Assembly: GCF_000009905.1 (NCBI RefSeq) | Contig: NC_006177.1 | Coordinates: forward strand, 434,001 to 498,000 | DNA from: Symbiobacterium thermophilum IAM 14863 | GTDB taxonomy: Bacteria > Bacillota > Sulfobacillia > Symbiobacteriales > Symbiobacteriaceae | Direction of reading: 5' to 3' | DNA length: 64,000 nt | Part shown: positions 1 to 64,000 of the stretch, in pieces | How positions within the stretch are numbered: position 1 is the first letter of the stretch | How the letters are laid out: each line of letters starts with the position of its first letter | Made by a program: the position numbers and the translations under genes | The notes under the pieces: model-generated | What the model was told of the DNA's origin: nothing | The model's input: only the letters and a program-made list of their open reading frames with translations | Database searches by the model: none

Positions 1-1
1 G

Positions 2-133
2 ACCGAGTACGGGCTGATCATCGCGCTGATCGCAGTCGTGCTGATCACGACCCTGACCGGCCTGAACAAGACCCTGGACAAGACCTTCAACAAGGTGACC
101 ACGCAGCTCAACAACACGGTCAACAAGAAGTAG
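2..133 (+). CDS. Flp/Fap-type pilin, 3' part
   Basis: The gene enters from the left edge; 43 codons plus TAG are visible. The first residues, TEYGLIIALIAVVLITT, are the typical Flp pilin core: the Glu-Tyr pair next to the prepilin peptidase site followed by a hydrophobic helix. A Lys/Asn/Thr-rich tail follows. In this family the Glu at position 5 and the helix drive assembly of thin Tad pili at the membrane. The convergent and divergent Tad genes next to it support the call. The cleavage-site Gly and the start codon lie outside the window. Confidence is good despite truncation. Confidence 0.85.
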   Translation, partial: TEYGLIIALIAVVLITTLTGLNKTLDKTFNKVTTQLNNTVNKK

Positions 134-150
134 AAAGTAGAGCGGGCCGG

Positions 151-171
151 GCCCCCTGCGCATCAGGGGGC
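151..171. terminator. Hairpin between converging pilin and tadC genes
   Basis: An 8-bp perfect stem (151-158 with 164-171) has a 5-nt loop and lies between the pilin stop and the end of tadC. There is no clear T-tract, so termination is inferred from position and stem strength. Confidence 0.6.
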
Positions 172-176
172 TTGGC

Positions 177-998
177 TCACGGACCCAGCTGGGTGAGGAA
201 GGCGTAGATCGCCGGACCGGCGGCCATGGCCAGAACGGCCGGCAGGACGAACAGCACGAGGGGCACGAGCAGCTTGACGCTGGCCTGAGCTCCGGCCTCC
301 TGCGCCAGCCGCCGGCGCCGGTCCCACGCCTCGGCGGCCTGGGCCCGCAGCGCAGCGGCCAGCCCTTCCGTGCCTTTCTCCATGGTCTGGACCAGGGCGC
401 CCACGGCGCGGGTGAGGTCGCGCACGTCCAGCCGCTGCGCCATCTCCAGGAGGGCCATGCCGGGCGGTTGTCCCATCCGGATTTCGGCCAGCGCGGACCG
501 CACCTCCCGTCCCAGCGGCGCTGCGGCGTTGCGGGCGTAATGGTCCAGGGCCGGCAGGAGCTGCATCCCGGATTCCGCCAGCACCGCCAGGGTGAAGAGA
601 AAGTAGGGCAGGTCCCGCTGCACCGCCCGGCGCCGGGCCGCCGCGGCGCGGGTCACCTCCAGGTCCGGCGCCTGGAAGGCCCAGACCGCCCCGGCGAAGC
701 CCAAGGTCGCCAGCCCGGGCCGGCCCAGCAGGGCGAGCAGCAGGGCGCAGGCCAGGGCGAGCCCAGCCAGCCGAATCTTGCGCAGCGCCAGCTCCTCCAG
801 GGTGAGCTCCAGGCCCGAGACCGCCAGCTCCCGCGCCAGTCGGCCCGAGGCCAGGATCCCGGCCAACCGGCTGGCCAGTCGCCGGACGGCTGGCCACCGC
901 GGGCCTGGCCAGGGCGCCTCCCCGCCGCCCTGCCGTCCCCGCGGCAGGAGCAGCAGGAAGACGGCGCCGGACAGGAACAGCGCGATGACGAGCGGCAC
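177..998 (-). CDS. tadC: TadC-like type II secretion F-domain membrane protein
   Basis: A 273-aa protein with a hydrophobic N terminus (about residues 3-20), a paired membrane region near residues 75-110 and a C-terminal pair near 240-270. These flank a cytoplasmic T2SS-F domain containing GMQLLPALDHYARNA. TadC and TadB form the inner-membrane platform on which the CpaF/TadA ATPase assembles Flp pili. The GTG start at 998 has GGGAGGG about 8 nt upstream. It is the last gene of the minus-strand tad operon and begins about 20 bases after tadB. The TadB/TadC assignment rests on order and sequence style. Confidence 0.8.
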   Translation of the reverse strand: MPLVIALFLSGAVFLLLLPRGRQGGGEAPWPGPRWPAVRRLASRLAGILASGRLARELAVSGLELTLEELALRKIRLAGLALACALLLALLGRPGLATLGFAGAVWAFQAPDLEVTRAAAARRRAVQRDLPYFLFTLAVLAESGMQLLPALDHYARNAAAPLGREVRSALAEIRMGQPPGMALLEMAQRLDVRDLTRAVGALVQTMEKGTEGLAAALRAQAAEAWDRRRRLAQEAGAQASVKLLVPLVLFVLPAVLAMAAGPAIYAFLTQLGP

Positions 999-1017
999 GG
1001 CCGCATCCCTCCCGCAT

Positions 1018-1830
1018 TTACATGTCGATGCTGGCGATGCGCTGGGCCATCCAATACCCTCCGGCCACCGCCAGCAGGATCAGCCCCAGGGCGGCCTGCC
1101 CCCACAGGGTCGCGTGGAACACCGCCAGGTAGGCGGGGTTGGTGACGCGCACCACGAGGTAGATGCCCAGGGGGATCATGGCGAGGATCGCCGCCTCGGT
1201 GCGCTTCTGGGCGGTGAGCACCTGGATCTCCCGCTCCACGGCGAGCCGGTCGGCGACCATCTGGGCCACGTTGCCCATCACCTCGACGATGTTGCCGCCC
1301 CGGCGCCGGGTGGTCACCAGGGCGTCGACCAGGGCGGCCAGCTCTTCCAGGGGCACGCGCGCCCGCAGGTCCAGCAGCGCCTCGTCCACCGGCGTGCCAA
1401 GTTCGACCTCCCGGGCGGTGAGTTCGATCTCCCGGATCAGCCCACCGCCCCCGGGGTGCAGCCGGGACAGTTCAACGGCGCACCGCTGCAGCGCGCGGGG
1501 GAGCGACTGGCCTGCCTTCAGGGATGTGGCCAGCGACAGCAGGGCTTCCTGCAGCTGGTCCCGCAGGGCTTGTGCCTCCCGGCGGGCCAGCGTGTCCCGG
1601 ACAGTGGCGAGGAGCAGGACGCCGGCCGGCAGGCTGATGAGCGCCGTCAACCAGGAGCCCGTGAGCAGCAGGACCAGGGCGAACGCCGCCACGGGCACGA
1701 GTCGCAACGCCCGGTCGGCCGGACCCGGCCGGAGGAAGCCGGGGAGTGTGACTCCCTCCGGACGCGGGCCAGCGGGCATGAGGGCCAGGAAGACCGCACC
1801 GGCCGACAGCAGTCCGATCAGCAGCCGCAT
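1018..1830 (-). CDS. tadB: TadB-like type II secretion F-domain membrane protein
   Basis: 270 aa starting MRLLIGLLSAGAVFLALMPA. The ATG at 1830 overlaps the cpaF stop (TGATG), indicating translational coupling, and a longer reading frame upstream of it only shadows cpaF. Hydrophobic segments lie at about residues 3-20 and 45-80 and two at the C terminus. The F domain includes EALLSLATSLKAGQSLPRAL and RRRGGNIVEVMGN, typical of TadB. With TadC it would form the membrane platform of the Flp pilus machine. Confidence 0.82.
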   Translation of the reverse strand: MRLLIGLLSAGAVFLALMPAGPRPEGVTLPGFLRPGPADRALRLVPVAAFALVLLLTGSWLTALISLPAGVLLLATVRDTLARREAQALRDQLQEALLSLATSLKAGQSLPRALQRCAVELSRLHPGGGGLIREIELTAREVELGTPVDEALLDLRARVPLEELAALVDALVTTRRRGGNIVEVMGNVAQMVADRLAVEREIQVLTAQKRTEAAILAMIPLGIYLVVRVTNPAYLAVFHATLWGQAALGLILLAVAGGYWMAQRIASIDM

Positions 1831-3152
1831 CACAACCCCTCCGGCAGCGGGATGCCGGCCATCCGGAACTTCTCCCGACGGGCGACCTGCCGTCCCGCGG
1901 GCAGCAGTTCCCCGGCCTCCAGGTCGTACCGGAACACGGGCTCGACGATGACCTCCCCGCCGTGCACTCCGACCACCTCCACGATCTGCAGGAGCTTGCG
2001 CGAGCCGTCGGCCAGTCGTTCCAGATGCAGGATGAAGTCCACGGCGGCTGCCACCTGCTGGCGGATGGCCGAAAGGGGCAGCTCGACCCCTGACATGAGC
2101 GCCATGGTCTCGATCCGGGCCAGCGCGTCCCGGGCGGAGTTGGCGTGCACGGTGGTCAACGATCCGTCGTGGCCCGTGTTCATGGCTTGCAGCATATCCA
2201 GGGCCTCCCCGCCGCGACACTCGCCCACGATGATCCGGTCGGGGCGCATCCGCAGCGAGGCCCGCACCAGGTCCCGGATGGACAGCGCTCCCCTGCCTTC
2301 GACGTTGGGCGGCCGGGCCTCCAGGCTGACCAGGTTAGGTAGTCCCGTGAGCTGCAGCTCGGCGGAGTCCTCGATGGAGATCACCCGCTCATGCGGCGGA
2401 ATCTTCATGGACAGGGCGTTGAGGAAGGTGGTCTTGCCGGTGGACGTGCCCCCCGAGACGACGAGGTTGCACCGGGCCCGGACCAACCGCTCCAGGAACT
2501 CCGCCGCTGGCGGCGTCAGGGTCCCGCGCTCCACCATTTGCTCGAGGGTCATGGGACGGCTGGGGAACTTGCGGATGGTCAGCACGGGTCCGATCAGCGA
2601 CACGGGGGGCAGGACGACGTGCACCCGGGCGCCGCCGGGCAGGCGTGCGTCCACGATCGGCGTGGCCTCGTCCACCTTGCGGTTGACCCGCGCGACGATC
2701 CGCTCGATCAGGTGCAGGAGATCCGCCTCGCTCTCAAAGGCCAGGGGACGGCCGTCCTCGGCCACCGCCAGCTCCGGGTGGCCGTCCCGCTCCACAAAGA
2801 CCCGGTCCGGCCCGTTGACCATGATCTCCTTCACACTGTCGTCCTGCAGGAGCGGGTCCAGAATGCCGAAGCCGTAGATCTGGAACTGAAGCCGGTCGAC
2901 CAGGGCCGCCTTTTCGGCGTGCGTGGGGTTGAGGTAGGGAAAGCGCTCCGCCAGGACCTCCTCGAGCAGGGACCAGAGGTAGTCCCGCGCCTCCCGGTCG
3001 ACCATCGCCCCCAGGGGCGCGCCGCCGCCCCGCAGCCGTTCCCGTACGGCTTCGATCACGGGACGGAACCGGTCGTGCGCCCGCTTGGCCGGCGCACCGC
3101 CGCCGGCCCGCTCCTGGCGGCGCTCCATCAGCTGTCGCAGTCCGCCGTTCAT
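1830..3152 (-). CDS. cpaF: CpaF/TadA pilus assembly ATPase
   Basis: 440 aa, full length for the CpaF branch of type II/IV secretion ATPases. It powers Flp pilus assembly at the cytoplasmic membrane. Visible motifs are a Walker A GGTSTGKTT near residue 234, an Asp box ISIEDSAELQL, a Walker B region RMRPDRIIVGECRGGEALDML, and a His-box segment GHDGSLTTVHANSARDAL. The ATG at 3152 has AGGAGG 9 nt upstream and overlaps the stop of the preceding gene (ATGA). A longer open frame extends upstream but only shadows that neighbour. Confidence 0.93.
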   Translation of the reverse strand: MNGGLRQLMERRQERAGGGAPAKRAHDRFRPVIEAVRERLRGGGAPLGAMVDREARDYLWSLLEEVLAERFPYLNPTHAEKAALVDRLQFQIYGFGILDPLLQDDSVKEIMVNGPDRVFVERDGHPELAVAEDGRPLAFESEADLLHLIERIVARVNRKVDEATPIVDARLPGGARVHVVLPPVSLIGPVLTIRKFPSRPMTLEQMVERGTLTPPAAEFLERLVRARCNLVVSGGTSTGKTTFLNALSMKIPPHERVISIEDSAELQLTGLPNLVSLEARPPNVEGRGALSIRDLVRASLRMRPDRIIVGECRGGEALDMLQAMNTGHDGSLTTVHANSARDALARIETMALMSGVELPLSAIRQQVAAAVDFILHLERLADGSRKLLQIVEVVGVHGGEVIVEPVFRYDLEAGELLPAGRQVARREKFRMAGIPLPEGL

Positions 3153-4270
3153 GTGCCCGCCACCTCCTGCACAAGGGCATCGACCAGCCGCTCCAGGGCC
3201 CGGGCCGCGCCGCCGCCCGGCCGGAAGCCGCAGAACCGCCCGGACGGGTCCACCGCGGGGCGTGACTCCTCGGGCACCCGGACGGCGGGCCTGTACGGCA
3301 GGAACGCCAGGGCCTCCTCGACGGACGGCGGCGCGGGTTCCCGCCACCGGTTGAGCACCGGGTGAACGCGCTCCGGGGGAACCTGCAGGCCGGCGAGCAG
3401 CGATTCGACCTGTACGAACCTGTAGGCGGAGACGGCGTCCGGCAGGCCGATCAGGCAGACCGCATCCGACGCGGCGATCGCCGCCGCGGCCGTAAGGGTC
3501 ATCTCCGCCGGCGTGTCCACCAGTGCAAAGGTGCATCCGCAAGGGCCCAAGAGCCGCAACACCGCTTCCACCAGGTCGGGGTGAAGCTCGTCCATGACCG
3601 CGGGGCCGGCGCTGGGGAGCAGGTGGAGCCCGGGTTCGACCGCGCGCAGCGCCGCCGCGACCCGCTCCGGCCCGCAGGGGTCACTCAAGAGCTCCTCGGG
3701 TGGGAGCCCGACCAGCTCTTCCCACCCGCCGCCGGGCCGGAGGCCCAGGAGCGGGGCCGCGCCGCCCCCGCCGCTGACCTCCACGACCGCCACGGTCTGC
3801 CCGCGGCCGTGCAGCGACCGGGCGGCGTGCAGAAGCAGGGAGGTCGTGCCCGCGCCCCCCCGGGGCGAGTGAAAGGCGATCACATGTCCGATCTGTGCGG
3901 ATCCCGCACCCAGCCCGAGCAGCCGGCGCAGCAGGGTGGCGGCGCGGGCGGGATCGGCGTCCGGGCAGAGGGTGAGGCCCAGGTCCGCGGCCCGGCGGCG
4001 CAGGGGCGCAGACGCGGGGCCGCCGGCGAGGCAGAGCACGGCATATCCGGCCGCGGCCAGCTCCTGCGCGCAGGAGAGCCCCTCCAGACCCAAGCCGGCG
4101 TCGAGGACGACCGCGTGGGCGGGCGATTCGGACAGGCGGTCGAGCAGGCTGTCCACGTCGGGTGCGCTGAAGGACACCGAAAGCTGCAGGGCCGGGTGGG
4201 CCGCGAGCCAGCCCTCCAGGCGCCGGGCGGCGGCGGGGGGGAGGCCGCACAGGGCTACGCGGAGCGTCAC
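3149..4270 (-). CDS. TadZ/CpaE-like MinD-family protein
   Basis: 373 aa with a GTG start overlapping the upstream cpaB stop (GTGA). The N-terminal ~125 residues look like a receiver-type fold (VVLDAGLGLEGLSCAQELAAAG). A ParA/MinD-type ATPase half follows, with the deviant P-loop region HSPRGGAGTTSLLLHAARSL near residue 140. The standard Walker A lysines are not obvious: the loop reads RGGAGTTS rather than KGGVGKTT, a known variation in TadZ proteins. Members of this family mark the site of Tad pilus assembly at the membrane. Gene order between cpaB and cpaF supports the call. Confidence 0.8.
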   Translation of the reverse strand: MTLRVALCGLPPAAARRLEGWLAAHPALQLSVSFSAPDVDSLLDRLSESPAHAVVLDAGLGLEGLSCAQELAAAGYAVLCLAGGPASAPLRRRAADLGLTLCPDADPARAATLLRRLLGLGAGSAQIGHVIAFHSPRGGAGTTSLLLHAARSLHGRGQTVAVVEVSGGGGAAPLLGLRPGGGWEELVGLPPEELLSDPCGPERVAAALRAVEPGLHLLPSAGPAVMDELHPDLVEAVLRLLGPCGCTFALVDTPAEMTLTAAAAIAASDAVCLIGLPDAVSAYRFVQVESLLAGLQVPPERVHPVLNRWREPAPPSVEEALAFLPYRPAVRVPEESRPAVDPSGRFCGFRPGGGAARALERLVDALVQEVAGT

Positions 4271-4869
4271 CGCAGGAGTCCCTCCAGGCGGCGCACGACC
4301 TTGACCGTCACCCCGTCGGCGGCGGCAATCACCAGCGGCACCTGTTCCTCGGGGACGAGCACGCTCACCCGGTCGGACTCCGCCTGCACCACCCGGGCGC
4401 CGGTCAGGATGCGCAGGGCTTCGCCGTCCCCGGTGACGACGTACAGGTCGACCTCCTCGGTGGGTTGAAGCTCCGGCGGCCCGACCCACTCGGTCCGCAG
4501 ACTGACGACCCGCAGCGCTTCGGGCGGCGTGACGTCGGCGGAGGGCGGGACGGGGCTCACGTTTCCGGCGGGGATGAGCGGCTCGCCCGGACGGATGGCG
4601 CGGGTGGCGTACCACCCGTCAGGGGTGTCGGAGGCGGTACGGGGCAGCGCCTCCCTGGCCAGGAGCTGCCTGGTGGGACCGTCCACCTCGACCCGCTGGA
4701 GCATCTCCTCCTTCAGCTGCGTTCCCGGCAAGATCTCCCGGCGGGCGACCCAGACGATTTCGGTGCCGGACCCGGCAGCGACCCCGATCCCCCCGAGGTA
4801 GAGGAAGGTGAGCAGGCCAGCCGCGGCGGCGCATAGAGCTGCCAGGAGATAGCGCGTCCGGGAATTCAT
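4267..4869 (-). CDS. cpaB: CpaB/RcpC-like Flp pilus assembly protein
   Basis: 200 aa with an N-terminal membrane anchor (LAALCAAAAGLLTFLYLGGI) and a SAF-type domain (EIVWVARREILPGTQLKEEML ... ATRAIRPGEPLIPAG) that CpaB/RcpC proteins use in the cell envelope. The ATG at 4869 is chosen because AGGAGG lies 8 nt upstream; a GTG three codons earlier sits inside that site. First gene of the minus-strand tad operon, so its promoter must lie in 4870-4962, shared with the divergent TadE-like genes. Confidence 0.78.
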   Translation of the reverse strand: MNSRTRYLLAALCAAAAGLLTFLYLGGIGVAAGSGTEIVWVARREILPGTQLKEEMLQRVEVDGPTRQLLAREALPRTASDTPDGWYATRAIRPGEPLIPAGNVSPVPPSADVTPPEALRVVSLRTEWVGPPELQPTEEVDLYVVTGDGEALRILTGARVVQAESDRVSVLVPEEQVPLVIAAADGVTVKVVRRLEGLLR

Positions 4870-4962
4870 TCCAGTCACCTCCTGCCTCTAATCACGGACC
4901 AGGAGGCGCAATGGTTCAACGGATCATATCGATGTGGTTACACGCTGAAGCGTTTGGGGGTG

Positions 4963-5694
4963 ATGGCCTTGCGGCGACGGCCGGTTGATCAGCGAGGGGG
5001 CGCGGCCGTGGAGATCGCGCTGGTCCTCCCGGCGCTGGTGCTGCTGGTGATCGGAGGCTGGGTCGCGGGGTACATGACCTTTGCCAAGATGGCCCTGGCG
5101 ATGGCGGCCAACCGGGCGGCCCGGGAGTTTGCCGCCGCGGTGAGCCTCCATGACCGGCTGAAAGAGCCGGAACGCGCCTACCGGTACGACGGAGGTTTTG
5201 CCGAGAGCTTCGGCCTGCCGCGGTGGGCCGTGCACGCCCTCATCATGCGGACGCAGGCCGCCCCGGGGCCCAGCAGGTCCGACCAGGCGGTGGTGGTGGC
5301 CATGTGCTACCGGCTGCCGCTGGCCCTGCCTGGGGGGCTGCCCGCAGGCGTTCGGACGGCGGAGGCGGCAGCCGGGTCCTGGAGGGAGATCCGGAGCGAG
5401 GCGGAGGAGTGGGAGGCGCTACTGCGCAGGGCCGAGGCGCTTGCCGCGCGCGGGGAGCAACTGACCGGGCAGGCCCGGTGGGCGGCCGACCTGTGGCGGC
5501 AGGTGATCGAGGGGCCGCCGGCCGACTTCACCCCCCTGGACGGCGCGGACCTGCAGGGGCCCGAGGGCTTGGAGCAGGCGGCCCGGAAGCTGTGCGAACC
5601 GCCGGCAGGCGACGGTCGGTCGCTGATCGTGACCGCCCGTGCGGCCTACCTTCTCCAGACCGTGTTTGAGCCGGAGGGAGGCGGGCGCCGATGA
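4963..5694 (+). CDS. TadE-like pseudopilin protein
   Basis: About 243 aa. A short basic N terminus is followed by GGAAVEIALVLPALVLLVIG, the TadE-type motif (Gly, then Glu five residues later, then a hydrophobic helix) processed by prepilin peptidase. The rest is a helical domain of unknown fold. TadE/F proteins are pseudopilins needed for Flp pilus assembly. The ATG at 4963 is one option; GTG 4960 and TTG 4954 are also in frame and no strong ribosome site separates them. Divergent from cpaB; its stop overlaps the next start (ATGA). Confidence 0.75.
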   Translation: MALRRRPVDQRGGAAVEIALVLPALVLLVIGGWVAGYMTFAKMALAMAANRAAREFAAAVSLHDRLKEPERAYRYDGGFAESFGLPRWAVHALIMRTQAAPGPSRSDQAVVVAMCYRLPLALPGGLPAGVRTAEAAAGSWREIRSEAEEWEALLRRAEALAARGEQLTGQARWAADLWRQVIEGPPADFTPLDGADLQGPEGLEQAARKLCEPPAGDGRSLIVTARAAYLLQTVFEPEGGGRR

Positions 5695-6398
5695 GGAAAG
5701 TTCTCGCGGGGGTGAGGGGGTCGATCGCCGTGGAGACGGCGATCACGCTGCCCCTGGTGCTGCTGCTCACGGTGGGCGGGATCTCCGTCCTGCTGTGGCT
5801 CCACCACAAGACGTGGATGCAGGCCCTGGTAGCCGGGACGGCGCGCGAGCGGGCGGCCGACGCCGCCTGGACCGGCTACTACAAAGACATCCGCGACAGC
5901 CTGCGCGCATCCGGTTCCGGCCTGGTGCTGGCCGACGTGCGGCTGTTCAGCTTCCACCTGCCCGTTGACCCGCCCTTCGTCGTGGCCGGCGCGTGCGCGG
6001 CCCCGGCGGGCCGGGTGCCGCGCATCGGAACGTATGGCGCCCCCGGCGCCGGTTCCGGCGTAACTGCACCGACCGACGGAGGCGGCTGGCTGTCGCCCGT
6101 GCAGGCCCTGCGGGGGCAGATCAGCCGCTGGCTGGAGCGGCTGGAGGGGCTGGCGGCAGAGGCGGAGGACCACGCTGATGCCGCGGTGATGCTGGCTGAG
6201 CAGGCGGTGTGGTACCGGCGGGTGGCCGACAACCTCGCCGGAGGCGACCCGTTCCGGGTGCGGCAGGCGGTGGACTACCTCGCGGGCGCGGCGGTGGAGG
6301 AAGTGGCGGCGCTGCCCTGCCGGACCGACGGCTCCGGCGAGGTGGTGCTCACGGCGAAGGCGGTGATCCAGGGTGAGCGGACGTTCGGCCAGCGGTAG
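5691..6398 (+). CDS. Second TadE-like pseudopilin protein
   Basis: 235 aa, starting at an ATG overlapping the previous stop. It has the same architecture: MRKVLAGVRGSIAVETAITL, a Gly-x4-Glu prepilin-like motif leading into a long hydrophobic helix, then a soluble domain (about residues 40-230) that is not recognisable by eye. Probably a second minor pseudopilin (TadE/TadF type) co-transcribed with its neighbours. The 3' end overlaps the next gene by 26 bases. Confidence 0.72.
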   Translation: MRKVLAGVRGSIAVETAITLPLVLLLTVGGISVLLWLHHKTWMQALVAGTARERAADAAWTGYYKDIRDSLRASGSGLVLADVRLFSFHLPVDPPFVVAGACAAPAGRVPRIGTYGAPGAGSGVTAPTDGGGWLSPVQALRGQISRWLERLEGLAAEAEDHADAAVMLAEQAVWYRRVADNLAGGDPFRVRQAVDYLAGAAVEEVAALPCRTDGSGEVVLTAKAVIQGERTFGQR

Positions 6399-7380
6399 GC
6401 GCTGCGAGGCCGGCTACGCGTCCGTCTACGTCGCGCTGGTGGTCAGCCTGGTGCTGGTCCCCCTGACCCTCATCGTGATCGACTTCACCACGCTGGCCTA
6501 CTGGCGGGCGAAGCTGCAGGGCACGGCGGACGCGCTGGCCATCGGCGCGGTGCTGGAGACCCGGGAGTTCCACATTCCCATCCCCACCGAGTTCGTTGGT
6601 TACTTCCCCGTCAACGGCTTCCTGATCAACGCTCTCCACCTGAGCAACCTGAAGCCGGGCGGTGTTCACACACGGGTCGAGCCCAAGCTGGAGCGGCTGG
6701 TGGAGCTGAACCGGGACCGGATGGGCGCGCAGGTCGAGGTGCGGGCGGGCGACGCCCGGGTTCTGCCCGCGGGCAACTTCCTCTCGCCCTTCATGTACGT
6801 GCACATCCCGGTGGAGGCGGAGGTGCCGCTCCTGACCCCGCTGCTGGGGACGCTCCTCGGCAGCGATCACCCGAACCGGGTCACGCTGCGGGCCGAGAGC
6901 TGCGCCGCCGCCTGGTACCGGCCGGATGCCTGGGTGCACCGGTGGTGGGACGCCGACCCCGAGACGCTGGTCAAGACCATCGACGCGGTCATCAACGTCA
7001 CGGACGAGCCGCAGAAGTACTACCGGCTGATCAACTGCGTCGACGAGGCGGCGGACGTGCTCTCGCTGCTGGAAATCGTCGCCCGGGAGCACCTCGCGCG
7101 CGATCCCGAAGCCCGGGAGTTCCTGGAGCAGTGGATGGGCAACCGGCCTCAGCCGCGGGAGATGCAGCGGGCGCGGAAGGGGCTGGAGCGGCTGCCGGAG
7201 CGCTGCGGCCCGGACGACCCCTGCGTCGACGGCTCCCGGGAATCCATCGAGGAGTGGGCCCGCAGCACCGTGGAACGGCGCAGGGCGGAGGAGGAAGAGG
7301 CCAAGAAGCGCGAGGAGGCCGCCCGCAGGGCGGCCGGGAAGGACGCGGAGAGGAACGCGGCCGGCGGAGACGATCCCTGA
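6373..7380 (+). CDS. TadG-like membrane-anchored pilus protein
   Basis: 335 aa, GTG start inside the preceding gene. The N terminus EAGYASVYVALVVSLVLVPL resembles a Flp/TadE/TadG anchor, and YWRAKLQGTADALAIGAVLE matches the helix after the membrane segment in TadG-like proteins (the aligned Ala-Asp-Ala-x-Ala-Ala pattern). The C terminus (about 285-335) is a charged Glu/Lys/Arg/Ala-rich tail, probably helical. Likely the third gene of the divergent pseudopilin operon; no von Willebrand domain is evident, so exact subfamily is uncertain. Confidence 0.65.
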   Translation: MSGRSASGRRCEAGYASVYVALVVSLVLVPLTLIVIDFTTLAYWRAKLQGTADALAIGAVLETREFHIPIPTEFVGYFPVNGFLINALHLSNLKPGGVHTRVEPKLERLVELNRDRMGAQVEVRAGDARVLPAGNFLSPFMYVHIPVEAEVPLLTPLLGTLLGSDHPNRVTLRAESCAAAWYRPDAWVHRWWDADPETLVKTIDAVINVTDEPQKYYRLINCVDEAADVLSLLEIVAREHLARDPEAREFLEQWMGNRPQPREMQRARKGLERLPERCGPDDPCVDGSRESIEEWARSTVERRRAEEEEAKKREEAARRAAGKDAERNAAGGDDP

Positions 7381-7388
7381 ACGGATCA

Positions 7389-7408
7389 GCCGCCCCGCAG
7401 GGGGCGGC
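7389..7408. terminator. Strong GC hairpin after the TadG-like gene
   Basis: An 8-bp perfect stem GCCGCCCC/GGGGCGGC with a 4-nt loop lies 8 bases past the stop codon and just before the convergent gene's end. No T-run, so it may act in both directions with limited efficiency. Confidence 0.65.
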
Positions 7409-7425
7409 TCATCAGCGGCTGCGCC

Positions 7426-8337
7426 TCACCGCGGTTCGGGGCGCAGGTACGAAAGCCCCCGCTCCAGCGGCGTGAGCGTGAGCCCCAGGTCTTGCAGCAC
7501 CTGCCCGTTGTCCACGGGCTCCTCCATCAGCACGAAGTCCACGGCTCCGGGGGAGAGCGGCGGCGTGGGCAGGAACTGCAGCGGCCAGGCCGCCGCCTTC
7601 ATCAGCCAGGCGGGGCTGTGCAGGAGCGGCCGGCGCCTGCCCATGACCCACAGCATGGTGCGGATGATCTCGTCCATGGTCAGCTCCTGCGGCCCGCCGA
7701 TGTCGTAGGTCCGGTTCAGCGCCGCACCGGTGCGGAGGCTGGCGGCGACGGCGTCCGCCAGGTCCTCGACGTAGAGCGGCTGCACACGGGTCCGGCCGCT
7801 CCCGATGACGGGCACGAAGGGCAGGAGCCGGGCGAACGTGGCGAACTTGTTCAGGCTGCGGTCCTCCGGGCCGTAGACCCACGAGGGGCGGAAGATGGTG
7901 TAGGGGATGCCGCTCTCCCGGATCGCCTTCTCCGCCATGAGCTTGGCGCGGAACCACGGCTTGGTCTGCCCCTCCCGGGTCCCGGCCCCGGAGATGTACA
8001 CGAACCGGCTAACGCCGGCTTTGCGGGCCGCCCCGACCAGGCGCACGGTCCCCTCGCCGTCCACGCGGATGTAGGTGTGCCCCCGGCGGGGGTTCTCCAC
8101 CGGGTGGTTGGGAAACTGCACCGCGCAGACCACGATCTCCGCGCCGGCCAGGGCGGGGCCCAGCGTCGCCCCGTCGGTGACGTCTCCCGCGCGCACCTCC
8201 ACCCCGTCCGGGACTCGCCCGCGCGCTTTCCCGGGGTCCCGGGACATGACGATCACCCGGTGCCCGTCCTGCGTCAGGCGGCGCACGATGTACGAGCCGA
8301 TGAAGCCGGTCCCGCCCGCGACCAGTACGACAGCCAT
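7426..8337 (-). CDS. NAD(P)-binding NmrA/atypical SDR family protein
   Basis: 303 aa. Starts with VVLVAGGTGFIGSYIVRRL, a Rossmann GxxGxxG dinucleotide site, followed by VRAGDVTDGATLGPALAGAEIVV, the segment where atypical short-chain dehydrogenases of the NDUFA9/complex-I-assembly-like group contact the cofactor. A Tyr-containing IFRPSWVYGPEDRSLNKF segment aligns with the substrate region. The catalytic YxxxK motif is not evident, as is usual in this group, so it may bind cofactor without classical reduction. The ATG at 8337 has AGGAGGGAG upstream. Physiological substrate unknown. Confidence 0.8.
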   Translation of the reverse strand: MAVVLVAGGTGFIGSYIVRRLTQDGHRVIVMSRDPGKARGRVPDGVEVRAGDVTDGATLGPALAGAEIVVCAVQFPNHPVENPRRGHTYIRVDGEGTVRLVGAARKAGVSRFVYISGAGTREGQTKPWFRAKLMAEKAIRESGIPYTIFRPSWVYGPEDRSLNKFATFARLLPFVPVIGSGRTRVQPLYVEDLADAVAASLRTGAALNRTYDIGGPQELTMDEIIRTMLWVMGRRRPLLHSPAWLMKAAAWPLQFLPTPPLSPGAVDFVLMEEPVDNGQVLQDLGLTLTPLERGLSYLRPEPR

Positions 8338-8459
8338 CGCGACTCCCTCCTGCTTCCGCCGCTGCCATTCCACTTCATCGTAGCGAGAACGGGCCGAAAA
8401 GGACAGCGGCCCGGGTATCGTTGTCCGAAAAGTGCCAGCAGGAGCCTGGAAGGTCGATC

Positions 8460-8489
8460 TTGATCATACTGTACCCCGTGGGGTATTAT
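8460..8489 (+). promoter_or_regulatory. Promoter of DUF302 gene with embedded palindrome
   Basis: TTGATC (8460-8465) and TATTAT (8484-8489) are separated by 18 bp. The palindrome TACCCCGTGGGGTA (8472-8485) fills the spacer and touches the -10 box, so a bound repressor would block polymerase. The AT-flanked CCCC/GGGG layout resembles CsoR/CstR-family operators. The regulator itself is not in the window. Confidence 0.6.
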
Positions 8490-8530
8490 GGAGGCGTGCG
8501 CCTGAGATCATGATCCATGGGGGTGTTCTT

Positions 8531-8920
8531 GTGGAGTTCGCGTACGAGATCCCGACAGGCAAGGGCGTGGAAGAGGCCGTCGCCGCGGTCCGGGAGGCAC
8601 TCTCCGAAAGGAAGTTCAGCGTCCTGTGGGAACTGAACGTCAACCAGACGCTGGAGTCCAAGGGGTTTGACCTGGGCCACGAGGTGCGCATCCTGGAGGT
8701 GTGCAGCGCGCCGAAGGCCAAGAAGGCGTTGGAGACCAATCCGGCGGTGGCGTACTTCCTGCCCTGCAAGATCGTCGTGAAGCGGGTCGGCGGACAGACG
8801 ACCATCGGGGTCACCCGGCCCGCGGCGCTGATGGGGCTCATGGGCGACGCGCGCATGGACGACCTGGCGGCGCAGGTGGAGGCGGAGCTCACCGCCGCAG
8901 CGGAAGCGGCCGCGCGCTAG
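8531..8920 (+). CDS. DUF302 domain protein
   Basis: 129 aa from the GTG at 8531, preceded by GGGGG 7 nt upstream; an in-frame ATG at 8510 would add seven residues. The sequence FAYEIPTGKGVEEAVAAVRE and VLWELNVNQTLESKGFDLG matches the DUF302 fold, including the core segment LEVCSAPKAKKALETNP, in which a Cys precedes the conserved 'P..A..AL' helix. Function of the family is unknown; members are often near sulfur or copper stress genes. The operator-like palindrome in its promoter fits that association. Confidence 0.85.
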   Translation: MEFAYEIPTGKGVEEAVAAVREALSERKFSVLWELNVNQTLESKGFDLGHEVRILEVCSAPKAKKALETNPAVAYFLPCKIVVKRVGGQTTIGVTRPAALMGLMGDARMDDLAAQVEAELTAAAEAAAR

Positions 8921-8941
8921 GCTGTTTCAGACAGGAATCAA

Positions 8942-8988
8942 ACCCGCTCTTGCAGAACCTTCCGATGCGGAAGGGGGCTCGAGCGGGT
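8942..8988 (+). repeat. Nested hairpin upstream of small membrane protein
   Basis: ACCCGCTC (8942-8949) pairs with GAGCGGGT (8981-8988), enclosing a second stem CCTTCC/GGAAGG (8958-8963 with 8969-8974). The outer arm ends two bases before the next start codon, so it could terminate the upstream transcript or mask the downstream ribosome site. Confidence 0.5.
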
Positions 8989-8990
8989 CT

Positions 8991-9362
8991 ATGTTCTGGC
9001 TTCAGGTCAAGCAGTTCTTCGTGATCGCCCTGGCGACCGTGAACCTCGTGCTGCTCATCTGGGCGCTGCTCGCCCACCGGCAGCGGCGTGTCCTGCCCGC
9101 CGGGTACTACCGGCTGTTGCCGGCCTCCGCGGCCATCGGGCTGGTGCAGGTCTCCATCGGGATGTTCTTCCTCATCCAGGGCCGCATTCCCTACTGGCAG
9201 CATGTCCTCTACGGCGCCCTGGTCGGGGTCGGGGCCGTGCTGCAGTTCGTGCTGCTCCCCGGGACCCCGGCCGGCCAGCAGTACCGGAACCGGCCTCTGG
9301 TGCACGCGGCGGTGGCGTTGTTCGTCGCCCTGGTCGGCATCCGCTCCTGGATGACGGGCTAG
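8991..9362 (+). CDS. Small four-helix membrane protein
   Basis: 123 aa with four predicted membrane helices: about residues 6-26 (FFVIALATVNLVLLIWALLA), 43-62, 68-92 and 103-119. No enzyme motif is visible and I do not recognise the family. The ribosome site is weak and lies within the nested hairpin just upstream. Its TAG stop overlaps the stop of the convergent TPR gene by two bases. Real by composition and clean hydrophobic periodicity; function unassigned. Confidence 0.7.
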   Translation: MFWLQVKQFFVIALATVNLVLLIWALLAHRQRRVLPAGYYRLLPASAAIGLVQVSIGMFFLIQGRIPYWQHVLYGALVGVGAVLQFVLLPGTPAGQQYRNRPLVHAAVALFVALVGIRSWMTG

Positions 9363-10276
9363 ATCCGCCGGAGCGTGCCCCGCAGCAGCCGGCCGGCTAC
9401 GGCGCCTCCCAGGAGCCACAGGGCGGTGAAGGCCAGGAGCACGCGACCCACCGGCAGCAGGACGGCGAAGTACTTCCACAGGAACTCCAGCAGGCGGAAG
9501 AACAGGTAGTACAGGAAGGCGACGATCAGCCAGCCGGTCACGGTGAGGCGGGACAGGTGAATCAGGTGGATCAGCGTGCGGTGGAGCAGTGCGCTCCGGC
9601 CGACGGTGCCGGCCAGGCGCTCCTCCGCCTCGACAAGGTCCGGCAGCTCCCGGAGGGCCCGCTGCAGCGCGCGGCGGGCCTCCGCCGTGCGTCCCGCCTT
9701 CGTGTGCAGGTCTGCCTCGGCCAGGTACGGCGCCGCAGCCTTCGGCTCGGCGGCCTGGGCCTCGCGGAGGCGCTCCAGGGCCCCCGCCTCGTCTCCCAGT
9801 GCCGCCAGCGCCAGGCCCAGCTCGAGCAGGGCGGCCGCGTGGTCGGGTGCGGCCGCGAGGGCTCGTCGGGCCGTGGCGGCGGCCGCAGCCGGATCGCCGC
9901 TCTCCCGCTGGCAGGCGGCCAGCGTCGCGAGGTAGTCAGGATAGTCCGGCATCAGCCGGCAGGCAGTCTGGGCCGCCTGCAGCGCCTTGTCCCGGTCGCC
10001 GCGGCCCAGCTCCGCCCGGCCGAGGACATGGTGGAGCCACGCCTTGTGCGGGCTCTGCGCGGTGGCATGGCCGGCGGCCTTGACCGCCTCGTCGTAACGC
10101 TCCAGGGCGAGCAGGCTGGCCGCGGCCAGCCCCAGCACGTCCGGCGGAAGCGGTCCGGACTTGGACTGCTGATCGACTTCCGCGAGGAGCGCGGTGTGCT
10201 CTCCCTTCCGGTAGATCTCCAGCAGCGCGAGCGCCGCAGGTTCGAGCGCTTGGGTCTCGGCAGGCGAGATGATCAT
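9359..10276 (-). CDS. TPR-repeat protein with C-terminal membrane segments
   Basis: 305 aa. Residues ~20-220 hold tandem tetratricopeptide units of about 34 residues (for example LLALERYDEAVKAAGHATAQ, GRGDRDKALQAAQTACRLMP and LAALGDEAGALERLREAQAA). The last ~60 residues contain two hydrophobic helices (LTVTGWLIVAFLYYLFFRLL and a second near the end), so the TPR domain would face one side of the membrane as a protein-binding platform. The ATG at 10276 (MIISPAETQ) has GGAGGAG 11 nt upstream; an in-frame start further upstream lacks a site. Partner unknown. Confidence 0.78.
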   Translation of the reverse strand: MIISPAETQALEPAALALLEIYRKGEHTALLAEVDQQSKSGPLPPDVLGLAAASLLALERYDEAVKAAGHATAQSPHKAWLHHVLGRAELGRGDRDKALQAAQTACRLMPDYPDYLATLAACQRESGDPAAAAATARRALAAAPDHAAALLELGLALAALGDEAGALERLREAQAAEPKAAAPYLAEADLHTKAGRTAEARRALQRALRELPDLVEAEERLAGTVGRSALLHRTLIHLIHLSRLTVTGWLIVAFLYYLFFRLLEFLWKYFAVLLPVGRVLLAFTALWLLGGAVAGRLLRGTLRRI

Positions 10277-10412
10277 CGGCAGACGGGCTCCTCCCTGGTC
10301 CGTTTGGGGAGTCAGATTCGTCGCGCTTGGGGGAAGACCCTGCTCGGTCTGCATGATCCGATGCACGTATCTTTGGGGTGGGAAACGGGGTCGCAATGAA
10401 TGTGGCCGGTGT

Positions 10413-10431
10413 CACGCCCGTGACGGGCGTG
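10413..10431. promoter_or_regulatory. 19-bp palindrome upstream of flavin reductase gene
   Basis: CACGCCCGTGACGGGCGTG is a perfect inverted repeat around one central base, and GGCCGGTG occurs directly on both sides of it. It lies between divergent genes 59 bases before the start at 10490. It could be an operator or an RNA hairpin; the sequence alone does not say which. Confidence 0.4.
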
Positions 10432-10489
10432 CGGCCGGTGCTACATCGTGAGGCGGGCCGGCGGAAAGGATACGGACCGGGAAGGAGCG

Positions 10490-11038
10490 ATGTACGTGCG
10501 CGTTGCGATCCTGGTAGGCAGCCTGAGGGCCGATTCCTTCAACATGCAGCTGGCCCGGACGATCTGCGAGCGGTATCGGGACCGGATGGAGGCCGAGATC
10601 CTCGACATCGGCACACTTCCCCACTTCGATCAGGACGCCGAGCAGGACCCGCCGCCGGCGGTGGCGGACTTCAAGCGCCGGATCCGGGAGGCCGACGGGG
10701 TCATCATCGTCACTCCCGAATACAACTGGTCCGTCCCCGGCGTGCTGAAGAACGCCCTGGACTGGGCGTCCCGGGTGGACAAGGTGTTCATCGGCAAGCC
10801 GGTGATGATCGCCGGTGCCACGCCGGGGATGCTGGGCACCGTGCGGGCGCAGCTTCACCTGCGGGAGATCCTGTCGAGCCCCGGGCTGCAGGCGCGGGTG
10901 CTGCCGCCGGGCGGGAACGAGGTGCTCGTCAGCCTCGCGCCGCAGAAGTTTGCCGGGGGGCGGCTGGTGGATGAAGCCACTCTGTCCTTCCTCGACGGCG
11001 TCGTGGACAAGTTCATCGCCTTCATCGCATCGCCGTGA
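10490..11038 (+). CDS. NADPH-dependent FMN reductase family protein
   Basis: 182 aa, start ATG with GAAGGAG three bases upstream. The N terminus ILVGSLRADSFN matches the FMN phosphate-binding loop (GSLRxxSxN), and TPEYNWSVPGVLKNALDW is the second flavin-contact motif (PEYNxSxPGxLKNAxDW) of NADPH-dependent FMN reductases and azoreductase-like flavodoxin-fold enzymes. Probably a soluble dimeric flavin or quinone reductase. Single-gene unit between two hairpins. Substrate cannot be told from sequence. Confidence 0.9.
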   Translation: MYVRVAILVGSLRADSFNMQLARTICERYRDRMEAEILDIGTLPHFDQDAEQDPPPAVADFKRRIREADGVIIVTPEYNWSVPGVLKNALDWASRVDKVFIGKPVMIAGATPGMLGTVRAQLHLREILSSPGLQARVLPPGGNEVLVSLAPQKFAGGRLVDEATLSFLDGVVDKFIAFIASP

Positions 11039-11053
11039 CGGCGGGCGGCGCGC

Positions 11054-11086
11054 AGGCGCCCCGGAAGACGTGCTCCCGGGGCGCCT
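11054..11086. terminator. Bidirectional hairpin between FMN reductase and lgt
   Basis: An 11-bp perfect stem AGGCGCCCCGG (11054-11064) with CCGGGGCGCCT (11076-11086) sits between converging genes. No strong T-tract. Confidence 0.65.
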
Positions 11087-11110
11087 TGCCCTGCGTCTCG
11101 GTCCGAACGG

Positions 11111-11917
11111 TCAGACGCCGGCGGAATCCCCGGATTCAGCCGGACGCCGCAGGAACCAGGCCAGCAGGACCAGCCCCAGGATGGCCAGCACCGCGGCCAC
11201 CAGCTGGGCCACGCGGATCCGGCCGAAGATGAAGGAGGAGTCCTGCCGGATGGACTCGATGAGGAACCGGCCGGCGTTGTACAGGACCAGGTAGAGGCTG
11301 AAGACGACCCCCGTCTTCATGCGCCGCCGGTGACACACCAGGAGGATGCCGAAGGTCAGCAGGTTCCAGACCGACTCGTAGAGGAAGGTCGGGTGCATGA
11401 CGGTACCGCTGATCGTCATGCCCTCCCGCAGCCAGCCCGGCATGAGGCGAACCAGCCAGTCCGGTGCGGGGTCGCCGTACGCCTCCTGGTTGAAGAAGTT
11501 CCCCCAGCGCCCGATGGCCTGGGCCAGCGGCAGGACGAGCCCGACCACGTCGGCCCACCGCCAGAAGGGCTGCTTCCGCATGGGCAGGTAGATGGCGGCG
11601 GCGATCGCCCCGCCCAGCACGGCCCCGTGGATGGCAAGGCCGCCTTCCCAGATCTGCAGGATCTTGTCCGGGTGCTGGCTGTAGTAGGGCCACTGCAGGA
11701 CGAACACCTCGTAGAGGCGCGCACCCAGGATGCCCGCCGGCACCAGGATGATGGCGAAGCTGTCCACGAACGCGGGGTCCAGGCCCCGGTCCCGGGCAAA
11801 GCGACCGCCGAGCCAGATGGACAGCGCGATGGCCGACACGATGATGATCCCGTACCAGCGGATCGACAGCGGGCCGATCTGGATGGCCACGGGATCCACA
11901 AAGGCGAGAAGCTGCAT
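11111..11917 (-). CDS. lgt: Prolipoprotein diacylglyceryl transferase
   Basis: 268 aa, normal Lgt length. The enzyme moves diacylglycerol from phosphatidylglycerol to the lipobox Cys of prolipoproteins at the membrane. Seven hydrophobic segments are visible. The diagnostic Lgt signature is present as GRWGNFFNQEAYG near residue 138, with the N-terminal IRWYGIIIVSAI and GLAIHGAVLGG segments carrying conserved Tyr and His residues. The ATG at 11917 has GAGGGGG 7 nt upstream; an in-frame start five codons earlier overlaps that site. Confidence 0.95.
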   Translation of the reverse strand: MQLLAFVDPVAIQIGPLSIRWYGIIIVSAIALSIWLGGRFARDRGLDPAFVDSFAIILVPAGILGARLYEVFVLQWPYYSQHPDKILQIWEGGLAIHGAVLGGAIAAAIYLPMRKQPFWRWADVVGLVLPLAQAIGRWGNFFNQEAYGDPAPDWLVRLMPGWLREGMTISGTVMHPTFLYESVWNLLTFGILLVCHRRRMKTGVVFSLYLVLYNAGRFLIESIRQDSSFIFGRIRVAQLVAAVLAILGLVLLAWFLRRPAESGDSAGV

Positions 11918-11987
11918 GGCGGGCCCCCTCATCTTCCGGCGTGGGTCTCAACAACCCCCATTATGCCAGCCCGCGGGAAGATAGGGA

Positions 11988-12017
11988 AGACCGGATGCCC
12001 GCAGGGGCACCCGGTCT
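11988..12017 (-). terminator. Hairpin after the ArsR-family gene
   Basis: AGACCGG and TGCCC pair with GGGCA and CCGGTCT around a short loop; on the minus strand the stem runs into TTCCCTATCTTCC. It follows the regulator gene by about 18 bases. Confidence 0.55.
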
Positions 12018-12035
12018 CCGCACACCCGGACGGCG

Positions 12036-12362
12036 CTACTGCACCTGTTCCAGAAGCTTGGACTGCTTGGCCAGCTGCTCGACCAGAACCTTGCGCACCG
12101 AGGCCAGGGTCTCGAGGATCTGGTGCGAGGCGACCCGGTAGTACATGTTGAGCCCTTCCTTGCGGGACTCCACCAGGCCGTGCTGCTTCATCAGGGAAAG
12201 ATGCTGCGACAGGTTGGGCATGGTAACATCGACGGCTTTGGCCAGTTCGCCTGCTGTCATCTCTTGGTCCTTCAGTGTATAAAGGATCTCCAGCCGTTTC
12301 GGGCTAGCAAGTACCTGGCAGAGGCGGGCCTGCATTTCGAAAATACGCCTGTCCTGTTCCAC
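12036..12362 (-). CDS. ArsR/SmtB-family transcriptional regulator
   Basis: 108 aa, a winged-helix protein of ArsR size. VLASPKRLEILYTLKDQEMTAGELAKAV leads into the recognition helix region TMPNLSQHLSLMKQHGLVES, followed by the wing RKEGLNMYYRVA. The single Cys (RLCQVL near residue 18) and lack of a CxC metal motif argue against a classical arsenic sensor. The GTG start is fixed by AGGAGG 9 nt upstream. Divergent from the dehydrogenase operon, with an inverted repeat over its own -35 box suggesting autoregulation. Coiled-coil-like C terminus (VRKVLVEQLAKQSKLLEQ). Confidence 0.88.
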   Translation of the reverse strand: MEQDRRIFEMQARLCQVLASPKRLEILYTLKDQEMTAGELAKAVDVTMPNLSQHLSLMKQHGLVESRKEGLNMYYRVASHQILETLASVRKVLVEQLAKQSKLLEQVQ

Positions 12363-12420
12363 GGTATCCCACCTCCTGTATGACAGCCAGTTACATAGAA
12401 ATTTATCACCCGTTGCAATT

Positions 12421-12451
12421 ATCATCGCGAAGATTGATCCACTTGTCAATC
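12421..12451 (-). promoter_or_regulatory. ArsR-gene promoter with operator-like inverted repeat
   Basis: On the minus strand TTGACA (12444-12449) and GATGAT (12421-12426) are 17 bp apart. GATTGA-N8-TCAATC (12432-12451) overlaps the -35 box. The whole 12363-12642 interval is unusually AT-rich for this genome and must also hold the promoter of the divergent dehydrogenase operon, for which no clear -35/-10 pair stood out. Confidence 0.55.
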
Positions 12452-12642
12452 AGAGTCGAACCATGTCGATGCATTTTTTCCGTTACCCGTATCGATTAGG
12501 GCCAGATAGGAAACAAACATTATAGAAATGTACAGTCGCCCTGTCAACAAAATGCCGGTGAAATGTAGGTTTTCGGCGGTATGAACCGCTTTCAGGGCGG
12601 CAAGATACATGAGATGCACCACGGCACAAGGAGGTCGTTTTC

Positions 12643-13749
12643 GTGGAGTTACAGACCGCTCTGCCCCGGGGAGATCAGCTCTTTCCCGTACGGCGGATCC
12701 TGCAGGCGGACGGCACGCTCCTGGAGCCCGTGCCTGCGTTCCTGAGCGTGGATCAGCTGAAGGACGTGTACCGCAAGATGGTCTACCTGCGGGTGTTCGA
12801 CCAGCGGTGCCTCAACCTGCAGCGGCAGGGCCGCATGGGCACCTTCGCCCCGTTCAGCGGGCAGGAGGCCAGCCAGGTGGGGTCGGCGTACCTGCTCCGG
12901 CCTGACCGGGACTGGATCTTCCCCACCTACCGCGACCACGGGGCCATGCACGTGATGGGCGTGCCGCTGGTCAACATCCTGCGCTACTTCATGGGCGACG
13001 AACAGGGCAGCCACGCGCCGCAGGGCGTCAATGCGTTCCCCATCTCGATCCCCATCGCCACCCAGCTGCTGCACGCGGTGGGCGCTGCATGGGCCGGGAG
13101 GATCAAGGGGGAGGACACCGTGGCCGTCGGCTACGCCGGCGACGGCGGCACCTCGCCCGGCGACTTCCACGAGGCGCTGAACTTCGCCGCCGTCTTCAAC
13201 GTCCCGGTGATCTTCTTCATCCAGAACAACCGGTACGCGATCTCCACGCCCAACAGCCGCCAGTTCAAGACGCCCACCATCGCCCAGCGGGCCCTGGGTT
13301 ACGACATCGCCGGGGTCCGGGTGGACGGGCAGGACGTGCTGGCGGTGCTGGCGGTGATGCACGAGGCCATCGAGCGGGCGCGCTCGGGCGGCGGCCCGAC
13401 CCTGGTCGAGTCCGTCACCTTCCGCTACGGGCCGCACACCACCTCCGACGATCCCAAGCGCTACCGTTCCCAGGAGGAGCTGGAGGAGTGGCAGGCCCGG
13501 GATCCCATCGAGCGGCTGCGGCTGTACCTGGTCTCCCAGGGGCAGTGGTCGGACAGCGACGACGAGGCGCTGTGGACGGCGGCCCGGGAGCAGGTGGCGG
13601 CGGCGGTCGCCGAGGCGGAGGCCATGCCGCGCCCGTCGGTCGACGACCTGTTCGATTACCTGTACGCGGAGCCGACGCCGAACCTCGTGCGGCAGAAGGA
13701 ATACCTGAAGGCTTACCTGGCGAAGAAGGAGGGCGGGGCCCGTGGCTAA
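12643..13749 (+). CDS. pdhA: Pyruvate/2-oxoacid dehydrogenase E1 alpha subunit
   Basis: 368 aa. Thiamine diphosphate-dependent decarboxylase subunit, forming a heterotetramer with E1 beta. The ThDP motif is GYAGDGGTSPGDFHEALNFA ending in NN (IQNNRYAIS) near residues 163-196. The phosphorylation-loop region YGPHTTSDDPKRYR is conserved. GTG start with AGGAGG 8 nt upstream. First gene of a four-gene operon E1a-E1b-E2-E3. The 'SHAPQGVNAFPISIPIATQ' segment fits the pyruvate/branched-chain type found in Firmicutes; substrate (pyruvate versus branched-chain oxoacid) is not settled by sequence alone. Confidence 0.93.
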   Translation: MELQTALPRGDQLFPVRRILQADGTLLEPVPAFLSVDQLKDVYRKMVYLRVFDQRCLNLQRQGRMGTFAPFSGQEASQVGSAYLLRPDRDWIFPTYRDHGAMHVMGVPLVNILRYFMGDEQGSHAPQGVNAFPISIPIATQLLHAVGAAWAGRIKGEDTVAVGYAGDGGTSPGDFHEALNFAAVFNVPVIFFIQNNRYAISTPNSRQFKTPTIAQRALGYDIAGVRVDGQDVLAVLAVMHEAIERARSGGGPTLVESVTFRYGPHTTSDDPKRYRSQEELEEWQARDPIERLRLYLVSQGQWSDSDDEALWTAAREQVAAAVAEAEAMPRPSVDDLFDYLYAEPTPNLVRQKEYLKAYLAKKEGGARG

Positions 13750-14722
13750 GCTGACCTTGATTCAGGCGATCAACGACGCGCTGCGCGTCGCGATGCGGCA
13801 GGACAGCACGATCGTCCTGCTCGGGGAGGACATCGGCATCAACGGCGGCGTCTTCCGGGCCACCGACGGCCTGATCCAGGAGTTCGGACCCGAGCGGGTC
13901 ATCGACTGCCCGCTGGCGGAGTCCGGTTACATCGGCGCCGCCATCGGCATGGCGGTGAACGGCCTGAAGCCGGTGGCGGAAGTGCAGTTCGACGGCTTTC
14001 TGGCGCCCGCGCACGAGCAGGTGGCCAACCACCTGTCCCGGATCCGCCACCGCAGCCGGGGCCGCTTCACCTGCCCGATGGTCATCCGTATCCCCTCGTG
14101 GGGCGGGATCAAGGCGCTGGAGCACCACTCGGAGTCCATTGAGAACTGGTACCTCAACATCCCGGGGCTGAAGATGGTGGCCCCGTCGAACCCGTACGAC
14201 GCCAAGGGGCTCCTGCTCGCGGCCATCGCGGACCCCGACCCGGTGCTTTACATGGAGCCCAAGCGGCTCTACCGGGCGTTCCGGGCCGAGGTGCCGGAGG
14301 GATACTACACCGTGCCGCTTGGCCAGGCCGCCGTCGTGCGGGAGGGGACCGACATGACGGTGCTGACCTACGGCGTGCACGTGCACACCGCCCTCGAGGC
14401 GGCCGAGCAGGCGGCCTCCCAGTACGGCTGGCAGGCGGAGGTCATCGACCTGCGGTCGCTGAACCCGCTGGACCTGGACACGATCATCGGCTCGGTGAAG
14501 AAGACCGGCCGGGCCGTGGTGGTGAGCGAGGCCCCGCGGACGGGCGGGTTCCACAGCGAGCTGGTGGCCCTGATCAACGACCACGCGCTGGAGTACCTGG
14601 AAGCGCCCGTGGCCCGGGTGACCGGCTTCGACGTGCCGATGCCCTACCTGCTGAGCGAAGACCTGTACATCCCCGACGCCGGACGGGTCCTCGAGGCCAT
14701 GCAGGCCGTCAGGACCTACTAG
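13742..14722 (+). CDS. pdhB: Pyruvate/2-oxoacid dehydrogenase E1 beta subunit
   Basis: 326 aa, typical length. Begins LTLIQAINDALRVAMRQD and continues with VVLLGEDIGINGGVF-like and FGPERVIDCPLAESG motifs that contact ThDP and the alpha subunit. The C-terminal transketolase domain includes VVVSEAPRTGGFHSEL. The GTG start overlaps the alpha-subunit stop by 8 bases, implying coupled translation and equal subunit supply. Acts in the cytoplasm to decarboxylate the 2-oxoacid and acylate the lipoyl arm of E2. Confidence 0.94.
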   Translation: MAKLTLIQAINDALRVAMRQDSTIVLLGEDIGINGGVFRATDGLIQEFGPERVIDCPLAESGYIGAAIGMAVNGLKPVAEVQFDGFLAPAHEQVANHLSRIRHRSRGRFTCPMVIRIPSWGGIKALEHHSESIENWYLNIPGLKMVAPSNPYDAKGLLLAAIADPDPVLYMEPKRLYRAFRAEVPEGYYTVPLGQAAVVREGTDMTVLTYGVHVHTALEAAEQAASQYGWQAEVIDLRSLNPLDLDTIIGSVKKTGRAVVVSEAPRTGGFHSELVALINDHALEYLEAPVARVTGFDVPMPYLLSEDLYIPDAGRVLEAMQAVRTY

Positions 14723-14747
14723 CACGGAGAGGAGCATAGGCGGAACC

Positions 14748-16100
14748 ATGGCATACGAATTCAAGCTGCCCGACGTGGGCGAGGGGCTGCACGAAGCGGA
14801 ACTCCTGCGCTGGCTGGTGAAGGAGGGCGACACCGTCACCGAGGACCAGCCGATCATGGAGGTGCAGACCGACAAGGCTACAGTGGAGATCACCTCCCCG
14901 GTCAACGGCCGGGTGGTCAAGCTGCTGGGCCAGCCGGGCGACATTCTGAAGGTCCACAGCGTCGTCGTCATCTTCGATGACGGTTCGCCGGGCGCGCTGC
15001 CGACGGCCGGTGAGGTCGCCTCCGGCGTGGCCGCAGCCGCGCCGGCCGGGGCGCAGCCGCAGGCGTCGCTGGACGTGCCGGCACCGGCCGCGCAGCCCGC
15101 TCCCGCCCCGGCCGCGCCGCCCGCTCCCGCCCCGGCCCCGGCGGCTGGCGCCGGGCCTGCGGACCGGCCGCGGCGCGCCCTGGCCACCCCGGCCACCCGA
15201 CGGCTGGCCCGGGAGCTGGGGGTCGACATCAACCAGGTGCCCGGCACCGGCCCTGCGGGGCGCGTGACCAGTGACGATGTCCGGGCCTTCGCCGCACGGC
15301 GGACCGCGCCTGCCCCTGCGCAGGCCCCGACCCAGGCTCCCACCGAAGCGGCTGCCCCCACCCCGGCTACCCCCGCCCCGGCTGCCCCTGCGGAGGCGGA
15401 CGACGAGCGCATCCCGCTGCGGGGCATCCGGAAGGTCATTGCCGAACGGATGGTGAAGTCGAAATATACGGCTCCGCACGTTACGACCGTAGAAGAGGTG
15501 GATATGACGGAGCTGATGGCGTTCCGCGCCCAGGCCAAGGAGCTGGCCGCGCGGAAGGGCATCAAGCTGTCGTTCATGCCGTTCATCATCAAGGCGGTCG
15601 TCGCCGCCCTGCGGGAGTTCCCGTATCTCAACGCCTCCATCGACGACGAGGCGCAGGAGATCGTCCTGCACAAGCGCTACCACATCGGCTTCGCGCTGGA
15701 CACGGACGCCGGCCTGCTGGTGCCCGTGATCAAGGACGCCGACCGGAAGCCGGTTTTCGCCATCGCACAGGAGATGAACGACCTGATCGCCCGCGGGCGG
15801 GAGGGGAAGCTGGCGCCGGACGAGATGCGGGGCTCCACGTTCACCATCTCCAACCAGGGCTCCATCGGCGGCCTGTTCTTCACTCCGGTGATCAACTACC
15901 CCGAGGTGGCGATCCTCGGCATCGGGAAGACCCAGCCGCGGCCGGTGGTGCGGGACGGCGAGATCGTCATCCGGCAGATGGCGCACCTGGCGCTTTCCTT
16001 CGATCACCGGCTGATCGACGGCGGCATGGCCACCCGCTTCCTGAACCGCCTCGCGGAGCTGCTCAGCGATCCAACCCTGCTCATGATGGAGGCGATGTAA
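14748..16100 (+). CDS. pdhC: Dihydrolipoamide acyltransferase E2
   Basis: 450 aa. One lipoyl domain (residues ~2-78; lipoylated Lys in VQTDKATVEI). An Ala/Pro-rich flexible linker follows, then a peripheral-subunit binding domain (ATPATRRLARELGVDINQVP ... GRVTSDDV). A second Pro/Ala linker leads to the catalytic domain (~225-450), with the acyltransferase motif SFDHRLIDGG holding catalytic His and Asp. Forms the core of the complex and passes the acyl group to CoA. The linker is rich in PAPA repeats, expected for this family. Confidence 0.95.
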   Translation: MAYEFKLPDVGEGLHEAELLRWLVKEGDTVTEDQPIMEVQTDKATVEITSPVNGRVVKLLGQPGDILKVHSVVVIFDDGSPGALPTAGEVASGVAAAAPAGAQPQASLDVPAPAAQPAPAPAAPPAPAPAPAAGAGPADRPRRALATPATRRLARELGVDINQVPGTGPAGRVTSDDVRAFAARRTAPAPAQAPTQAPTEAAAPTPATPAPAAPAEADDERIPLRGIRKVIAERMVKSKYTAPHVTTVEEVDMTELMAFRAQAKELAARKGIKLSFMPFIIKAVVAALREFPYLNASIDDEAQEIVLHKRYHIGFALDTDAGLLVPVIKDADRKPVFAIAQEMNDLIARGREGKLAPDEMRGSTFTISNQGSIGGLFFTPVINYPEVAILGIGKTQPRPVVRDGEIVIRQMAHLALSFDHRLIDGGMATRFLNRLAELLSDPTLLMMEAM

Positions 16101-16103
16101 ACC

Positions 16104-17522
16104 GTGGTCATGGGTTCCATCAAGACCGGCACCGATGTGGTGGTCATCGGTGCGGGGCCCGGGGGATACGTGGCCGCCCAGCGGGCGTCGCAGCTGGGCC
16201 TGGACGTCACTCTGATCGAACGCGAGGAGCTGGGCGGGACGTGCCTGAACCATGGCTGCATCCCGTCCAAGGCCCTGATCTCCGTTGGCGACCTGCTCTA
16301 CAAGGTCAACAACGCCGCCGAACGGGGGCTGGTGGTCAAGGGCAGCGTCGAGGTCGACTTCGCCAAGACGCAGGAGTGGAAGGAGACCAAGGTAATCAAG
16401 CGGCTCACCTCGGGCGTGGCCTCGCTGATGAAGGCGGGGCAGGTGGAGGTGGTGAAGGGCACGGCCCGCTTCACCGACCCCCACTCCCTGGAGGTGGAGC
16501 TGAACGACGGTGGCACGGCCGCGTACACCTTCAAGCACGCGATCATCGCGACGGGCTCCACGGCCGTCAACCCGTCCTTCTTCCCCCTGGACGGGGAGAA
16601 CGTCGTCGACGCCCGGGGCGCCCTGGCGTTCCGGGAGATCCCGCCCCGGTTCGTGGTGGTGGGCGGCGGCTACATCGGTGTGGAACTGGGCATCGCCTAC
16701 GCCAAGCTCGGGTCGAAGGTGACGATTGTCGAGGCGACCGGCCAGCTCCTGCCCGGCACCGACCCTGACCTGGTGAACGTGCTGATGCGCCGGCTCAGGC
16801 GGCTCGGCGTGACGGTCATGCTCAACGCCCGGGCGTCGGGCGGCCTGCAGAACGGCAAGGTGAAGGTGCAGGACGGTGAGGGCAAGGTCCACGAGATCGA
16901 GGCGGACAAGGTGCTCGTCTCCGTCGGCCGGGTGCCCTACACCGAGGGGCTGCACCTGGACAAGGCCGGCGTCCGGGTCGACGAGAAGGGCTTCATCCCG
17001 GTGGACGAGCAGATGCGGACCAACGTCCCGCACATCTACGCCATCGGCGACGTGTGCTCGCCGGTGATGCTGGCGCACAAGGCCAGCGCCCAGGGCCGGG
17101 TGGCTGCCGAGGCCATCGCCGGGCGGCCGTCCGCGGCCGACTGGCAGACGGTGCCCGCGGTGATCTTCACCGACCCGGAGATCGCCTACGTGGGGCTTAC
17201 GGAGGCGCAGGCCCGGGAGAAGGGCTACGACCCCGTCGTTTCCCGGTACAACTTCGCCGCCGTGGGCCGGGCGCTCACCATGGGCGAGTCCGACGGCATG
17301 GTGAAGCTGGTGGGCGACCGGCAGAGCGGCCTCCTGCTGGGGGCGCAGATGGTCGGCCCGGAGGTGTCGGAGCTGATCGGCGAGATCGCCCTCGCGATCG
17401 AGATGGGCGCCCAGATGGAGGACGTGGCGCTGACGCCCCATTACCACCCGACACTGTCGGAAGGCATCCTGGAGGCGGCGCTCTCCTGGATGCACAGCAT
17501 CGAAAAAGCCGGGCGCAAGTAG
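16104..17522 (+). CDS. lpdA: Dihydrolipoamide dehydrogenase E3
   Basis: 472 aa. FAD-binding GAGPGGYVAAQRASQLG near the N terminus, redox-active disulfide GGTCLNHGCIPSKAL near residues 45-60, NAD-binding GGGYIGVELG near residue 187 and a C-terminal His-Glu pair in HYHPTLSE. Reoxidises the lipoyl arm with NAD+. GTG start at 16104 (an ATG two codons later is possible), 3 bases after E2. Last gene of the operon, followed by a strong terminator. Confidence 0.96.
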   Translation: MVMGSIKTGTDVVVIGAGPGGYVAAQRASQLGLDVTLIEREELGGTCLNHGCIPSKALISVGDLLYKVNNAAERGLVVKGSVEVDFAKTQEWKETKVIKRLTSGVASLMKAGQVEVVKGTARFTDPHSLEVELNDGGTAAYTFKHAIIATGSTAVNPSFFPLDGENVVDARGALAFREIPPRFVVVGGGYIGVELGIAYAKLGSKVTIVEATGQLLPGTDPDLVNVLMRRLRRLGVTVMLNARASGGLQNGKVKVQDGEGKVHEIEADKVLVSVGRVPYTEGLHLDKAGVRVDEKGFIPVDEQMRTNVPHIYAIGDVCSPVMLAHKASAQGRVAAEAIAGRPSAADWQTVPAVIFTDPEIAYVGLTEAQAREKGYDPVVSRYNFAAVGRALTMGESDGMVKLVGDRQSGLLLGAQMVGPEVSELIGEIALAIEMGAQMEDVALTPHYHPTLSEGILEAALSWMHSIEKAGRK

Positions 17523-17529
17523 CGCAGGA

Positions 17530-17562
17530 GCGGGGCCGGAGGGAGCATCCCTCCGGCCCCGC
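17530..17562 (+). terminator. Terminator of the dehydrogenase operon
   Basis: A perfect 15-bp stem (17530-17544 with 17548-17562) with a 3-nt loop, followed by CTTTCCCTTT. Strongest terminator shape in this part of the window. Confidence 0.88.
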
Positions 17563-17570
17563 CTTTCCCT

Positions 17571-17599
17571 TTGGCAGCGGCGGGCTTGTCTCCTATACT
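17571..17599 (+). promoter_or_regulatory. Promoter of the two-component operon
   Basis: TTGGCA (17571-17576), a 17-bp spacer and TATACT (17594-17599), 35 bases before the response regulator start and directly after the terminator. Confidence 0.65.
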
Positions 17600-17633
17600 T
17601 AAAGGTGATACGGGCGCAAAGGGGTGATTCCGC

Positions 17634-18320
17634 ATGTCGCTCCGGGTTCTGGTTGTGGACGACGATCCCAAGATCACCGCCTTCCTGCGCAGGAGCCTGA
17701 CGCTGGAGGGATACGACGTCGCCGTCGCCAACAGCGGCACGGAGGCGTTGCGCAGCGTCACGGCCTCCCCGCCTGACCTCATGGTGCTGGACATCATGAT
17801 GCCCGACGTCGACGGGCTGGAGGTGTGCCGTCGCATTCGGGCGGCCGGGGAGACCTTTCCCATCCTGATGCTGACGGCGCGGGACGCTGTCAGCGACCGG
17901 GTGAAGGGGCTCGACCAGGGCGCCGACGACTACCTGGTCAAGCCGTTCGCCCTGGAGGAACTGCTGGCCCGGCTGCGGGCCCTGAGCCGCCGGGGCGCCC
18001 CCGCCCAGGGGGAAGACGGGCACCGGGTGCTGCAGTACGCGGACCTGCGGCTGGACACCGCCACGCGCGAGGCCTACCGCGGCGACCGGCAGATCTCGCT
18101 CACGGCCAAGGAATACGAACTGCTTCACCTCTTTCTCTCGCACCCGCGCCAGGTGCTCACCCGCGACACCCTGATGGAGAAGGTGTGGGGCTACGACTAC
18201 TCCGGCGAATCCAATGTGCTGGAGGTCTACGTGGCCTACCTCCGCAACAAGCTCGAAGCCGGAGGGGAGCCGCGGCTGATCCAGACGGTGCGGGGCGTCG
18301 GGTACGTTCTGAAGGAGTGA
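17634..18320 (+). CDS. OmpR/PhoB-family response regulator
   Basis: 228 aa. Receiver domain (1-118) with acidic pair DDD (residues 8-10), phospho-acceptor Asp in [14 protein letters not shown] near residue 51, Thr in LMLTARDA and Lys in [10 protein letters not shown]. Winged-helix DNA-binding domain (~130-228) ends [10 protein letters not shown], the OmpR-family signature. Pairs with the histidine kinase seven bases downstream. The two genes sit next to an HtrA protease gene, an arrangement like the secretion-stress system CssRS of Bacillus, but orthology is only suggested by context. Confidence 0.93.
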
Positions 18321-18327
18321 GCCACAA

Positions 18328-19704
18328 GTGTCGCTTCGCCTGCGGCTCGCCCTGTTCTACACGGGGCAGCTCGTGGTTGCCCTGCTGCTGTTCAGCTTCC
18401 TGATGTACGGCGTGCTGCGGTGGAACTACATCCGGGAGGTGGATGCCTCCCTGTACTCCGTGGCCTGGCGGGTGGCCGAGAGCATGCAGCGGTACTGGCG
18501 TATCCCGTCGCTGAAAGGCCTCGCCGACCGGTCGACCTTCATCCTGGTGCGCACCGACGAGCTGGTCATCGCGCAGTCCACCGACTTCGGCACCTTCCCC
18601 GTGCCCGCGGAGGCGATGGCCGGCCGGGCCACCTACACCACCGAGCGGGACGTCAACGGGGAGCCCTACCGGCTCTACACCCTGCCCGTCTACGTCAACG
18701 GCGAGCCGGTGTTCTGGGTGCAGGTGGCGCAACCCTTGCAACTGTTGGAGCGGGTGCTTACGACCCTCCGGCCCATCCTCGGCGCCGGGATCGCCGGCTT
18801 CGCCCTCCTCACGGGCGCCGCGGCCTGGTGGCTGGCGGGCCGGGCGATCGCCCCGGTGCAGCGGGTGGCCAGCGCGGCGGAGTCTGTCGGGCAGTCTGCG
18901 GACCTCAGCCTGCGGGTGCCGTACCAGGGGCCCCAGGACGAGGTGGGCCGCCTCGTCCACACGTTCAACGGGATGCTGGACCAGTTGCAGGAGCTCTACG
19001 CGCGCCTGGCGACGGCGGTGGATGCCCAGAAGCGTTTCGTTGCCGACGCCTCCCACGAGCTGCGCACGCCGCTCACCATCATCCGGGGCAACATCGACTA
19101 CCTGGAGCGGGCCGGCACACTGGACCCTGAGGCCCTCGCCGACATGAAGGCGGAGGCCGCCCGCATGTCGGAGCTGCTGGAGGAGCTTCTGGCGATGGCC
19201 CGGGCCGATGCCGGCCAGACGCCGGAGCTCGAGCCGCTGGCCCTGGGCCCGCTGGTGCGCGACGTCTGCCGCCGGGCCGGGGCCCTGCCGCATCAGGTCG
19301 ACTTCGTGGTCGAGCTTCCGCCGGCGCTGGACCGAATCATGGTGCTGGGCCACGCCGAGTGGCTGCGCCGCGCCCTGCTCATTCTCCTGGACAACGCGTT
19401 CAAGTACACCCCCAGCGGGTCGGTGACCGTGCGGGCCGGCCGGCAGGGCGAGGGCGTCGTCCTGCAGGTGATCGACACCGGCCCCGGCATTCCGCCGGAG
19501 GACCTGCCCCGGGTCTTCGACCGGTTCTTCCGCGGGGACCCGGCCCGTTCCCGGGGCGGCAGCGGGCTGGGGCTGGCCATCGCGTCGTGGGTGGCGGGCC
19601 TGCACGGGGGCCGGCTCACCGCGGAGAGCAAGGTCGGCGAGGGGTCGACGTTCAGCCTGTGGCTGCCCGTCTACCGGCCGGCCGCGGGCGGAACGAATTC
19701 TTAG
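18328..19704 (+). CDS. Membrane sensor histidine kinase (HAMP, HisKA, HATPase)
   Basis: 458 aa. First membrane helix ~10-30, extracytoplasmic sensor loop ~30-140, second helix ~145-170 (GAGIAGFALLTGAAAWWLAG), then a HAMP linker. H-box FVADASHELRTPLTIIRGNI near residue 242, N-box LLDNAFKYTPSG, G1 DTGPGIPPED, F-box and G2 GGSGLGLAIA. Autophosphorylates on His and signals to the regulator upstream. GTG start; co-transcribed. The two-helix periplasm-type sensor loop with a wHTH regulator fits an envelope-stress system. Confidence 0.93.
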   Translation: MSLRLRLALFYTGQLVVALLLFSFLMYGVLRWNYIREVDASLYSVAWRVAESMQRYWRIPSLKGLADRSTFILVRTDELVIAQSTDFGTFPVPAEAMAGRATYTTERDVNGEPYRLYTLPVYVNGEPVFWVQVAQPLQLLERVLTTLRPILGAGIAGFALLTGAAAWWLAGRAIAPVQRVASAAESVGQSADLSLRVPYQGPQDEVGRLVHTFNGMLDQLQELYARLATAVDAQKRFVADASHELRTPLTIIRGNIDYLERAGTLDPEALADMKAEAARMSELLEELLAMARADAGQTPELEPLALGPLVRDVCRRAGALPHQVDFVVELPPALDRIMVLGHAEWLRRALLILLDNAFKYTPSGSVTVRAGRQGEGVVLQVIDTGPGIPPEDLPRVFDRFFRGDPARSRGGSGLGLAIASWVAGLHGGRLTAESKVGEGSTFSLWLPVYRPAAGGTNS

Positions 19705-19803
19705 GTTTCCTTAAGTGAACGTTCAGTTGTGTTTCAGCCGGGCGTCCTATGCTGGTATCAGCAAGGATCGTGAAATTCGGGGTGCATAAGGAGGACGCCA
19801 CCC

Positions 19804-21243
19804 ATGTACGATGATAAGTTCAATGATCCGTTCGGTCGCAGACCGGAAGGGAACCCGGAAGAGCCGGTCGACCAGGACCGGACCGCCGCGTCGGAGCAGC
19901 CGGCCAGGGCGGAGGAGCCGATGACGCCCGTCGAGCCGGTCGCCGGGGGGGCTTCGGCGGAGCAGGCGGAGTCCCGCCCCGAGCTGGAGCTGCCCGAGAT
20001 TCCGGAGACGCCGGCCGTCACCGCTTCCCCGCCCGTGCTGTATGATCCGCCGCGCTTTGAGCCGCGGCCCAAGGAGAAGAAGGGCGGCTGGGGCCGCGGC
20101 TGGCGGCTCGCCGCAGGCGCGGTGGCCCTGGTGGTGCTGTCCGCCGCGGTCGGCAGCGGGTCCACGTACTACCTGCTGAAGGAGCACCTCGCCTCGCAGC
20201 CGGCGAACTACCAGCAGCCCGCGGCCCCGGGCGGTTCGGGCGCCCTGCAGCCGGTGGCCCAGACGGTGGCTGAGGTCGGGGCGAGCGTCATCCCCGAGAT
20301 CTACAACCGGGTCGCGCCGGCCGTGGTGTCGGTGTACGTGGAGAGCTACAGGGGGTTCTACCGGAGCTCCGGTACGGGGTCCGGCTTCGTGGTGGATCCG
20401 GCGGGCTACATCCTGACTAACTACCACGTGGTCGACGGCGCCCAGCGCATTACCGTGCAGTTCATCGACGGCGAGACCATGACGGCCCGGGTCGTGGGCA
20501 AGGACAGCACCAGCGACCTGGCGGTGCTGAAGGTGGATCCCGGCGACAGGCAGCTGGTCGCCGCGACGCTGGGGGATTCCGACCGGGTGCAGGTGGGGGA
20601 GCTGGCCATCGCCATCGGCAACCCGTACGGCCACGCCTTCACCGTGACCGCCGGGATCGTCTCCGCCATCGGGCGGGAGATCGTGGAGCCGACGACCTCG
20701 ATCCCCGGCGCGATCCAGACGGACGCGGCCATCAATCCAGGCAACTCGGGCGGGCCGCTGCTCAACAGCCGCGGCGAGGTCATCGGCGTGAACACGGCCA
20801 TTGAGGCGCCGTCCCAGTGGTCGGGCAACGTCGGCCTCGGCTTTGCGGTGCCGATCAACACCGCCAAGGAGATCCTCCCGACGCTGATGGCCGGCCAGAC
20901 GGTCCAGCGCCCGTATCTGGGCGTGTACCTGGAGGACGTGGACCAGTGGTACGCCCGTGTGCTGGGCCTGCGCACGGCCGAGGGCGCCGTGGTCACCCAG
21001 GTGGTGCCCGGCTCGGCGGCGGAGGAGGCGGGGCTGCGCTCGCCGCAGTACGACCGCGCCAACCGGCTCATCAGCGCCGACGTCATCGTCGCCCTGGACG
21101 GCGAGAAGGTGACGAACGCCGACGACCTGGTGAAGCGCATCCAGCAGCGCAAGGTGGGCGATCAGGTCGAGCTGACCGTCGCCCGCGACGGCCAGGAGCT
21201 GAAGGTGAAGGCGACTCTCGGCGCCCGGCCCACCGATCAGTAA
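19804..21243 (+). CDS. HtrA/DegP-family serine protease, membrane-anchored
   Basis: 479 aa. A long acidic, Pro-rich cytoplasmic N terminus (~1-95) precedes one membrane helix (~100-120). A trypsin-like domain follows with catalytic His in ILTNYHVVDG (~206), Asp in SDLAVLKVD (~237) and Ser in NPGNSGGPLLN (~314), then a C-terminal PDZ domain (~365-475). The family degrades or refolds damaged proteins on the outer face of the membrane. Follows the two-component operon by about 100 bases, so it may be its regulon member. The acidic cytoplasmic N terminus is common in Firmicute HtrA proteins. Confidence 0.94.
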   Translation: MYDDKFNDPFGRRPEGNPEEPVDQDRTAASEQPARAEEPMTPVEPVAGGASAEQAESRPELELPEIPETPAVTASPPVLYDPPRFEPRPKEKKGGWGRGWRLAAGAVALVVLSAAVGSGSTYYLLKEHLASQPANYQQPAAPGGSGALQPVAQTVAEVGASVIPEIYNRVAPAVVSVYVESYRGFYRSSGTGSGFVVDPAGYILTNYHVVDGAQRITVQFIDGETMTARVVGKDSTSDLAVLKVDPGDRQLVAATLGDSDRVQVGELAIAIGNPYGHAFTVTAGIVSAIGREIVEPTTSIPGAIQTDAAINPGNSGGPLLNSRGEVIGVNTAIEAPSQWSGNVGLGFAVPINTAKEILPTLMAGQTVQRPYLGVYLEDVDQWYARVLGLRTAEGAVVTQVVPGSAAEEAGLRSPQYDRANRLISADVIVALDGEKVTNADDLVKRIQQRKVGDQVELTVARDGQELKVKATLGARPTDQ

Positions 21244-21323
21244 GCCGAGCAGGCGTCGATTCCTCCCCGGTGGGGCAGACTAGCACTGCGGGCCGTCTGC
21301 CCGCACAAAGGAGGAATCGGACC

Positions 21324-21512
21324 ATGACGAAGGAGAAGCGCCGGGCAGCGAAAACCGACGGCGATCCGGGCCGCGCGCAGCAGTTCGCCGGTCCGGATCA
21401 CGGGGTCCCGTCGCTGGTGGCGATGGACAGCCCGGATGATCCAAAGACCGGGGCTCCGCGCGACGACGCGGGCCGGAACCGGGGCGGAACCCACGGCCGC
21501 GGCGGCCGCTGA
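21324..21512 (+). CDS. Small hydrophilic protein, function unknown
   Basis: 62 aa starting MTKEKRRAAKTDGDPGRAQQ. An excellent ribosome site AAAGGAGG stands 9 nt before the ATG, which is the main reason to accept it. The protein is rich in Asp, Gly, Arg and Pro, has no Cys and no hydrophobic core, so it is likely disordered. It sits with other small genes, some spore-type, which suggests but does not prove a spore role. I do not recognise the family. Confidence 0.55.
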   Translation: MTKEKRRAAKTDGDPGRAQQFAGPDHGVPSLVAMDSPDDPKTGAPRDDAGRNRGGTHGRGGR

Positions 21513-21642
21513 GCGGCTGAGGCGTCGCCCGGACGCCCGCCAGATCCTGCTGCCCCGCCGCGGGCATGGAAGTCGACGACCCGCGCAGACTAAGTTCTGG
21601 CCTCCCGACCCGTACGACCAGACCTGTGCGGAGGTGTTGTCG

Positions 21643-21885
21643 ATGCGCATCGCGGTGCAGGACGGGCTGGAGAATGTCAAGCAGGCCCTGCGCGCAGAGG
21701 GGTACCAGGTCACCCGCCTGACCCCCGGGAGCATGGAGGGCGTCGGTGCGGCCGTGGTCACCGGCCTGTCCAACAACTTCATGGGCATCCACGACACCGA
21801 CGGGAACCTGTTCCCGGTGATCGACGCGACCGGCAAAACCGTCGAGGAGATCGTCCGGCAGGTGAAGGAGCGCGGCCTCCACTGA
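21643..21885 (+). CDS. UPF0180 (YkuS-like) small protein
   Basis: 80 aa from the ATG at 21643, with GGAGGTG 7 nt upstream. The order RIAVQDGLENVKQALRAEGYQV, then AAVVTGLSNNFMGIHDT and VIDATGKTVEEIVRQVKERG matches the UPF0180/YkuS family of Bacillus, whose members are about 80 aa with an unknown function. A longer frame upstream carries no ribosome site and is not supported. Confidence 0.82.
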   Translation: MRIAVQDGLENVKQALRAEGYQVTRLTPGSMEGVGAAVVTGLSNNFMGIHDTDGNLFPVIDATGKTVEEIVRQVKERGLH

Positions 21886-21903
21886 GGCCGGGGCCACAAA
21901 GAA

Positions 21904-21933
21904 AGGAAGGGGGGCGCTGGGCCCCCCTCCTTC
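21904..21933. terminator. Bidirectional terminator
   Basis: GGGGGGC (21909-21915) pairs with GCCCCCC (21921-21927), flanked by AAGGAA and TCCTTC, so the stem can extend in both directions. It lies between the converging YkuS-like and SASP-like genes. Confidence 0.7.
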
Positions 21934-22129
21934 ACTGGATGCGGGACGGGTCCGGAGTCTGGCCGGCCAGCGCCTGCTGGGCGGCCTGGATCGCGTACTT
22001 GACCATGTTCCCTGCTTCTCTGGAGGTAAGCTGACCGTAGTCGCCGGGCTGGGCCCGGTCGCCGGCGCCCTGCAGGCGTGCAAAGTGCATCTTCGTCTCG
22101 TCGGAGAGCAAGGAGCGTCTGCGTGCCAT
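21932..22129 (-). CDS. Divergent alpha/beta SASP-like small protein
   Basis: 65 aa. The N terminus MARRRSLLSDET and the C-terminal half GDYGQLTSREAGNMVKYAIQ, continuing into AAQQAL, resemble alpha/beta-type small acid-soluble spore proteins, which coat DNA in spores. The conserved Gly-Gly of the usual 'SVGGxMVK' motif is missing, as is an obvious GPR protease site (E-[IF]-A). So it is either a divergent SASP or a relative with another job. GGGAGGGG lies 5 nt before the ATG. Confidence 0.6.
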   Translation of the reverse strand: MARRRSLLSDETKMHFARLQGAGDRAQPGDYGQLTSREAGNMVKYAIQAAQQALAGQTPDPSRIQ

Positions 22130-22153
22130 GAGTTCCCCTCCCGTCTGGCTGCG

Positions 22154-22387
22154 TCACTTGGCGATGCGGCGAATGCCCGGCTTCGGCCCCTGCTGGTGGG
22201 GGATGAAGGTCTCGCACAGGGTGTGGTTGGATTGACGCGCCTCCCCGCCGATGTCGCCCACCTCCATGCCGGACTTCCCCAGCGCGGCGGGATCGGCCCG
22301 CACCATGATCTCCTCGGCGGCGCAGTTATCCCCGGCGGCGTAGTAGTAACAGCTGCTGACGGTGCAGCGGATCTGCTGACTGGCCAT
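22154..22387 (-). CDS. DUF1540 domain protein
   Basis: 77 aa from the ATG at 22387 (GGAGG 8 nt upstream; a GTG three codons earlier lies inside that site). Cysteines are spaced as in DUF1540: IRCTVSSCYYYAAGDNCAAEEIMV with a final Cys near HTLCETF. This family of short Cys-rich proteins is widespread in spore-forming Firmicutes; the Cys set may bind metal. Co-oriented with the SASP-like gene 25 bases downstream, so probably co-transcribed. Confidence 0.85.
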   Translation of the reverse strand: MASQQIRCTVSSCYYYAAGDNCAAEEIMVRADPAALGKSGMEVGDIGGEARQSNHTLCETFIPHQQGPKPGIRRIAK

Positions 22388-22582
22388 CGCGTTCACCTCC
22401 CCGACTAGTCTGGGCGCAAGCCAGGCCGTTCATACAGGCAAAGTGCAGCGCTCGCGGAAAGGGCGCGGGAATTTGTCTCCGTAGCCCTTGCAGGTGGGGG
22501 CGGAACGCGATATATTGTGAGAGGTTGCCACTCCAACTGGTGGGGCGACGATTCAGAAAAGACGGCGTGGCGCGTTACGGCC

Positions 22583-22627
22583 TTGACAATTCACTGTCTG
22601 CCCTGTACAATCCATGCTATTGCATGG
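22583..22627 (+). promoter_or_regulatory. Consensus sigma-A promoter with palindrome at the start site
   Basis: TTGACA (22583-22588), 17-bp spacer, TACAAT (22606-22611). CCATGCTATTGCATGG (22612-22627), a perfect 6-bp inverted repeat with a TATT centre, covers the expected transcription start near 22618. A repressor could bind there. The rest of 22388-22582 shows no gene. Confidence 0.75.
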
Positions 22628-22813
22628 TCTAGACAGGCTGGGCCACGTTGATCTGGAGGTTGAGATCGTCTCAACACAGTCTTGTGGAACCGAATAGGAA
22701 CCTAGCACGCCTTAAAGGGTTGGGGCTGTGCCCGACTTTTCCCCCGTTGGCGTGACGATGGTCCCGTCTAGCTTGAGAGGGCTAGAAATGATTGCCGAAG
22801 GGGGAGTTCTACC
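22618..22813 (+). promoter_or_regulatory. Long structured 5' leader of the AdoMet decarboxylase gene
   Basis: About 195 nt lie between the start site and the ATG. Seen by eye: CTAGAC (22629-22634) complementary to GTCTAG (22766-22771); a 7-bp hairpin with a 3-nt loop (22659-22675); and GTTGGG/CCCGAC (22719-22724 with 22731-22736), whose stem can extend through G-T and A-T pairs into TTTT (22737-22740), a terminator-like shape. No known riboswitch class is recognised. It looks like an attenuator or riboswitch-type control region. Confidence 0.5.
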
Positions 22814-23212
22814 ATGGCCTACTCGACCTATGGCCGCCACATCACCATGGATCTGCGCGAGGTTGCCTTCGAGAAGCTGAACGACGTCCGGTTCTTGAAG
22901 GAGGTCATGTACGAGGCCGCAGCCCAGTGCGGAGCCACGGTGGTCGGTGAGAGTTTCGTCCAGTTCAGCCCTCAGGGCGTCACTGGCGTCCTGGTCCTGT
23001 CGGAGTCTCACCTCTCGATCCATACCTACCCTGAAGAGGGCTTTGCTGCGATCGACTGCTACACCTGCGGCTATACAGTCGATCCGGCCGTCGCCTGCGA
23101 TTACCTGAAGGCGGCGTTGGGAGGTCGGGTAGTGGGTTATCGAGCCCTCCGCCGTGGTAGCGGAGCAATCGAGGACCTGACCACGCTGCACCTGGCCGCA
23201 GCCAACAACTAG
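22814..23212 (+). CDS. speD: S-adenosylmethionine decarboxylase proenzyme (SpeH type)
   Basis: 132 aa, the short SpeH/class 1B form. It makes decarboxylated AdoMet, the aminopropyl donor for spermidine. The proenzyme cleaves itself before the Ser in SESHLSIHTYPEEG (about residue 64), generating the pyruvoyl group; the catalytic His and Cys lie in this segment and in AIDCYTCG. ATG with GAAGGGGGAG upstream. Monocistronic here; no spermidine synthase gene is in the window. Confidence 0.95.
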   Translation: MAYSTYGRHITMDLREVAFEKLNDVRFLKEVMYEAAAQCGATVVGESFVQFSPQGVTGVLVLSESHLSIHTYPEEGFAAIDCYTCGYTVDPAVACDYLKAALGGRVVGYRALRRGSGAIEDLTTLHLAAANN

Positions 23213-23421
23213 GGAGGCGTACGACACAGCGTCCGCACTTGCGTTCTTCACGGGGCTTCCGGCAGGAGGCCTCGTTTTTGTCTGCCCGGCAGCGGCGAGT
23301 CCCCGCGCCGGTCCGCACGGGGCATGAAGCCGGCAGCCCGTCCATACACTCCGGGAGGAGGGGTGGAGATGGGCGGGAGAGCACAGCGTGAGGGGGGAAT
23401 CGCTCCCTGAGGATCGGCAAC

Positions 23422-24285
23422 GTGGCCGGCGTGCGGGTGGAGGTGCACTGGCTCTTCCTGCTGGCGCTCCTCGTCGCCGCCGTGAGCGGATACTACCTGG
23501 AGGCCCTGATCCTGCTCGGCTCGCTGGCGGCCCATGAACTGGCCCACCTGACGGTGGCCTGGCTGCTGGGGGTGGACATCGATTCGCTGGTCCTCACGCC
23601 CTTCGGCGGCATGGCCCGGCTGGACCCATCCCTCGACGCCGATCCCCAGTCGGAGGTCTCCGTGGCCCTGGCCGGGCCGGTGCAGTCGTTCCTGCTGGCC
23701 GGCCTCGCCAGCTTCCTCATGGGCGACCGGCTCTTCGACCCCTCCCTGGTGCGCTTCTTCTTTCAGGTCAACGCCAACCTCGCGTTCTTCAACCTGATCC
23801 CCGCCCTGCCCCTGGACGGCGGGCGCGCCCTGCGCGGGCTCCTGGCCCAGCGCTGGGGATACCGGACGACCACGGTGTGGATGGCCCGCCTCGGGCTGCT
23901 CTCAGGCGCGGCCATGCTGGCCGCGGCGCTGGGCGTGCTGGCCGCCGCCGGCCAGGTGTTCCTGACCCCGCTGGCCGGCGGCCTGTTCCTGGCCCTGGGG
24001 GCGATGGCGGAAGGGGAGGAGGCCGTGCTGCGCTCGTACCAGCAGTTCCTGCAGAAGCGCCGGCGGATGGCCCGCCAGCGGATCATCCCCGGCGGTACCC
24101 TCGTGGTGGTGGAGGGGACCCGGATCGGCGAGGTGCTGGAGCGGCTCTCCGCCCGCCGGTACCACCTGGTCCTGGTGGTGGACCGTTCGCTCCTGCCCGT
24201 CGGCACCCTGCACGAGGCGGAGATCCTGGACGCGTTCGAAGTGCTAGGCCCGCGGGCGACGGTGGAGCAGGTGTTGGATCTTTAA
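23422..24285 (+). CDS. SpoIVFB-like site-2 protease (M50)
   Basis: 287 aa from GTG 23422 (GAGGA 8 nt upstream). Zinc site HELAH within LAAHELAHLTVAWLLG near residue 37 and the second motif NLIPALPLDGGRAL near residue 124. About five to six membrane helices are followed by a C-terminal CBS-like tail (~200-287). SpoIVFB cleaves pro-sigma-K in the mother cell of sporulating Firmicutes. The codons before the GTG read LRIGN, which also fits the family N terminus, so a CTG start at 23407 is possible. No SpoIVFA gene is adjacent. Confidence 0.85.
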   Translation: MAGVRVEVHWLFLLALLVAAVSGYYLEALILLGSLAAHELAHLTVAWLLGVDIDSLVLTPFGGMARLDPSLDADPQSEVSVALAGPVQSFLLAGLASFLMGDRLFDPSLVRFFFQVNANLAFFNLIPALPLDGGRALRGLLAQRWGYRTTTVWMARLGLLSGAAMLAAALGVLAAAGQVFLTPLAGGLFLALGAMAEGEEAVLRSYQQFLQKRRRMARQRIIPGGTLVVVEGTRIGEVLERLSARRYHLVLVVDRSLLPVGTLHEAEILDAFEVLGPRATVEQVLDL

Positions 24286-24367
24286 CCCCGCGGTTTACTT
24301 ACTCGCCGCTTTGGCGTAACATCGAAGCTAGGTGACCGCAATCACAGACAGGAAAAGGGGTGATGGC

Positions 24368-26278
24368 ATGGCCGAGACCCTGCGCGAGCGCATCGAGCGC
24401 GTGCTTCCCCGGGTCTCCAAGCCCGCCCGCTACACCGGCGGCGAGTGGAACGCCGTGGTGAAGGATCACGCCAAGGTGGACGTCAAGGTCGCCTGGACGT
24501 TTCCCGACGCGTACGAGGTGGGCATGTCCCACCTGGGGTCGCTGATCATGTACCACCAGATCAACCGGCGGGACGACGCCTGCTGCGAGCGGGCGTACGC
24601 CCCCTGGACCGATATGGAGAAGGAGATGCGGGCGGAGGGGATCCCGCTCTTCACGCTGGAGACCTGGACGCCCGTCCGGGAGTTCGACATCATCGCCTTC
24701 CCGCTGCTTTACGAGCTGACCTACACCAACCTGCTGACCTGCCTGGACCTGGCCGGGGTGCCGCTCCTCGCGGAGCAGCGCACCGAAGCCGATCCCCTGG
24801 TCATCGCCGGCGGCCCCTGCGCCTTCAACTGCGAGCCGCTGGCCCCGTTCCTGGACGTCGCGGTGCTGGGCGACGGCGAGGAGGTCATCCACGAGATCCT
24901 CGACGCCTACAAGGCCTGGCGGGACGCGGGGCGCAGGGACCGGAGGGAGCTGCTGCGGCGCATGGCGGGCATCACCGGCTGCTACGTGCCGAGCCTGTAC
25001 GCGGTGGAGTACAACCCCGACGGCACCATCAAGGCGTACCGGCCCACCGAGCCCGGGGTGCCGGAGGTGGTGGAACGGGCGACGGTCAAGGATCTGGACA
25101 GCATCGACTACCCGACCCGGCCCGTGGTGCCCAACACCCAGATCGTCTTCGACCGGGCGCAGGTCGAGGTCTTCCGGGGCTGCACCCGCGGCTGCCGCTT
25201 CTGCCACGCGGGCTACATCACCCGGCCGGTGCGGGAGCGTTCGCCCGAGGTGGTGCAGCGGCTGGCCCGGGAGATCGTGAAGAACACCGGCTACAGCGAG
25301 CTGTCGCTGGTCTCCCTCTCCACGGCGGACTACACCGACGTGCAGCAGACGGTCAGCAGGCTGTCGGACCAGCTGCGCTGCGACGGCGTCAACGTCACCC
25401 TTCCCTCCACCCGGGTGGACGCCTTCTCGGTGGCGCTGGCGGACGCCGTGAGCAAGGTGCGCAAGGGATCGATCACCCTGGCGCCCGAGGGCGGCTCCGC
25501 CCGCATCCGGCGGGTGATCAACAAGACCGTGTCCGACCGGGACATCCGCGAGGCCATGCGGGCCGCCTTCCGCAGCGGCTACCGGGCCGTGAAGCTGTAC
25601 TTCATCCTCGGCCTGCCCACCGAGACCGACGCCGACCTGGAGGCGATCGCCGAGAAGGGCCGCTGGGCCCTGGAGATCGCCGAGGAGGAGCTGGGCCGGC
25701 AGGAGGCGCGCAAGGTACGGGTGACCATCTCGGTCTCCGTCTTCGTGCCCAAGCCCCACACCCCGTTCCAGTTCGAGCCGCAGGTGACCCTGGCGGAGGC
25801 CCGCCGGCGCCAGGAGCACATCAAGCGCTTCCTGAAGGACCGGCGCATCGAGTATAAGTACCACGAGGCCGACGTGAGCCACATCGAGGCCCTGCTCTCG
25901 CTGGGAGACCGGCGGGTGGCCGCGGCCGTGCTGAAGGCGTGGCAGATGGGGGCCCGGTTCGACGGCTGGAACGAGCACTTCGACTACAACCTGTGGCTCC
26001 GGGCGTGCGCCGAGGCCGGCGTCGACGTGGCCTTCTACACCTACCGCCGGAAGGGCTACGGCGAGCGATTCGCCTGGGATCACCTCTCGCCGGGGCTCAG
26101 CCGGGAGTGGCTGATCGACGACCACCGCCGGGCGATGGCCGAGGTGGAGGTGGAGGACTGCCGCTGGGAGAACTGTGACCTGTGCGGCGTGTGCATGCGT
26201 TACGACGTGCTGCCGACACTGAAGCCCGCGGGCTTTGTGGGAGAGGACGAAATTGCGGTTACGGATTCGGCTGGCTAA
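24368..26278 (+). CDS. TIGR03960-family radical SAM protein
   Basis: 636 aa from the ATG at 24368. An N-terminal B12-binding-like region (~30-190) is followed by the radical SAM cluster motif FRGCTRGCRFCHAGY near residue 266. The C-terminal part has DCRWENCDLCGVC, a Cys-rich end. Firmicutes carry this protein next to a TIGR03936 partner and RNase G, as here; its substrate is not established. It overlaps the next gene by 26 bases. The start was preferred over an upstream GTG because AAGGGG precedes it. Confidence 0.9.
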   Translation: MAETLRERIERVLPRVSKPARYTGGEWNAVVKDHAKVDVKVAWTFPDAYEVGMSHLGSLIMYHQINRRDDACCERAYAPWTDMEKEMRAEGIPLFTLETWTPVREFDIIAFPLLYELTYTNLLTCLDLAGVPLLAEQRTEADPLVIAGGPCAFNCEPLAPFLDVAVLGDGEEVIHEILDAYKAWRDAGRRDRRELLRRMAGITGCYVPSLYAVEYNPDGTIKAYRPTEPGVPEVVERATVKDLDSIDYPTRPVVPNTQIVFDRAQVEVFRGCTRGCRFCHAGYITRPVRERSPEVVQRLAREIVKNTGYSELSLVSLSTADYTDVQQTVSRLSDQLRCDGVNVTLPSTRVDAFSVALADAVSKVRKGSITLAPEGGSARIRRVINKTVSDRDIREAMRAAFRSGYRAVKLYFILGLPTETDADLEAIAEKGRWALEIAEEELGRQEARKVRVTISVSVFVPKPHTPFQFEPQVTLAEARRRQEHIKRFLKDRRIEYKYHEADVSHIEALLSLGDRRVAAAVLKAWQMGARFDGWNEHFDYNLWLRACAEAGVDVAFYTYRRKGYGERFAWDHLSPGLSREWLIDDHRRAMAEVEVEDCRWENCDLCGVCMRYDVLPTLKPAGFVGEDEIAVTDSAG

Positions 26279-26933
26279 GCTGGGGCTCGCCCGGTTCCTG
26301 TCGCATCTGGATTTTCAGCGGGTCGTGGAGCGCGGCCTGCGGCGCGCGGGACTGCCGCTGGCGTTCACCCAGGGGTTCAACCCGCACCCGCGCATCAGCT
26401 ACGCCTCCGCCCTGGCGACGGGGACAAGCAGTGAGGGCGAGTTCATCGACGTGGACCTGACGGAACCCGTGGAGCCCGAGGCGTTCGTGTCCCGGGCCAA
26501 CGCGGCCCTGCCGGCCGACGTGCGGCTGCTGGAGGCCCGCCCCGCCCCCGAGGGCGGCGAATCGCTCATGGCCCTGGTCAACGCCGCCGAGTACCGGCTG
26601 ACGCTGCAGGGGGCCGACGAGGAGGCCCTGCGGCAGGCCGTGGCCCGGTTCCTGGAGGCAGAGCAGGTGGTGGTGACCCGGGAGGGTCCCGCCGGCTCCC
26701 GGTCCGTGGACATCCGCCCCCACGTATACAGCCTGGCGGTCGAGGGTCCCGGCGAGTTGCGGGCGCTGGTGCAGACCGGCTCCGCGGGCAACGTGCGGCC
26801 CGATGAGGTGGTGGCGGGCCTGATCCGGTGCGCGCCCGACCTCGCGGGGGTGGAGCTGGCGCTCGCCCACCGGCTGATGCTGTACCGGCGCGACCCCGAG
26901 ACCGGGATCTGCGCCGAGCCCTGGTCCCTGTGA
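26253..26933 (+). CDS. TIGR03936/DUF2344 radical SAM-linked protein
   Basis: 226 aa from a TTG at 26253, giving MRLRIRLAKLGLARFLSHLD, which matches the family N terminus; GGAGAGG lies just upstream. Contains AFTQGFNPHPRISYASALATG, a typical family motif. Known members are encoded beside or fused to the TIGR03960 radical SAM enzyme and are thought to work with it. Translation is coupled by a 26-base overlap. Confidence 0.86.
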   Translation: MRLRIRLAKLGLARFLSHLDFQRVVERGLRRAGLPLAFTQGFNPHPRISYASALATGTSSEGEFIDVDLTEPVEPEAFVSRANAALPADVRLLEARPAPEGGESLMALVNAAEYRLTLQGADEEALRQAVARFLEAEQVVVTREGPAGSRSVDIRPHVYSLAVEGPGELRALVQTGSAGNVRPDEVVAGLIRCAPDLAGVELALAHRLMLYRRDPETGICAEPWSL

Positions 26934-27059
26934 CGCCTGTCTCCGGCGCCCTTTCGTCTGAAAAAGCGGCCGTCGGTTGAAGGGAAGGGGCCGCATCGGG
27001 ACGTCCCACGAGTAGGACCGGTCACCGGTCGGTCGATGCCCGAGGAGGAGGGGGACTCG

Positions 27060-27446
27060 ATGGAAGAACGGGAGAAGCTGGAGAAGATGGACCTCCTGCG
27101 CAACCGCTTCAAGATCTCTTACGCCCGGGCCCGGGAGGTGCTGGAGCAGAACGGCTGGGACGCGGTGGCCGCCGCGGTCCAGCTGGAGGAGGAGCAGACG
27201 CCGTCGGGCTTCTTCACCGAGGAGCTGAAGGTGAGCGGCCGGGACCTGGTGGAGACGCTGAAGCGGATTCTGCACGAGGGCAACGTCAACCGGATCATCG
27301 TGCGGGACCCCAAGGGCTATGAGATCCTCAACCTGCCCGTGGGCGGCGCCGTGGTCTTCGCCCTGGTGCTGCCGATGCTCACCGCTCTCAGCGCGGTCGT
27401 CATCCTGGCCCTGGACTACACGGTCGTGGTCGAGCGGAGTTCCTAG
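27060..27446 (+). CDS. DUF4342 protein with UBA-like N terminus
   Basis: 128 aa. Residues 1-45 (EKMDLLRNRFKISYARAREV ... GWDAVAAAVQLEEE) look like a UBA/TS-N helix bundle. Residues 60-128 are a DUF4342 domain with a hydrophobic helix (VVFALVLPMLTALSAVVILAL). GAGGAGGAGGGGG stands before the ATG. Function unknown. Ends at a strong terminator, so it is separate from rng. Confidence 0.82.
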   Translation: MEEREKLEKMDLLRNRFKISYARAREVLEQNGWDAVAAAVQLEEEQTPSGFFTEELKVSGRDLVETLKRILHEGNVNRIIVRDPKGYEILNLPVGGAVVFALVLPMLTALSAVVILALDYTVVVERSS

Positions 27447-27461
27447 CCGACAGCCGCGAAC

Positions 27462-27486
27462 AGCCCCCCGTCGGATCCGGGGGGCT
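27462..27486 (+). terminator. Terminator after the DUF4342 gene
   Basis: A 9-bp perfect stem AGCCCCCCG/CGGGGGGCT with a 7-nt loop, followed by TTGTCC. Confidence 0.82.
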
Positions 27487-27599
27487 TTGTCCGTCCGCCT
27501 TGGCCCGTGCAGGACTCGGCCGTTCTGGAGAAGAAAACCACTAAATTTGGGATACTAGTTCCCAGAGCAGCCATCCCCAGGAGAGAAGGGGCTTTTTTC

Positions 27600-29303
27600 A
27601 TGCGCAAGGAGATACTCTTGACGGTCGACATCGACCAGACGCGCGCGGCGGTGCTGGAAGACGGCGAGCTGGTGGAGCTGTACATCGAGCAGCCCGTACA
27701 TGAACGCATCGTCGGCAACATCTACAAGGGCAAGGTCGAGAACGTGCTGCCCGGCATGCAGGCCGCCTTCGTCAACATCGGCCTGGAGCGCAACGCCTTC
27801 CTGTACGTGGACGACGCCCAGCCCGGCCGGGCGCCGCTGGAGGGGGAGACGCCCCTGCCGCGGTCCGGGCGCCGGCCCACCATCGGCGAGCTGGTCAGGA
27901 CCGGCCAGGACATCCTGGTCCAGGTGGCCAAGGAGCCCATCGGCACCAAGGGGGCGCGGGTCACCCGCAACATCACCCTGCCCGGGCGCTTCCTCGTCCT
28001 CATGCCTCACGTGGACTACGTCGGCGTCAGCCGGCGCATCACCGACGAGCGGGAGCGGGACCGGCTGAAGCAGATTGCCCACGCCGTGAAGCCCGACGGG
28101 ATGGGGCTCATCGTGCGCACGGTGGCGGAGGGCGCCAGCGAGGAGGAACTGGCCCACGACGCCGCTTTCCTCGAGCGCCACTGGCAGCAGATCGCCGCCC
28201 GGGCCAGGACGGCCAGGGCGCCGTCCCTGGTCCACCACGACCAGGGGCTCATCCACCGGCTGGTGCGGGACGGGCTGGATGACTCCGTCAGCCTGTTCCT
28301 GGTGGACCAGCGGTCCGCCTACGACACCGCCCTCGCGGTGGTGGAGTTGCACGCGCCCCAGCTCAAAGACCGGGTCAAGCTCTACACCCGCAGCGACCAG
28401 ACCCTCTTCGATTACTACGGCGTCGAGATGGAGATCGAGAAGGCGCTGCGCCGGCGAGTGTGGCTCAGGAGCGGCGGGTACATCATCATCGACCAGACCG
28501 AGGCGCTCACCGCCATCGACGTGAACACCGGCAAGTTCGTCGGCTCGACGAACCTGGCCGACACGGTCTTCCGCACGAACCTGGAGGCCGCCCGGGAGAT
28601 CGCCCGGCAGCTGCGGCTCCGGGACATCGGCGGGATCATCATCATCGACTTCATCGACATGGACCGGGAGGACCACCGGCAGCAGGTGATCCAGGCCCTG
28701 GAGGAGGCTTTGAGGCGGGACCGCACCCGAGCCAACATCCTGGGGCTCACCCAGCTCGGCCTGCTCGAGATGACCCGCAAGAAGTCGCGCCAGAACCTGA
28801 GCGAGGTGCTCACCAAGCCCTGCCCCGCCTGCGACGGCCGGGGGAAGGTGCTCAACGAGCAGACCATGGCCCACCGGGTGCGGGCCGAGATCCGGCGCAT
28901 CATGAAGCAGTCGTCCAGCGAAGCCCTGCTGATGGAGGTCCATCCCTCGGTGGCGGCCCTGGTGATCCGCCCCGGCGGGGCCAATCTGCGGGCGTTGGAG
29001 GAGGAGCTGGCCCGGACGATCTACATCCGCGGCAACAGCGAGGTTTCCCCCGACTCGTGGAGCCTGAAGGCCCTGGGCACCCGGGAGGAGGTGGAGGCCA
29101 AGGCGCTGCCGGTTTCCGCCGGCCAGGTGCTGCAGCTGCGCATCGAGGAGCCCCACGCCTCCAACGCGGCCGACGGCATCGCCAGGGTGGACGGCTACGT
29201 CATCGACGTGGCCGATGCCGGCCGCCTGGTGGGCCAGGTGGTGCCGGTGGAGATCCTGAAGGTGTTCCGCACGTACGCGAAAGGGCGCGTTGCCCCGCAC
29301 TGA
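27600..29303 (+). CDS. rng: Ribonuclease G/E family endoribonuclease
   Basis: 567 aa. S1 RNA-binding domain at ~35-120 (GNIYKGKVENVLPGMQAAFV). RNase E/G core with catalytic Asp residues in ALTAIDVNTGKFVGS and IIIDFIDM. Zn-link motif CPACDG near residue 408 (CPxC) that helps dimerise RNase E. Cuts 5'-monophosphate RNAs in rRNA maturation and mRNA turnover. The ATG follows AGAAGGGG and eight pyrimidine-rich bases; an upstream in-frame start (27507) lacks support. Sits in the radical SAM-rng-rplU cluster. Confidence 0.94.
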   Translation: MRKEILLTVDIDQTRAAVLEDGELVELYIEQPVHERIVGNIYKGKVENVLPGMQAAFVNIGLERNAFLYVDDAQPGRAPLEGETPLPRSGRRPTIGELVRTGQDILVQVAKEPIGTKGARVTRNITLPGRFLVLMPHVDYVGVSRRITDERERDRLKQIAHAVKPDGMGLIVRTVAEGASEEELAHDAAFLERHWQQIAARARTARAPSLVHHDQGLIHRLVRDGLDDSVSLFLVDQRSAYDTALAVVELHAPQLKDRVKLYTRSDQTLFDYYGVEMEIEKALRRRVWLRSGGYIIIDQTEALTAIDVNTGKFVGSTNLADTVFRTNLEAAREIARQLRLRDIGGIIIIDFIDMDREDHRQQVIQALEEALRRDRTRANILGLTQLGLLEMTRKKSRQNLSEVLTKPCPACDGRGKVLNEQTMAHRVRAEIRRIMKQSSSEALLMEVHPSVAALVIRPGGANLRALEEELARTIYIRGNSEVSPDSWSLKALGTREEVEAKALPVSAGQVLQLRIEEPHASNAADGIARVDGYVIDVADAGRLVGQVVPVEILKVFRTYAKGRVAPH

Positions 29304-29320
29304 GCCACTTGGAGCGCGCA

Positions 29321-29353
29321 AGCCCCGGACCTGGCACGGCCAGGTCCGGGGCT
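29321..29353. terminator. Bidirectional terminator between rng and glpD
   Basis: A perfect 15-bp stem (29321-29335 with 29339-29353) with loop ACG. Lies between converging genes. Confidence 0.87.
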
Positions 29354-29381
29354 CGTTGCTGCGTGCGGTCCGCAGCCCTCC

Positions 29382-31007
29382 TCATGCGCCGGCGGCCGCC
29401 TCCTGCCGCCACGCGAACATCCCGTCGATCTCCTGCTCGGCGGCGGCGATCTCCGCCTGCTTCTGCGCCTCGCTCCAGCCCAGCAGGGCGCCCATCTCGC
29501 CGGCCAGCGCGGGCAGCCAGGGCCGCCCGTTGTGCGCCGTGAAGAGCATGAGGTCGGTGCGCCGCCGGACCACGTCGACCAGGTGCATGGCCATCTCGGC
29601 CTTCACCGCGTACCGCGCCTGGGCCAGCCGCCAGCGCAGCTCCGGGTCGGGCGCCGCGACCTCCCGGGCCTCGGCGGCCACCTGGGCCAGGACCGCGCCG
29701 TACCGGTCGGCCAGCAGGTCAATGAGCCTCTCGGCCCCGCCGACCTCGGCAGCCAGCTGCCGCTTCAGCCCGCCGTCCGGCAGTTTCCCCTGCGCGCCGG
29801 GCAGGGGCGCCGTGCTGGCGGCGAGGTGCGCCGCGCTCCGGGTGGCCGGGAAGAGGTCGTCGACGATGTGGCTGGCCATGGCCCGGAAGGCGGTCAGCTT
29901 GCCGCCAGCCACCGTGACCAGCCCGGACGGGCTGTGGAAGAGCTTGTAGTCCCGGGTGGTCGCCGAGGGATCCGCCTCCTTCGCGGGCTTCAGGAGCGGC
30001 CGGAAGCCCGACCAGCCGGCGATGATGTCGTCGGTGGTCAGCCCCGCCTCCGGGAAGAGCCGGCGGGCGGCGTCCACCACGTACTCCACGTCCCACCGGG
30101 TGATCGAGTAGGCCGCCGGGTCGCCGTGGTGATCGGTGTCGGTGGTACCGATGTACGTGCAGTTGCCCGAGGGGACGGCGAACATCATGCGGCCGTCCCG
30201 GCCCCGCATCACCACCGCGTGCCGGATGGGCAGCCGATCGTGGGGCACCACCAGGTGGACGCCCTTGGTGAGCCGGAGGAGGGTCGGAGCGCCGGGGTCG
30301 TCCAGTTGGCGTACCGCGTCCGCCCACGGCCCCGCCGCGGCCAGCACCCGGTCCGCCCGGACGTCGAAGGTGTCGCCGGTCAGCTCGTCCCGCACCGTCG
30401 CCCCCACGATCCGGCCGCGGCTGTCCTTGCGGAACGCGGTCAGCCGGACGTAGTTGGCCACCGCGGCGCCGTGTGCGGCGGCGGACTGGATCACCTCCAG
30501 GGTCAGCCGGCCGTCGTCGGTGCGGCAGTCGGCGTAGAGCGCGCCGCCCTTCAGCCGGTCGGCCCTGAGCCACGGCTCCCGCTCCCGGAGCGGACCGGGC
30601 TTCAGCATCCTGTGCGGGATCGGGTTGCTCCGGCCCGCGAACCAGTCGTAGAGGGTCAGGCCGATGTTGAGCATCCACAACGGGTCGGGGTCGCCCTCGT
30701 AGACCGGGAACAGGAAGGTGGTGGCCTTGACCAGGTGCGGGGCCATGACCAGCAGGTTCTGCCGTTCCACCACCGACTCCCGGACGAGGCGGAACTCGAA
30801 GTTCTTCAGGTAGCGCAGGCCGCCGTGGATCAGCTTGGTGGAGCGGCTGCTGGTGGCGAAGGCGAAGTCGCTGGCCTCCACGAGGCCCACCTTCAGGCCG
30901 CGGAGGGCAGCCTCGCGGGCGACGCCGGCCCCCGTGATCCCGCCGCCGACCACCAGCAGGTCGAAGGATTCCGAGGCCAGGCGCCGGATCATCTCGGTAC
31001 GGTTCAT
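29382..31007 (-). CDS. glpD: Aerobic glycerol-3-phosphate dehydrogenase
   Basis: 541 aa. FAD site LLVVGGGITGAGVAREAALRG at the N terminus, then SSRSTKLIHGGLRYLKNFEF, the conserved HGG substrate loop of GlpD/GlpO, and FSPSG-like HSPSGLVTVAGGKLTAFR near residue 355. Oxidises sn-glycerol 3-phosphate to dihydroxyacetone phosphate at the membrane. ATG at 31007 with GAGGGA 6 nt upstream; an open frame further upstream covers the leader only. Its leader holds a terminator-like hairpin, as in glycerol-antiterminator control. Oriented against the flanking ribosomal cluster. Confidence 0.95.
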   Translation of the reverse strand: MNRTEMIRRLASESFDLLVVGGGITGAGVAREAALRGLKVGLVEASDFAFATSSRSTKLIHGGLRYLKNFEFRLVRESVVERQNLLVMAPHLVKATTFLFPVYEGDPDPLWMLNIGLTLYDWFAGRSNPIPHRMLKPGPLREREPWLRADRLKGGALYADCRTDDGRLTLEVIQSAAAHGAAVANYVRLTAFRKDSRGRIVGATVRDELTGDTFDVRADRVLAAAGPWADAVRQLDDPGAPTLLRLTKGVHLVVPHDRLPIRHAVVMRGRDGRMMFAVPSGNCTYIGTTDTDHHGDPAAYSITRWDVEYVVDAARRLFPEAGLTTDDIIAGWSGFRPLLKPAKEADPSATTRDYKLFHSPSGLVTVAGGKLTAFRAMASHIVDDLFPATRSAAHLAASTAPLPGAQGKLPDGGLKRQLAAEVGGAERLIDLLADRYGAVLAQVAAEAREVAAPDPELRWRLAQARYAVKAEMAMHLVDVVRRRTDLMLFTAHNGRPWLPALAGEMGALLGWSEAQKQAEIAAAEQEIDGMFAWRQEAAAGA

Positions 31008-31033
31008 ACGCACTCCCTCACAATCCAAAGGAA

Positions 31034-31107
31034 ACAAGGAGAGCCACGGCCAACCGGAGGCGCCGCGCCGTGCACGGCTCCTCGCAGCTGCCGATGGCTC
31101 TCCTTGT
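31034..31107 (-). promoter_or_regulatory. Terminator-like hairpin in the glpD leader
   Basis: ACAAGGAGAGCCA (31034-31046) and TGGCTCTCCTTGT (31095-31107) form a 13-bp perfect stem enclosing about 48 nt. On the minus strand the second arm runs into TTTCCTTT before the glpD ribosome site, and the hairpin starts within about 30 nt of transcription start. This layout is expected of a glycerol-responsive (GlpP-type) antiterminator leader. Confidence 0.55.
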
Positions 31108-31133
31108 CTCCACCATCGAGCTATGCGACTAGA

Positions 31134-31163
31134 ATTATATCCGTTTGTTTCATTCTGGGTCAA
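31134..31163 (-). promoter_or_regulatory. glpD promoter
   Basis: On the minus strand TTGACC (31158-31163) and TATAAT (31134-31139) are 18 bp apart. The -35 box lies inside the 3' end of the upstream small gene. A strong match in an otherwise GC-rich region. Confidence 0.8.
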
Positions 31164-31338
31164 GGCTCGGCGTGCTGTCGGGCCCGAGCCGGCACGCGCG
31201 CCGGCCGGCACCGAACAGAGCCACGGCCACGGCGGCGCTGAGGCCGAGCATCATCTGGCCGTTCACCACCAGCAGGAAGACGCCGACGGCGGACAGAAGG
31301 GTTGCGATCCAGATGAGCAGGTTGCGCCGGTTCCGCAT
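31150..31338 (-). CDS. Small two-helix membrane protein
   Basis: 62 aa from the ATG at 31338, with AGGG 6-7 nt upstream (another in-frame ATG two codons earlier touches that site). Two hydrophobic helices, LLIWIATLLSAVGVFLLVV and MMLGLSAAVAVALFGAG, are followed by an Arg/Pro-rich tail. Family not recognised. Precedes glpD on the same strand; the glpD promoter begins inside it, so the two may be transcribed separately. Confidence 0.6.
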   Translation of the reverse strand: MRNRRNLLIWIATLLSAVGVFLLVVNGQMMLGLSAAVAVALFGAGRRACRLGPDSTPSLDPE

Positions 31339-31481
31339 GTTCATCCCTCCCCCGGCGGGCGCGATCTCACCTTCCGGTTGCCGTTGCGATCTTGCACGCA
31401 ACTGAAATTATAATTCATATTCTCTAAAAACTCAATAGACATCCTGATATTCCCTGCGAACGCAACGGGCCGCCCCTGCAT

Positions 31482-31510
31482 TGACACGGGCGGCCAACCC
31501 ATGCTAACAT
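31482..31510 (+). promoter_or_regulatory. rplU promoter
   Basis: TTGACA (31482-31487), 17-bp spacer, TAACAT (31505-31510), about 125 bases before the rplU start. Confidence 0.8.
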
Positions 31511-31516
31511 TACATG

Positions 31517-31633
31517 TCGCCTCCGCGCGCCCCTTGCCGAGGGGCTGTGGTGGCAACCGCACGGGGCGGGTTCGGAAAACGCCGTTGGGCGTACCTGGCC
31601 GCCGGCGAGTCTACATCCTCGGAGGTGTTCCGT
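31517..31633 (+). promoter_or_regulatory. Candidate L21 leader
   Basis: About 115 nt of GC-rich leader precede rplU, with possible pairings such as GCCCCTTGCCGAGGGGC and GTGGCAACCGCAC. Firmicutes commonly carry a structured autoregulatory L21 leader here. Position and size fit; I cannot confirm the consensus by eye. Confidence 0.45.
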
Positions 31634-31948
31634 TTGACTTACGCGATCGTGGAGACGGGCGGCAAGCAGTACCGGGTCCAGGAGGGCGACACCCTGCGGG
31701 TCGAGAAGCTGACGGCCGGCGAGGGCGAGACCGTCGTGTTCGACAAGGTCCTGGCCATCAGCCGGGACGGCAAGGTGACCGTCGGCACGCCGTACATCGA
31801 GGGTGCCAAGGTGACTGCGAAGGTGGCCGCCCACGGCAAGGGGCCGAAGATCATCGTCTTCAAGTACCGCAACAAGACCAACTACCGGCGCAAGACCGGC
31901 CACCGGCAGCCGTTCACGGCGATCACCATCGAGTCCATCGAGGGGTAA
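31634..31948 (+). CDS. rplU: 50S ribosomal protein L21
   Basis: 104 aa, TTG start with GGAGGTG 7 nt upstream. [19 protein letters not shown] opens the protein, and [19 protein letters not shown] matches the rRNA-binding loop. Binds 23S rRNA. First gene of rplU-prp-rpmA-obg. Confidence 0.97.
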
Positions 31949-31952
31949 GCCG

Positions 31953-32282
31953 GTGATCACGGTTCGGGTCGGCCGGGCGGAAGACGGCTCGGTGGTCTCC
32001 CTGGAGACCGAGGGGCATGCCGGCTACGCGGAGCCGGGCGAGGACATCGTCTGCGCCGGGGTGACGGCGCTGGTGGTGACGGCCCTGATCGGGCTGAAGC
32101 GGGTTGCGGGTCACCCCCACGAGGGGAAGGCCGTCAGCGGCAGGGCTTGGTGCAGGCTGCTGCCGGGGGGCACCCCTGAGTCCCGGCTGAAGGCCCAGGC
32201 CATCCTGGAGACCACGGTACTCGGACTGAAGGATATTGCGAAGGATTATAAGAATTATGTCCGCGTGACGGAGGGAGGCTGA
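31953..32282 (+). CDS. prp: Ribosomal-processing cysteine protease Prp
   Basis: 109 aa, GTG start 4 bases after rplU. The catalytic His and Cys are seen in [20 protein letters not shown] (His ~22, Cys ~34). Prp cleaves the N-terminal extension of L27 in Firmicutes and related groups. Located exactly between rplU and rpmA, as is usual for ysxB/prp. The extended L27 next door provides its substrate. Confidence 0.92.
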
Positions 32283-32286
32283 CCCC

Positions 32287-32574
32287 ATGTTCCTTCAGCT
32301 GTTTGCGAGCAAGAAGGGCGTCGGCTCGACCAAGAACGGTCGTGACTCGAACCCTAAGTATCTGGGCGTGAAGAAGGGTGACGGCTCGCTCGTCACCGTC
32401 GGCCAGATCATCGTGCGCCAGCGGGGCACCAAGATTCACCCTGGTGCGAACGTCGGCCGCGGCAAGGACGACACCTTGTACGCGCTGGCGGACGGCATCG
32501 TGAAGTTCGGCCGCAAGGGGGCCAACCGGAAGCAGGTTTCGGTGGTGCCCATCCAGCTGGCCGTCGAGGCGTAA
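32287..32574 (+). CDS. rpmA: 50S ribosomal protein L27 with cleavable leader
   Basis: 95 aa. Starts [20 protein letters not shown]. Mature L27 begins ASKKG, so MFLQLF is a short hydrophobic N-terminal extension, a variant of the LQFFA-type site cut by Prp. The tail of mature L27 reaches the peptidyl transferase centre, so uncut protein would block it. Core [16 protein letters not shown] and [21 protein letters not shown] are typical. Confidence 0.97.
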
Positions 32575-32588
32575 GGTGGATTCCGGAG

Positions 32589-32614
32589 GCCCCAGCACCC
32601 GGCGGTGCTGGGGC
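32589..32614 (+). terminator. Terminator after rpmA
   Basis: An 11-bp stem GCCCCAGCACC/GGTGCTGGGGC with a 4-nt loop followed by TTCTT. Separates rpmA from obg. Confidence 0.8.
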
Positions 32615-32696
32615 TTCTTCCACGAAGCCGCCGGCACATAAGCGCCTGCCGGCCGGCTAAGGATAGCGACGAGAATCCGGTCTGGGGCGTGATGCC

Positions 32697-33974
<1,278 letters not shown>

Positions 33975-34014
33975 CCGGCCGGGGCCGCCTGCGCGTGGAA
34001 AGGATGAGACGAGC

Positions 34015-34311
34015 ATGGAGCTCAGGGGCAAGCAGAAGCGGTTCCTGCGGGCGATGGGCGTGACCATGAGCCCGATCCTGACCATCGGCAAGGACGGCGT
34101 GACCGAGAACGTCATCCGCCAGGCCGACGGGGCGCTCACGGCCCGGGAGCTGATCAAGGGACGGGTGCTGCAGACGGCGCCGGCCGAGCCGGAGGCTGTG
34201 GCGGCGCAGGTGGCCGAGCGCACCGGGGCCGCCCTGGTGCAGGTGCTGGGCCGGAACTTCCTGCTGTACCGGCGGAACCCGAAGGAGCCGAAGATCACGC
34301 TGCCGGAGTGA
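34015..34311 (+). CDS. yhbY: YhbY-type CRM-domain RNA-binding protein
   Basis: 98 aa, one CRM domain: LRGKQKRFLRAMGVTMSPIL, then the GxxG-like IGKDGVTENVI, and ending in GRNFLLYRRNP. Binds pre-50S particles. GAAAGGATGAGAC precedes the ATG. Located between obg and nadD as in many Firmicutes. Confidence 0.92.
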   Translation: MELRGKQKRFLRAMGVTMSPILTIGKDGVTENVIRQADGALTARELIKGRVLQTAPAEPEAVAAQVAERTGAALVQVLGRNFLLYRRNPKEPKITLPE

Positions 34312-34327
34312 CGAGGGGGGCGATGTC

Positions 34328-34954
34328 ATGGCGCGCGTCGCCGTCCTCGGCGGCACGTTCGATCCCATCCACCTGGGCCACCTGGCCGCGGCCCAGGGGG
34401 TGCTGCACCTGACCGGCGTGGAGCGGGTGATCTTCCTGCCCAACCGGCAGCCGCCCCACAAGCAGGGGCAGCCGGTGACGCCGGCGGAGCACCGGGCGGC
34501 GATGGTGCGGCTGGCCATCGCCGACAACCCGGCCTTCGGCTTCTCGGACCTGGAGCTGCGCCGCCCCGGCCCGTCCTACACCATCGAGACGGTCCGGGCG
34601 CTGGCGGCGGAGCACCCTGACTGGGAGCCGGCGTTCATCATCGGCCTGGACAGCCTGTTGGCGATCCGCACCTGGCGGGAGTGGGAGACGCTGATGCAGA
34701 GCGTCGACTTCTTCGCGGTCACCCGGCCCGGCCACGACCTGGCCGCGGCTCGCCGGCTCCTTGCCGAGCTGGGCCCGCGCCTCTCCGGGCGGGTACGGCT
34801 GCTGGAGATCCCCGGGGTCGCCGTCGCGTCGGCCGACCTGCGCCGGCTGGCAGCCGCGGGATACCCGCTTCGCTACCTGGTGCCCGACCCGGTGGCCCGC
34901 TACATCGCCGAACACCGACTCTACCTGAGGGGCGAAAGCCATGGCGACGGCTGA
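34328..34954 (+). CDS. nadD: Nicotinate-nucleotide adenylyltransferase
   Basis: 208 aa. The nucleotidyltransferase signature GGTFDPIHLGHLAAA at the N terminus holds the HxGH motif; RRPGPSYTIETV and the ISSTxIR-like VASADLRRLAAAGYP near the C terminus complete the family pattern. Converts nicotinate mononucleotide and ATP to deamido-NAD. Its 3' end overlaps yqeK by 14 bases. Confidence 0.94.
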   Translation: MARVAVLGGTFDPIHLGHLAAAQGVLHLTGVERVIFLPNRQPPHKQGQPVTPAEHRAAMVRLAIADNPAFGFSDLELRRPGPSYTIETVRALAAEHPDWEPAFIIGLDSLLAIRTWREWETLMQSVDFFAVTRPGHDLAAARRLLAELGPRLSGRVRLLEIPGVAVASADLRRLAAAGYPLRYLVPDPVARYIAEHRLYLRGESHGDG

Positions 34955-35513
34955 CTGGCGCACGCTGGAGGGCGTCCTGCAGCGGCAGGTGACCGGCGAG
35001 CGGCTGGCGCACACCTACCGGGTGCTGGAGTACGCCCGTCGCCTGGGCCGCATCCACGGGGCCGACCCTGACCAGGTGGCCGTGGCGGCCCTGATGCATG
35101 ACTATGCCAAGCCGCTGCCTGCCGAAACCCTGCTGCGTGAGGCGGAGCGGCTGGGGCTCTCGGTCCACCCGGTGGAGCGGGCGGCGCCCCACCTGCTGCA
35201 CGGCCCGGTCGCGGCGGCGCAGCTGGCGGAGCAGGGGCTCGTGACGGACCGGGAGGTGCTGCAGGCCATCGCCACCCACACCACCGGCCGGGCGGGGATG
35301 GGTCTGCTGGAGAAGGTGCTGTACGTGGCGGACTACGCCGAGCCCGGCCGCCGCTTCCCCGGCGCGGCGGAGGTCCGGGAGGCGGCGGAGCAGGACCTGG
35401 ACCGGGCGCTGCTGGCGGCCCTGAACAACTCGCTGCTCTACCTGGTCGGGCAGGGGTGGCTCATCCACCCCGCGTCGGTGGAGGCGCGCAACTGGCTGTT
35501 GCAGGGACCGTGA
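34941..35513 (+). CDS. yqeK: YqeK HD-domain hydrolase
   Basis: 190 aa. The HD metal site includes RLAHTYRVLEYA (His), LMHDYAKPLP (HD pair near residue 53) and HTTGRAGMG. YqeK enzymes cleave Ap4A symmetrically. The overlap with nadD indicates coupled expression. Confidence 0.92.
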   Translation: MATADWRTLEGVLQRQVTGERLAHTYRVLEYARRLGRIHGADPDQVAVAALMHDYAKPLPAETLLREAERLGLSVHPVERAAPHLLHGPVAAAQLAEQGLVTDREVLQAIATHTTGRAGMGLLEKVLYVADYAEPGRRFPGAAEVREAAEQDLDRALLAALNNSLLYLVGQGWLIHPASVEARNWLLQGP

Positions 35514-35671
35514 AGCCAGGGGTCTGCGGGGCGCCTTCCGGCGCCGGCGCAGCCGCCGCGGCCAAAGAGGCCCCCGTGTGCCGCCTTCCCCGGCATGAGG
35601 AGGAACCTGCGGACGCGGGGAGAATAGGGTGAACTATCGATAGACAATTGACACGAAAGGAGAATGCCGGA

Positions 35672-36031
35672 TTGACGGATTCCGCCGAGTTGGCCCAGTG
35701 GGCTGCCATTGCGGCAGAGGGGAAGAAGGCCCGGGACGTCCGAATCCTGGACATCCGCTCGATCAGCGTGGTGGCTGACTACTTCGTCATCTGCTCCGGA
35801 ACCAGCGGCACCCACGTGCGGGCGATCGTGGACCACGTGGAGGAGGAGCTCGACAAGAAGGGGCACAAGGTACGCCACGTGGAAGGGTACAGCGGCGGCC
35901 GCTGGGTGCTGCTGGACTTTGGTGATGTGGTCGTCCACGTGATGCAGGAAGAGGAGCGGGAGTTCTACAACCTGGAGCGGCTTTGGGGCGACGCGGTGGA
36001 GGTTGCGGTCGAGACGCCGGCTGTGGGATAA
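35672..36031 (+). CDS. rsfS: Ribosome silencing factor RsfS
   Basis: 119 aa from a TTG at 35672, with AAAGGAG 9 nt upstream. DVRILDIRSISVVADYFVIC and RHVEGYSGGRWVLLDFGDVVVHV match RsfS, which binds L14 and blocks subunit joining. The gap 35514-35671 holds no gene; it may hold a promoter in TATCGATAGACAATTGACA. An upstream in-frame TTG at 35648 has no ribosome site. Confidence 0.93.
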   Translation: MTDSAELAQWAAIAAEGKKARDVRILDIRSISVVADYFVICSGTSGTHVRAIVDHVEEELDKKGHKVRHVEGYSGGRWVLLDFGDVVVHVMQEEEREFYNLERLWGDAVEVAVETPAVG

Positions 36032-36041
36032 CAGGGATTCG

Positions 36042-36070
36042 AAGGGACGGCGAGAGGCCGTCCCTTTTTT
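36042..36070 (+). terminator. Terminator after rsfS
   Basis: A 10-bp stem (36042-36051 with 36057-36066), loop GAGAG, and a run of six T (36065-36070). A textbook intrinsic terminator. Confidence 0.93.
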
Positions 36071-36119
36071 CGTACACACTATATGTCCCAGTGGACCACG
36101 CGGAAGGGGGCGGAGGCGG

Positions 36120-38519
36120 ATGAGGCGGACCTGGCGCTACGTCCTGTTCACCCTTCTGGCCCTCTTCGTCCTGTCCGGGGCCGGCGTCGCCGTCTTCGTC
36201 GCGCAGACCATCGCCGCCGCGCCGGAGCTGAGCGAGCTCAACTGGGCGACCAGCACGGTGATCTACGACCGGGAAGGAAACGAGGTCTACCGGCTGCACG
36301 GCGGCGAGAACCGCATCCCGGTCAGACTCAGCCAGATCCCGGAGCACGTGCGGAACGCCTTTATCGCCGTGGAGGATCCCCGCTTCCGTTCCCACTTCGG
36401 CCTCGATCCCCGCGGCCTCGCCCGTGCTGCCTGGCGCACCGGCCTGTACCTCCTCGGGCTGCCGGGGGGGCGGGTGGAAGGCGGATCCACCATCAGCCAG
36501 CAGCTGGCCCGCAGCGGCTGGCTGACGCAGGAGGTGACCCTGCGGCGGAAGCTGCAGGAGGCGTGGATCGCGATCCAGTTGGAGCGGAAGTTCTCCAAGG
36601 ATCAGATCCTGGAGATGTACCTCAACCAGATCTACTTCGGCCAGGGGGCGTACGGTATCCAGGCGGCCGCCGAGACCTTCTTCGGCAAGGACGTCGGCCA
36701 GCTCAACATCGCAGAGGCGGCCCAACTGGCCGGCATGGTCAACGGGCCGTCCATCTACGACCCCTACGTGGACATGGAGGCCTCCCTGGAGAGGCGCGCG
36801 GTGGTGCTGGACGCGATGCTCCGGGAAGGCGTGATCACCCGGGAGCAGTATGAAGAGGCGATGGCCTTCCGGCCCACCCTGGCCAACACCTTCGAGGGCG
36901 GGGAAGACCGGCAGGAGGGCAACGACTTCATCGACTACGTCATCAGCATCCTGACCGACGCGCAGCCCGGGCTCGCGGAGCGGTACGGGATCCGGCTGCG
37001 GGATCCCCAGTCGGTGGCCCGGGCAGGGCTGAAGGTCTACACCACGCTGGACCCCACGCTGCAGGCGCTGGCGGAGCAGGCGCTGGTCGAGCAGATGGCG
37101 GCTGCGGACGAGGCCTACGGCATCCCGGCCGAGGGGCCGCGGCCGGAGGCCGCGGCGGTGGTGATGAACCCCCGCACGGGTGAGGTGCTGGCGCTGGTGG
37201 GCGGCCGCACCCGGGAGGGCATGCTGGAGTTCAACCGGGCCACCGACGCCCTGCGGCAGCCGGGCTCGGCCATCAAGCCCATCGTGGCCTACCTGCCGGC
37301 CCTGGAGGCCGGGTTGTCGCCGGCGACGATCCTGGACGACGCGCCGGTCCGGCTGTCCAACGACGGTACCACCGTGTGGCCCCAGAACTTCGACTTCAGG
37401 TACCAGGGGCTGAAGCCGGCGCGCTGGGGCGTGGAGCAGTCGGTGAACCCCATGGCCGTGCGGGCGATGCAGTTTGGCGGCGGGCCCTGGGAGGGGGCCG
37501 CGCTGGCCCGGAAGATGGGGCTGACGACGATCCTGCCGGAGGACGAGAACCTGGCGCTGGCGCTGGGCGGCATCGAGAGGGGCGTGAGCGTGCTGGACCT
37601 GACGGCCGCCTACGCCGCCATCGCCAACCTGGGGCTGAAGGTCGACCCGGTGGTGATCACCCGGATCGTCGACCGCACCGGCGAGGTGCTGTTCGAGGCG
37701 CGCCCCCGGCAGGAGCAGGTGGTCAGCCCCGGCGCGGCCTACCTGATGATCGACATGATGAAGGGCGTCATCCGCCGGGGGACGGCCTACGCCTTTACCG
37801 GCGGCTTCCGGGGGTGGCCGGCCGCAGGCAAGACGGGCACCACCGAGGAGAACCGGGATGCCTGGTTCATCGGGTTCACGCCGGACCTGGTGACCGGGGT
37901 CTGGACCGGCTACGACGATCCGGGCAACCCCCTGCCCTGGACCGGGGCTTACGTCCCGGTGCAGATCTGGAACCGCATCATGACCCAGGCCGTCACCGAG
38001 CGCCCGGAGGACTGGCCGCGGCCGGCGGAGGTGGTGGACGTCGCGGTCTGCCGGCTGACGGGCATGCTGCCGGACGCCAACTGTCCGCCCGAGCAGGTGG
38101 TGACGGAACTGTTCCTGGCGGGGCACGAGCCGTCGGGCCCCGGCAACCTGCTGGTGAAGGCCAAGGTGGTGCAGGTCACCGTGCCGGCCCAGGACGGACG
38201 GCCGGCCTACCAGCAGTGGCAGCTGTGGCAGCCCGGGTGTCCGGGCACGCCGGTGGAGCGGCTGTTCATCCGGCGGCCGGAGCCGCTGGTGCGCCACCCC
38301 ACCGACCCGTGGAACCCCCGGTATCTGCCGGCCGACTGGGCGGACGAGCTGCCCGCGGTCACCTGCCAGCCGCAGCCCCGCGCGCGGTGGAACTGGCTGA
38401 CGCTCCCCGGGGGTTGGTGGGGGACCCGGGACGGCGCCGAGGAGCCGGAGGGCGCGGGCCTGCCGGACGAGGAGTTCGACCTGCCCGCCGGCCCGGATCT
38501 GGAGGAACCCCTGCGGTGA
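36120..38519 (+). CDS. Class A penicillin-binding protein (PBP1a family)
   Basis: 799 aa from the ATG at 36120 (AAGGGGGCGGAGG upstream). One N-terminal membrane helix (~8-30). Glycosyltransferase 51 domain with catalytic Glu in AVEDPRFRSHFG (~83) and STISQQLAR. Transpeptidase domain with active-site Ser in PGSAIKP (~382), SVN motif in EQSVNPMA and KTGT (~570). The C-terminal ~120 residues are rich in Trp/Pro and acidic residues. It polymerises and cross-links peptidoglycan outside the membrane. Four-base gap region before the sigma-54 activator. Confidence 0.95.
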   Translation: MRRTWRYVLFTLLALFVLSGAGVAVFVAQTIAAAPELSELNWATSTVIYDREGNEVYRLHGGENRIPVRLSQIPEHVRNAFIAVEDPRFRSHFGLDPRGLARAAWRTGLYLLGLPGGRVEGGSTISQQLARSGWLTQEVTLRRKLQEAWIAIQLERKFSKDQILEMYLNQIYFGQGAYGIQAAAETFFGKDVGQLNIAEAAQLAGMVNGPSIYDPYVDMEASLERRAVVLDAMLREGVITREQYEEAMAFRPTLANTFEGGEDRQEGNDFIDYVISILTDAQPGLAERYGIRLRDPQSVARAGLKVYTTLDPTLQALAEQALVEQMAAADEAYGIPAEGPRPEAAAVVMNPRTGEVLALVGGRTREGMLEFNRATDALRQPGSAIKPIVAYLPALEAGLSPATILDDAPVRLSNDGTTVWPQNFDFRYQGLKPARWGVEQSVNPMAVRAMQFGGGPWEGAALARKMGLTTILPEDENLALALGGIERGVSVLDLTAAYAAIANLGLKVDPVVITRIVDRTGEVLFEARPRQEQVVSPGAAYLMIDMMKGVIRRGTAYAFTGGFRGWPAAGKTGTTEENRDAWFIGFTPDLVTGVWTGYDDPGNPLPWTGAYVPVQIWNRIMTQAVTERPEDWPRPAEVVDVAVCRLTGMLPDANCPPEQVVTELFLAGHEPSGPGNLLVKAKVVQVTVPAQDGRPAYQQWQLWQPGCPGTPVERLFIRRPEPLVRHPTDPWNPRYLPADWADELPAVTCQPQPRARWNWLTLPGGWWGTRDGAEEPEGAGLPDEEFDLPAGPDLEEPLR

Positions 38520-38581
38520 GCGTGGAAGTCACCACTCGGCGGCATGGCAAGAGCGCAGCGCACCGCCGGGGGGGAGCACAC

Positions 38582-39961
38582 GTGGACGGCGCAATTCTGC
38601 GGTACGCCATACAGGTCCTGGACAGCCTGCACGACGGCGTGGTCGCCGTCGACAGCGAGGGGTACGTCATCTACGCCAACGAGGCCAACACCCGCATCAC
38701 CGGGCTGACCCGAGATCAGGTGGTCGGGCGTCACGTCAGCGAGGTGGTGCCCAACTCCCACATCCTGGACGTGCTCGCCTCCCGGACGCCCCTGCTGGGC
38801 GTCCGGACCCGGGTGTTCGACCACGTGGTGGTCTCCAACATCGTGCCGGTGTACCATCAGGGGCGAATGGTGGGCGCGGTGTCGGTCTTCCGGGACATCA
38901 CCGAGGTGCTGGCGCTCTCCCGACAGCTGGACGAGGCCCGCAACACCATCGACCTCCTGCGGGAGAACCTGACGGCGGCGCCGGTCGCGGAGGACGGCGT
39001 CATCATCGGGCAGAGCCCCGCGGCCCAGCGCATGTACCTCACCGCCCGTAAGGCCGCCACCGTGGACTCCCCCGTGCTCATCGAGGGGGAGAGCGGCACG
39101 GGCAAGGAGGTCATGGCCCGGCTGATCCACAACCGCAGCGCCCGGAGGTCACAGCCCCTGATCGCGGTCAACTGTGCGGCGATCCCCGGGACGCTGCTGG
39201 AGAGCGAGCTCTTCGGCTACGAGGAAGGGGCGTTCACGGGCTCCCGCAAGGGCGGCCGGCCGGGGCTCTTCCAGCTGGCCGACGGCGGCACGCTGTTCCT
39301 GGACGAGATCGGCGACATGGATCCGGGGCTGCAGGCCAAGCTCCTCCGGGCGCTGCAGAGCGGCGAGATCCGGCGGGTGGGCGGCACCACCGTCCAGAAG
39401 GTGAACGTGCGCATCATCTCGGCCACTAACCAGAACCTGGCGCAGCTGGTGCGGGAGAAGCGGTTCCGGGAGGACCTGTACTACCGGCTGCGGGTCATCC
39501 ATTTGGTACTGCCGCCCCTCCGGGAGCGGCGCGCCGACCTGCCCCTGTTCCTGGAACACGCGATGCGGCGGGTCTGCGAGCGGCTGGGCCGGCCGCCTGC
39601 CCGGTTCAGCCCGGCCGCGCTGCGGGCTTTGATGGCCTATCCGTTCCCGGGCAACATCCGGGAGCTGGAGAACGTGGTGGAACAGGCGGTGGTCCTGGCG
39701 GAGGGCGACGTGATCGACGTGGGCGACCTGCCGCCGGACGTGGTCGGCGCCGAGACGGCGGCCGCGGGGCCGGCGGACCGCAGCGGGGACGGCTGGCTGG
39801 GGCTCAACGACCCCGGCACGTTTCCCACCCTGGAGGAGGTGGAGCGCCGGGTGCTGGAGGCGGGGCTGCGGGCCTTCGACTCCAAGGCCGAACTGGCACG
39901 CCACCTGGGGCTCTCCAGGGCCACCCTCTACCGGAAGCTGGCGCGTTACGGGCTGGCATGA
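38582..39961 (+). CDS. PAS-AAA+ sigma-54-dependent activator
   Basis: 459 aa from GTG 38582 (GGGGGAG 5 nt upstream). PAS domain ~8-115 (GVVAVDSEGYVIYANEANTR). AAA+ domain ~135-370 with Walker A GESGTGKE, Walker B GTLFLDEIGDMD and the sigma-54 contact loop as GAFTGS (usual form GAFTGA). C-terminal Fis-type HTH SKAELARHLGLSRATLYRKL. Likely senses a small ligand through PAS and drives sigma-54 promoters; candidate targets are the two tryptophanase promoters immediately downstream. Confidence 0.94.
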   Translation: MDGAILRYAIQVLDSLHDGVVAVDSEGYVIYANEANTRITGLTRDQVVGRHVSEVVPNSHILDVLASRTPLLGVRTRVFDHVVVSNIVPVYHQGRMVGAVSVFRDITEVLALSRQLDEARNTIDLLRENLTAAPVAEDGVIIGQSPAAQRMYLTARKAATVDSPVLIEGESGTGKEVMARLIHNRSARRSQPLIAVNCAAIPGTLLESELFGYEEGAFTGSRKGGRPGLFQLADGGTLFLDEIGDMDPGLQAKLLRALQSGEIRRVGGTTVQKVNVRIISATNQNLAQLVREKRFREDLYYRLRVIHLVLPPLRERRADLPLFLEHAMRRVCERLGRPPARFSPAALRALMAYPFPGNIRELENVVEQAVVLAEGDVIDVGDLPPDVVGAETAAAGPADRSGDGWLGLNDPGTFPTLEEVERRVLEAGLRAFDSKAELARHLGLSRATLYRKLARYGLA

Positions 39962-40014
39962 TGTATCGGAATAATACATAGTGAGACGGTGTTTGTTTCA
40001 TCTTGATACATGTG

Positions 40015-40040
40015 AGGGCCGGGAGAAACCTCCCGGCCCT
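40015..40040 (+). terminator. Terminator after the sigma-54 activator
   Basis: A 10-bp stem AGGGCCGGGA/TCCCGGCCCT with a 6-nt loop followed by TTCT. Isolates tna from upstream readthrough. Confidence 0.82.
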
Positions 40041-40050
40041 TCTGCTGTCG

Positions 40051-40067
40051 TTGGTATGATCCTTGCT
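40051..40067 (+). promoter_or_regulatory. Sigma-54 (-24/-12) promoter of tryptophanase copy 1
   Basis: TTGGTATGATCCTTGCT fits YTGGYAYG-N4-TTGCW, with GG and GC exactly 10 bp apart. It lies 49 bases before the ATG. ATGTATC (39961-39967) and GATACAT (40005-40011) upstream could be activator binding sites. Confidence 0.75.
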
Positions 40068-40115
40068 CGTAAGGTCGGCGGACGCGCCATCATCATAACG
40101 AAGGAGGAACCAGTC

Positions 40116-41480
40116 ATGCCAAAGGGCGAGCCCTTTAAGATCAAGATGGTGGAACCGATCCGGCTGATCCCCCGGGAGGACCGGGAGGCGGCCATCAAGG
40201 CAGCGCACTACAATCCCTTCCTGCTCCGGTCCTCCGACGTCTACATCGACCTGCTCACCGACTCCGGCACGGGCGCGATGAGCCAGTTCCAGTGGTCCGC
40301 CATGATGCTGGGCGACGAGTCGTACGCCGGCGCCAGCAGCTACTACCGGCTGAAGGAGGCGGTCACTGACATCACCGGGTACGAGTACGTCCTCCCGACC
40401 CACCAGGGCCGCGGCGCCGAGAAGAGCGCCTTCGCGCAGCTGATCACCCGGCCGGGCATGTACGTGCTCTCCAACATGTTCTTCGACACGACTCGCGGCC
40501 ACGTGCAGCTGGCCGGCGGCCGGCCGATCGACCTGCTGCTGGACGTGCCCACCGAGGAGTACCACCCCTTCAAGGGCAACATGGACACGGCCAGGCTCGA
40601 GGCCTTCATTCAGGAGCACGGCGCGGAGAACATCGCCTGCATCGTGATGACCGTGACCAACAACTCCGCGGGCGGGCAGCCCGTATCCATGGCCAACATC
40701 CGCGAGACGTCCCGCATCGCGCGGAAGTACGGCATCCTGCTGCTGTTCGACGTGGCCCGGTACGCCGAGAACTGCCACTTCATCCGGATGCGGGAGGAAG
40801 GCTACGCTGACAAGGCGCCCATCGACATCGCCCGGGAGATGTTCTCCTACGGCGACGGGTTGATGATGAGCGCCAAGAAGGACGCGCTGGTGAACATCGG
40901 CGGCCTGCTGGCCTTCAAGGACGAGGAGCTGTACACCCGCGTGGGCGGCACGGTCGTGCCCTTCGAGGGCTTCCTGACCTACGGCGGCCTGGCCGGCCGG
41001 GATCTGGAGGCCATGGCGGTGGGCCTCCGGGAGGCGCTGGATCCCGACTACCTGGCGTACCGGGTGGGCCAGGTGGAGTACCTGGGCAACCTGCTGCGCA
41101 GCGCCGGCATCCCGATCCAGTGGCCGGTGGGCGGCCATGCGGTGTTCATCGACGCCGCGAAGTTCCTGCCGCACATCCCGTGGGACCAGTTCCCCGGCCA
41201 CGCGCTCACGGTGGCGCTCTACCAGGAGGGCGGCGTGCGCACCGTGGAGGTCGGCTCGCTCGTGATGGGCCGCGACCCCGAGACCGGCGAGAACGTCCGC
41301 AGCCCGTTCGAGTTCACCCGGCTGGCGATTCCGCGGCGGGTCTACACCAACCTGCACCTGGAAGACGTCGCCGAGACCGTGATCAACGCCTTCCAGAAGC
41401 GGGAGCAGATCCGCGGCGTCAAGTTCACCCGGGAGCCGAAGGTGCTGCGCCACTTCACGGCGCACTTCGATCTGGTCTAG
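40116..41480 (+). CDS. tnaA: Tryptophanase, copy 1
   Basis: 454 aa, PLP-dependent beta-eliminating lyase (tryptophan to indole, pyruvate, ammonia). PLP-lysine in [14 protein letters not shown] near residue 255; PTHQGRGAE and [12 protein letters not shown] bind cofactor. It is tryptophanase rather than tyrosine phenol-lyase because the position after MFF is Asp (MFFDTTRGH) and the C-terminal part has VEVGS where tyrosine lyases have an Arg (MERG). ATG with AAGGAGG upstream. Its TAG stop lies within the CTAG at the edge of the insertion sequence. Nearly identical to copy 2. Confidence 0.93.
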
Positions 41481-43215
41481 CTCAAGTTTCACGCGAACAA
41501 CTCGACATTCGTGGTGTTGAAAAAGTGCATTGGTAAGAAACGGCCCGGTTCAGGGTAATCTCCGCTCCAGCCAGGGGAGTACCCCGGCTGAACACCAGCC
41601 GCAGCGTGTCACCAATACACCGTATGGTTGCCCGGCACCGGGCCGCTACCCGTACCAGGAGTCGACTCTTGGCCTCGGCCAGTTTGGACGAGGAGGTGCT
41701 CAGATAGCGCCAGGCCCAACGCACCAGGTTGAAGGCAAACAGGACGAGCTGCGTAAAGGCGGCGTTGGCCTCGTACTTGCGCAGCCGGGGTGCACCAAAG
41801 TGAAACGTTCCCTTCCACTCCTGGAATCCGGCTTCGATGGTCTGGCGTCCGTGGTAGAGTTTCACGACCTCTGTCATGGTTAGCGCCTCGGTTTGGAGCG
41901 TGGTCAGGATCACGCTGCGGACTTCCCGGCCATCCGTATTCCAGCGGCGCATGGCGACAAGCCGCACCGGATACGGTGCGAGCAGCGTTGGGCCAGGCAC
42001 AGCAACGGCTTCGGAGGCAAACCGGTTCTTCTCGACTTCAACCCAGCCCTCCGCCGGCACGGCGTCGAAGAGGCGCTTGTAGGCGGGATTGCTTCCGGAG
42101 TAGGACTTGATGGTGAACTCGTATCCCAGCTCCAGCAGCCGCTGGATCACCTCCGGCGTGCCAAAGGCGCTGTCGGCTCGCAGCACGATCCGGAGGGGAG
42201 CCGGGTTCGTCTGATTGTCCTGCCTGTACTGCCGGAGCCGATGGTTCAGTTCACGGATGACCTGGACCGTCTCCTGTAACTCGGACTGCAGTTTCTGTTT
42301 CCGCCGGGCGCTGCCCTTGCCCGATACCGTCTGTAATGCCTGATGCAACTGCCGGACCCGCACCTTCTGCTGAGCCAGGCATGCTTCAACCCATTCCACC
42401 CGCCGCAGGGGGCGGCCGATCCGGGCTTCCACCCTGGGGATCAGTTCGAGCAGGCAGGCGCCAGAGCGGCTGTTGGCCTTACCGGACTTGAGAAGGCCGT
42501 CGATGGCAAAGCGCTGCTGCTTTCCAGTGAGGAAGGCGGCTGCGATCTGATAGCCGCGGGCCAGTTGCCCCTGGATGTAGCCAAAGTCGGTACCGGTGTA
42601 CTGCCTGGTCTCTCCCCGGACCTTCTGGCCGGTGAGGTCGATGTCCACGATGACCATTCCGGACCGGTCTGGGCCAGCCACCGCCGCAACCTCCTGCTGA
42701 AGCAGGGGAGCCTGGATCTCCGCCAGTGCATCGGAAAGTTGTTGAACGTTTTCCTCCGTTAGTTTGCTGAAGGTCGCACAGACGGTGGAGAAGTGAGCAA
42801 AGCGTTCCTGCCCCCAGGCTTGAGCTACGGCAGGGTCGGCGACCAGCGGCTCGGGATCGAAGTTCAGGTCCTTCATGTAGCGGCAGTTGCCGAGAATGGC
42901 AACCAACGCCTCGACTACCTTGTCGACCGGCGTATGGGTGTAGGTCTTCTGATTGATCCGCAGGTGCCGGTTCAACACGTCAACCAGGTTCAGCCTTTGC
43001 GCTACCCAACCAAGAGCGACAAGAAAACCATGCCGGGTGGTGCATTTGATGGCTTGCGCAGTGACTTCGGGCGTCGTACCATGAGACTGCATCAGTCGAA
43101 CCTCCACATGGTGGTTTAAGAGGGGCAAATCCCACCATGTATCATTGGTTCAGACTGATGCTTTTTCAATGGGTTTCCATTGTACGGAGTGCGGGTTATT
43201 CACGCGAAACTTGAG
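41481..43215. mobile_element. Insertion sequence between the two tryptophanase genes
   Basis: Length 1735 bp. Ends are imperfect inverted repeats: CTCAAGTTTCACGCGAACAA at the left and, reading inward from the right, CTCAAGTTTCGCGTGAATAA (about 24 bp, four mismatches). CTAG flanks both sides (41477-41480 and 43216-43219), consistent with a 4-bp target duplication; because CTAG is palindromic it could instead belong to the repeats. Carries one transposase gene. Lower GC than neighbours in places. Confidence 0.88.
41482..43092 (-). CDS. DDE transposase (IS4/IS1380-like)
   Basis: 536 aa from the ATG at 43092 (GGAGG 9 nt upstream). Catalytic-type Asp residues in GMVIVDIDLTGQ and LRIVLRADSAFG, and the YxxR/Glu region YHGRQTIEAGFQEWKGTF typical of IS4-superfamily transposases. 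The stop codon lies inside the left inverted repeat. Intact, so the element may still be active. Exact IS family is not certain by eye. Confidence 0.85.
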   Translation of the reverse strand: MQSHGTTPEVTAQAIKCTTRHGFLVALGWVAQRLNLVDVLNRHLRINQKTYTHTPVDKVVEALVAILGNCRYMKDLNFDPEPLVADPAVAQAWGQERFAHFSTVCATFSKLTEENVQQLSDALAEIQAPLLQQEVAAVAGPDRSGMVIVDIDLTGQKVRGETRQYTGTDFGYIQGQLARGYQIAAAFLTGKQQRFAIDGLLKSGKANSRSGACLLELIPRVEARIGRPLRRVEWVEACLAQQKVRVRQLHQALQTVSGKGSARRKQKLQSELQETVQVIRELNHRLRQYRQDNQTNPAPLRIVLRADSAFGTPEVIQRLLELGYEFTIKSYSGSNPAYKRLFDAVPAEGWVEVEKNRFASEAVAVPGPTLLAPYPVRLVAMRRWNTDGREVRSVILTTLQTEALTMTEVVKLYHGRQTIEAGFQEWKGTFHFGAPRLRKYEANAAFTQLVLFAFNLVRWAWRYLSTSSSKLAEAKSRLLVRVAARCRATIRCIGDTLRLVFSRGTPLAGAEITLNRAVSYQCTFSTPRMSSCSRET

Positions 43216-43267
43216 CTAGCAGCCGTTTACAGGACTTAACAGGTGATCGGAGGGCTCGCCTGACATA

Positions 43268-43284
43268 CGGGCGCGACGGTTGCT
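43268..43284 (+). promoter_or_regulatory. Sigma-54-like promoter of tryptophanase copy 2
   Basis: CGGGCGCGACGGTTGCT matches YTGGCACG-N4-TTGCW at all but two defined positions, with GG (43270-43271) and GC (43282-43283) 10 bp apart. It ends 46 bases before the GTG start, almost the same spacing as in copy 1. Confidence 0.55.
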
Positions 43285-43330
43285 CCATGCTATGACCGAA
43301 TCGGTCCACTCTGGCAAAGGAGGAGTTCAC

Positions 43331-44695
43331 GTGCCCAAGGGCGAGCCCTTCAAGATCAAGATGGTGGAGCCCATCCGGCTGATCCCCCGGGAGGACCGTG
43401 AGCGGGCGCTGAAGGAAGCGCATTACAACCCGTTCTTCCTCCGATCTTCTGACGTCTACATCGACCTGCTCACCGACTCCGGTACGGGCGCGATGAGCCA
43501 GTTCCAGTGGTCCGCCATGATGCTGGGCGACGAGTCGTACGCCGGCGCAAGCAGCTACTACAGGCTGAAAGAGACGGTCACCGACATCACGGGGTACGAG
43601 TACGTCATCCCGACCCACCAGGGCCGCGGCGCAGAGAAGGTCGCCTTCTCGCAGCTCATCACCCGGCCGGGCATGTACGTGCTTTCCAACATGTTCTTCG
43701 ACACGACCCGCGGCCACGTGCAGCTGGCCGGCGGCCGGCCCGTCGATCTGCTCATCGACGTACCCACCGAGGAGTACCACCCCTTCAAGGGCAACATGGA
43801 CACGGAGAGGCTGGAGCAGTTCATCCGGGAGCACGGTGCGGAGAACATCGCCTGCATCGTGATGACCGTGACCAACAACTCCGCGGGCGGGCAGCCCGTC
43901 TCCATGGCCAACATCCGGGAGACTTACCAGATCGCCCGGAAGTACGGCGTGCTGGTCCTGTTCGACGTGGCCCGGTACGCCGAGAACTGCCACTTCATCC
44001 GGATGCGGGAGGAAGGCTACGCCGACAAGCACCCCATCGACATCGCCCGGGAGATGTTCTCCTACGGCGACGGGCTGATGATGAGTGCCAAGAAGGACGC
44101 GCTGGTCAACATCGGCGGGCTCCTCGCCTTTCGGGATGAGGAACTGTTCACCAAGGTCGGCGCGGCCGTGGTGCCGTTCGAGGGCTTCCTGACCTACGGC
44201 GGCCTGGCCGGGCGCGATCTGGAGGCCATGGCGGTGGGCCTCCGGGAGGCGCTGGACCCCGACTACCTGGCGTACCGGGTGGGGCAGGTGCAGTACCTGG
44301 GCGAGATGTTGCGGAACGCGGGCATCCCGATCCAGTGGCCGGTGGGCGGCCATGCGGTGTTCATCGATGCCGCGAAGTTCCTGCCGCACGTCCCGTGGGA
44401 CCAGTTCCCCGGCCATGCCCTGACCCTCGCGCTCTACCTGGAGGGCGGCGTGCGCACCGTAGAGGTCGGCTCGCTGATGATCGGCCGCGACCCCGAGACC
44501 GGCGAGAACGTGCGAGGCCCGTTCGAGTTCACCCGGCTGGCGATTCCGCGGCGGGTCTACACCAACCTGCACCTGGAGGACGTCGCCGAGACCGTGATCA
44601 ACGCCTTTCAGAAGCGCGAGGAGATCCGCGGCGTGAAGTTCGCCCGGGAGCCCAAGGTGCTCCGCCACTTCACGGCCTGGTTCGACCCGGCTTAG
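43331..44695 (+). CDS. tnaA: Tryptophanase, copy 2
   Basis: 454 aa, about 90% or more identical by eye to copy 1, differing at scattered positions (for example [16 protein letters not shown] versus [16 protein letters not shown]). All PLP and substrate residues are kept, including [23 protein letters not shown] and the VEVGS segment, so it should be active tryptophanase. GTG start with AAAGGAGGAG upstream. Followed by the transporter gene; own promoter inferred. Confidence 0.93.
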
Positions 44696-44726
44696 ACCAG
44701 GGCTTTCGGCACCCGTTGACATAGGG

Positions 44727-44758
44727 CGGCCCCGGCTGTCCCGCATGCGTCGGGGCCG
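44727..44758 (+). terminator. Hairpin between tna copy 2 and the transporter gene
   Basis: CGGCCCCG (44727-44734) pairs with CGGGGCCG (44751-44758) around a 16-nt loop. No T-run; it may be a partial terminator or mRNA processing/stability element setting the ratio of enzyme to transporter. Confidence 0.45.
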
Positions 44759-44795
44759 TCCACTCCACCTGTTGCCACAGAGGAGGCCGCATCAC

Positions 44796-46301
44796 ATGGA
44801 GGCACAGCGCGATCAGTGGAAATCCCGATCCGGATTCATCTTCGCCACGATCGGTGCTGCCGTGGGGCTGGGGAACTTCTGGCGTTTCCCGTTCATGGCG
44901 TATCAGAACGGCGGCGGGGCGTTCCTGCTTCCCTACTTCGTGGCCCTGCTCACGGCCGGCGTCCCCCTGATGATCCTGGAGTTCGGCTTCGGCCACAAGA
45001 TGCGCACCGCGACGATCACCGCCTTCAAAAAGCTGAACCGGCGGTTCGAGTGGATCGGCTGGTGGCAGATCACCGTCCCCGTGGTCGTCGTGACGTTCTA
45101 CAGCGTGATCATCTCCTGGTCGCTCCGCTACCTCATCTTCAGCTTTACCCAGGCCTGGGGTGACGATCCGGGGACCTTCTTCAGCAGCGACTTCCTGGGG
45201 ATTACCTCCGGCCCCCTGGAGCTGGGCGGCCTGCGCTGGGGGATCTTCGCCGCCGTCGCGGTGGTCTGGTTCGCCAACTACTACATCTCCGCGCAGGGCA
45301 TCTCCGGCGGCATCGAGAAGGCATGCAAGATCATGACGCCCTTCCTCATCGTGGCGATGCTCATCTTCGTCATCCGCGGCATCACGCTGCCGGGCGCCAC
45401 CTACGGGCTCAACTACTTCCTCAACCCGGACTTCAGCAAGATCATGGACCCCGGCGTCTGGGTGGCCGCCTACAGCCAGGTCTTCTTCTCGACCACCCTG
45501 GCGGTGGGCGTGATGATCGCCTATGCCAGCTACGTGCCTGAGGACTCGGACCTGGCCAACAACGCCTTCATTACCGTCTTCGCCAACTCATCCTTTGACT
45601 TCATGGCCGGTCTGGCGGTCTTTTCGACCCTGGGCTACGCGGCGGTCACCGCCGGCGTGCCGTTTGAGGAGATGGCCGTGGCAGGTCCCGGCGTCGCCTT
45701 CGTCGCCTTCCCCAAGGCCATTTCGATGCTGCCCGGTCCCACCTGGCTGCAGTCGCTGTTCGGTATCCTGTTCTTCTCTGCACTGCTGCTTGCCGGCATC
45801 TCGTCCTCGATCTCGCAGATGGAATCCTTCGCCTCGGCGGTGATCGACCGGTTCGGCGTGGACCGCAAGAAGCTGCTGGGCTGGTTCTCCCTCATCGGGT
45901 TTGCCTTCAGCGCCCTGTTTGCCACCGGCGCCGGCGTGCACATCCTCGACATCGTCGACCATTTCGTGGGCAGCTACGCCATCGCCATCCTGGGTCTGGT
46001 GGAGGCCATCGTGCTGGGCTATATCATGGGCACCGCCAGGATCCGGGAGCACGTGAACCTCACCTCCGACATCCGGGTCGGCATGTGGTGGGACGTGCTG
46101 GTCAAGTACGTCACCCCGGTGCTCCTGGGTTACAACATCCTCTCCAACTTCATCAGCGAGTTCCGGGAGCCGTACGCCGGCTACCCGACCGGCGCCCTGG
46201 TCCTCTTCGGCTGGGTGGTGGCCATCGCCATGTTCGGCACTTCGCTGTTCATGCAGTGGCGCTCGCAGCAGCTTGACGTGACCGGCGGGGAGGTGGGCTA
46301 G
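44796..46301 (+). CDS. tnaT: Sodium-dependent tryptophan transporter, NSS family
   Basis: 501 aa, about 11-12 membrane helices. The N terminus FIFATIGAAVGLGNFWRFPF is the NSS signature that builds the Na+ and substrate sites in helix 1. Symports amino acid with sodium. A functional NSS tryptophan transporter, TnaT, was described from S. thermophilum and lies by the tna genes, as here. The ATG at 44796 has AGGAGG 9 nt upstream. A small subunit gene follows immediately. Confidence 0.93.
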   Translation: MEAQRDQWKSRSGFIFATIGAAVGLGNFWRFPFMAYQNGGGAFLLPYFVALLTAGVPLMILEFGFGHKMRTATITAFKKLNRRFEWIGWWQITVPVVVVTFYSVIISWSLRYLIFSFTQAWGDDPGTFFSSDFLGITSGPLELGGLRWGIFAAVAVVWFANYYISAQGISGGIEKACKIMTPFLIVAMLIFVIRGITLPGATYGLNYFLNPDFSKIMDPGVWVAAYSQVFFSTTLAVGVMIAYASYVPEDSDLANNAFITVFANSSFDFMAGLAVFSTLGYAAVTAGVPFEEMAVAGPGVAFVAFPKAISMLPGPTWLQSLFGILFFSALLLAGISSSISQMESFASAVIDRFGVDRKKLLGWFSLIGFAFSALFATGAGVHILDIVDHFVGSYAIAILGLVEAIVLGYIMGTARIREHVNLTSDIRVGMWWDVLVKYVTPVLLGYNILSNFISEFREPYAGYPTGALVLFGWVVAIAMFGTSLFMQWRSQQLDVTGGEVG

Positions 46302-46303
46302 CC

Positions 46304-46426
46304 ATGCCGCAGACGACCGGCCTGCTGCCGGGATCCATCGCCATGATCATCTTCGGCGCCGCCCTGTTGTGGGGAGGACTCGCGTTCTTCATCACGACGG
46401 CGCTCCGGGCCGAACAGAAGAAGTAG
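46304..46426 (+). CDS. MetS-like small subunit of NSS transporter
   Basis: 40 aa: one membrane helix (SIAMIIFGAALLWGGLAFFI) and a short charged tail ending AEQKK. GGGGAGGTG lies upstream, within the transporter gene end, and the ATG begins 2 bases after its stop. In Corynebacterium the methionine transporter MetP needs a similar tiny partner, MetS. This gene has the same size, topology and position. Easily missed by gene finders. Confidence 0.78.
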   Translation: MPQTTGLLPGSIAMIIFGAALLWGGLAFFITTALRAEQKK

Positions 46427-46445
46427 CCGCGGAGACAGGTTTTTC

Positions 46446-46474
46446 TTGACTTCGGCCGCTGAGCTTGCGATAAT
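46446..46474 (+). promoter_or_regulatory. leuS promoter
   Basis: TTGACT (46446-46451), 17-bp spacer and GATAAT (46469-46474). Precedes the T-box leader. Confidence 0.78.
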
Positions 46475-46480
46475 AAAGGA

Positions 46481-46790
46481 CGATTCACACGCAAGCGACA
46501 GAGGCCATGACGGGGAGCAGTAGCCGGGCCGACGCTCGCAGAGAGCCGCCGGGTGGTGCGAGGCGGCAGCGCTTGGACGGTGAACCTCGCCCCTGAGCCG
46601 TGCGGGCGACCCCCCGGGTATCCGGGGCCGCAGCCCGCACCGGGAGCGGCCCGTTACAGCCGAAAGAGGCGGGTCCGGTTCGCCGGGCCAAGCAGGGTGG
46701 TACCGCGGGAGTACAGGCTCTCGTCCCTTCACGGAGGGACGGGAGCCTTCCGGTTTTCTACCCCGTCAGACGCAGAGGAGGTCCAGCCGC
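46481..46790 (+). promoter_or_regulatory. T-box riboswitch (leucine) upstream of leuS
   Basis: About 310 nt leader with the invariant T-box AGGGTGGTACCGCG at 46694-46707 and an S-turn-like CAGAGAGCC in stem I. The specifier is probably CTC (46586-46588, in GAACCTCGCCCCTGAG), a leucine codon. The terminator hairpin CTCTCGTCCCT/AGGGACGGGAG is at about 46719-46745 followed by CCTTCCGGTTTT. Uncharged tRNA-Leu would bind and favour readthrough into leuS. Confidence 0.93.
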
Positions 46791-46793
46791 ATC

Positions 46794-49379
46794 ATGGCAG
46801 AGGAACGCTTCGACTTCCGGGAAGCCGAGCCCCGGTGGCAGCGCCGGTGGGACGAGGAGGGCATCTACAAGGTCGAGAGAGACCTGAGCCGGCCGAAGTA
46901 TTACGCGCTGGCGATGTTCCCCTACCCGTCGGGCAAGCTGCACATGGGCCACGTGCGCAACTACACCATCGTCGACGTCATCGCCCGCTACCGGCGGATG
47001 AAGGGGTACAACGTGCTGCATCCCATGGGGTTCGACTCCTTCGGCATGCCGGCGGAGAACGCGGCCATCCAGCACGGCGCCAACCCGGCGGTATGGACGC
47101 GGGAGAACATCGCCGAGATGACGGCGCAGCTGAAGCAGATGGGGTACTCCTACGACTGGTCCCGGGCGGTGTACACCTACCGCGAGGACTATTACCGGTG
47201 GACCCAGTGGCTCTTCCTGCAGTTCTACAAGAAGGGGCTGGCGTACAAGAAGACCGCCCCGGTCAACTGGTGTCCCTCCTGCCAGACCGTGCTGGCCAAC
47301 GAGCAGGTGGAGGACGGCCGGTGCTGGCGCTGCGACTCGGTGGTCACCAAGAAGGACCTCGCCCAGTGGTTCTTCCGCATCACCCAGTACGCCGATGAGC
47401 TGCTGGAGGATCTGAAGCTGCTGGAGGGCGGCTGGCCCGAGCAGGTCCGCATCATGCAGCAGAACTGGATCGGCCGCTCCGAGGGCGCCAGGGTGGAGTT
47501 CACGCTGGAAGCCACGGGCGACAAGATCCCGATCTTCACCACCCGGCCGGACACCATCTACGGCGTCACCTTCATGGTGGTCGCCCCGGAGCATCCGATC
47601 GTGGAGAAGATCTGCACCTCCGGCCTGATCCCGGAGGAGCGGGTGGCCGCCATCCGGGCCTTCCAGGAGAAGATGAAGCACCTCTCCGAGATCGCCCGTA
47701 CCTCCACCGAGGCGGAGAAGGAAGGGCTGTACACCGGGCTTGACGTCATCAACCCGTTCAACGGGGAGAAGGCGCAGCTCTGGATCGCCAACTACGTGCT
47801 GATGGACTACGGCACCGGCGCCGTGATGGGCGTGCCCGCCCACGACCAGCGGGACTTCGAGTTCGCGCAGAAGTACGGGCTGCCGGTGAAGGTGGTCATC
47901 CAGAACCCGGAGGGGACGCTCAGGGCGGAGGAGATGACCGCGGCCTACGTCGAGCCGGGGATCATGGTCAACTCCGGCCCCTTTGACGGGACGCCCAACC
48001 TGGAGGGCATCCCCAAGGTTATCGCCTACGCCGAGGAGCAGGGGTTCGGCCAGAAGACCGTCTCCTACCGGCTGCGGGACTGGCTGATCAGCCGTCAGCG
48101 GGCCTGGGGCGCGCCGATCCCCATCGTGTACTGCGACAAGTGCGGCACCGTCCCCGTGCCGGAGAAGGACCTGCCCGTGCGGCTGCCGGACGACCTGGAT
48201 TTCACCGGCGAGGGCGGCTCGCCGCTGGCCCGGCACGAGGGCTTCGTGAACACCACCTGCCCGCAGTGCGGCGGCCCCGCCCGGCGGGAGACCGACACGA
48301 TGGACACCTTCGTCTGCTCCTCCTGGTACTTCCTGCGTTACACCGACCCGCAGAACGCGGAGAGGCCGTGGAACCGGGAGGACGTGGACTACTGGATGCC
48401 GGTGGACCAGTACGTGGGCGGCATCGAGCATGCCGTGCTGCACCTGCTCTACGCCCGCTTCTTCACCAAGGTCCTGCGGGACATGGGGCTGGTGAAGGTC
48501 GACGAGCCCTTCGCCCGGCTGCTCACCCAGGGTATGGTGCTGAAGGACGGCTCCAAGATGTCCAAGTCCAAGGGCAACACCGTCTCCCCTGAGGAGATGA
48601 TCGCCAAGTACGGCGCCGATGCCGTGCGGCTGTTCATCATGTTCGCCGCCCCGCCGGAGCGCGACCTGGACTGGTCGGACGCCGGCATCGAAGGGGCCGC
48701 ACGGTTTGTCAACCGCTTCTACCGCATGGTCGTTTCGGCGCTGCCCGCCTACCAGCACGCCCGCAGCCTGCTGCCCATCAACCCGGCCGACCCGGCGTCG
48801 GTCATGGGCGCCCTCTCCGAGGCGGAGATCGCCGAGGGGCTGGCCAAGGCCGCCCCGAACCTGACGGCGGAGGACCGGGAGCTCCGGCGGGTCATCCATG
48901 CCACGGTCAAGCGCATCACGGCCGACCTGCACGACCGGTTCGCCTTCAACACGGCGATCTCCGGCCTGATGGAGATGACCAACGCCATCTACGCCTACCG
49001 GGAGAAGCAGCACGCGGAGCAGAACACCAGCGCGCTGGTGCTGGCCGAGGCGGTGCAGAAGGCGGTGCTCATCATCGCTCCGTTCTGCCCGCACCTGGCC
49101 GACGAGCTGTGGTCCCGGATGGGTCACCCCCGCTCCATCCACCTGGAGCCCTGGCCGGCGTACGACGAGGAGGTCGCCAAGGCCGACACCGTCGAGATCG
49201 TCGTGCAGATCAACGGCCGGGTGCGCGACCGGCTGGAGGTGCCGGCGGGCATCAGCGCCGCCGAGATGGAGGCGGTGGCCATGGCTTCCGAGAAGGTGCA
49301 GGCGCTGGTGGCCGGGAAGCAGATCGTGAAGGTCGTTCCGGTGCCGGGCAAGCTGGTCAACATTGTGGTGAAAGGGTAA
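46794..49379 (+). CDS. leuS: Leucyl-tRNA synthetase
   Basis: 861 aa, bacterial LeuRS size. HIGH-type motif PYPSGKLHMGHVRNYT near residue 50 and KMSKS in GSKMSKSKGN near residue 586. CP1 editing domain (~220-400) with TTRPDTIYGVTFM and the Asp-rich CP1 site GVPAHDQRDFEFA. Zn-binding CDKCGTVPVPE segment. ATG with GAGGAGG about 12 nt upstream. Controlled by the T-box. Confidence 0.98.
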   Translation: MAEERFDFREAEPRWQRRWDEEGIYKVERDLSRPKYYALAMFPYPSGKLHMGHVRNYTIVDVIARYRRMKGYNVLHPMGFDSFGMPAENAAIQHGANPAVWTRENIAEMTAQLKQMGYSYDWSRAVYTYREDYYRWTQWLFLQFYKKGLAYKKTAPVNWCPSCQTVLANEQVEDGRCWRCDSVVTKKDLAQWFFRITQYADELLEDLKLLEGGWPEQVRIMQQNWIGRSEGARVEFTLEATGDKIPIFTTRPDTIYGVTFMVVAPEHPIVEKICTSGLIPEERVAAIRAFQEKMKHLSEIARTSTEAEKEGLYTGLDVINPFNGEKAQLWIANYVLMDYGTGAVMGVPAHDQRDFEFAQKYGLPVKVVIQNPEGTLRAEEMTAAYVEPGIMVNSGPFDGTPNLEGIPKVIAYAEEQGFGQKTVSYRLRDWLISRQRAWGAPIPIVYCDKCGTVPVPEKDLPVRLPDDLDFTGEGGSPLARHEGFVNTTCPQCGGPARRETDTMDTFVCSSWYFLRYTDPQNAERPWNREDVDYWMPVDQYVGGIEHAVLHLLYARFFTKVLRDMGLVKVDEPFARLLTQGMVLKDGSKMSKSKGNTVSPEEMIAKYGADAVRLFIMFAAPPERDLDWSDAGIEGAARFVNRFYRMVVSALPAYQHARSLLPINPADPASVMGALSEAEIAEGLAKAAPNLTAEDRELRRVIHATVKRITADLHDRFAFNTAISGLMEMTNAIYAYREKQHAEQNTSALVLAEAVQKAVLIIAPFCPHLADELWSRMGHPRSIHLEPWPAYDEEVAKADTVEIVVQINGRVRDRLEVPAGISAAEMEAVAMASEKVQALVAGKQIVKVVPVPGKLVNIVVKG

Positions 49380-49702
49380 GTGCTGAGGGCCGGCCTCGCG
49401 TGGGGCCGGCCTCGGCGCGCTTCTGGGGCCGGCGGGATCCGGCGCAGCACCATGGCACCGGCTGCGCGGGTTCCGCCGCAGCGCGGTGCGGAAACGCGCG
49501 TAGACAGGGAAGGTACGGCGTGATAATATTACCCGTATTACGATTTAACACATTAAATATACACGAACAAACATTCACGATTCGGCCAGTGTGCTTGCCG
49601 AGCCTTGCCAGTCGGGCGCCTCCGTGAACTGCCGGAGACAGCGAGCAGTCCGTCCCTGGGTACGCGGAGGGCAGGTGCACTCGGGCGGACCCGGGAGGAA
49701 GA
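49380..49702 (+). other. Gene-free interval after leuS with AT-rich promoter-like island
   Basis: First 140 bases are GC-rich with several short hairpins, including GGCCGGCC repeats after the leuS stop and GCGCAGC/GCTGCGC. From about 49515 to 49585 the sequence turns sharply AT-rich, with ATTTAACACATTAAAT (49543-49558), a perfect 6-bp palindrome. It probably holds the promoter and operator of the surface-protein gene. No ORF with a ribosome site was found. Confidence 0.5.
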
Positions 49703-50305
49703 GTGAGCGTGCACGGTGTGGTGAAGAGGGGACGAGGGTCTGCGCGTGTACTTCGAATGGGCCTGACGATGCTGCTGATCATCGGTCTTGTTTCCGGCGT
49801 TCCTGCTCATGGGTCCAAGCTGGCCGATGTCGGCGCGGTGGAAGGGAACCCGGTCGGGCAGCCGGACGAGGAGTCCCCGAGCGACCCGGGGGGTGAGGAT
49901 CCCGACTCCGTCGGACAGTCGGACGAGGAGTTCCCGAGCGACGAGGGGGATGAGGACTCGGGCTCCGTCGGGCAGCCGGACGAGGAGTCCCCGAGCGGCC
50001 CGGGCGGTGAGGATCCCGACTCCGTCGGACAGCCGGACGAGGAGTTCCCGAGCGGCGGGGGGGATGAGGACTCGGGCTTCGTCGGGCAGCCGGACGAGGA
50101 GTCCCCGAGCGACCCGGGCGGTGAGGGGTCGGACCCGGGCGACGTCGACCCCGGGGATGACGAAGACGGCCCCGCCTTCCCTGTTGCCCCCGGGACGGAG
50201 GACGACGGGGGCACGGATCCGGCGCAGGAAGGGCTGTTCGCCGCCTTGGCGTGGTGCTGCCCAGGCCCCCGGTGGTCACCGACTACGGCGGCGCCGCCGC
50301 CCTGA
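49703..50305 (+). CDS. Surface protein N-terminal fragment (signal peptide and acidic repeats)
   Basis: 200 codons. GTG start with GGGAGGAA upstream. A signal peptide (MGLTMLLIIGLVSGVPAHG) is followed by five 19-residue repeats (VGQPDEESPSDPGGEDPDS and variants), an Asp/Glu/Pro/Ser/Gly-rich stalk of the kind seen in cell-wall surface proteins. Coding appears genuine through about residue 185 (AQEGLFAALA), after which this frame reads junk and the next segment continues one frame over. Confidence 0.6.
   Translation: MSVHGVVKRGRGSARVLRMGLTMLLIIGLVSGVPAHGSKLADVGAVEGNPVGQPDEESPSDPGGEDPDSVGQSDEEFPSDEGDEDSGSVGQPDEESPSGPGGEDPDSVGQPDEEFPSGGGDEDSGFVGQPDEESPSDPGGEGSDPGDVDPGDDEDGPAFPVAPGTEDDGGTDPAQEGLFAALAWCCPGPRWSPTTAAPPP
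49853..50140 (+). repeat. 57-bp tandem repeats (five copies)
   Basis: Units begin at 49853, 49910, 49967, 50024 and 50081. Odd and even units are more alike to each other than to neighbours, so the array looks like a 114-bp pair duplicated. They encode the acidic stalk. Such arrays change length by slippage. Confidence 0.88.
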
Positions 50306-52023
50306 TCACCGACGAGGACCAGCCGCTCCGGCTGCGCGTGCGGCCGCAAAACGGCGACGATCCGGACCGGTTCCGGGTGGAGAACATCCTGGGCGGGAAG
50401 CTCTACGTGAGCCCCTCCGGGCCGCCTTCCGGCACCGACCAGCCCCTGGCCGACGGTGCGTACGTCAGCCTGGCGGATGGCGAAGGGAATCTCTGGTTCC
50501 TGCCCGACCCGGACCTGAACAGCCGGCCCGGCTCCGGGACCGAGTTCGGCTTCCAGGTGCGGTCGGTCTACGACCAGGTTCTCAGCGACCCGACGCCGGT
50601 CTCCATCACGGTGCGGCCGGTCGACGACCCGCCGGTGGGCGGGCCCGACCGGGTGGGGCCGTTCCGGGAGGACTCGCAGAACAACGCCATCGCCGTGGGG
50701 GATCTGCTGAAGAACGACGCCCCCGGCCCGGCCGACGAGGCGGCCTATGACGGGCAGACCGTCTCGCTGGTCGGCGTGGCCGCCGGCGTCCACGGTACGG
50801 TGACCCTGCAGGGCAACCAGATCCTCTTCACCCCGGATCCGGACTTCCACGGCACGGCGACCTTCACCTACACCATCCGGGACAGCGCCGGCCTGGAGGC
50901 CGACGTCCCGGTGGAGGTGGAGGTGCTGCCGGTGGCGGACACCCCGTCGGTGGGCGGCGGCACCACCCGGGAGGACGAGCCGCTGGAGGGGATCGCCGTC
51001 GCCCGCAGTGACAAGGACGGGCCAGAGGTGACCCACTTCTACATCACCGGGGTTCAGGGCGGCGACGTCTACCCGCCGGGCTCCTCCCAGCCGGTTGCGG
51101 ACGGCTCCTTTATCCGCGCGGCGGATGTGGGCGCGGGGCTGACCTTCGTTCCGGCCCCTGACGCCTTCGGCGAGAGCGGGTTCGGGTTCACCGTCCACGG
51201 GGCGGTGGGCGAGTCGCTGGACTTCCTGAGCCCGGAGGGCGCCCGGGCGGTCATCCGGGTGATCCCGGTCAACGACCCGCCGGTGGCGGTGGACGACGAT
51301 CTGGACGCGCTCATCCCGCAGCGGGCGGTGGAGGACGGCGACCCGATTACGTTCCCCGCCGCCCTGCTGACGGCCAACGACAGCGCCGGTCCGGCCAACG
51401 AGGCGGGCCAGGGGCTGAGGGTGGTCGGCGTCAGCCCCGTGGAGGGCGTCGCGGTCAGCCTGGACGAGGCGGCGCAGGAGATTACGTTCATCCCGGACCA
51501 GGACTTCCACGGCACGGCCAGCTTCACCTACATCGTGGAGGACGACGGCACGACGGACGACCAGTCTGACCCGCAGCGGTCTGCTCCGGCGACGGTGAGG
51601 CTGACGGTGGAGCCGCGGGCCGACCTGCCCGAGGTGCCGCAGGTGGTCACCACCGCCGAGGATGCGCTGTCGGAGCCGATCCGGCTTGCCAAGAATGCCA
51701 ACGACGGCGACGAGATCGCCGCGTTCCGGATCCGGAACGTGGAGGGCGGCACCCTCTATCATGGCGACGGAAAGACCCCGCTGATACTTGCGGATGGCGT
51801 CGCGACCATCCCTGCGGACCAGGGGGAGGCGTATGTCCGGTTCCTGCCGGCTCCCGACCGGCACAGCGCCCTGGGCGACACCTTCTCGTTCCAGGTGCAG
51901 GCGGTGGCGCCTGCGTACAGCAGCGAGAGTTCATCACCGTCGCCGAAGGGGCGGCGGGCCTGGTCTTCGTACCCGACCCGGACCGCAACAGCCCGGCGGG
52001 GGATACCTTCAGCTTCGTGGTGA
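50251..52023 (+). CDS. Surface protein middle fragment (cadherin/tandem-95-like repeats)
   Basis: 590 codons in the next frame. Repeated ~100-residue domains with hallmark segments FTPDPDFHGTATFTYTIRDS, FIPDQDFHGTASFTYIVEDD and VNDPPVAVDDD place it in the Big_9/tandem-95 adhesin group, usually calcium-dependent and extracellular. The last ~30 codons (SSPSPKGRRAWSS...) are off-frame; the homology resumes in the third frame. No own ribosome site, so it is unlikely to be translated alone. Confidence 0.6.
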   Translation: MVLPRPPVVTDYGGAAALITDEDQPLRLRVRPQNGDDPDRFRVENILGGKLYVSPSGPPSGTDQPLADGAYVSLADGEGNLWFLPDPDLNSRPGSGTEFGFQVRSVYDQVLSDPTPVSITVRPVDDPPVGGPDRVGPFREDSQNNAIAVGDLLKNDAPGPADEAAYDGQTVSLVGVAAGVHGTVTLQGNQILFTPDPDFHGTATFTYTIRDSAGLEADVPVEVEVLPVADTPSVGGGTTREDEPLEGIAVARSDKDGPEVTHFYITGVQGGDVYPPGSSQPVADGSFIRAADVGAGLTFVPAPDAFGESGFGFTVHGAVGESLDFLSPEGARAVIRVIPVNDPPVAVDDDLDALIPQRAVEDGDPITFPAALLTANDSAGPANEAGQGLRVVGVSPVEGVAVSLDEAAQEITFIPDQDFHGTASFTYIVEDDGTTDDQSDPQRSAPATVRLTVEPRADLPEVPQVVTTAEDALSEPIRLAKNANDGDEIAAFRIRNVEGGTLYHGDGKTPLILADGVATIPADQGEAYVRFLPAPDRHSALGDTFSFQVQAVAPAYSSESSSPSPKGRRAWSSYPTRTATARRGIPSASW

Positions 52024-53363
52024 AGGCATCCCTGGATGATCAGGGGACAGGACTGAGCCCGGGGGTTATCGCCACGATCGATGTGGCGGAGGTCAACGAC
52101 CCGCCGTCGGGCCAGCCCGACCGCTGGCGCACCCAGCTGCGGGACTCGGGGCCGTGGAAGATCCCGTTCAGCGTCCTGACCGCCAACGACCTGCCCGGTC
52201 CGGAGAACGAGGGGGGCCAGTCGCTGACGGTGGATGCGGTGGTGACCGACGGCAGCGACCCGGCGCACGCACCGGTGGGCGGCACGGTCCGGATCGAGGG
52301 CGCCGACGTGATCTTCACGCCGGATCCCGGCTTCACCGGAGAGGCGGCCTTCAGCTACTACGTGCGGGACGACGGGGCCACCGGCGGGCAGCCGGATCCG
52401 CAGACGTCGCCGCAGCCGGCGCGGGTGACGTTTGTCGTCCGCGCTCCCTCCCCCCCGCCGCCGCCGAAGGTGACCCTCAGCGCCCCGGCGACCGTGACCC
52501 GGGAGAGCGAGATCACCGTGACCGGCACCGCCAACCCGGGCGCGGAGGTGACGGTGAACGGCCAGACCGTCTGGGCAGACATCCAGGGCAACTGGAGCGC
52601 CCGGGTCACGCTGCGGGAAGGCAGGAACCTTATCACCGCCGTCAGCGGGACCGCCCGCGACAGCGTCATCGTGATCCGTGACACGGTGCCCCCTGCCCTG
52701 AGCCTGCACGCGCCGGCGCTGCGGACGGCCGAGGACAGCGTCACGCTGACCGCGGAGGCGGGGGAGGGCGCCACGGTCTGGATCGAGGGTGTGCAGGGGC
52801 GGAGCCTGACGGTCTCCCTGGCCGTGGGCGTCAACCGGTTCACGGCGCTGGCGGAGGATGCGGCCGGCAACCGGACGGTCGCGGCGATCGAGATCATCCG
52901 GGTGGAGACGGCGCCTGAGCCGGTGGTGGTGGAGCCCGGGGCCGGCGCGGCCGTAGGCCTGTCGCAGTTCCGGGGGGAGCTGGCCGGCGGAGCCGCGGCG
53001 CAGCCGGTGGCCCTGGCCATCCATTCGCCCACCCTGAACATGGAGGCTTTGGAACGGGTCCAGGGAGCTGGGCTCATCGCCGCCAGCGGTGATGTTGAGG
53101 CCACCGGGATGGAGAGCGGCGAGCAGGTTCACGAGCTGAACGCCCCGGCCATGGTCCGGTTCACCTACGACCCGTCGGTGGTGACCGTTCCGGACCGGCT
53201 GCGGATCTACTCTTTCGACCCGGCCCAGCAGGTGTGGGTGGAGCTGGGCGGGGAGGTGGACCCGGAGATGTCCACCATCACCGTCCAGGTGGAGCGCCTG
53301 GCGACCTTCGCCGCTCTGGTGCCCGAAGCCGGTGCGCCGGTGATGGATGCGCCCCCGGCGTAG
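52017..53363 (+). CDS. Surface protein fragment (Ig-like domains)
   Basis: 448 codons, but the true coding frame begins earlier at about 51930 (FITVAEGAAGLVFVPDPDRN). Holds another Big_9 domain, then Ig-like domains (VTRESEITVTGTANPGAEVT and its repeat VTLTAEAGEGATVWIEGVQG) and a PKD/ZU5-like region near the end (LRIYSFDPAQQVWVELGG). Ends at the in-frame TAG 53361-53363, after which the same frame continues without a break. Confidence 0.6.
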   Translation: MVKASLDDQGTGLSPGVIATIDVAEVNDPPSGQPDRWRTQLRDSGPWKIPFSVLTANDLPGPENEGGQSLTVDAVVTDGSDPAHAPVGGTVRIEGADVIFTPDPGFTGEAAFSYYVRDDGATGGQPDPQTSPQPARVTFVVRAPSPPPPPKVTLSAPATVTRESEITVTGTANPGAEVTVNGQTVWADIQGNWSARVTLREGRNLITAVSGTARDSVIVIRDTVPPALSLHAPALRTAEDSVTLTAEAGEGATVWIEGVQGRSLTVSLAVGVNRFTALAEDAAGNRTVAAIEIIRVETAPEPVVVEPGAGAAVGLSQFRGELAGGAAAQPVALAIHSPTLNMEALERVQGAGLIAASGDVEATGMESGEQVHELNAPAMVRFTYDPSVVTVPDRLRIYSFDPAQQVWVELGGEVDPEMSTITVQVERLATFAALVPEAGAPVMDAPPA

Positions 53364-54125
53364 TTGCGCAGCAGGGACATTACGCTGACCGGCACCTACC
53401 TGCCGAACACGCCGGTGACCCTGGTGGTGGACGGTGTGGCGCAGGTGCAGGGCATGACGGACAGCGCCGGACGCTTCCGGCTGACGGGGACGCTGGAGCC
53501 CGGGCGCAACCGGGTGTACGTGATGGGGGAGGGGCCGCTGGCATCCCGGGAGTACGCGGTCCGGTACCTGCCGCCGTATACCGACATGGCCGGCCACTGG
53601 GCGGAAGCGGTGGTGGACGCGCTGCACGAGCGGGGCGTGGTGTCACTGTACCCGCTGCCGCGGTTTGAGCCCGAGGCGCAGGTGACCCGGATGGAGTTTG
53701 CGGTGATGGTGGCCCGGGCGCTGCGGTTGCCGGCGGCGGAGGAGCAGGCGCCGTTCACGGATGTGGCCGTCATGCCGCAGTGGGCCCTGCTCGAGGTGGC
53801 GGCTGCGGTGAAGGCGGGGATCATCAAGGGGATGCCCGACGGGTCGTTTGCGCCCGACCGGCTGGTGACCCGCGCGGAAATGGCGGCCATGCTGACCCGG
53901 GCGCTGGCCTGGGCCGGGCTGGAGGTGAAGCCGGAGGCGCCCGAGTTCGCCGATCAGGCAGAGATCCCCGACTGGGCCGTGGAGCCGGTGGCGGCGGCGG
54001 TGCGGCATGGGCTGATCAAGGGCTACCCGGACGGCACGTTCCGGCCCGGAAGCCCGACGACCCGGGCTGAAGCGGCGACCATGGTGCACCGGCTGCTGCA
54101 GACGGTGATCGGGTTGAACCCGTAG
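53364..54125 (+). CDS. Surface protein C-terminal fragment with three SLH domains
   Basis: 253 codons in the same frame as the previous segment, directly after its TAG; the TTG at 53364 is no evident start. An Ig-like stretch (DITLTGTYLPNTPVTLVVDG) precedes three SLH domains (MAGHWAEAVVDALHERGVV; FTDVAVMPQWALLEVAAAVK; FADQAEIPDWAVEPVAAAVR) with TRAEMAAMLTRAL-type motifs. SLH domains bind pyruvylated cell-wall polymer, anchoring surface proteins. Confidence 0.75.
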   Translation: MRSRDITLTGTYLPNTPVTLVVDGVAQVQGMTDSAGRFRLTGTLEPGRNRVYVMGEGPLASREYAVRYLPPYTDMAGHWAEAVVDALHERGVVSLYPLPRFEPEAQVTRMEFAVMVARALRLPAAEEQAPFTDVAVMPQWALLEVAAAVKAGIIKGMPDGSFAPDRLVTRAEMAAMLTRALAWAGLEVKPEAPEFADQAEIPDWAVEPVAAAVRHGLIKGYPDGTFRPGSPTTRAEAATMVHRLLQTVIGLNP

Positions 54126-54135
54126 GCCGAAAAGG

Positions 54136-54173
54136 GGCCCTCCCGTGTGCCGTTCGGTCGGCACGGGAGGGCC
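54136..54173 (+). terminator. Terminator after the SLH gene
   Basis: A 12-bp stem GGCCCTCCCGTG (54136-54147) with CACGGGAGGGCC (54162-54173), then TTCC. Confidence 0.82.
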
Positions 54174-54275
54174 TTCCGCGTCTGGGTGAGCGGGTTGCTT
54201 CTGTCAGCAGGGCGCACCGGGGAACAAGCCTGTGCCCAGAATCGTCTGACACTGAAAACGGAAGGAGGGCGACAG

Positions 54276-54794
54276 GTGGAGTATCAGGTGCGTCACGCCG
54301 CCCCGGAGGATGCGGCGGCCGTCGCCGCGGTGGCCCGGCGCACGTGGGCGGACACCTACCGGGGCATCATCCCGGTGGAGATTCAGGCGGCCGTGTTGCC
54401 CCAGTGGTACGCGGAGGAGCGGCTCGCCCGGGCCGCCGCGAACCCCGCGAGCGCGTTCTTCGTCGCCCAGACGGGGGCCGGCGAGGGGGTGGGCTTTGCC
54501 CAGGCGGGGCCGAGGGAGGAGCCTGGCGACGCGGAGCTCTGGCGGTTCTACGTGCTGCCGGAGCACCAGCGGAGGGGGCTCGGGCGGCGGCTCCTGCAGG
54601 CCTGCCTGGGCGCGCTGCAGGCCCAGGGGCCCGTATCCCGGCTCTTCGTCCAGGTGGAGGCGAAAAACGCGGGCGGCCGGCGCGCCTACGAGCGGCTGGG
54701 GTTTCACTACGTCCGGGAGTACGATGACGAGCTCATGGGCCATACCACGCGGATGTGCGAAATGTGCCTGCATCTGGACGGCCAGGGAAGCTGA
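54276..54794 (+). CDS. GNAT-family N-acetyltransferase
   Basis: 172 aa from GTG 54276, with GAAGGAGGG 6 nt upstream. Acetyl-CoA loop motif A is seen as RFYVLPEHQRRGLGRRLLQA (~95-115), and the C-terminal RAYERLGFHYVREY is motif B. DAAAVAAVARRTWADTYRGI is the usual N-terminal helix pair. Transfers acetyl from acetyl-CoA to an unknown amine, in the cytoplasm. Upstream open frame lacks a ribosome site. Confidence 0.88.
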   Translation: MEYQVRHAAPEDAAAVAAVARRTWADTYRGIIPVEIQAAVLPQWYAEERLARAAANPASAFFVAQTGAGEGVGFAQAGPREEPGDAELWRFYVLPEHQRRGLGRRLLQACLGALQAQGPVSRLFVQVEAKNAGGRRAYERLGFHYVREYDDELMGHTTRMCEMCLHLDGQGS

Positions 54795-54940
54795 AGCGTG
54801 ACGGCCTGGCACCGCCGGCGAGCGGCGCCGGCGGGGAGGTCGCGGCCTGACGGCGGTCGAATCCCAGAGATGGCGGTTTCGCAAGCGGCCCGATTCCCCG
54901 CGGCTGAAACCAGATGCACCGAGAGAGGAGCGATCGCCCC

Positions 54941-55300
54941 ATGCCGTTCGTCACCGTGGACCATTTCGCAGGGGTCGACCCGCAGGTCCGGCGCCTGCTT
55001 CAGCAGCGGGTGGCCCAGGTCGTCGTCGAGACGCTGGGCGCCCCGCCCGAGAACGTGCGCGTGTTCACTCGCGCCTTCTCCCCCGAGGATGCGTACCGGG
55101 GCGACGGCGACGCGGCCGCGGCCCTGCCCATGATCCGGGTGGAGCTCATGAGCGGCCGCCCGCTGGAGCTGAAACGCCGGCTGATGGTGGCCCTGGCCCG
55201 CACGGTCGCCGAAACGCTGGAGGTGGACGTGGCGCAGATCCGGACCGTGATGTACGAGAACGAGCCGTACCACTTCTGCTTTGGGGAGACGCCGCGCTGA
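54941..55300 (+). CDS. Tautomerase-like protein
   Basis: 119 aa starting MPFVTVDHFAG. The Pro after Met is the catalytic base of the 4-oxalocrotonate tautomerase superfamily. Two related halves are visible (~2-60 and ~60-119), as in the fused 'cis-CaaD/MSAD-like' tautomerases. ATG with GAGAGGAG upstream. Small-molecule isomerase with unknown substrate; it precedes an FAH-family gene, consistent with an aromatic catabolic unit. Confidence 0.75.
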   Translation: MPFVTVDHFAGVDPQVRRLLQQRVAQVVVETLGAPPENVRVFTRAFSPEDAYRGDGDAAAALPMIRVELMSGRPLELKRRLMVALARTVAETLEVDVAQIRTVMYENEPYHFCFGETPR

Positions 55301-55415
55301 GGGCCTGAGGCAAGGAACGGGACCCGTGGGCAGGGGCGGCGACCCGGTGGCGGAGAGGCGCGCCCGATGACGGGATCTACCTGCGCACGGGTCCCACTGG
55401 GAGGGGGAATGGCCG

Positions 55416-56300
55416 ATGCTCCTGGTCACCTACCGCACGCCCGGCGGCCTCGCCCTGGGGGTCAGGACGGAGAGGGGCATCCTCGACGTCTCCGCTGCCG
55501 CCGGGCGCTTCGGGCGCAGGGACGTCCCGCTTCACGTCGACCAGGCGCTGGGGATGGGGCTCGACGCCCTCGACCCGCTGGCGGACCTGGTCGCCCGGGC
55601 CGAGGAAGAGGCTGACCTGTTCCTGCCGGAGGACGGCCTCAGGCTGGGGCCGCCGGTGCCCCGGCCGGGCAAGATCCTCTGCGTCGGCCTCAACTACCGC
55701 GCCCACGCCGCGGAAGCTCACATGGCGGTGCCCGCCTACCCCGTCCTGTTCGCCAAGTTCCAAAACGCCGTCGCCGGCCCGGGCGACCCCGTGGTCCTGC
55801 CGAGCATCGCCGAGCAGTACGACTACGAGGCCGAGCTGGTGGTGGTGATCGGCCGCCGGGCCCGGCGCGTGCCTGCGGAGGCCGCACTGGATTACGTGCT
55901 GGGCTACTGTAACGGCAACGACCTGAGCGCCCGGGAACTGCAGATGCGCACCAGCCAGTGGCTGCTGGGCAAGTCGCTGGACGGCTTCCTGCCCATCGGG
56001 CCGTACCTGGTGACCCGGGACGAGGTGCCGGACCCGCAGGACCTGCGCATCCGGCTCTGGCGCAACGGGGAGATCCGGCAGGACGGCCACACCCGGAACA
56101 TGCTCTTCCCTGTGGCGGAGCTCATCGCGTACATCAGCCGGTACATGACCCTGGAGCCCGGGGACATCATCGCGACCGGCACCCCGGAAGGGGTGATCAT
56201 GGGCCTTGCGGAGAAAGACTGGCTGAAGCCGGGCGACGTGGTGGCCGTCGAGATCGACGGTCTGGGGCGGTTGGAGAACCGGCTGGTGGCCGGCGAGTGA
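55416..56300 (+). CDS. Fumarylacetoacetate hydrolase family protein
   Basis: 294 aa. The conserved core begins KILCVGLNYRAHAAEA, with metal-binding acidic residues in YDYEAELVVVIG and NGNDLSARELQ. GTPEGVIMGL near the C terminus is a family signature. FAH-fold enzymes hydrolyse or decarboxylate 1,3-dicarbonyl compounds. GGGAGGGGG lies 12 nt before the ATG. Substrate unknown; the neighbouring tautomerase suggests a catabolic link. Confidence 0.9.
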   Translation: MLLVTYRTPGGLALGVRTERGILDVSAAAGRFGRRDVPLHVDQALGMGLDALDPLADLVARAEEEADLFLPEDGLRLGPPVPRPGKILCVGLNYRAHAAEAHMAVPAYPVLFAKFQNAVAGPGDPVVLPSIAEQYDYEAELVVVIGRRARRVPAEAALDYVLGYCNGNDLSARELQMRTSQWLLGKSLDGFLPIGPYLVTRDEVPDPQDLRIRLWRNGEIRQDGHTRNMLFPVAELIAYISRYMTLEPGDIIATGTPEGVIMGLAEKDWLKPGDVVAVEIDGLGRLENRLVAGE

Positions 56301-56362
56301 TCTGAAAGCATGACCAGGGTGCCCCCGGGCGGGGGGCACCCCCTGGTGTTACGGTGGTTACG

Positions 56363-58129
56363 CTACCTCGCGATCCCCGCTTTTTCGTCCGGGGCGATGG
56401 CGGTCCAGAGCTCCCGCATGGCCGGGGAGGTGCGCAGGAGCTCCGGCAGCGGACCGGCAGCCACCAGCCGCCCCTCATCCAGGAGGAGGATCTGATCGGC
56501 CCGCTCCAGCGCCGCCCGCCGGTTGGAGACGCAGAGCACCGTCGCGCCCTCCCGGGCGAAGAGCCTGCGCCAGAGCTCCGCCTCGGTCTCGCTGTCCAGG
56601 GCGGAGGAGATGTCGTCGAGCACCAGCAGCGCGGGCTGCCGGGCGAACATCCGGGCGGCGGCGGTCCGCTGCACCTGCCCCCCCGAAAGCTTCACCCCCC
56701 GGGATCCCACCTCGGTCTCCAGGCCGCAGGGGAACTGTGCCACGTCGGGCTCCAGCACCGCGGCGGCGACGGCCTCCTCCATATCCACGTCCGACTCCGC
56801 CAGCCCCAGCAGGATGTTGGCCCGCAGCGAGCCGGAGAAGATCCGGGGCACCTGCGGCGTGTAGGCGATGCGGGGCGGGGTGAAGAACGCCATCGGGTCC
56901 GTGACGACCTGCCCGTTCCAGCGCACCTCGCCGGCCTCTGCGGGCAGGAGGCCCAGCAGGGTGCGCACCAGCGTCGTCTTGCCGGAGCCGATCCTGCCGG
57001 TGATCACGGTGAAGCTGCCGCGGGGGAGCGTGAAGGAGACGTCGGCGATGCCCCGGCCCGTCTCGGGGTGGCGGTAAGTCAGGCCCGCCACGGTGAGCAC
57101 TTCCAGGGCGTCTTCCGGCCGGCGTGCCGGCGCCGGTTCGGGCGGGATCTCCTCCCGGAAATCCAGCCTCGCTCCGGCTACCAGCTCCTGGTCGCCTCCG
57201 GCCAGCTCCGCCATGCGGGCCTGGTAGACTCCCACCGCCCGGAGCTGGGCGACGGATTCGGAGACGCCCCACATCCGCCAGCCCACCTGCTGCAGGAGCA
57301 TCTGAAAGAGGGCGAACTGGGCGGGGCTGAACTGCCCGCGGGCCAGCAGGGGCGCCGCAGCCAGGATCACCAGGCCGAGGGCCACGTAGAAGCCGTTCTC
57401 CGACAGGGCGAAGAGCAGTCCCCACTGGAGCCGCTCCTTCAGGCTCACGACCTCCCGGTCCTGGTTCAGATCCCGGAAGCGGCGCAGGGCGTCCGGGACG
57501 GCGCCGGCCACCTGAAGCACCGGCACGGCGCTGAGGATCTCCCCCAGGTAGCCTGTCACCGCCTCGGTCCGCTCCATCACCTGGTCGCGGTAGAGCACGA
57601 TGTTCTCCTGGAGCTTCCGCATGGCCAGGAAGACGCCGGCGATGGCGGCCGCGCCCAGGGCGGCCAGGAGCGGCTGAACCGTGAACAGGTAAGCGAAGAT
57701 GCCGGCCGCGGTGGCCACGTCCACCAGGGAGAGGGGGAAGCGGTGGATGTAGAAGCAGGACTCCAGCACGTCGTCCCGGAAGCGGGTGATCGCCTCGCCC
57801 GGGGTCACCGGCAGGGGCAGGGCCCCGGGGCGCCGGTAGATGCCCCGCAGCATGTTGATCCGCAGGAGCGTGGTGAGGATCCGGTCCATGAGGGTGAGGC
57901 CGGCCTGCCAGATGAAGTCGCTGAGCTGTGCGGCCACGCTGGCCAGCAGGAAGGCGATCGCGTACTGCACGGGCTCTTGCGTGCCGCCGGGCAGCGCCGC
58001 GAAGAACCGGGAGGTCATCACGGCCGCGAGCGCAGCGAGCGCAGAGCCCAGCCCGAAACCGAAGGTCGCCAGCAGGACGGCGGGCAGGGTCATGCGGAAC
58101 AGCCGTGCCGTGAAACGGAGACCGCTCAT
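56363..58129 (-). CDS. ABC exporter half-transporter with degenerate ATP site (BmrC/TM287-like)
   Basis: 588 aa: six-helix membrane domain (~1-320) and ATPase domain (~340-588). The ABC signature is normal (LSGGQ), but the Walker B acidic pair reads LVLDD (Asp where the catalytic Glu belongs) and the switch histidine is Asn (VSNRRAALERAD). These changes mark the non-hydrolysing site of heterodimeric exporters. ATG at 58129 overlaps the upstream subunit's stop (TGATG). Likely multidrug exporter subunit in the membrane. Confidence 0.88.
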   Translation of the reverse strand: MSGLRFTARLFRMTLPAVLLATFGFGLGSALAALAAVMTSRFFAALPGGTQEPVQYAIAFLLASVAAQLSDFIWQAGLTLMDRILTTLLRINMLRGIYRRPGALPLPVTPGEAITRFRDDVLESCFYIHRFPLSLVDVATAAGIFAYLFTVQPLLAALGAAAIAGVFLAMRKLQENIVLYRDQVMERTEAVTGYLGEILSAVPVLQVAGAVPDALRRFRDLNQDREVVSLKERLQWGLLFALSENGFYVALGLVILAAAPLLARGQFSPAQFALFQMLLQQVGWRMWGVSESVAQLRAVGVYQARMAELAGGDQELVAGARLDFREEIPPEPAPARRPEDALEVLTVAGLTYRHPETGRGIADVSFTLPRGSFTVITGRIGSGKTTLVRTLLGLLPAEAGEVRWNGQVVTDPMAFFTPPRIAYTPQVPRIFSGSLRANILLGLAESDVDMEEAVAAAVLEPDVAQFPCGLETEVGSRGVKLSGGQVQRTAAARMFARQPALLVLDDISSALDSETEAELWRRLFAREGATVLCVSNRRAALERADQILLLDEGRLVAAGPLPELLRTSPAMRELWTAIAPDEKAGIAR

Positions 58130-59868
58130 CAGGCCAGCACCTCCTCGCTTCCTGCCGAGCGCAGCCGGTTGTAGTGGGAGCGGGTATCCCGGGCCAGGAT
58201 CCGGCGCGGCCCCCACTCCAGGATCGAGCCCTGGTCCAGCACGAGGATGTCGTCGGCCCGCTCCACGGTGGTCAGCCGGTGAGCGATGATGATCGCTGTA
58301 CGGCCGGCCAGCAGCCGGTCTACCGCGCGCTGCAACAGGGCTTCGGTCACGGGGTCGATGCGGGCGGTGAACTCATCCAGGATGACGAGCCCCGGATCCC
58401 GGAGCGAGAGGCGCACCAGGGCGAGCAACTGGGCCTCGCCCGCCGACAGCCCGCCGCCCGCCGGACCGATCCGGCTGTCGAGCCCGTCCTCGAAGCGCCC
58501 GAACCATCCGGTGAGGCCGAGCCGGTGGACAGCTGCCCAGATCTGCTCATCGGTGATCGCGGGGTTGAACAGCGCCAGGTTATCCCGCAGGGTGCCGCCG
58601 AACAGGCCCACCTCCTGCGAGATCAGGCCGATGCGGCTGCGCAGCTCGTCCAGCGGCAGCTGGCGGATGTCGGAGCCGCCGATGCGCACCGTGCCCTCCT
58701 GCGGGTCGTAGAAGCGGCAGAGCAGCCGGATCAGGCTGGACTTGCCGCTGCCGGTTCGCCCGAGGATGCCGAGCGTCCGTCCCGGCTCGAGGTGGAAGGA
58801 GACGTCATTCAGCACGAGGCGCCCCTCCTCGTACTGGAAGGACACCCGCTCCAGGGTGACGGAAAGGGGGCCGTCGCGCAGGGCGCCCCCGGCGCCGTCG
58901 GTGATGGCCGGCGACACCGCCTTCAGCTTCACCAGTCGTCCCAGCGCGGCCCGGGCCCGCTGCATCTCGTCCATCTGGTTCCGGATGGTGCTGATCGGCT
59001 CGCCGAGCAGGTCGGCGTAGAAGAAGAGCATCATGGCGGTGCCCAGGGAGAGGGAGCCGTTTCGGTACAGGGACCAGGCCAGGAGCAGCATGGCGAACTG
59101 GCCGAGCACCCAGGTGACGTACGTCACGCCTGCGGCGGTTGTCTCCAGGGCACGGGCCCGCCAGCGCAGCCGCCAGTGCCTGGCCGACAGGGCCATGAGC
59201 CTCCGCAGCACGTAGCGGTCGGCGCCCAGCGCCTTCACCTCCTCACGCCCGGCGATATGCTCCTCCACGAAGGACATCATCTCCGCGGAAGAGGCCCGGA
59301 TGCCGGCCCAGGCCTTCACGGAGAGCGAGGAGACCGCGAGCATGGCCGCAATGCCGAGGGCGAAGGAGCCCAGGCCCACCAGGCCGGGGAGCGGCCCCTC
59401 CGTGAAGAGCACGACGAGCACGCCGCCGATCAGCAGCAGCGAGGCGCCCACCTGGGCGACGAACTGGGAGAAGAAGCCGGCGAGGACGGTGACGTCTCCG
59501 TCGATCCGCTCGATCAGCTCGCCCGGGGTGTGCTCCTTGTGAAAGGCGAGGTCCAGGCCGAGGACGTGCCGGGCGAGGTCCAGCCGCAGCGCGTTGGTCG
59601 CCTTCCAGGCGATGCGCTCGGATAGCATGGTGGCCGTGATCCGAAGGACCTGGATGAGCAGCGCCGCGGCCAGGAAGAGGCCGGCGGGGAGGACCAGTTC
59701 CGGCAGCGGCGCCCCCTCCATGGTGCGGTCGACCAGGGAGCGGAGCAACTGGGGAAAGAGGAGCCGGAGGACGGTGGCTCCCGTCAGCAGCGTGACCAAG
59801 AGCAGCAGGAACCCGCTCAGGGGTCTCAGATAGGTCCAGAGAAAGCGGAACGCGCTGTGGAGAGACAC
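58129..59868 (-). CDS. ABC exporter half-transporter with intact ATP site (BmrD/TM288-like)
   Basis: 579 aa with six helices (~1-300) and an ATPase domain: Walker A ILGRTGSGKSSLIRLL, Walker B LVILDEFTARID with the catalytic Glu, and switch His in IIIAHRLTTVERAD. Its signature is variant (LSAGE). In heterodimers the variant signature faces the other subunit's degenerate Walker site, which fits the pair here. The GTG start follows the attenuator's T-tract; AAAGGGG inside the hairpin is the only likely ribosome site. Confidence 0.9.
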   Translation of the reverse strand: MSLHSAFRFLWTYLRPLSGFLLLLVTLLTGATVLRLLFPQLLRSLVDRTMEGAPLPELVLPAGLFLAAALLIQVLRITATMLSERIAWKATNALRLDLARHVLGLDLAFHKEHTPGELIERIDGDVTVLAGFFSQFVAQVGASLLLIGGVLVVLFTEGPLPGLVGLGSFALGIAAMLAVSSLSVKAWAGIRASSAEMMSFVEEHIAGREEVKALGADRYVLRRLMALSARHWRLRWRARALETTAAGVTYVTWVLGQFAMLLLAWSLYRNGSLSLGTAMMLFFYADLLGEPISTIRNQMDEMQRARAALGRLVKLKAVSPAITDGAGGALRDGPLSVTLERVSFQYEEGRLVLNDVSFHLEPGRTLGILGRTGSGKSSLIRLLCRFYDPQEGTVRIGGSDIRQLPLDELRSRIGLISQEVGLFGGTLRDNLALFNPAITDEQIWAAVHRLGLTGWFGRFEDGLDSRIGPAGGGLSAGEAQLLALVRLSLRDPGLVILDEFTARIDPVTEALLQRAVDRLLAGRTAIIIAHRLTTVERADDILVLDQGSILEWGPRRILARDTRSHYNRLRSAGSEEVLA

Positions 59869-59942
59869 AAAAAAACAGGCCCCTTTCGTCGCTGTGATGG
59901 GTGGGAGGACGTCCTACCTGCTCACAGACGAACCAGGCCTGT
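59869..59942 (-). terminator. Attenuator hairpin before the ABC exporter operon
   Basis: On the minus strand ACAGGCC (59942-59936) pairs with GGCCTGT (59881-59875); inside, TTCGTC with GACGAA and TGTGA with TCACA extend the helix. Seven T follow (59875-59869) directly before the GTG start. AAAGGGG, the probable ribosome site, sits in the 3' arm. The loop carries a 10-nt palindrome AGGACGTCCT. Confidence 0.82.
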
Positions 59943-59970
59943 GCGATCGGTGCAAGCGCGCACAGCTAGT

Positions 59971-60018
59971 TCATCGTGAGCGTCTGGCGAAGAACCGGGG
60001 AAGGTTGAACAGCAGCAC
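59971..60018 (-). CDS. 15-residue leader peptide of the ABC exporter operon
   Basis: GTG start at 60018 with AGGAGG 9 nt upstream, encoding MLLFNLPRFFARRSR and ending at a TGA (59973-59971). The stop lies about 30 nt before the attenuator hairpin. Its position suits a sensor peptide whose stalled ribosome alters hairpin formation, as described for the BmrB leader in Bacillus. Two Phe-Phe/Arg-rich segments would be natural pause points. Not similar enough to BmrB to claim homology. Confidence 0.6.
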   Translation of the reverse strand: MLLFNLPRFFARRSR

Positions 60019-60059
60019 GGGGCAGCACCTCCTGTTCAAGAGTTGTTGGGCAGTTCCCA

Positions 60060-60089
60060 ATGCTAGGCGGCGGCGGCCGGACCTGTCAA
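60060..60089 (-). promoter_or_regulatory. Promoter of leader peptide and ABC exporter operon
   Basis: Minus strand TTGACA (60084-60089) and TAGCAT (60060-60065), 18 bp apart. Transcription would start near 60053, about 35 nt before the leader-peptide start. Divergent from the BON-domain gene. Confidence 0.72.
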
Positions 60090-60236
60090 CGGCGCATTCA
60101 ATTCGATTCGTTCTCTCCGGATGCCGTGGCGGGCGGCCCCTTGACAGCGAGCGCCGCCCCGTTCGCCGTTTTGGACCCATACTGCCGTTGGACGCTGGGC
60201 AGACTAGCCCTGGAGGCCGCGGGGGGAGGAATGCGA

Positions 60237-60926
60237 ATGCCTGAGCAGACGTTTGAGCACGACGAACAGCTGGCGAAGCAGGTGAAGGAGGCTCTCCTGG
60301 CGCAGACCGATTCCGCGGGCATCGACGTCCAGGTGTCCGCCCGGGACGGGACGGTGCGCCTGCACGGCGTGGTGGACGCCCTCTCCCACAAGTCCGCCGC
60401 CGAGGAGATCGCCCGGCGGGTTCCGGGCGTCCGCCGCATCGACAACGACATCACCGTCGCGAATGATGAGACGCTCAGCGACCGGGACCTGGAGGGCGCC
60501 GTCTCATCCCGCCTCGCGGACGTTCCGGAGTACAGCCGGATCGGGGCGCAGGTTGAGAAGGGCGTCGTCACCCTCATGGGCGAGGCCCGCACCTACGAGG
60601 ACCTGGAGGCCGCCGTGCGGCTGGTGGAAGGGGTGCCCGGGGTGCGGGAGGTGCGCTCGGACCAGGTCAAGGTGGGCGTGGGCGAGGAGGAGGACGATGC
60701 GGACGTGTCCCGGGCCGCCCTGCGGCTGCTGGGGCGGATGGGGTACGACCCCGACCGGTTCCAGCTCTACTGCGCCGACGGCGTGCTGCACGTGAAGGGC
60801 ATCGTGCCCGGCCGGGAGGACCGCAGCCGGATCAAGGCGGCTCTGCGCGGGATCCGGGGCGTGGCGAAGCTGGAGGCCCTGCTCGTCGCTGAGGACGAGA
60901 TGCTCGCAGACGAGGAAGTGCACTAG
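60237..60926 (+). CDS. BON-domain protein
   Basis: 229 aa from ATG 60237 (GGAGG 7 nt upstream; the ATG two codons before touches that site). Three BON-like units: LAKQVKEALLAQTDSAGIDV with TVRLHGVVDALSHKSAAEEI; DLEGAVSSRLADVPEYSRIG with GVVTLMGEARTYEDLEAAVR; and a third less regular unit at ~160-229. No signal peptide is evident, so it is probably cytoplasmic; in other bacteria the domain binds membranes or protects against osmotic stress. An upstream open frame to 60060 has no ribosome site. Confidence 0.82.
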   Translation: MPEQTFEHDEQLAKQVKEALLAQTDSAGIDVQVSARDGTVRLHGVVDALSHKSAAEEIARRVPGVRRIDNDITVANDETLSDRDLEGAVSSRLADVPEYSRIGAQVEKGVVTLMGEARTYEDLEAAVRLVEGVPGVREVRSDQVKVGVGEEEDDADVSRAALRLLGRMGYDPDRFQLYCADGVLHVKGIVPGREDRSRIKAALRGIRGVAKLEALLVAEDEMLADEEVH

Positions 60927-60946
60927 GTCACGGGGGAAGCCCGCGA

Positions 60947-60983
60947 ACAGGACCCGCCGATACGGACGGACGGCGGGTCCTGT
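60947..60983 (+). terminator. Terminator after the BON-domain gene
   Basis: A 13-bp stem ACAGGACCCGCCG (60947-60959) with CGGCGGGTCCTGT (60971-60983), loop 11 nt, then AAGTATTTGG. Confidence 0.82.
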
Positions 60984-61044
60984 AAGTATTTGGAAGGGAA
61001 AATCTGGGAGACCGTCGAACCTTCTCCTCCCGGAGGTGACGGCG

Positions 61045-61779
61045 TTGGGTTCCATCGTGCAGTTCACGCCCGCGATGCGGATCGCCGTGGCGGCGCTGAT
61101 CCTGCTCAGCGTCCTCGGGCTGGGGTGGCGGGCTATCGTGCTGTACCAGGCGGACCAGCGCGCCCTGAAGGCGGCGGCCTTCCTGGCCCAACTGGAAGCG
61201 GGCGCGGCCGGGTCGGCGGCGGATGCTTCTCCGGCCGTGGCTGGGGGTACTCCCGGCGGTGCCCCGGACGAAGGCGCGGGTGCTCCCCCGGCCCGCCAGG
61301 TGATCGTCCACGTGGAGGGGGCGGTGCAGCGGCCGGACATCTACGCGCTCCCCGAGGGCGCTCGGGTGAACGACGCCATCCTGGCGGCGGGCGGCCCGCT
61401 GCCGGATGCCGTGCCCGGCGTCCTGAACCTGGCGGCGCCGCTGGTGGACGGGGCCAAGATCTACGTCTACCGGGAGGACGAGTTGCAGCCGCAGGCACCC
61501 CCGCCGCCGAAGGCGCAGGGGGCGACCTACCAGCCGGTGACCAGCACCCTGGGTGGTTCGGGCGCAGCGGCGGGTTCCGGCGGGACGACGCTGGTCAACA
61601 TCAACACCGCCGGCCAGGCGGAGTTGGAGACGGTGCCGGGCATCGGCCCCGCCCTGGCCCGGGCCATCATCACCTACCGCACGGAGCACGGGCCGTTCCA
61701 GTCCGTGGACGACCTGATCAACGTCTCGGGCATCGGGTCGAAGACACTGGAGAAAATCCGACCGTATGTGACGCGGTAG
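61045..61779 (+). CDS. comEA: Competence DNA-receptor ComEA
   Basis: 244 aa from a TTG at 61045 (GGAGG 8 nt upstream). An N-terminal membrane helix (~11-31), SLBB domain (~85-150; VIVHVEGAVQRPDIYALPEG), a Pro-rich linker and a helix-hairpin-helix DNA-binding domain at the C terminus (VNINTAGQAELETVPGIGPA and ISGIGSKTLEKIRPYV-like). ComEA binds incoming DNA outside the membrane. No comEC follows in this window, so the other uptake genes must be elsewhere. Confidence 0.92.
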   Translation: MGSIVQFTPAMRIAVAALILLSVLGLGWRAIVLYQADQRALKAAAFLAQLEAGAAGSAADASPAVAGGTPGGAPDEGAGAPPARQVIVHVEGAVQRPDIYALPEGARVNDAILAAGGPLPDAVPGVLNLAAPLVDGAKIYVYREDELQPQAPPPPKAQGATYQPVTSTLGGSGAAAGSGGTTLVNINTAGQAELETVPGIGPALARAIITYRTEHGPFQSVDDLINVSGIGSKTLEKIRPYVTR

Positions 61780-61844
61780 GCTGGGAACCGGAAGGCCACG
61801 GGGCGAACCCGGGGAGGCCCTCGGGAGGGACGGGGCTGCCGGCT

Positions 61845-62171
61845 TCAGGCAAAGGCCCGCAGCAGGGCCATCGCCGCGATGCCGGCGAGTACCGTGCCCA
61901 TCAGGCTCCGGGTCCAGATGGCCACTGCGAACGCAGGGAGGGCTGCCAGCAAGGCCGGGTTGCCCGGGGGCAGGGAAAGCTGCCCGCCGTCGAGCAAGAG
62001 GCCCTGGGCGAGCAGGGCTGAGAGCACCGCCGCCGGGATGAACTCCAGCCACCGCAGCACCAGCGGCGGCAGCCTGAACCGGCTCAGCACCACGATCGGC
62101 AGCATCCGGGGCAGGTAGGTGACCAGGGCCATGCCGAGGAAGAGCAGAAGCACCTCCGTGCGGACGGTCAT
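61845..62171 (-). CDS. azlD: AzlD-family branched-chain amino acid export subunit
   Basis: 108 aa, four membrane helices. TYLPRMLPIVVLSRFRLPPL and VLRWLEFIPAAVLSALLAQ match AzlD. ATG at 62171 overlaps the azlC stop (TGATG). Works with AzlC to export branched-chain amino acids or analogues. Confidence 0.9.
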   Translation of the reverse strand: MTVRTEVLLLFLGMALVTYLPRMLPIVVLSRFRLPPLVLRWLEFIPAAVLSALLAQGLLLDGGQLSLPPGNPALLAALPAFAVAIWTRSLMGTVLAGIAAMALLRAFA

Positions 62172-62875
62172 CACCGGAGCATCACCCCCACGGTGGCGGC
62201 GACGACGGTCGCGACGATCACGCCCCAGCTGGGCTGGCCGAGCAGCCCCATCGCCACGGCCAGGGCCGCGGCCACGAGGGCGGCGACCCGGCGGCTGCCC
62301 GCCTCCTCGCCCCGCAGGTTGGGAACCAGCAGGCCGATGAACATCGCTGAGAGGGCGAAGTCGAGCCCGAGGGCCTCCTGGTTGGTCGCGATGCCGCCCG
62401 CCAGCGCCCCGGCGACCGACGCGGCGATCCAGCTCGCCTGAGACGTGATGTGCAGCCCCGCCACAAAGCCAGGGCCGATGGGGCGTCCGCGGAGCACGGA
62501 GGCGTTCACCGCGAAGGTCTCGTCGGTGATGCCGTAGGCGAGCAGGGCGTTGACCGCGGGGTGGTTCCGCCGGAACGACGGCAGGAGGGCGGTGCTCAGC
62601 AGGAGGTGCCGCAGGTTGACCAGGAAGGTCGTGGAGATGATGGCGGGAGCCGCGGCGCCGGCGGCGAACATCTCCGCGCCGATGAATTGCGCGGAGCCGG
62701 CGTACACAAGCAGCGACATGAGCCCCACCTCTGCGACCGAGAAGCCGGCGGTCTGGGCGAGGACGCCGAACGCGAAGCCGATGGGCAGGTAACCGAGGAC
62801 GATGGGCAGCGCAGCCCGGCTGCCCGCGGTGAAGGTCGCCGGCGGCAGACTGGGCAGCGTCTGCGTTGTGGCCAT
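62171..62875 (-). CDS. azlC: AzlC-family branched-chain amino acid export subunit
   Basis: 234 aa, about 6-8 membrane helices; LPIVLGYLPIGFAFGVLAQ and SLLVYAGSAQFIGAEMFA (conserved AGSAQF motif) match AzlC. ATG at 62875 with GGAGG about 12 nt upstream; an in-frame start farther upstream lacks support. First gene of azlCD. Confidence 0.92.
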   Translation of the reverse strand: MATTQTLPSLPPATFTAGSRAALPIVLGYLPIGFAFGVLAQTAGFSVAEVGLMSLLVYAGSAQFIGAEMFAAGAAAPAIISTTFLVNLRHLLLSTALLPSFRRNHPAVNALLAYGITDETFAVNASVLRGRPIGPGFVAGLHITSQASWIAASVAGALAGGIATNQEALGLDFALSAMFIGLLVPNLRGEEAGSRRVAALVAAALAVAMGLLGQPSWGVIVATVVAATVGVMLR

Positions 62876-62916
62876 GCGGGGGACACCTCCAGGGTCTGTG
62901 AAGTAACCGTATCTAT

Positions 62917-62945
62917 TTGACTTCAAAGCATTAAAATCCTACATG
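62917..62945 (+). promoter_or_regulatory. Promoter-like site without a clear gene downstream
   Basis: TTGACT (62917-62922), 17-bp spacer, TACATG (62940-62945), in an AT-rich patch. Downstream is about 200 nt of GC-rich, hairpin-forming sequence ending in a strong terminator, with no ribosome site or convincing ORF. It could transcribe a small RNA. Confidence 0.45.
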
Positions 62946-63097
62946 GTTTTGGTGGGTTGGGGAGCCCGGGCCGGGACCCAGCCGCCGCGCCGCCGGAGGG
63001 TGGCGGAAGCGCCCAATCGGGTGCAGGGTGGCTTCATGGGCTCCGGCTGCGAAGGGGCGGGTCGAGGAAACGCTTCACGCTGTTCCTGAAGCCACGC

Positions 63098-63152
63098 GCG
63101 GCAGGGATCCCTCGGATGAACGCTCCGAGGGACCCTGCCGCATCGCGTTTTT
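63098..63152 (+). terminator. Strong terminator (16-bp stem, T-run)
   Basis: GCGGCAGGG and CCCTCGG (63098-63115) pair with CCGAGGG and CCCTGCCGC (63125-63141) with a small internal loop, followed by ATCGCGTTTTTG. It ends the transcript started at about 62953. Between 63153 and 63457 nothing convincing is seen; short ORFs there look like shadows. Confidence 0.75.
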
Positions 63153-63457
63153 GCGGAACACGCGCTTGCTTGGGCATCCGAGGCGCCGTGGAGGGAGCCG
63201 CACGCGGAATGGACAGAGCGGCTGGCCAGGGCAAGGATCCGGGGCCGGAAGGCATCGGCACGGATGTGCACTTCCGTGAAACCGCGGAGTGGTGCGGGTC
63301 TCGGGGATCGTGTTACCCGGAGCCCTTGTCGCAGAAGGGTGATCGAAAAGTGCGCATTCGTGTCACTGAAGGCCGGGATGGGGGTCGAGGGCGTTGAGCG
63401 TGTCCAGGGTGGCCGTCAGGACCGGCGGCGACGTGGAGCCGAAGCTCCCGGCCCGGA

Positions 63458-63724
63458 TTGCCCGCTGGCGTCCCGGTGAGCCTCTGGAACGCGGAGGGCA
63501 ACGAACTGGCGGTGATGGAGCTGAAGCAGTCGTACCCGTCGCTGGTCATCGCCGTACCGGGCCTGGTGCTGGGAGAGCCGTACGCCATCCACGCCGGCGA
63601 AGGAAAAGCGGTCGGCGTTCCAGATGATGGTCACTTTGTCGGCTGGGAAGCCCGCCGTCCGACCTGGCTGACCGGGGCGGGTGTCACCACGGCGCCCCGC
63701 ACCTTCCCGGGCTGGCGACGGTGA
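63458..63724 (+). pseudogene. Remnant of a secreted carbohydrate-binding-domain protein
   Basis: 88 codons without a ribosome site. VPVSLWNAEGNELAVMELKQ and SYPSLVIAVPGLVLGEPYAI resemble the C-terminal strand pair seen at the end of Cthe_2159/DUF4353-type carbohydrate-binding proteins ('D.G..L......Y.S.V.S.P.L..G..Y...'). No signal peptide or upstream domain remains. Probably a decayed 3' end; the evidence is weak. Confidence 0.35.
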
Positions 63725-63739
63725 GATGGCTGCAACGCC

Positions 63740-63773
63740 AGACCCCCACCTGGCAACTGCCGGGTGGGGGTCT
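63740..63773. terminator. Bidirectional terminator
   Basis: An 11-bp stem AGACCCCCACC (63740-63750) with GGTGGGGGTCT (63763-63773). It lies between the remnant and the convergent nfo gene. Confidence 0.75.
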
Positions 63774-63823
63774 GCTTTCCTTCAGGCCGCGGCGGTCAGG
63801 GGCGGCCCATGGCACCGGACCGG

Positions 63824-64000
63824 CTACTGCAGCAGCGACCGGGCATAGGCGATCTCGGGACCGTATTCCGCCTCGTCCTTCACCGGGGTTTCCAGCACGA
63901 CGGGCAGGCCCTCGAAGGCGCCCGAGCGCAGCAGGGTCGCGATGCCCGCTTCGCCCAGGAACCCCTTGCCCAGGTTGGCGTGCCGGTCCTTGCGGCTGCC
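63824..64000 (-). CDS. nfo: Deoxyribonuclease IV (endonuclease IV), C-terminal part
   Basis: The last 58 codons of a gene running off the right edge. GSRKDRHANLGKGFLGEAGI and GLPVVLETP match the C terminus of Nfo, including the conserved DRHxNLGxG metal-site segment and the ETP motif with a Zn-ligand Glu. AP-site endonuclease of base-excision repair. Its start is outside the window. Confidence 0.88.
   Translation of the reverse strand, partial: GSRKDRHANLGKGFLGEAGIATLLRSGAFEGLPVVLETPVKDEAEYGPEIAYARSLLQ

Follow-up and report, generated by a model that had tools for sequence, protein, structure and literature searches.

A leader on the minus strand of the window, the 64-kb stretch of DNA analysed here, is likely to be a ribosome-position attenuator that controls both halves of an ABC exporter, and this was the best explanation of the locus as a whole. 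The whole switch lies on the minus strand, where the leader spans 60089 (promoter) to 59869 and is followed at once by the exporter start at 59868 (the source genome is a single contig of 3,566,135 bases). Its anatomy, its conservation, the exclusive pairing of its two main helices and a switch point common to four species were established by computation, and attenuation by a translated leader, in which the position of the ribosome would decide the outcome, is well supported by comparison of the four leaders.

In three relatives, the exporter is likewise preceded by an orthologous leader (protein identities of 83% for L013, 79% for L004 and 76% for L021). L013 and L004 belong to two genomes of the same genus, L004 being the same record as L018 (G061), and L021 belongs to another genus of the family. 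The promoter, a GTG-led ORF, a stop codon within an antiterminator arm, a terminator and an exporter ribosome site inside that terminator were kept in all four species. The sequence upstream of the leader varies between the relatives while the leader itself stays, and the leader therefore travels with the exporter. A covariance model of the leader (R1) gave a significant match once per genome in four of the five family genomes, the fifth being 77% complete, and no other match in samples of 154 genomes of the class and 398 genomes of the phylum.

The leader is presumably transcribed from a sigma-70-type promoter at 60060-60089, in which TTGACA (60089-60084) is separated by 18 nt from TAGCAT (60065-60060), with an RNA start expected near 60053. 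This promoter scored 10 of 12, and two promoter-like sites were observed in a 5.6-kb stretch, versus 0.1 in shuffles. TTGAC and a -10-like hexamer, spaced by 17 to 18 nt, were present in all four orthologous leaders. Downstream, the leader ribosome site AGGAGG (60028-60033) lies 9 nt upstream of the GTG start of a short ORF (59971-60018) of 15 codons plus TGA, which encodes the putative peptide VLLFNLPRFFARRSR and is presumably translated. When the window leader was shuffled, an in-frame, Shine-Dalgarno-led ORF of 14 to 15 codons ending at this TGA arose by chance in 0.06% of cases, and a similar ORF of 14 to 15 codons led by a ribosome site in that frame had a frequency of about 0.1% in the shuffles of each leader. 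The four orthologous ORFs start with GTG, have 15, 15, 15 and 14 codons and a ribosome site 8 to 9 nt upstream, and are all closed by TCAC-NN-TGA, with the stop codon inside the antiterminator arm. A short translatable leader ORF with a ribosome site is accordingly present in four of four orthologs, the site being weaker in L004 (GGGGG, with two mismatches to AGGAGG), which fails a strict ORF test. An alternative 20-codon ORF in another frame (59966-60028; peptide MLPRAAVQPSPVLRQTLTMN) begins at a GTG at 60028 inside AGGAGGTG; it is probably not used, because its start overlaps the ribosome site AGGAGG.

The regulated genes encode a complete pair of half-transporters. The first half (58129-59868, minus strand; 579 aa) has the catalytic Walker B motif LDE, the switch His and an altered signature, LSAGE, while the second (56363-58129, minus strand; 588 aa) has an altered Walker B motif (LDD), Asn in place of the switch His and the canonical signature LSGGQ. 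The ATG of half 2 starts on the last base of the half 1 stop codon. By these sequence motifs, one ATP site of the pair is complete and the other altered in the window and in L004; the L013 and L021 loci end too early to include the full partner. Such a combination is the pattern of heterodimeric exporters such as TM287/288 and BmrCD. In a comparison with solved bacterial structures, half 1 matched 7ocy (which we take to be EfrCD), TM_0288 and YheH (BmrD), and half 2 matched YheI (BmrC). No NCBIfam equivalog cut-off was reached by the exporter. By analogy with these transporters, we infer that its cargo is drugs.

Between the leader ORF and the exporter lies an intrinsic terminator hairpin (59875-59942, minus strand; -34.5 kcal/mol), which is the consensus fold of the four leaders. 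It is followed by a U7 tract (59869-59875) that touches the exporter start codon, a GTG at 59868, and the 64-kb window contains no other run of seven or more T on either strand. A U6 to U7 tract likewise stands directly before the exporter start codon in the orthologs, with one C between tract and ATG in L004. The built-in terminator scan reported nothing at the leader hairpin, which it missed because of its loop limit of 8 nt. The 3' arm of the terminator contains the probable exporter ribosome site, GAAAGGGG (59880-59887), which is invariant in the four species and complementary to the 16S-type 3' end CTGGATCACCTCCTTTCT, found six times in this genome. The exporter N-terminus aligns from this start codon in four of four orthologs; therefore, the exporter start is correct, and the sole likely ribosome site lies inside the hairpin. 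An earlier sequence-only reading of this DNA had already described a TTGACA-18-TAGCAT promoter, a 15-codon ORF led by AGGAGG, a long hairpin with a seven-T tract adjoining the exporter GTG, an exporter ribosome site within that hairpin and a heterodimeric ABC exporter, and each of these features was recovered at the positions given above. The invariant GAAAGGGG in the 3' arm would also fit control that is mainly translational, with a hairpin that masks the exporter ribosome site and a U tract that terminates poorly. However, a U6 to U7 tract directly follows the stem in all four leaders, and that of the window is unique in its length, so we consider mainly translational control unlikely and presume that the hairpin of the attenuator does terminate transcription.

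The strand that forms the 5' side of the terminator is also claimed by a second helix. When the leader was folded alone, the terminator did not form; instead, 59981-59959 paired with 59945-59920 in a 23-bp helix. The 5' arm of this antiterminator (59959-59981, minus strand) overlaps leader codons 13 to 15 and the stop codon. The shared strand (59920-59945), which serves as its 3' arm and, from 59942, also as the terminator 5' arm, is nearly invariant in the four species. With one strand in common, antiterminator and terminator are mutually exclusive as computed, and in the window they are isoenergetic (-34.6 versus -34.5 kcal/mol at 37°C and -20.5 versus -20.6 at 60°C). The antiterminator duplex of the window reached -36.0 kcal/mol, compared with -16.2 ± 2.9 in shuffled arms, none of 2,000 of which was as good; the other three duplexes (-30.8, -30.8 and -28.9 kcal/mol) were reached by 0, 1 and 5 of 1,000 shuffles, respectively. 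Across the four species, the antiterminator pairing was kept in 88% of cells, versus 20 to 39% when slid. Double changes, such as A-U to G-C, were found in 2 of its 23 pairs; with four rows only, column shuffles gave no separation of this covariation from chance (68 of 500). Covariation in RNAalifold on the four leaders favours the terminator, and the antiterminator was assessed separately.

To place the ribosome on these folds, its footprint was masked as 16 nt counted from the start of the P-site codon, and pair probabilities were computed for each codon. With the polymerase just past the shared strand, the antiterminator was complete when the P site was at any of codons 1 to 8 in the three 15-codon leaders and at codons 1 to 7 in the 14-codon leader. 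The switch point thus fell between codons 8 and 9 (7 and 8 in the 14-codon ortholog) in all four leaders and was unchanged at 60°C, so that in folding, the position of the ribosome decides the structure. With a ribosome at the stop codon, the antiterminator was gone and the terminator formed (16 to 18 pairs). For the full-length leader of the window, the two folds were close for stalls at codons 4 to 5 (37°C) or 4 to 7 (60°C), and the outcome of those early stalls therefore depends on the antiterminator forming first. Ribosome-free folds disagreed, with the antiterminator in the window and L021, the terminator in L013 and a mixture in L004; an effect of absent translation is therefore predicted for the window leader only. 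These results refine the sequence-only reading, in which ribosomes stalled on the leader peptide open the hairpin and so switch on export. Attenuation stands, as does switch-on by an early stall in the predicted fold. The hairpin is not opened directly, since the antiterminator arm upstream, which was absent from that reading, captures the 5' strand of the terminator, and stalling has the proposed effect in folding for about the first eight codons and not for later ones.

A long structured leader with a terminator and an antiterminator could also sense a ligand or a protein, as a riboswitch, a T-box or the target of an antiterminator protein, in which case the ORF would be incidental. However, no Rfam match was found in the leader, even at E 5, the two competing helices together with the ribosome site account for the conserved bases, and all four leaders retain the ORF with its stop at one place. 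We therefore regard such sensing as very unlikely.

The peptides encoded by the leader ORFs (VLLFNLPRFFARRSR, VLYFNLPRFFDKRSQ, VRFFINPIHPMYCSH and VLLAIFSVLPQRSQ) diverge in sequence while ORF length and stop position are kept. Their likeness is limited to the two nearest species and to the last residues, and the latter are alike because the antiterminator fixes them at the nucleotide level. The sequence-only reading would have been refuted by a lack of conservation in close relatives, and it withstood this test with one qualification: the place and length of the ORF, the antiterminator and the terminator are conserved, the peptide sequence is not. Drug- and peptide-specific stalling, in which the leader peptide and a particular antibiotic would act together in the exit tunnel in an erm-like manner and only certain drugs would induce, is consistent with the 11 of 15 residues shared by the window and L013 peptides, including FNLPRFF. 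Yet, apart from the segment constrained by antiterminator pairing, the peptides of L004 and L021 bear no relation to these two, and the switch geometry is kept nonetheless, which makes this alternative rather unlikely. The composition of the window peptide, which counts three Phe and four Arg among its 15 residues, is what might be expected of amino acid attenuation, in which a shortage of charged tRNA (e.g., for Phe or Arg) stalls the ribosome. However, enrichment of any one residue class is not shared by the four peptides (3, 3, 2 and 1 Phe; one Arg in L004), and the regulated gene is an exporter rather than a biosynthetic operon; this explanation is extremely unlikely. With an RNA switch that is fixed and peptides that vary naturally, the leaders allow a direct test of whether drug and peptide are read jointly or ribosome position is read alone.

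Other leaders were found near the exporter family and in the window. The closest paralog in the genome (L002, G000:C1:1573723-1575441; 47% identity) has no leader of this type, nor do its orthologs in the same relatives, L017 and L019. A second R1 match in the source genome (L030, E 0.114) was rejected as weak and without leader-like context. An exporter homolog from another member of the class (43% identity) has an unrelated leader of its own (L015:690-901), with a terminator, CCGCGGGTGGCACGCCCGCGG-T5, and a 23-codon ORF that is led by AGGAGG and starts with GTG. Such control may have evolved more than once in front of exporters of this family. Upstream of a further homolog (46% identity) lie an ORF of about 46 codons with repeated GI/F motifs, led by AGGAGG (L007:2060-2310), and, about 160 nt before the aligned gene start, a terminator with T7. 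Within the window, the sole Rfam match was a ribosomal protein L21 leader (RF00559) at 31545-31622.

We propose that the attenuator would work as follows. Polymerase would start near 60053, and a ribosome would load on the 15-codon ORF. If translation proceeded through to the stop, the ribosome, with its P site at codon 9 or later, would cover the antiterminator 5' arm (59981-59959), leaving the shared strand to pair with the terminator 3' arm (59900-59875), and transcription would end just before the exporter start. In transcripts that read through, the exporter ribosome site would be locked in the same terminator hairpin. A ribosome held within about the first eight codons would instead leave the antiterminator arm free as the polymerase emerged, and the arm is predicted to be likewise free in the window species when no ribosome loads. 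The 23-bp antiterminator would then capture the shared strand, so that no terminator would form, the ribosome site would be free and both exporter halves would be made. The signal sensed would be slow early translation, most likely caused by ribosome-targeting antibiotics, which by analogy with known systems are a plausible inducer. The leader would be largely indifferent to the sequence of its peptide. Because the peptide drifts under a constant ORF length and stop position, the leader may act as a peptide-blind ribosome speedometer, in which any delay within codons 1 to 8 would activate a multidrug exporter and one hairpin placed against the start codon is both terminator and ribosome-site lock, a proposal that we judge evenly balanced.

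In attenuators of the trp/phe type, a ribosome near the stop codon masks an antiterminator arm, and an early stall frees it. The leader described here would behave in the same manner; however, it has no run of codons for one amino acid, and ribosome inhibition is its presumed signal. A computational attenuator survey by Naville and Gautheret mentions the genus for transposon attenuators (PMC2965389), and this leader may already be among the candidates of that survey. The vmlR leader of Bacillus subtilis, which controls an ABC-F resistance factor, has a 3-codon uORF in an anti-antiterminator and separate hairpins for termination and masking, and the peptide variants MIN, MDN and MDK all work (PMC9226507). 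The present leader shares with vmlR a uORF, an antiterminator, a terminator and masking of the ribosome site (PMC9226507). In contrast to vmlR, it precedes an exporter gene, its ORF has 15 codons, and one hairpin is both terminator and ribosome-site mask.

In B. subtilis, BmrCD is induced by lincomycin, chloramphenicol and erythromycin by way of the translated bmrB leader (PMC4191407), which makes it the functional precedent. Like BmrBCD, the locus places a putatively translated leader, a terminator and an antiterminator before a heterodimeric multidrug-type ABC exporter (PMC4191407). The bmrB ORF has 53 codons and contains the terminator, and when its translation is blocked, expression falls and induction is lost (PMC4191407). 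In contrast, the 15-codon ORF described here stops within the antiterminator arm, and the terminator follows it and harbours the exporter ribosome site. The window leader is predicted to be on when translation is lost, and the exporter halves are encoded in the opposite order to BmrCD. In the R1 search of the sampled genomes, which matched significantly only the four leaders of this family, no homology between the leader and bmrB was detected; as bmrB is described (PMC4191407), the two are set apart by ORF length and terminator placement. The leader thus resembles BmrBCD and VmlR mechanistically, without detectable leader homology. The type of control is already known, as for Bacillus BmrCD, and is not a new kind. 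Overall, the leader would extend antibiotic-responsive exporter attenuation from Bacillus to a distant lineage of Bacillota, in an independent and very compact form.
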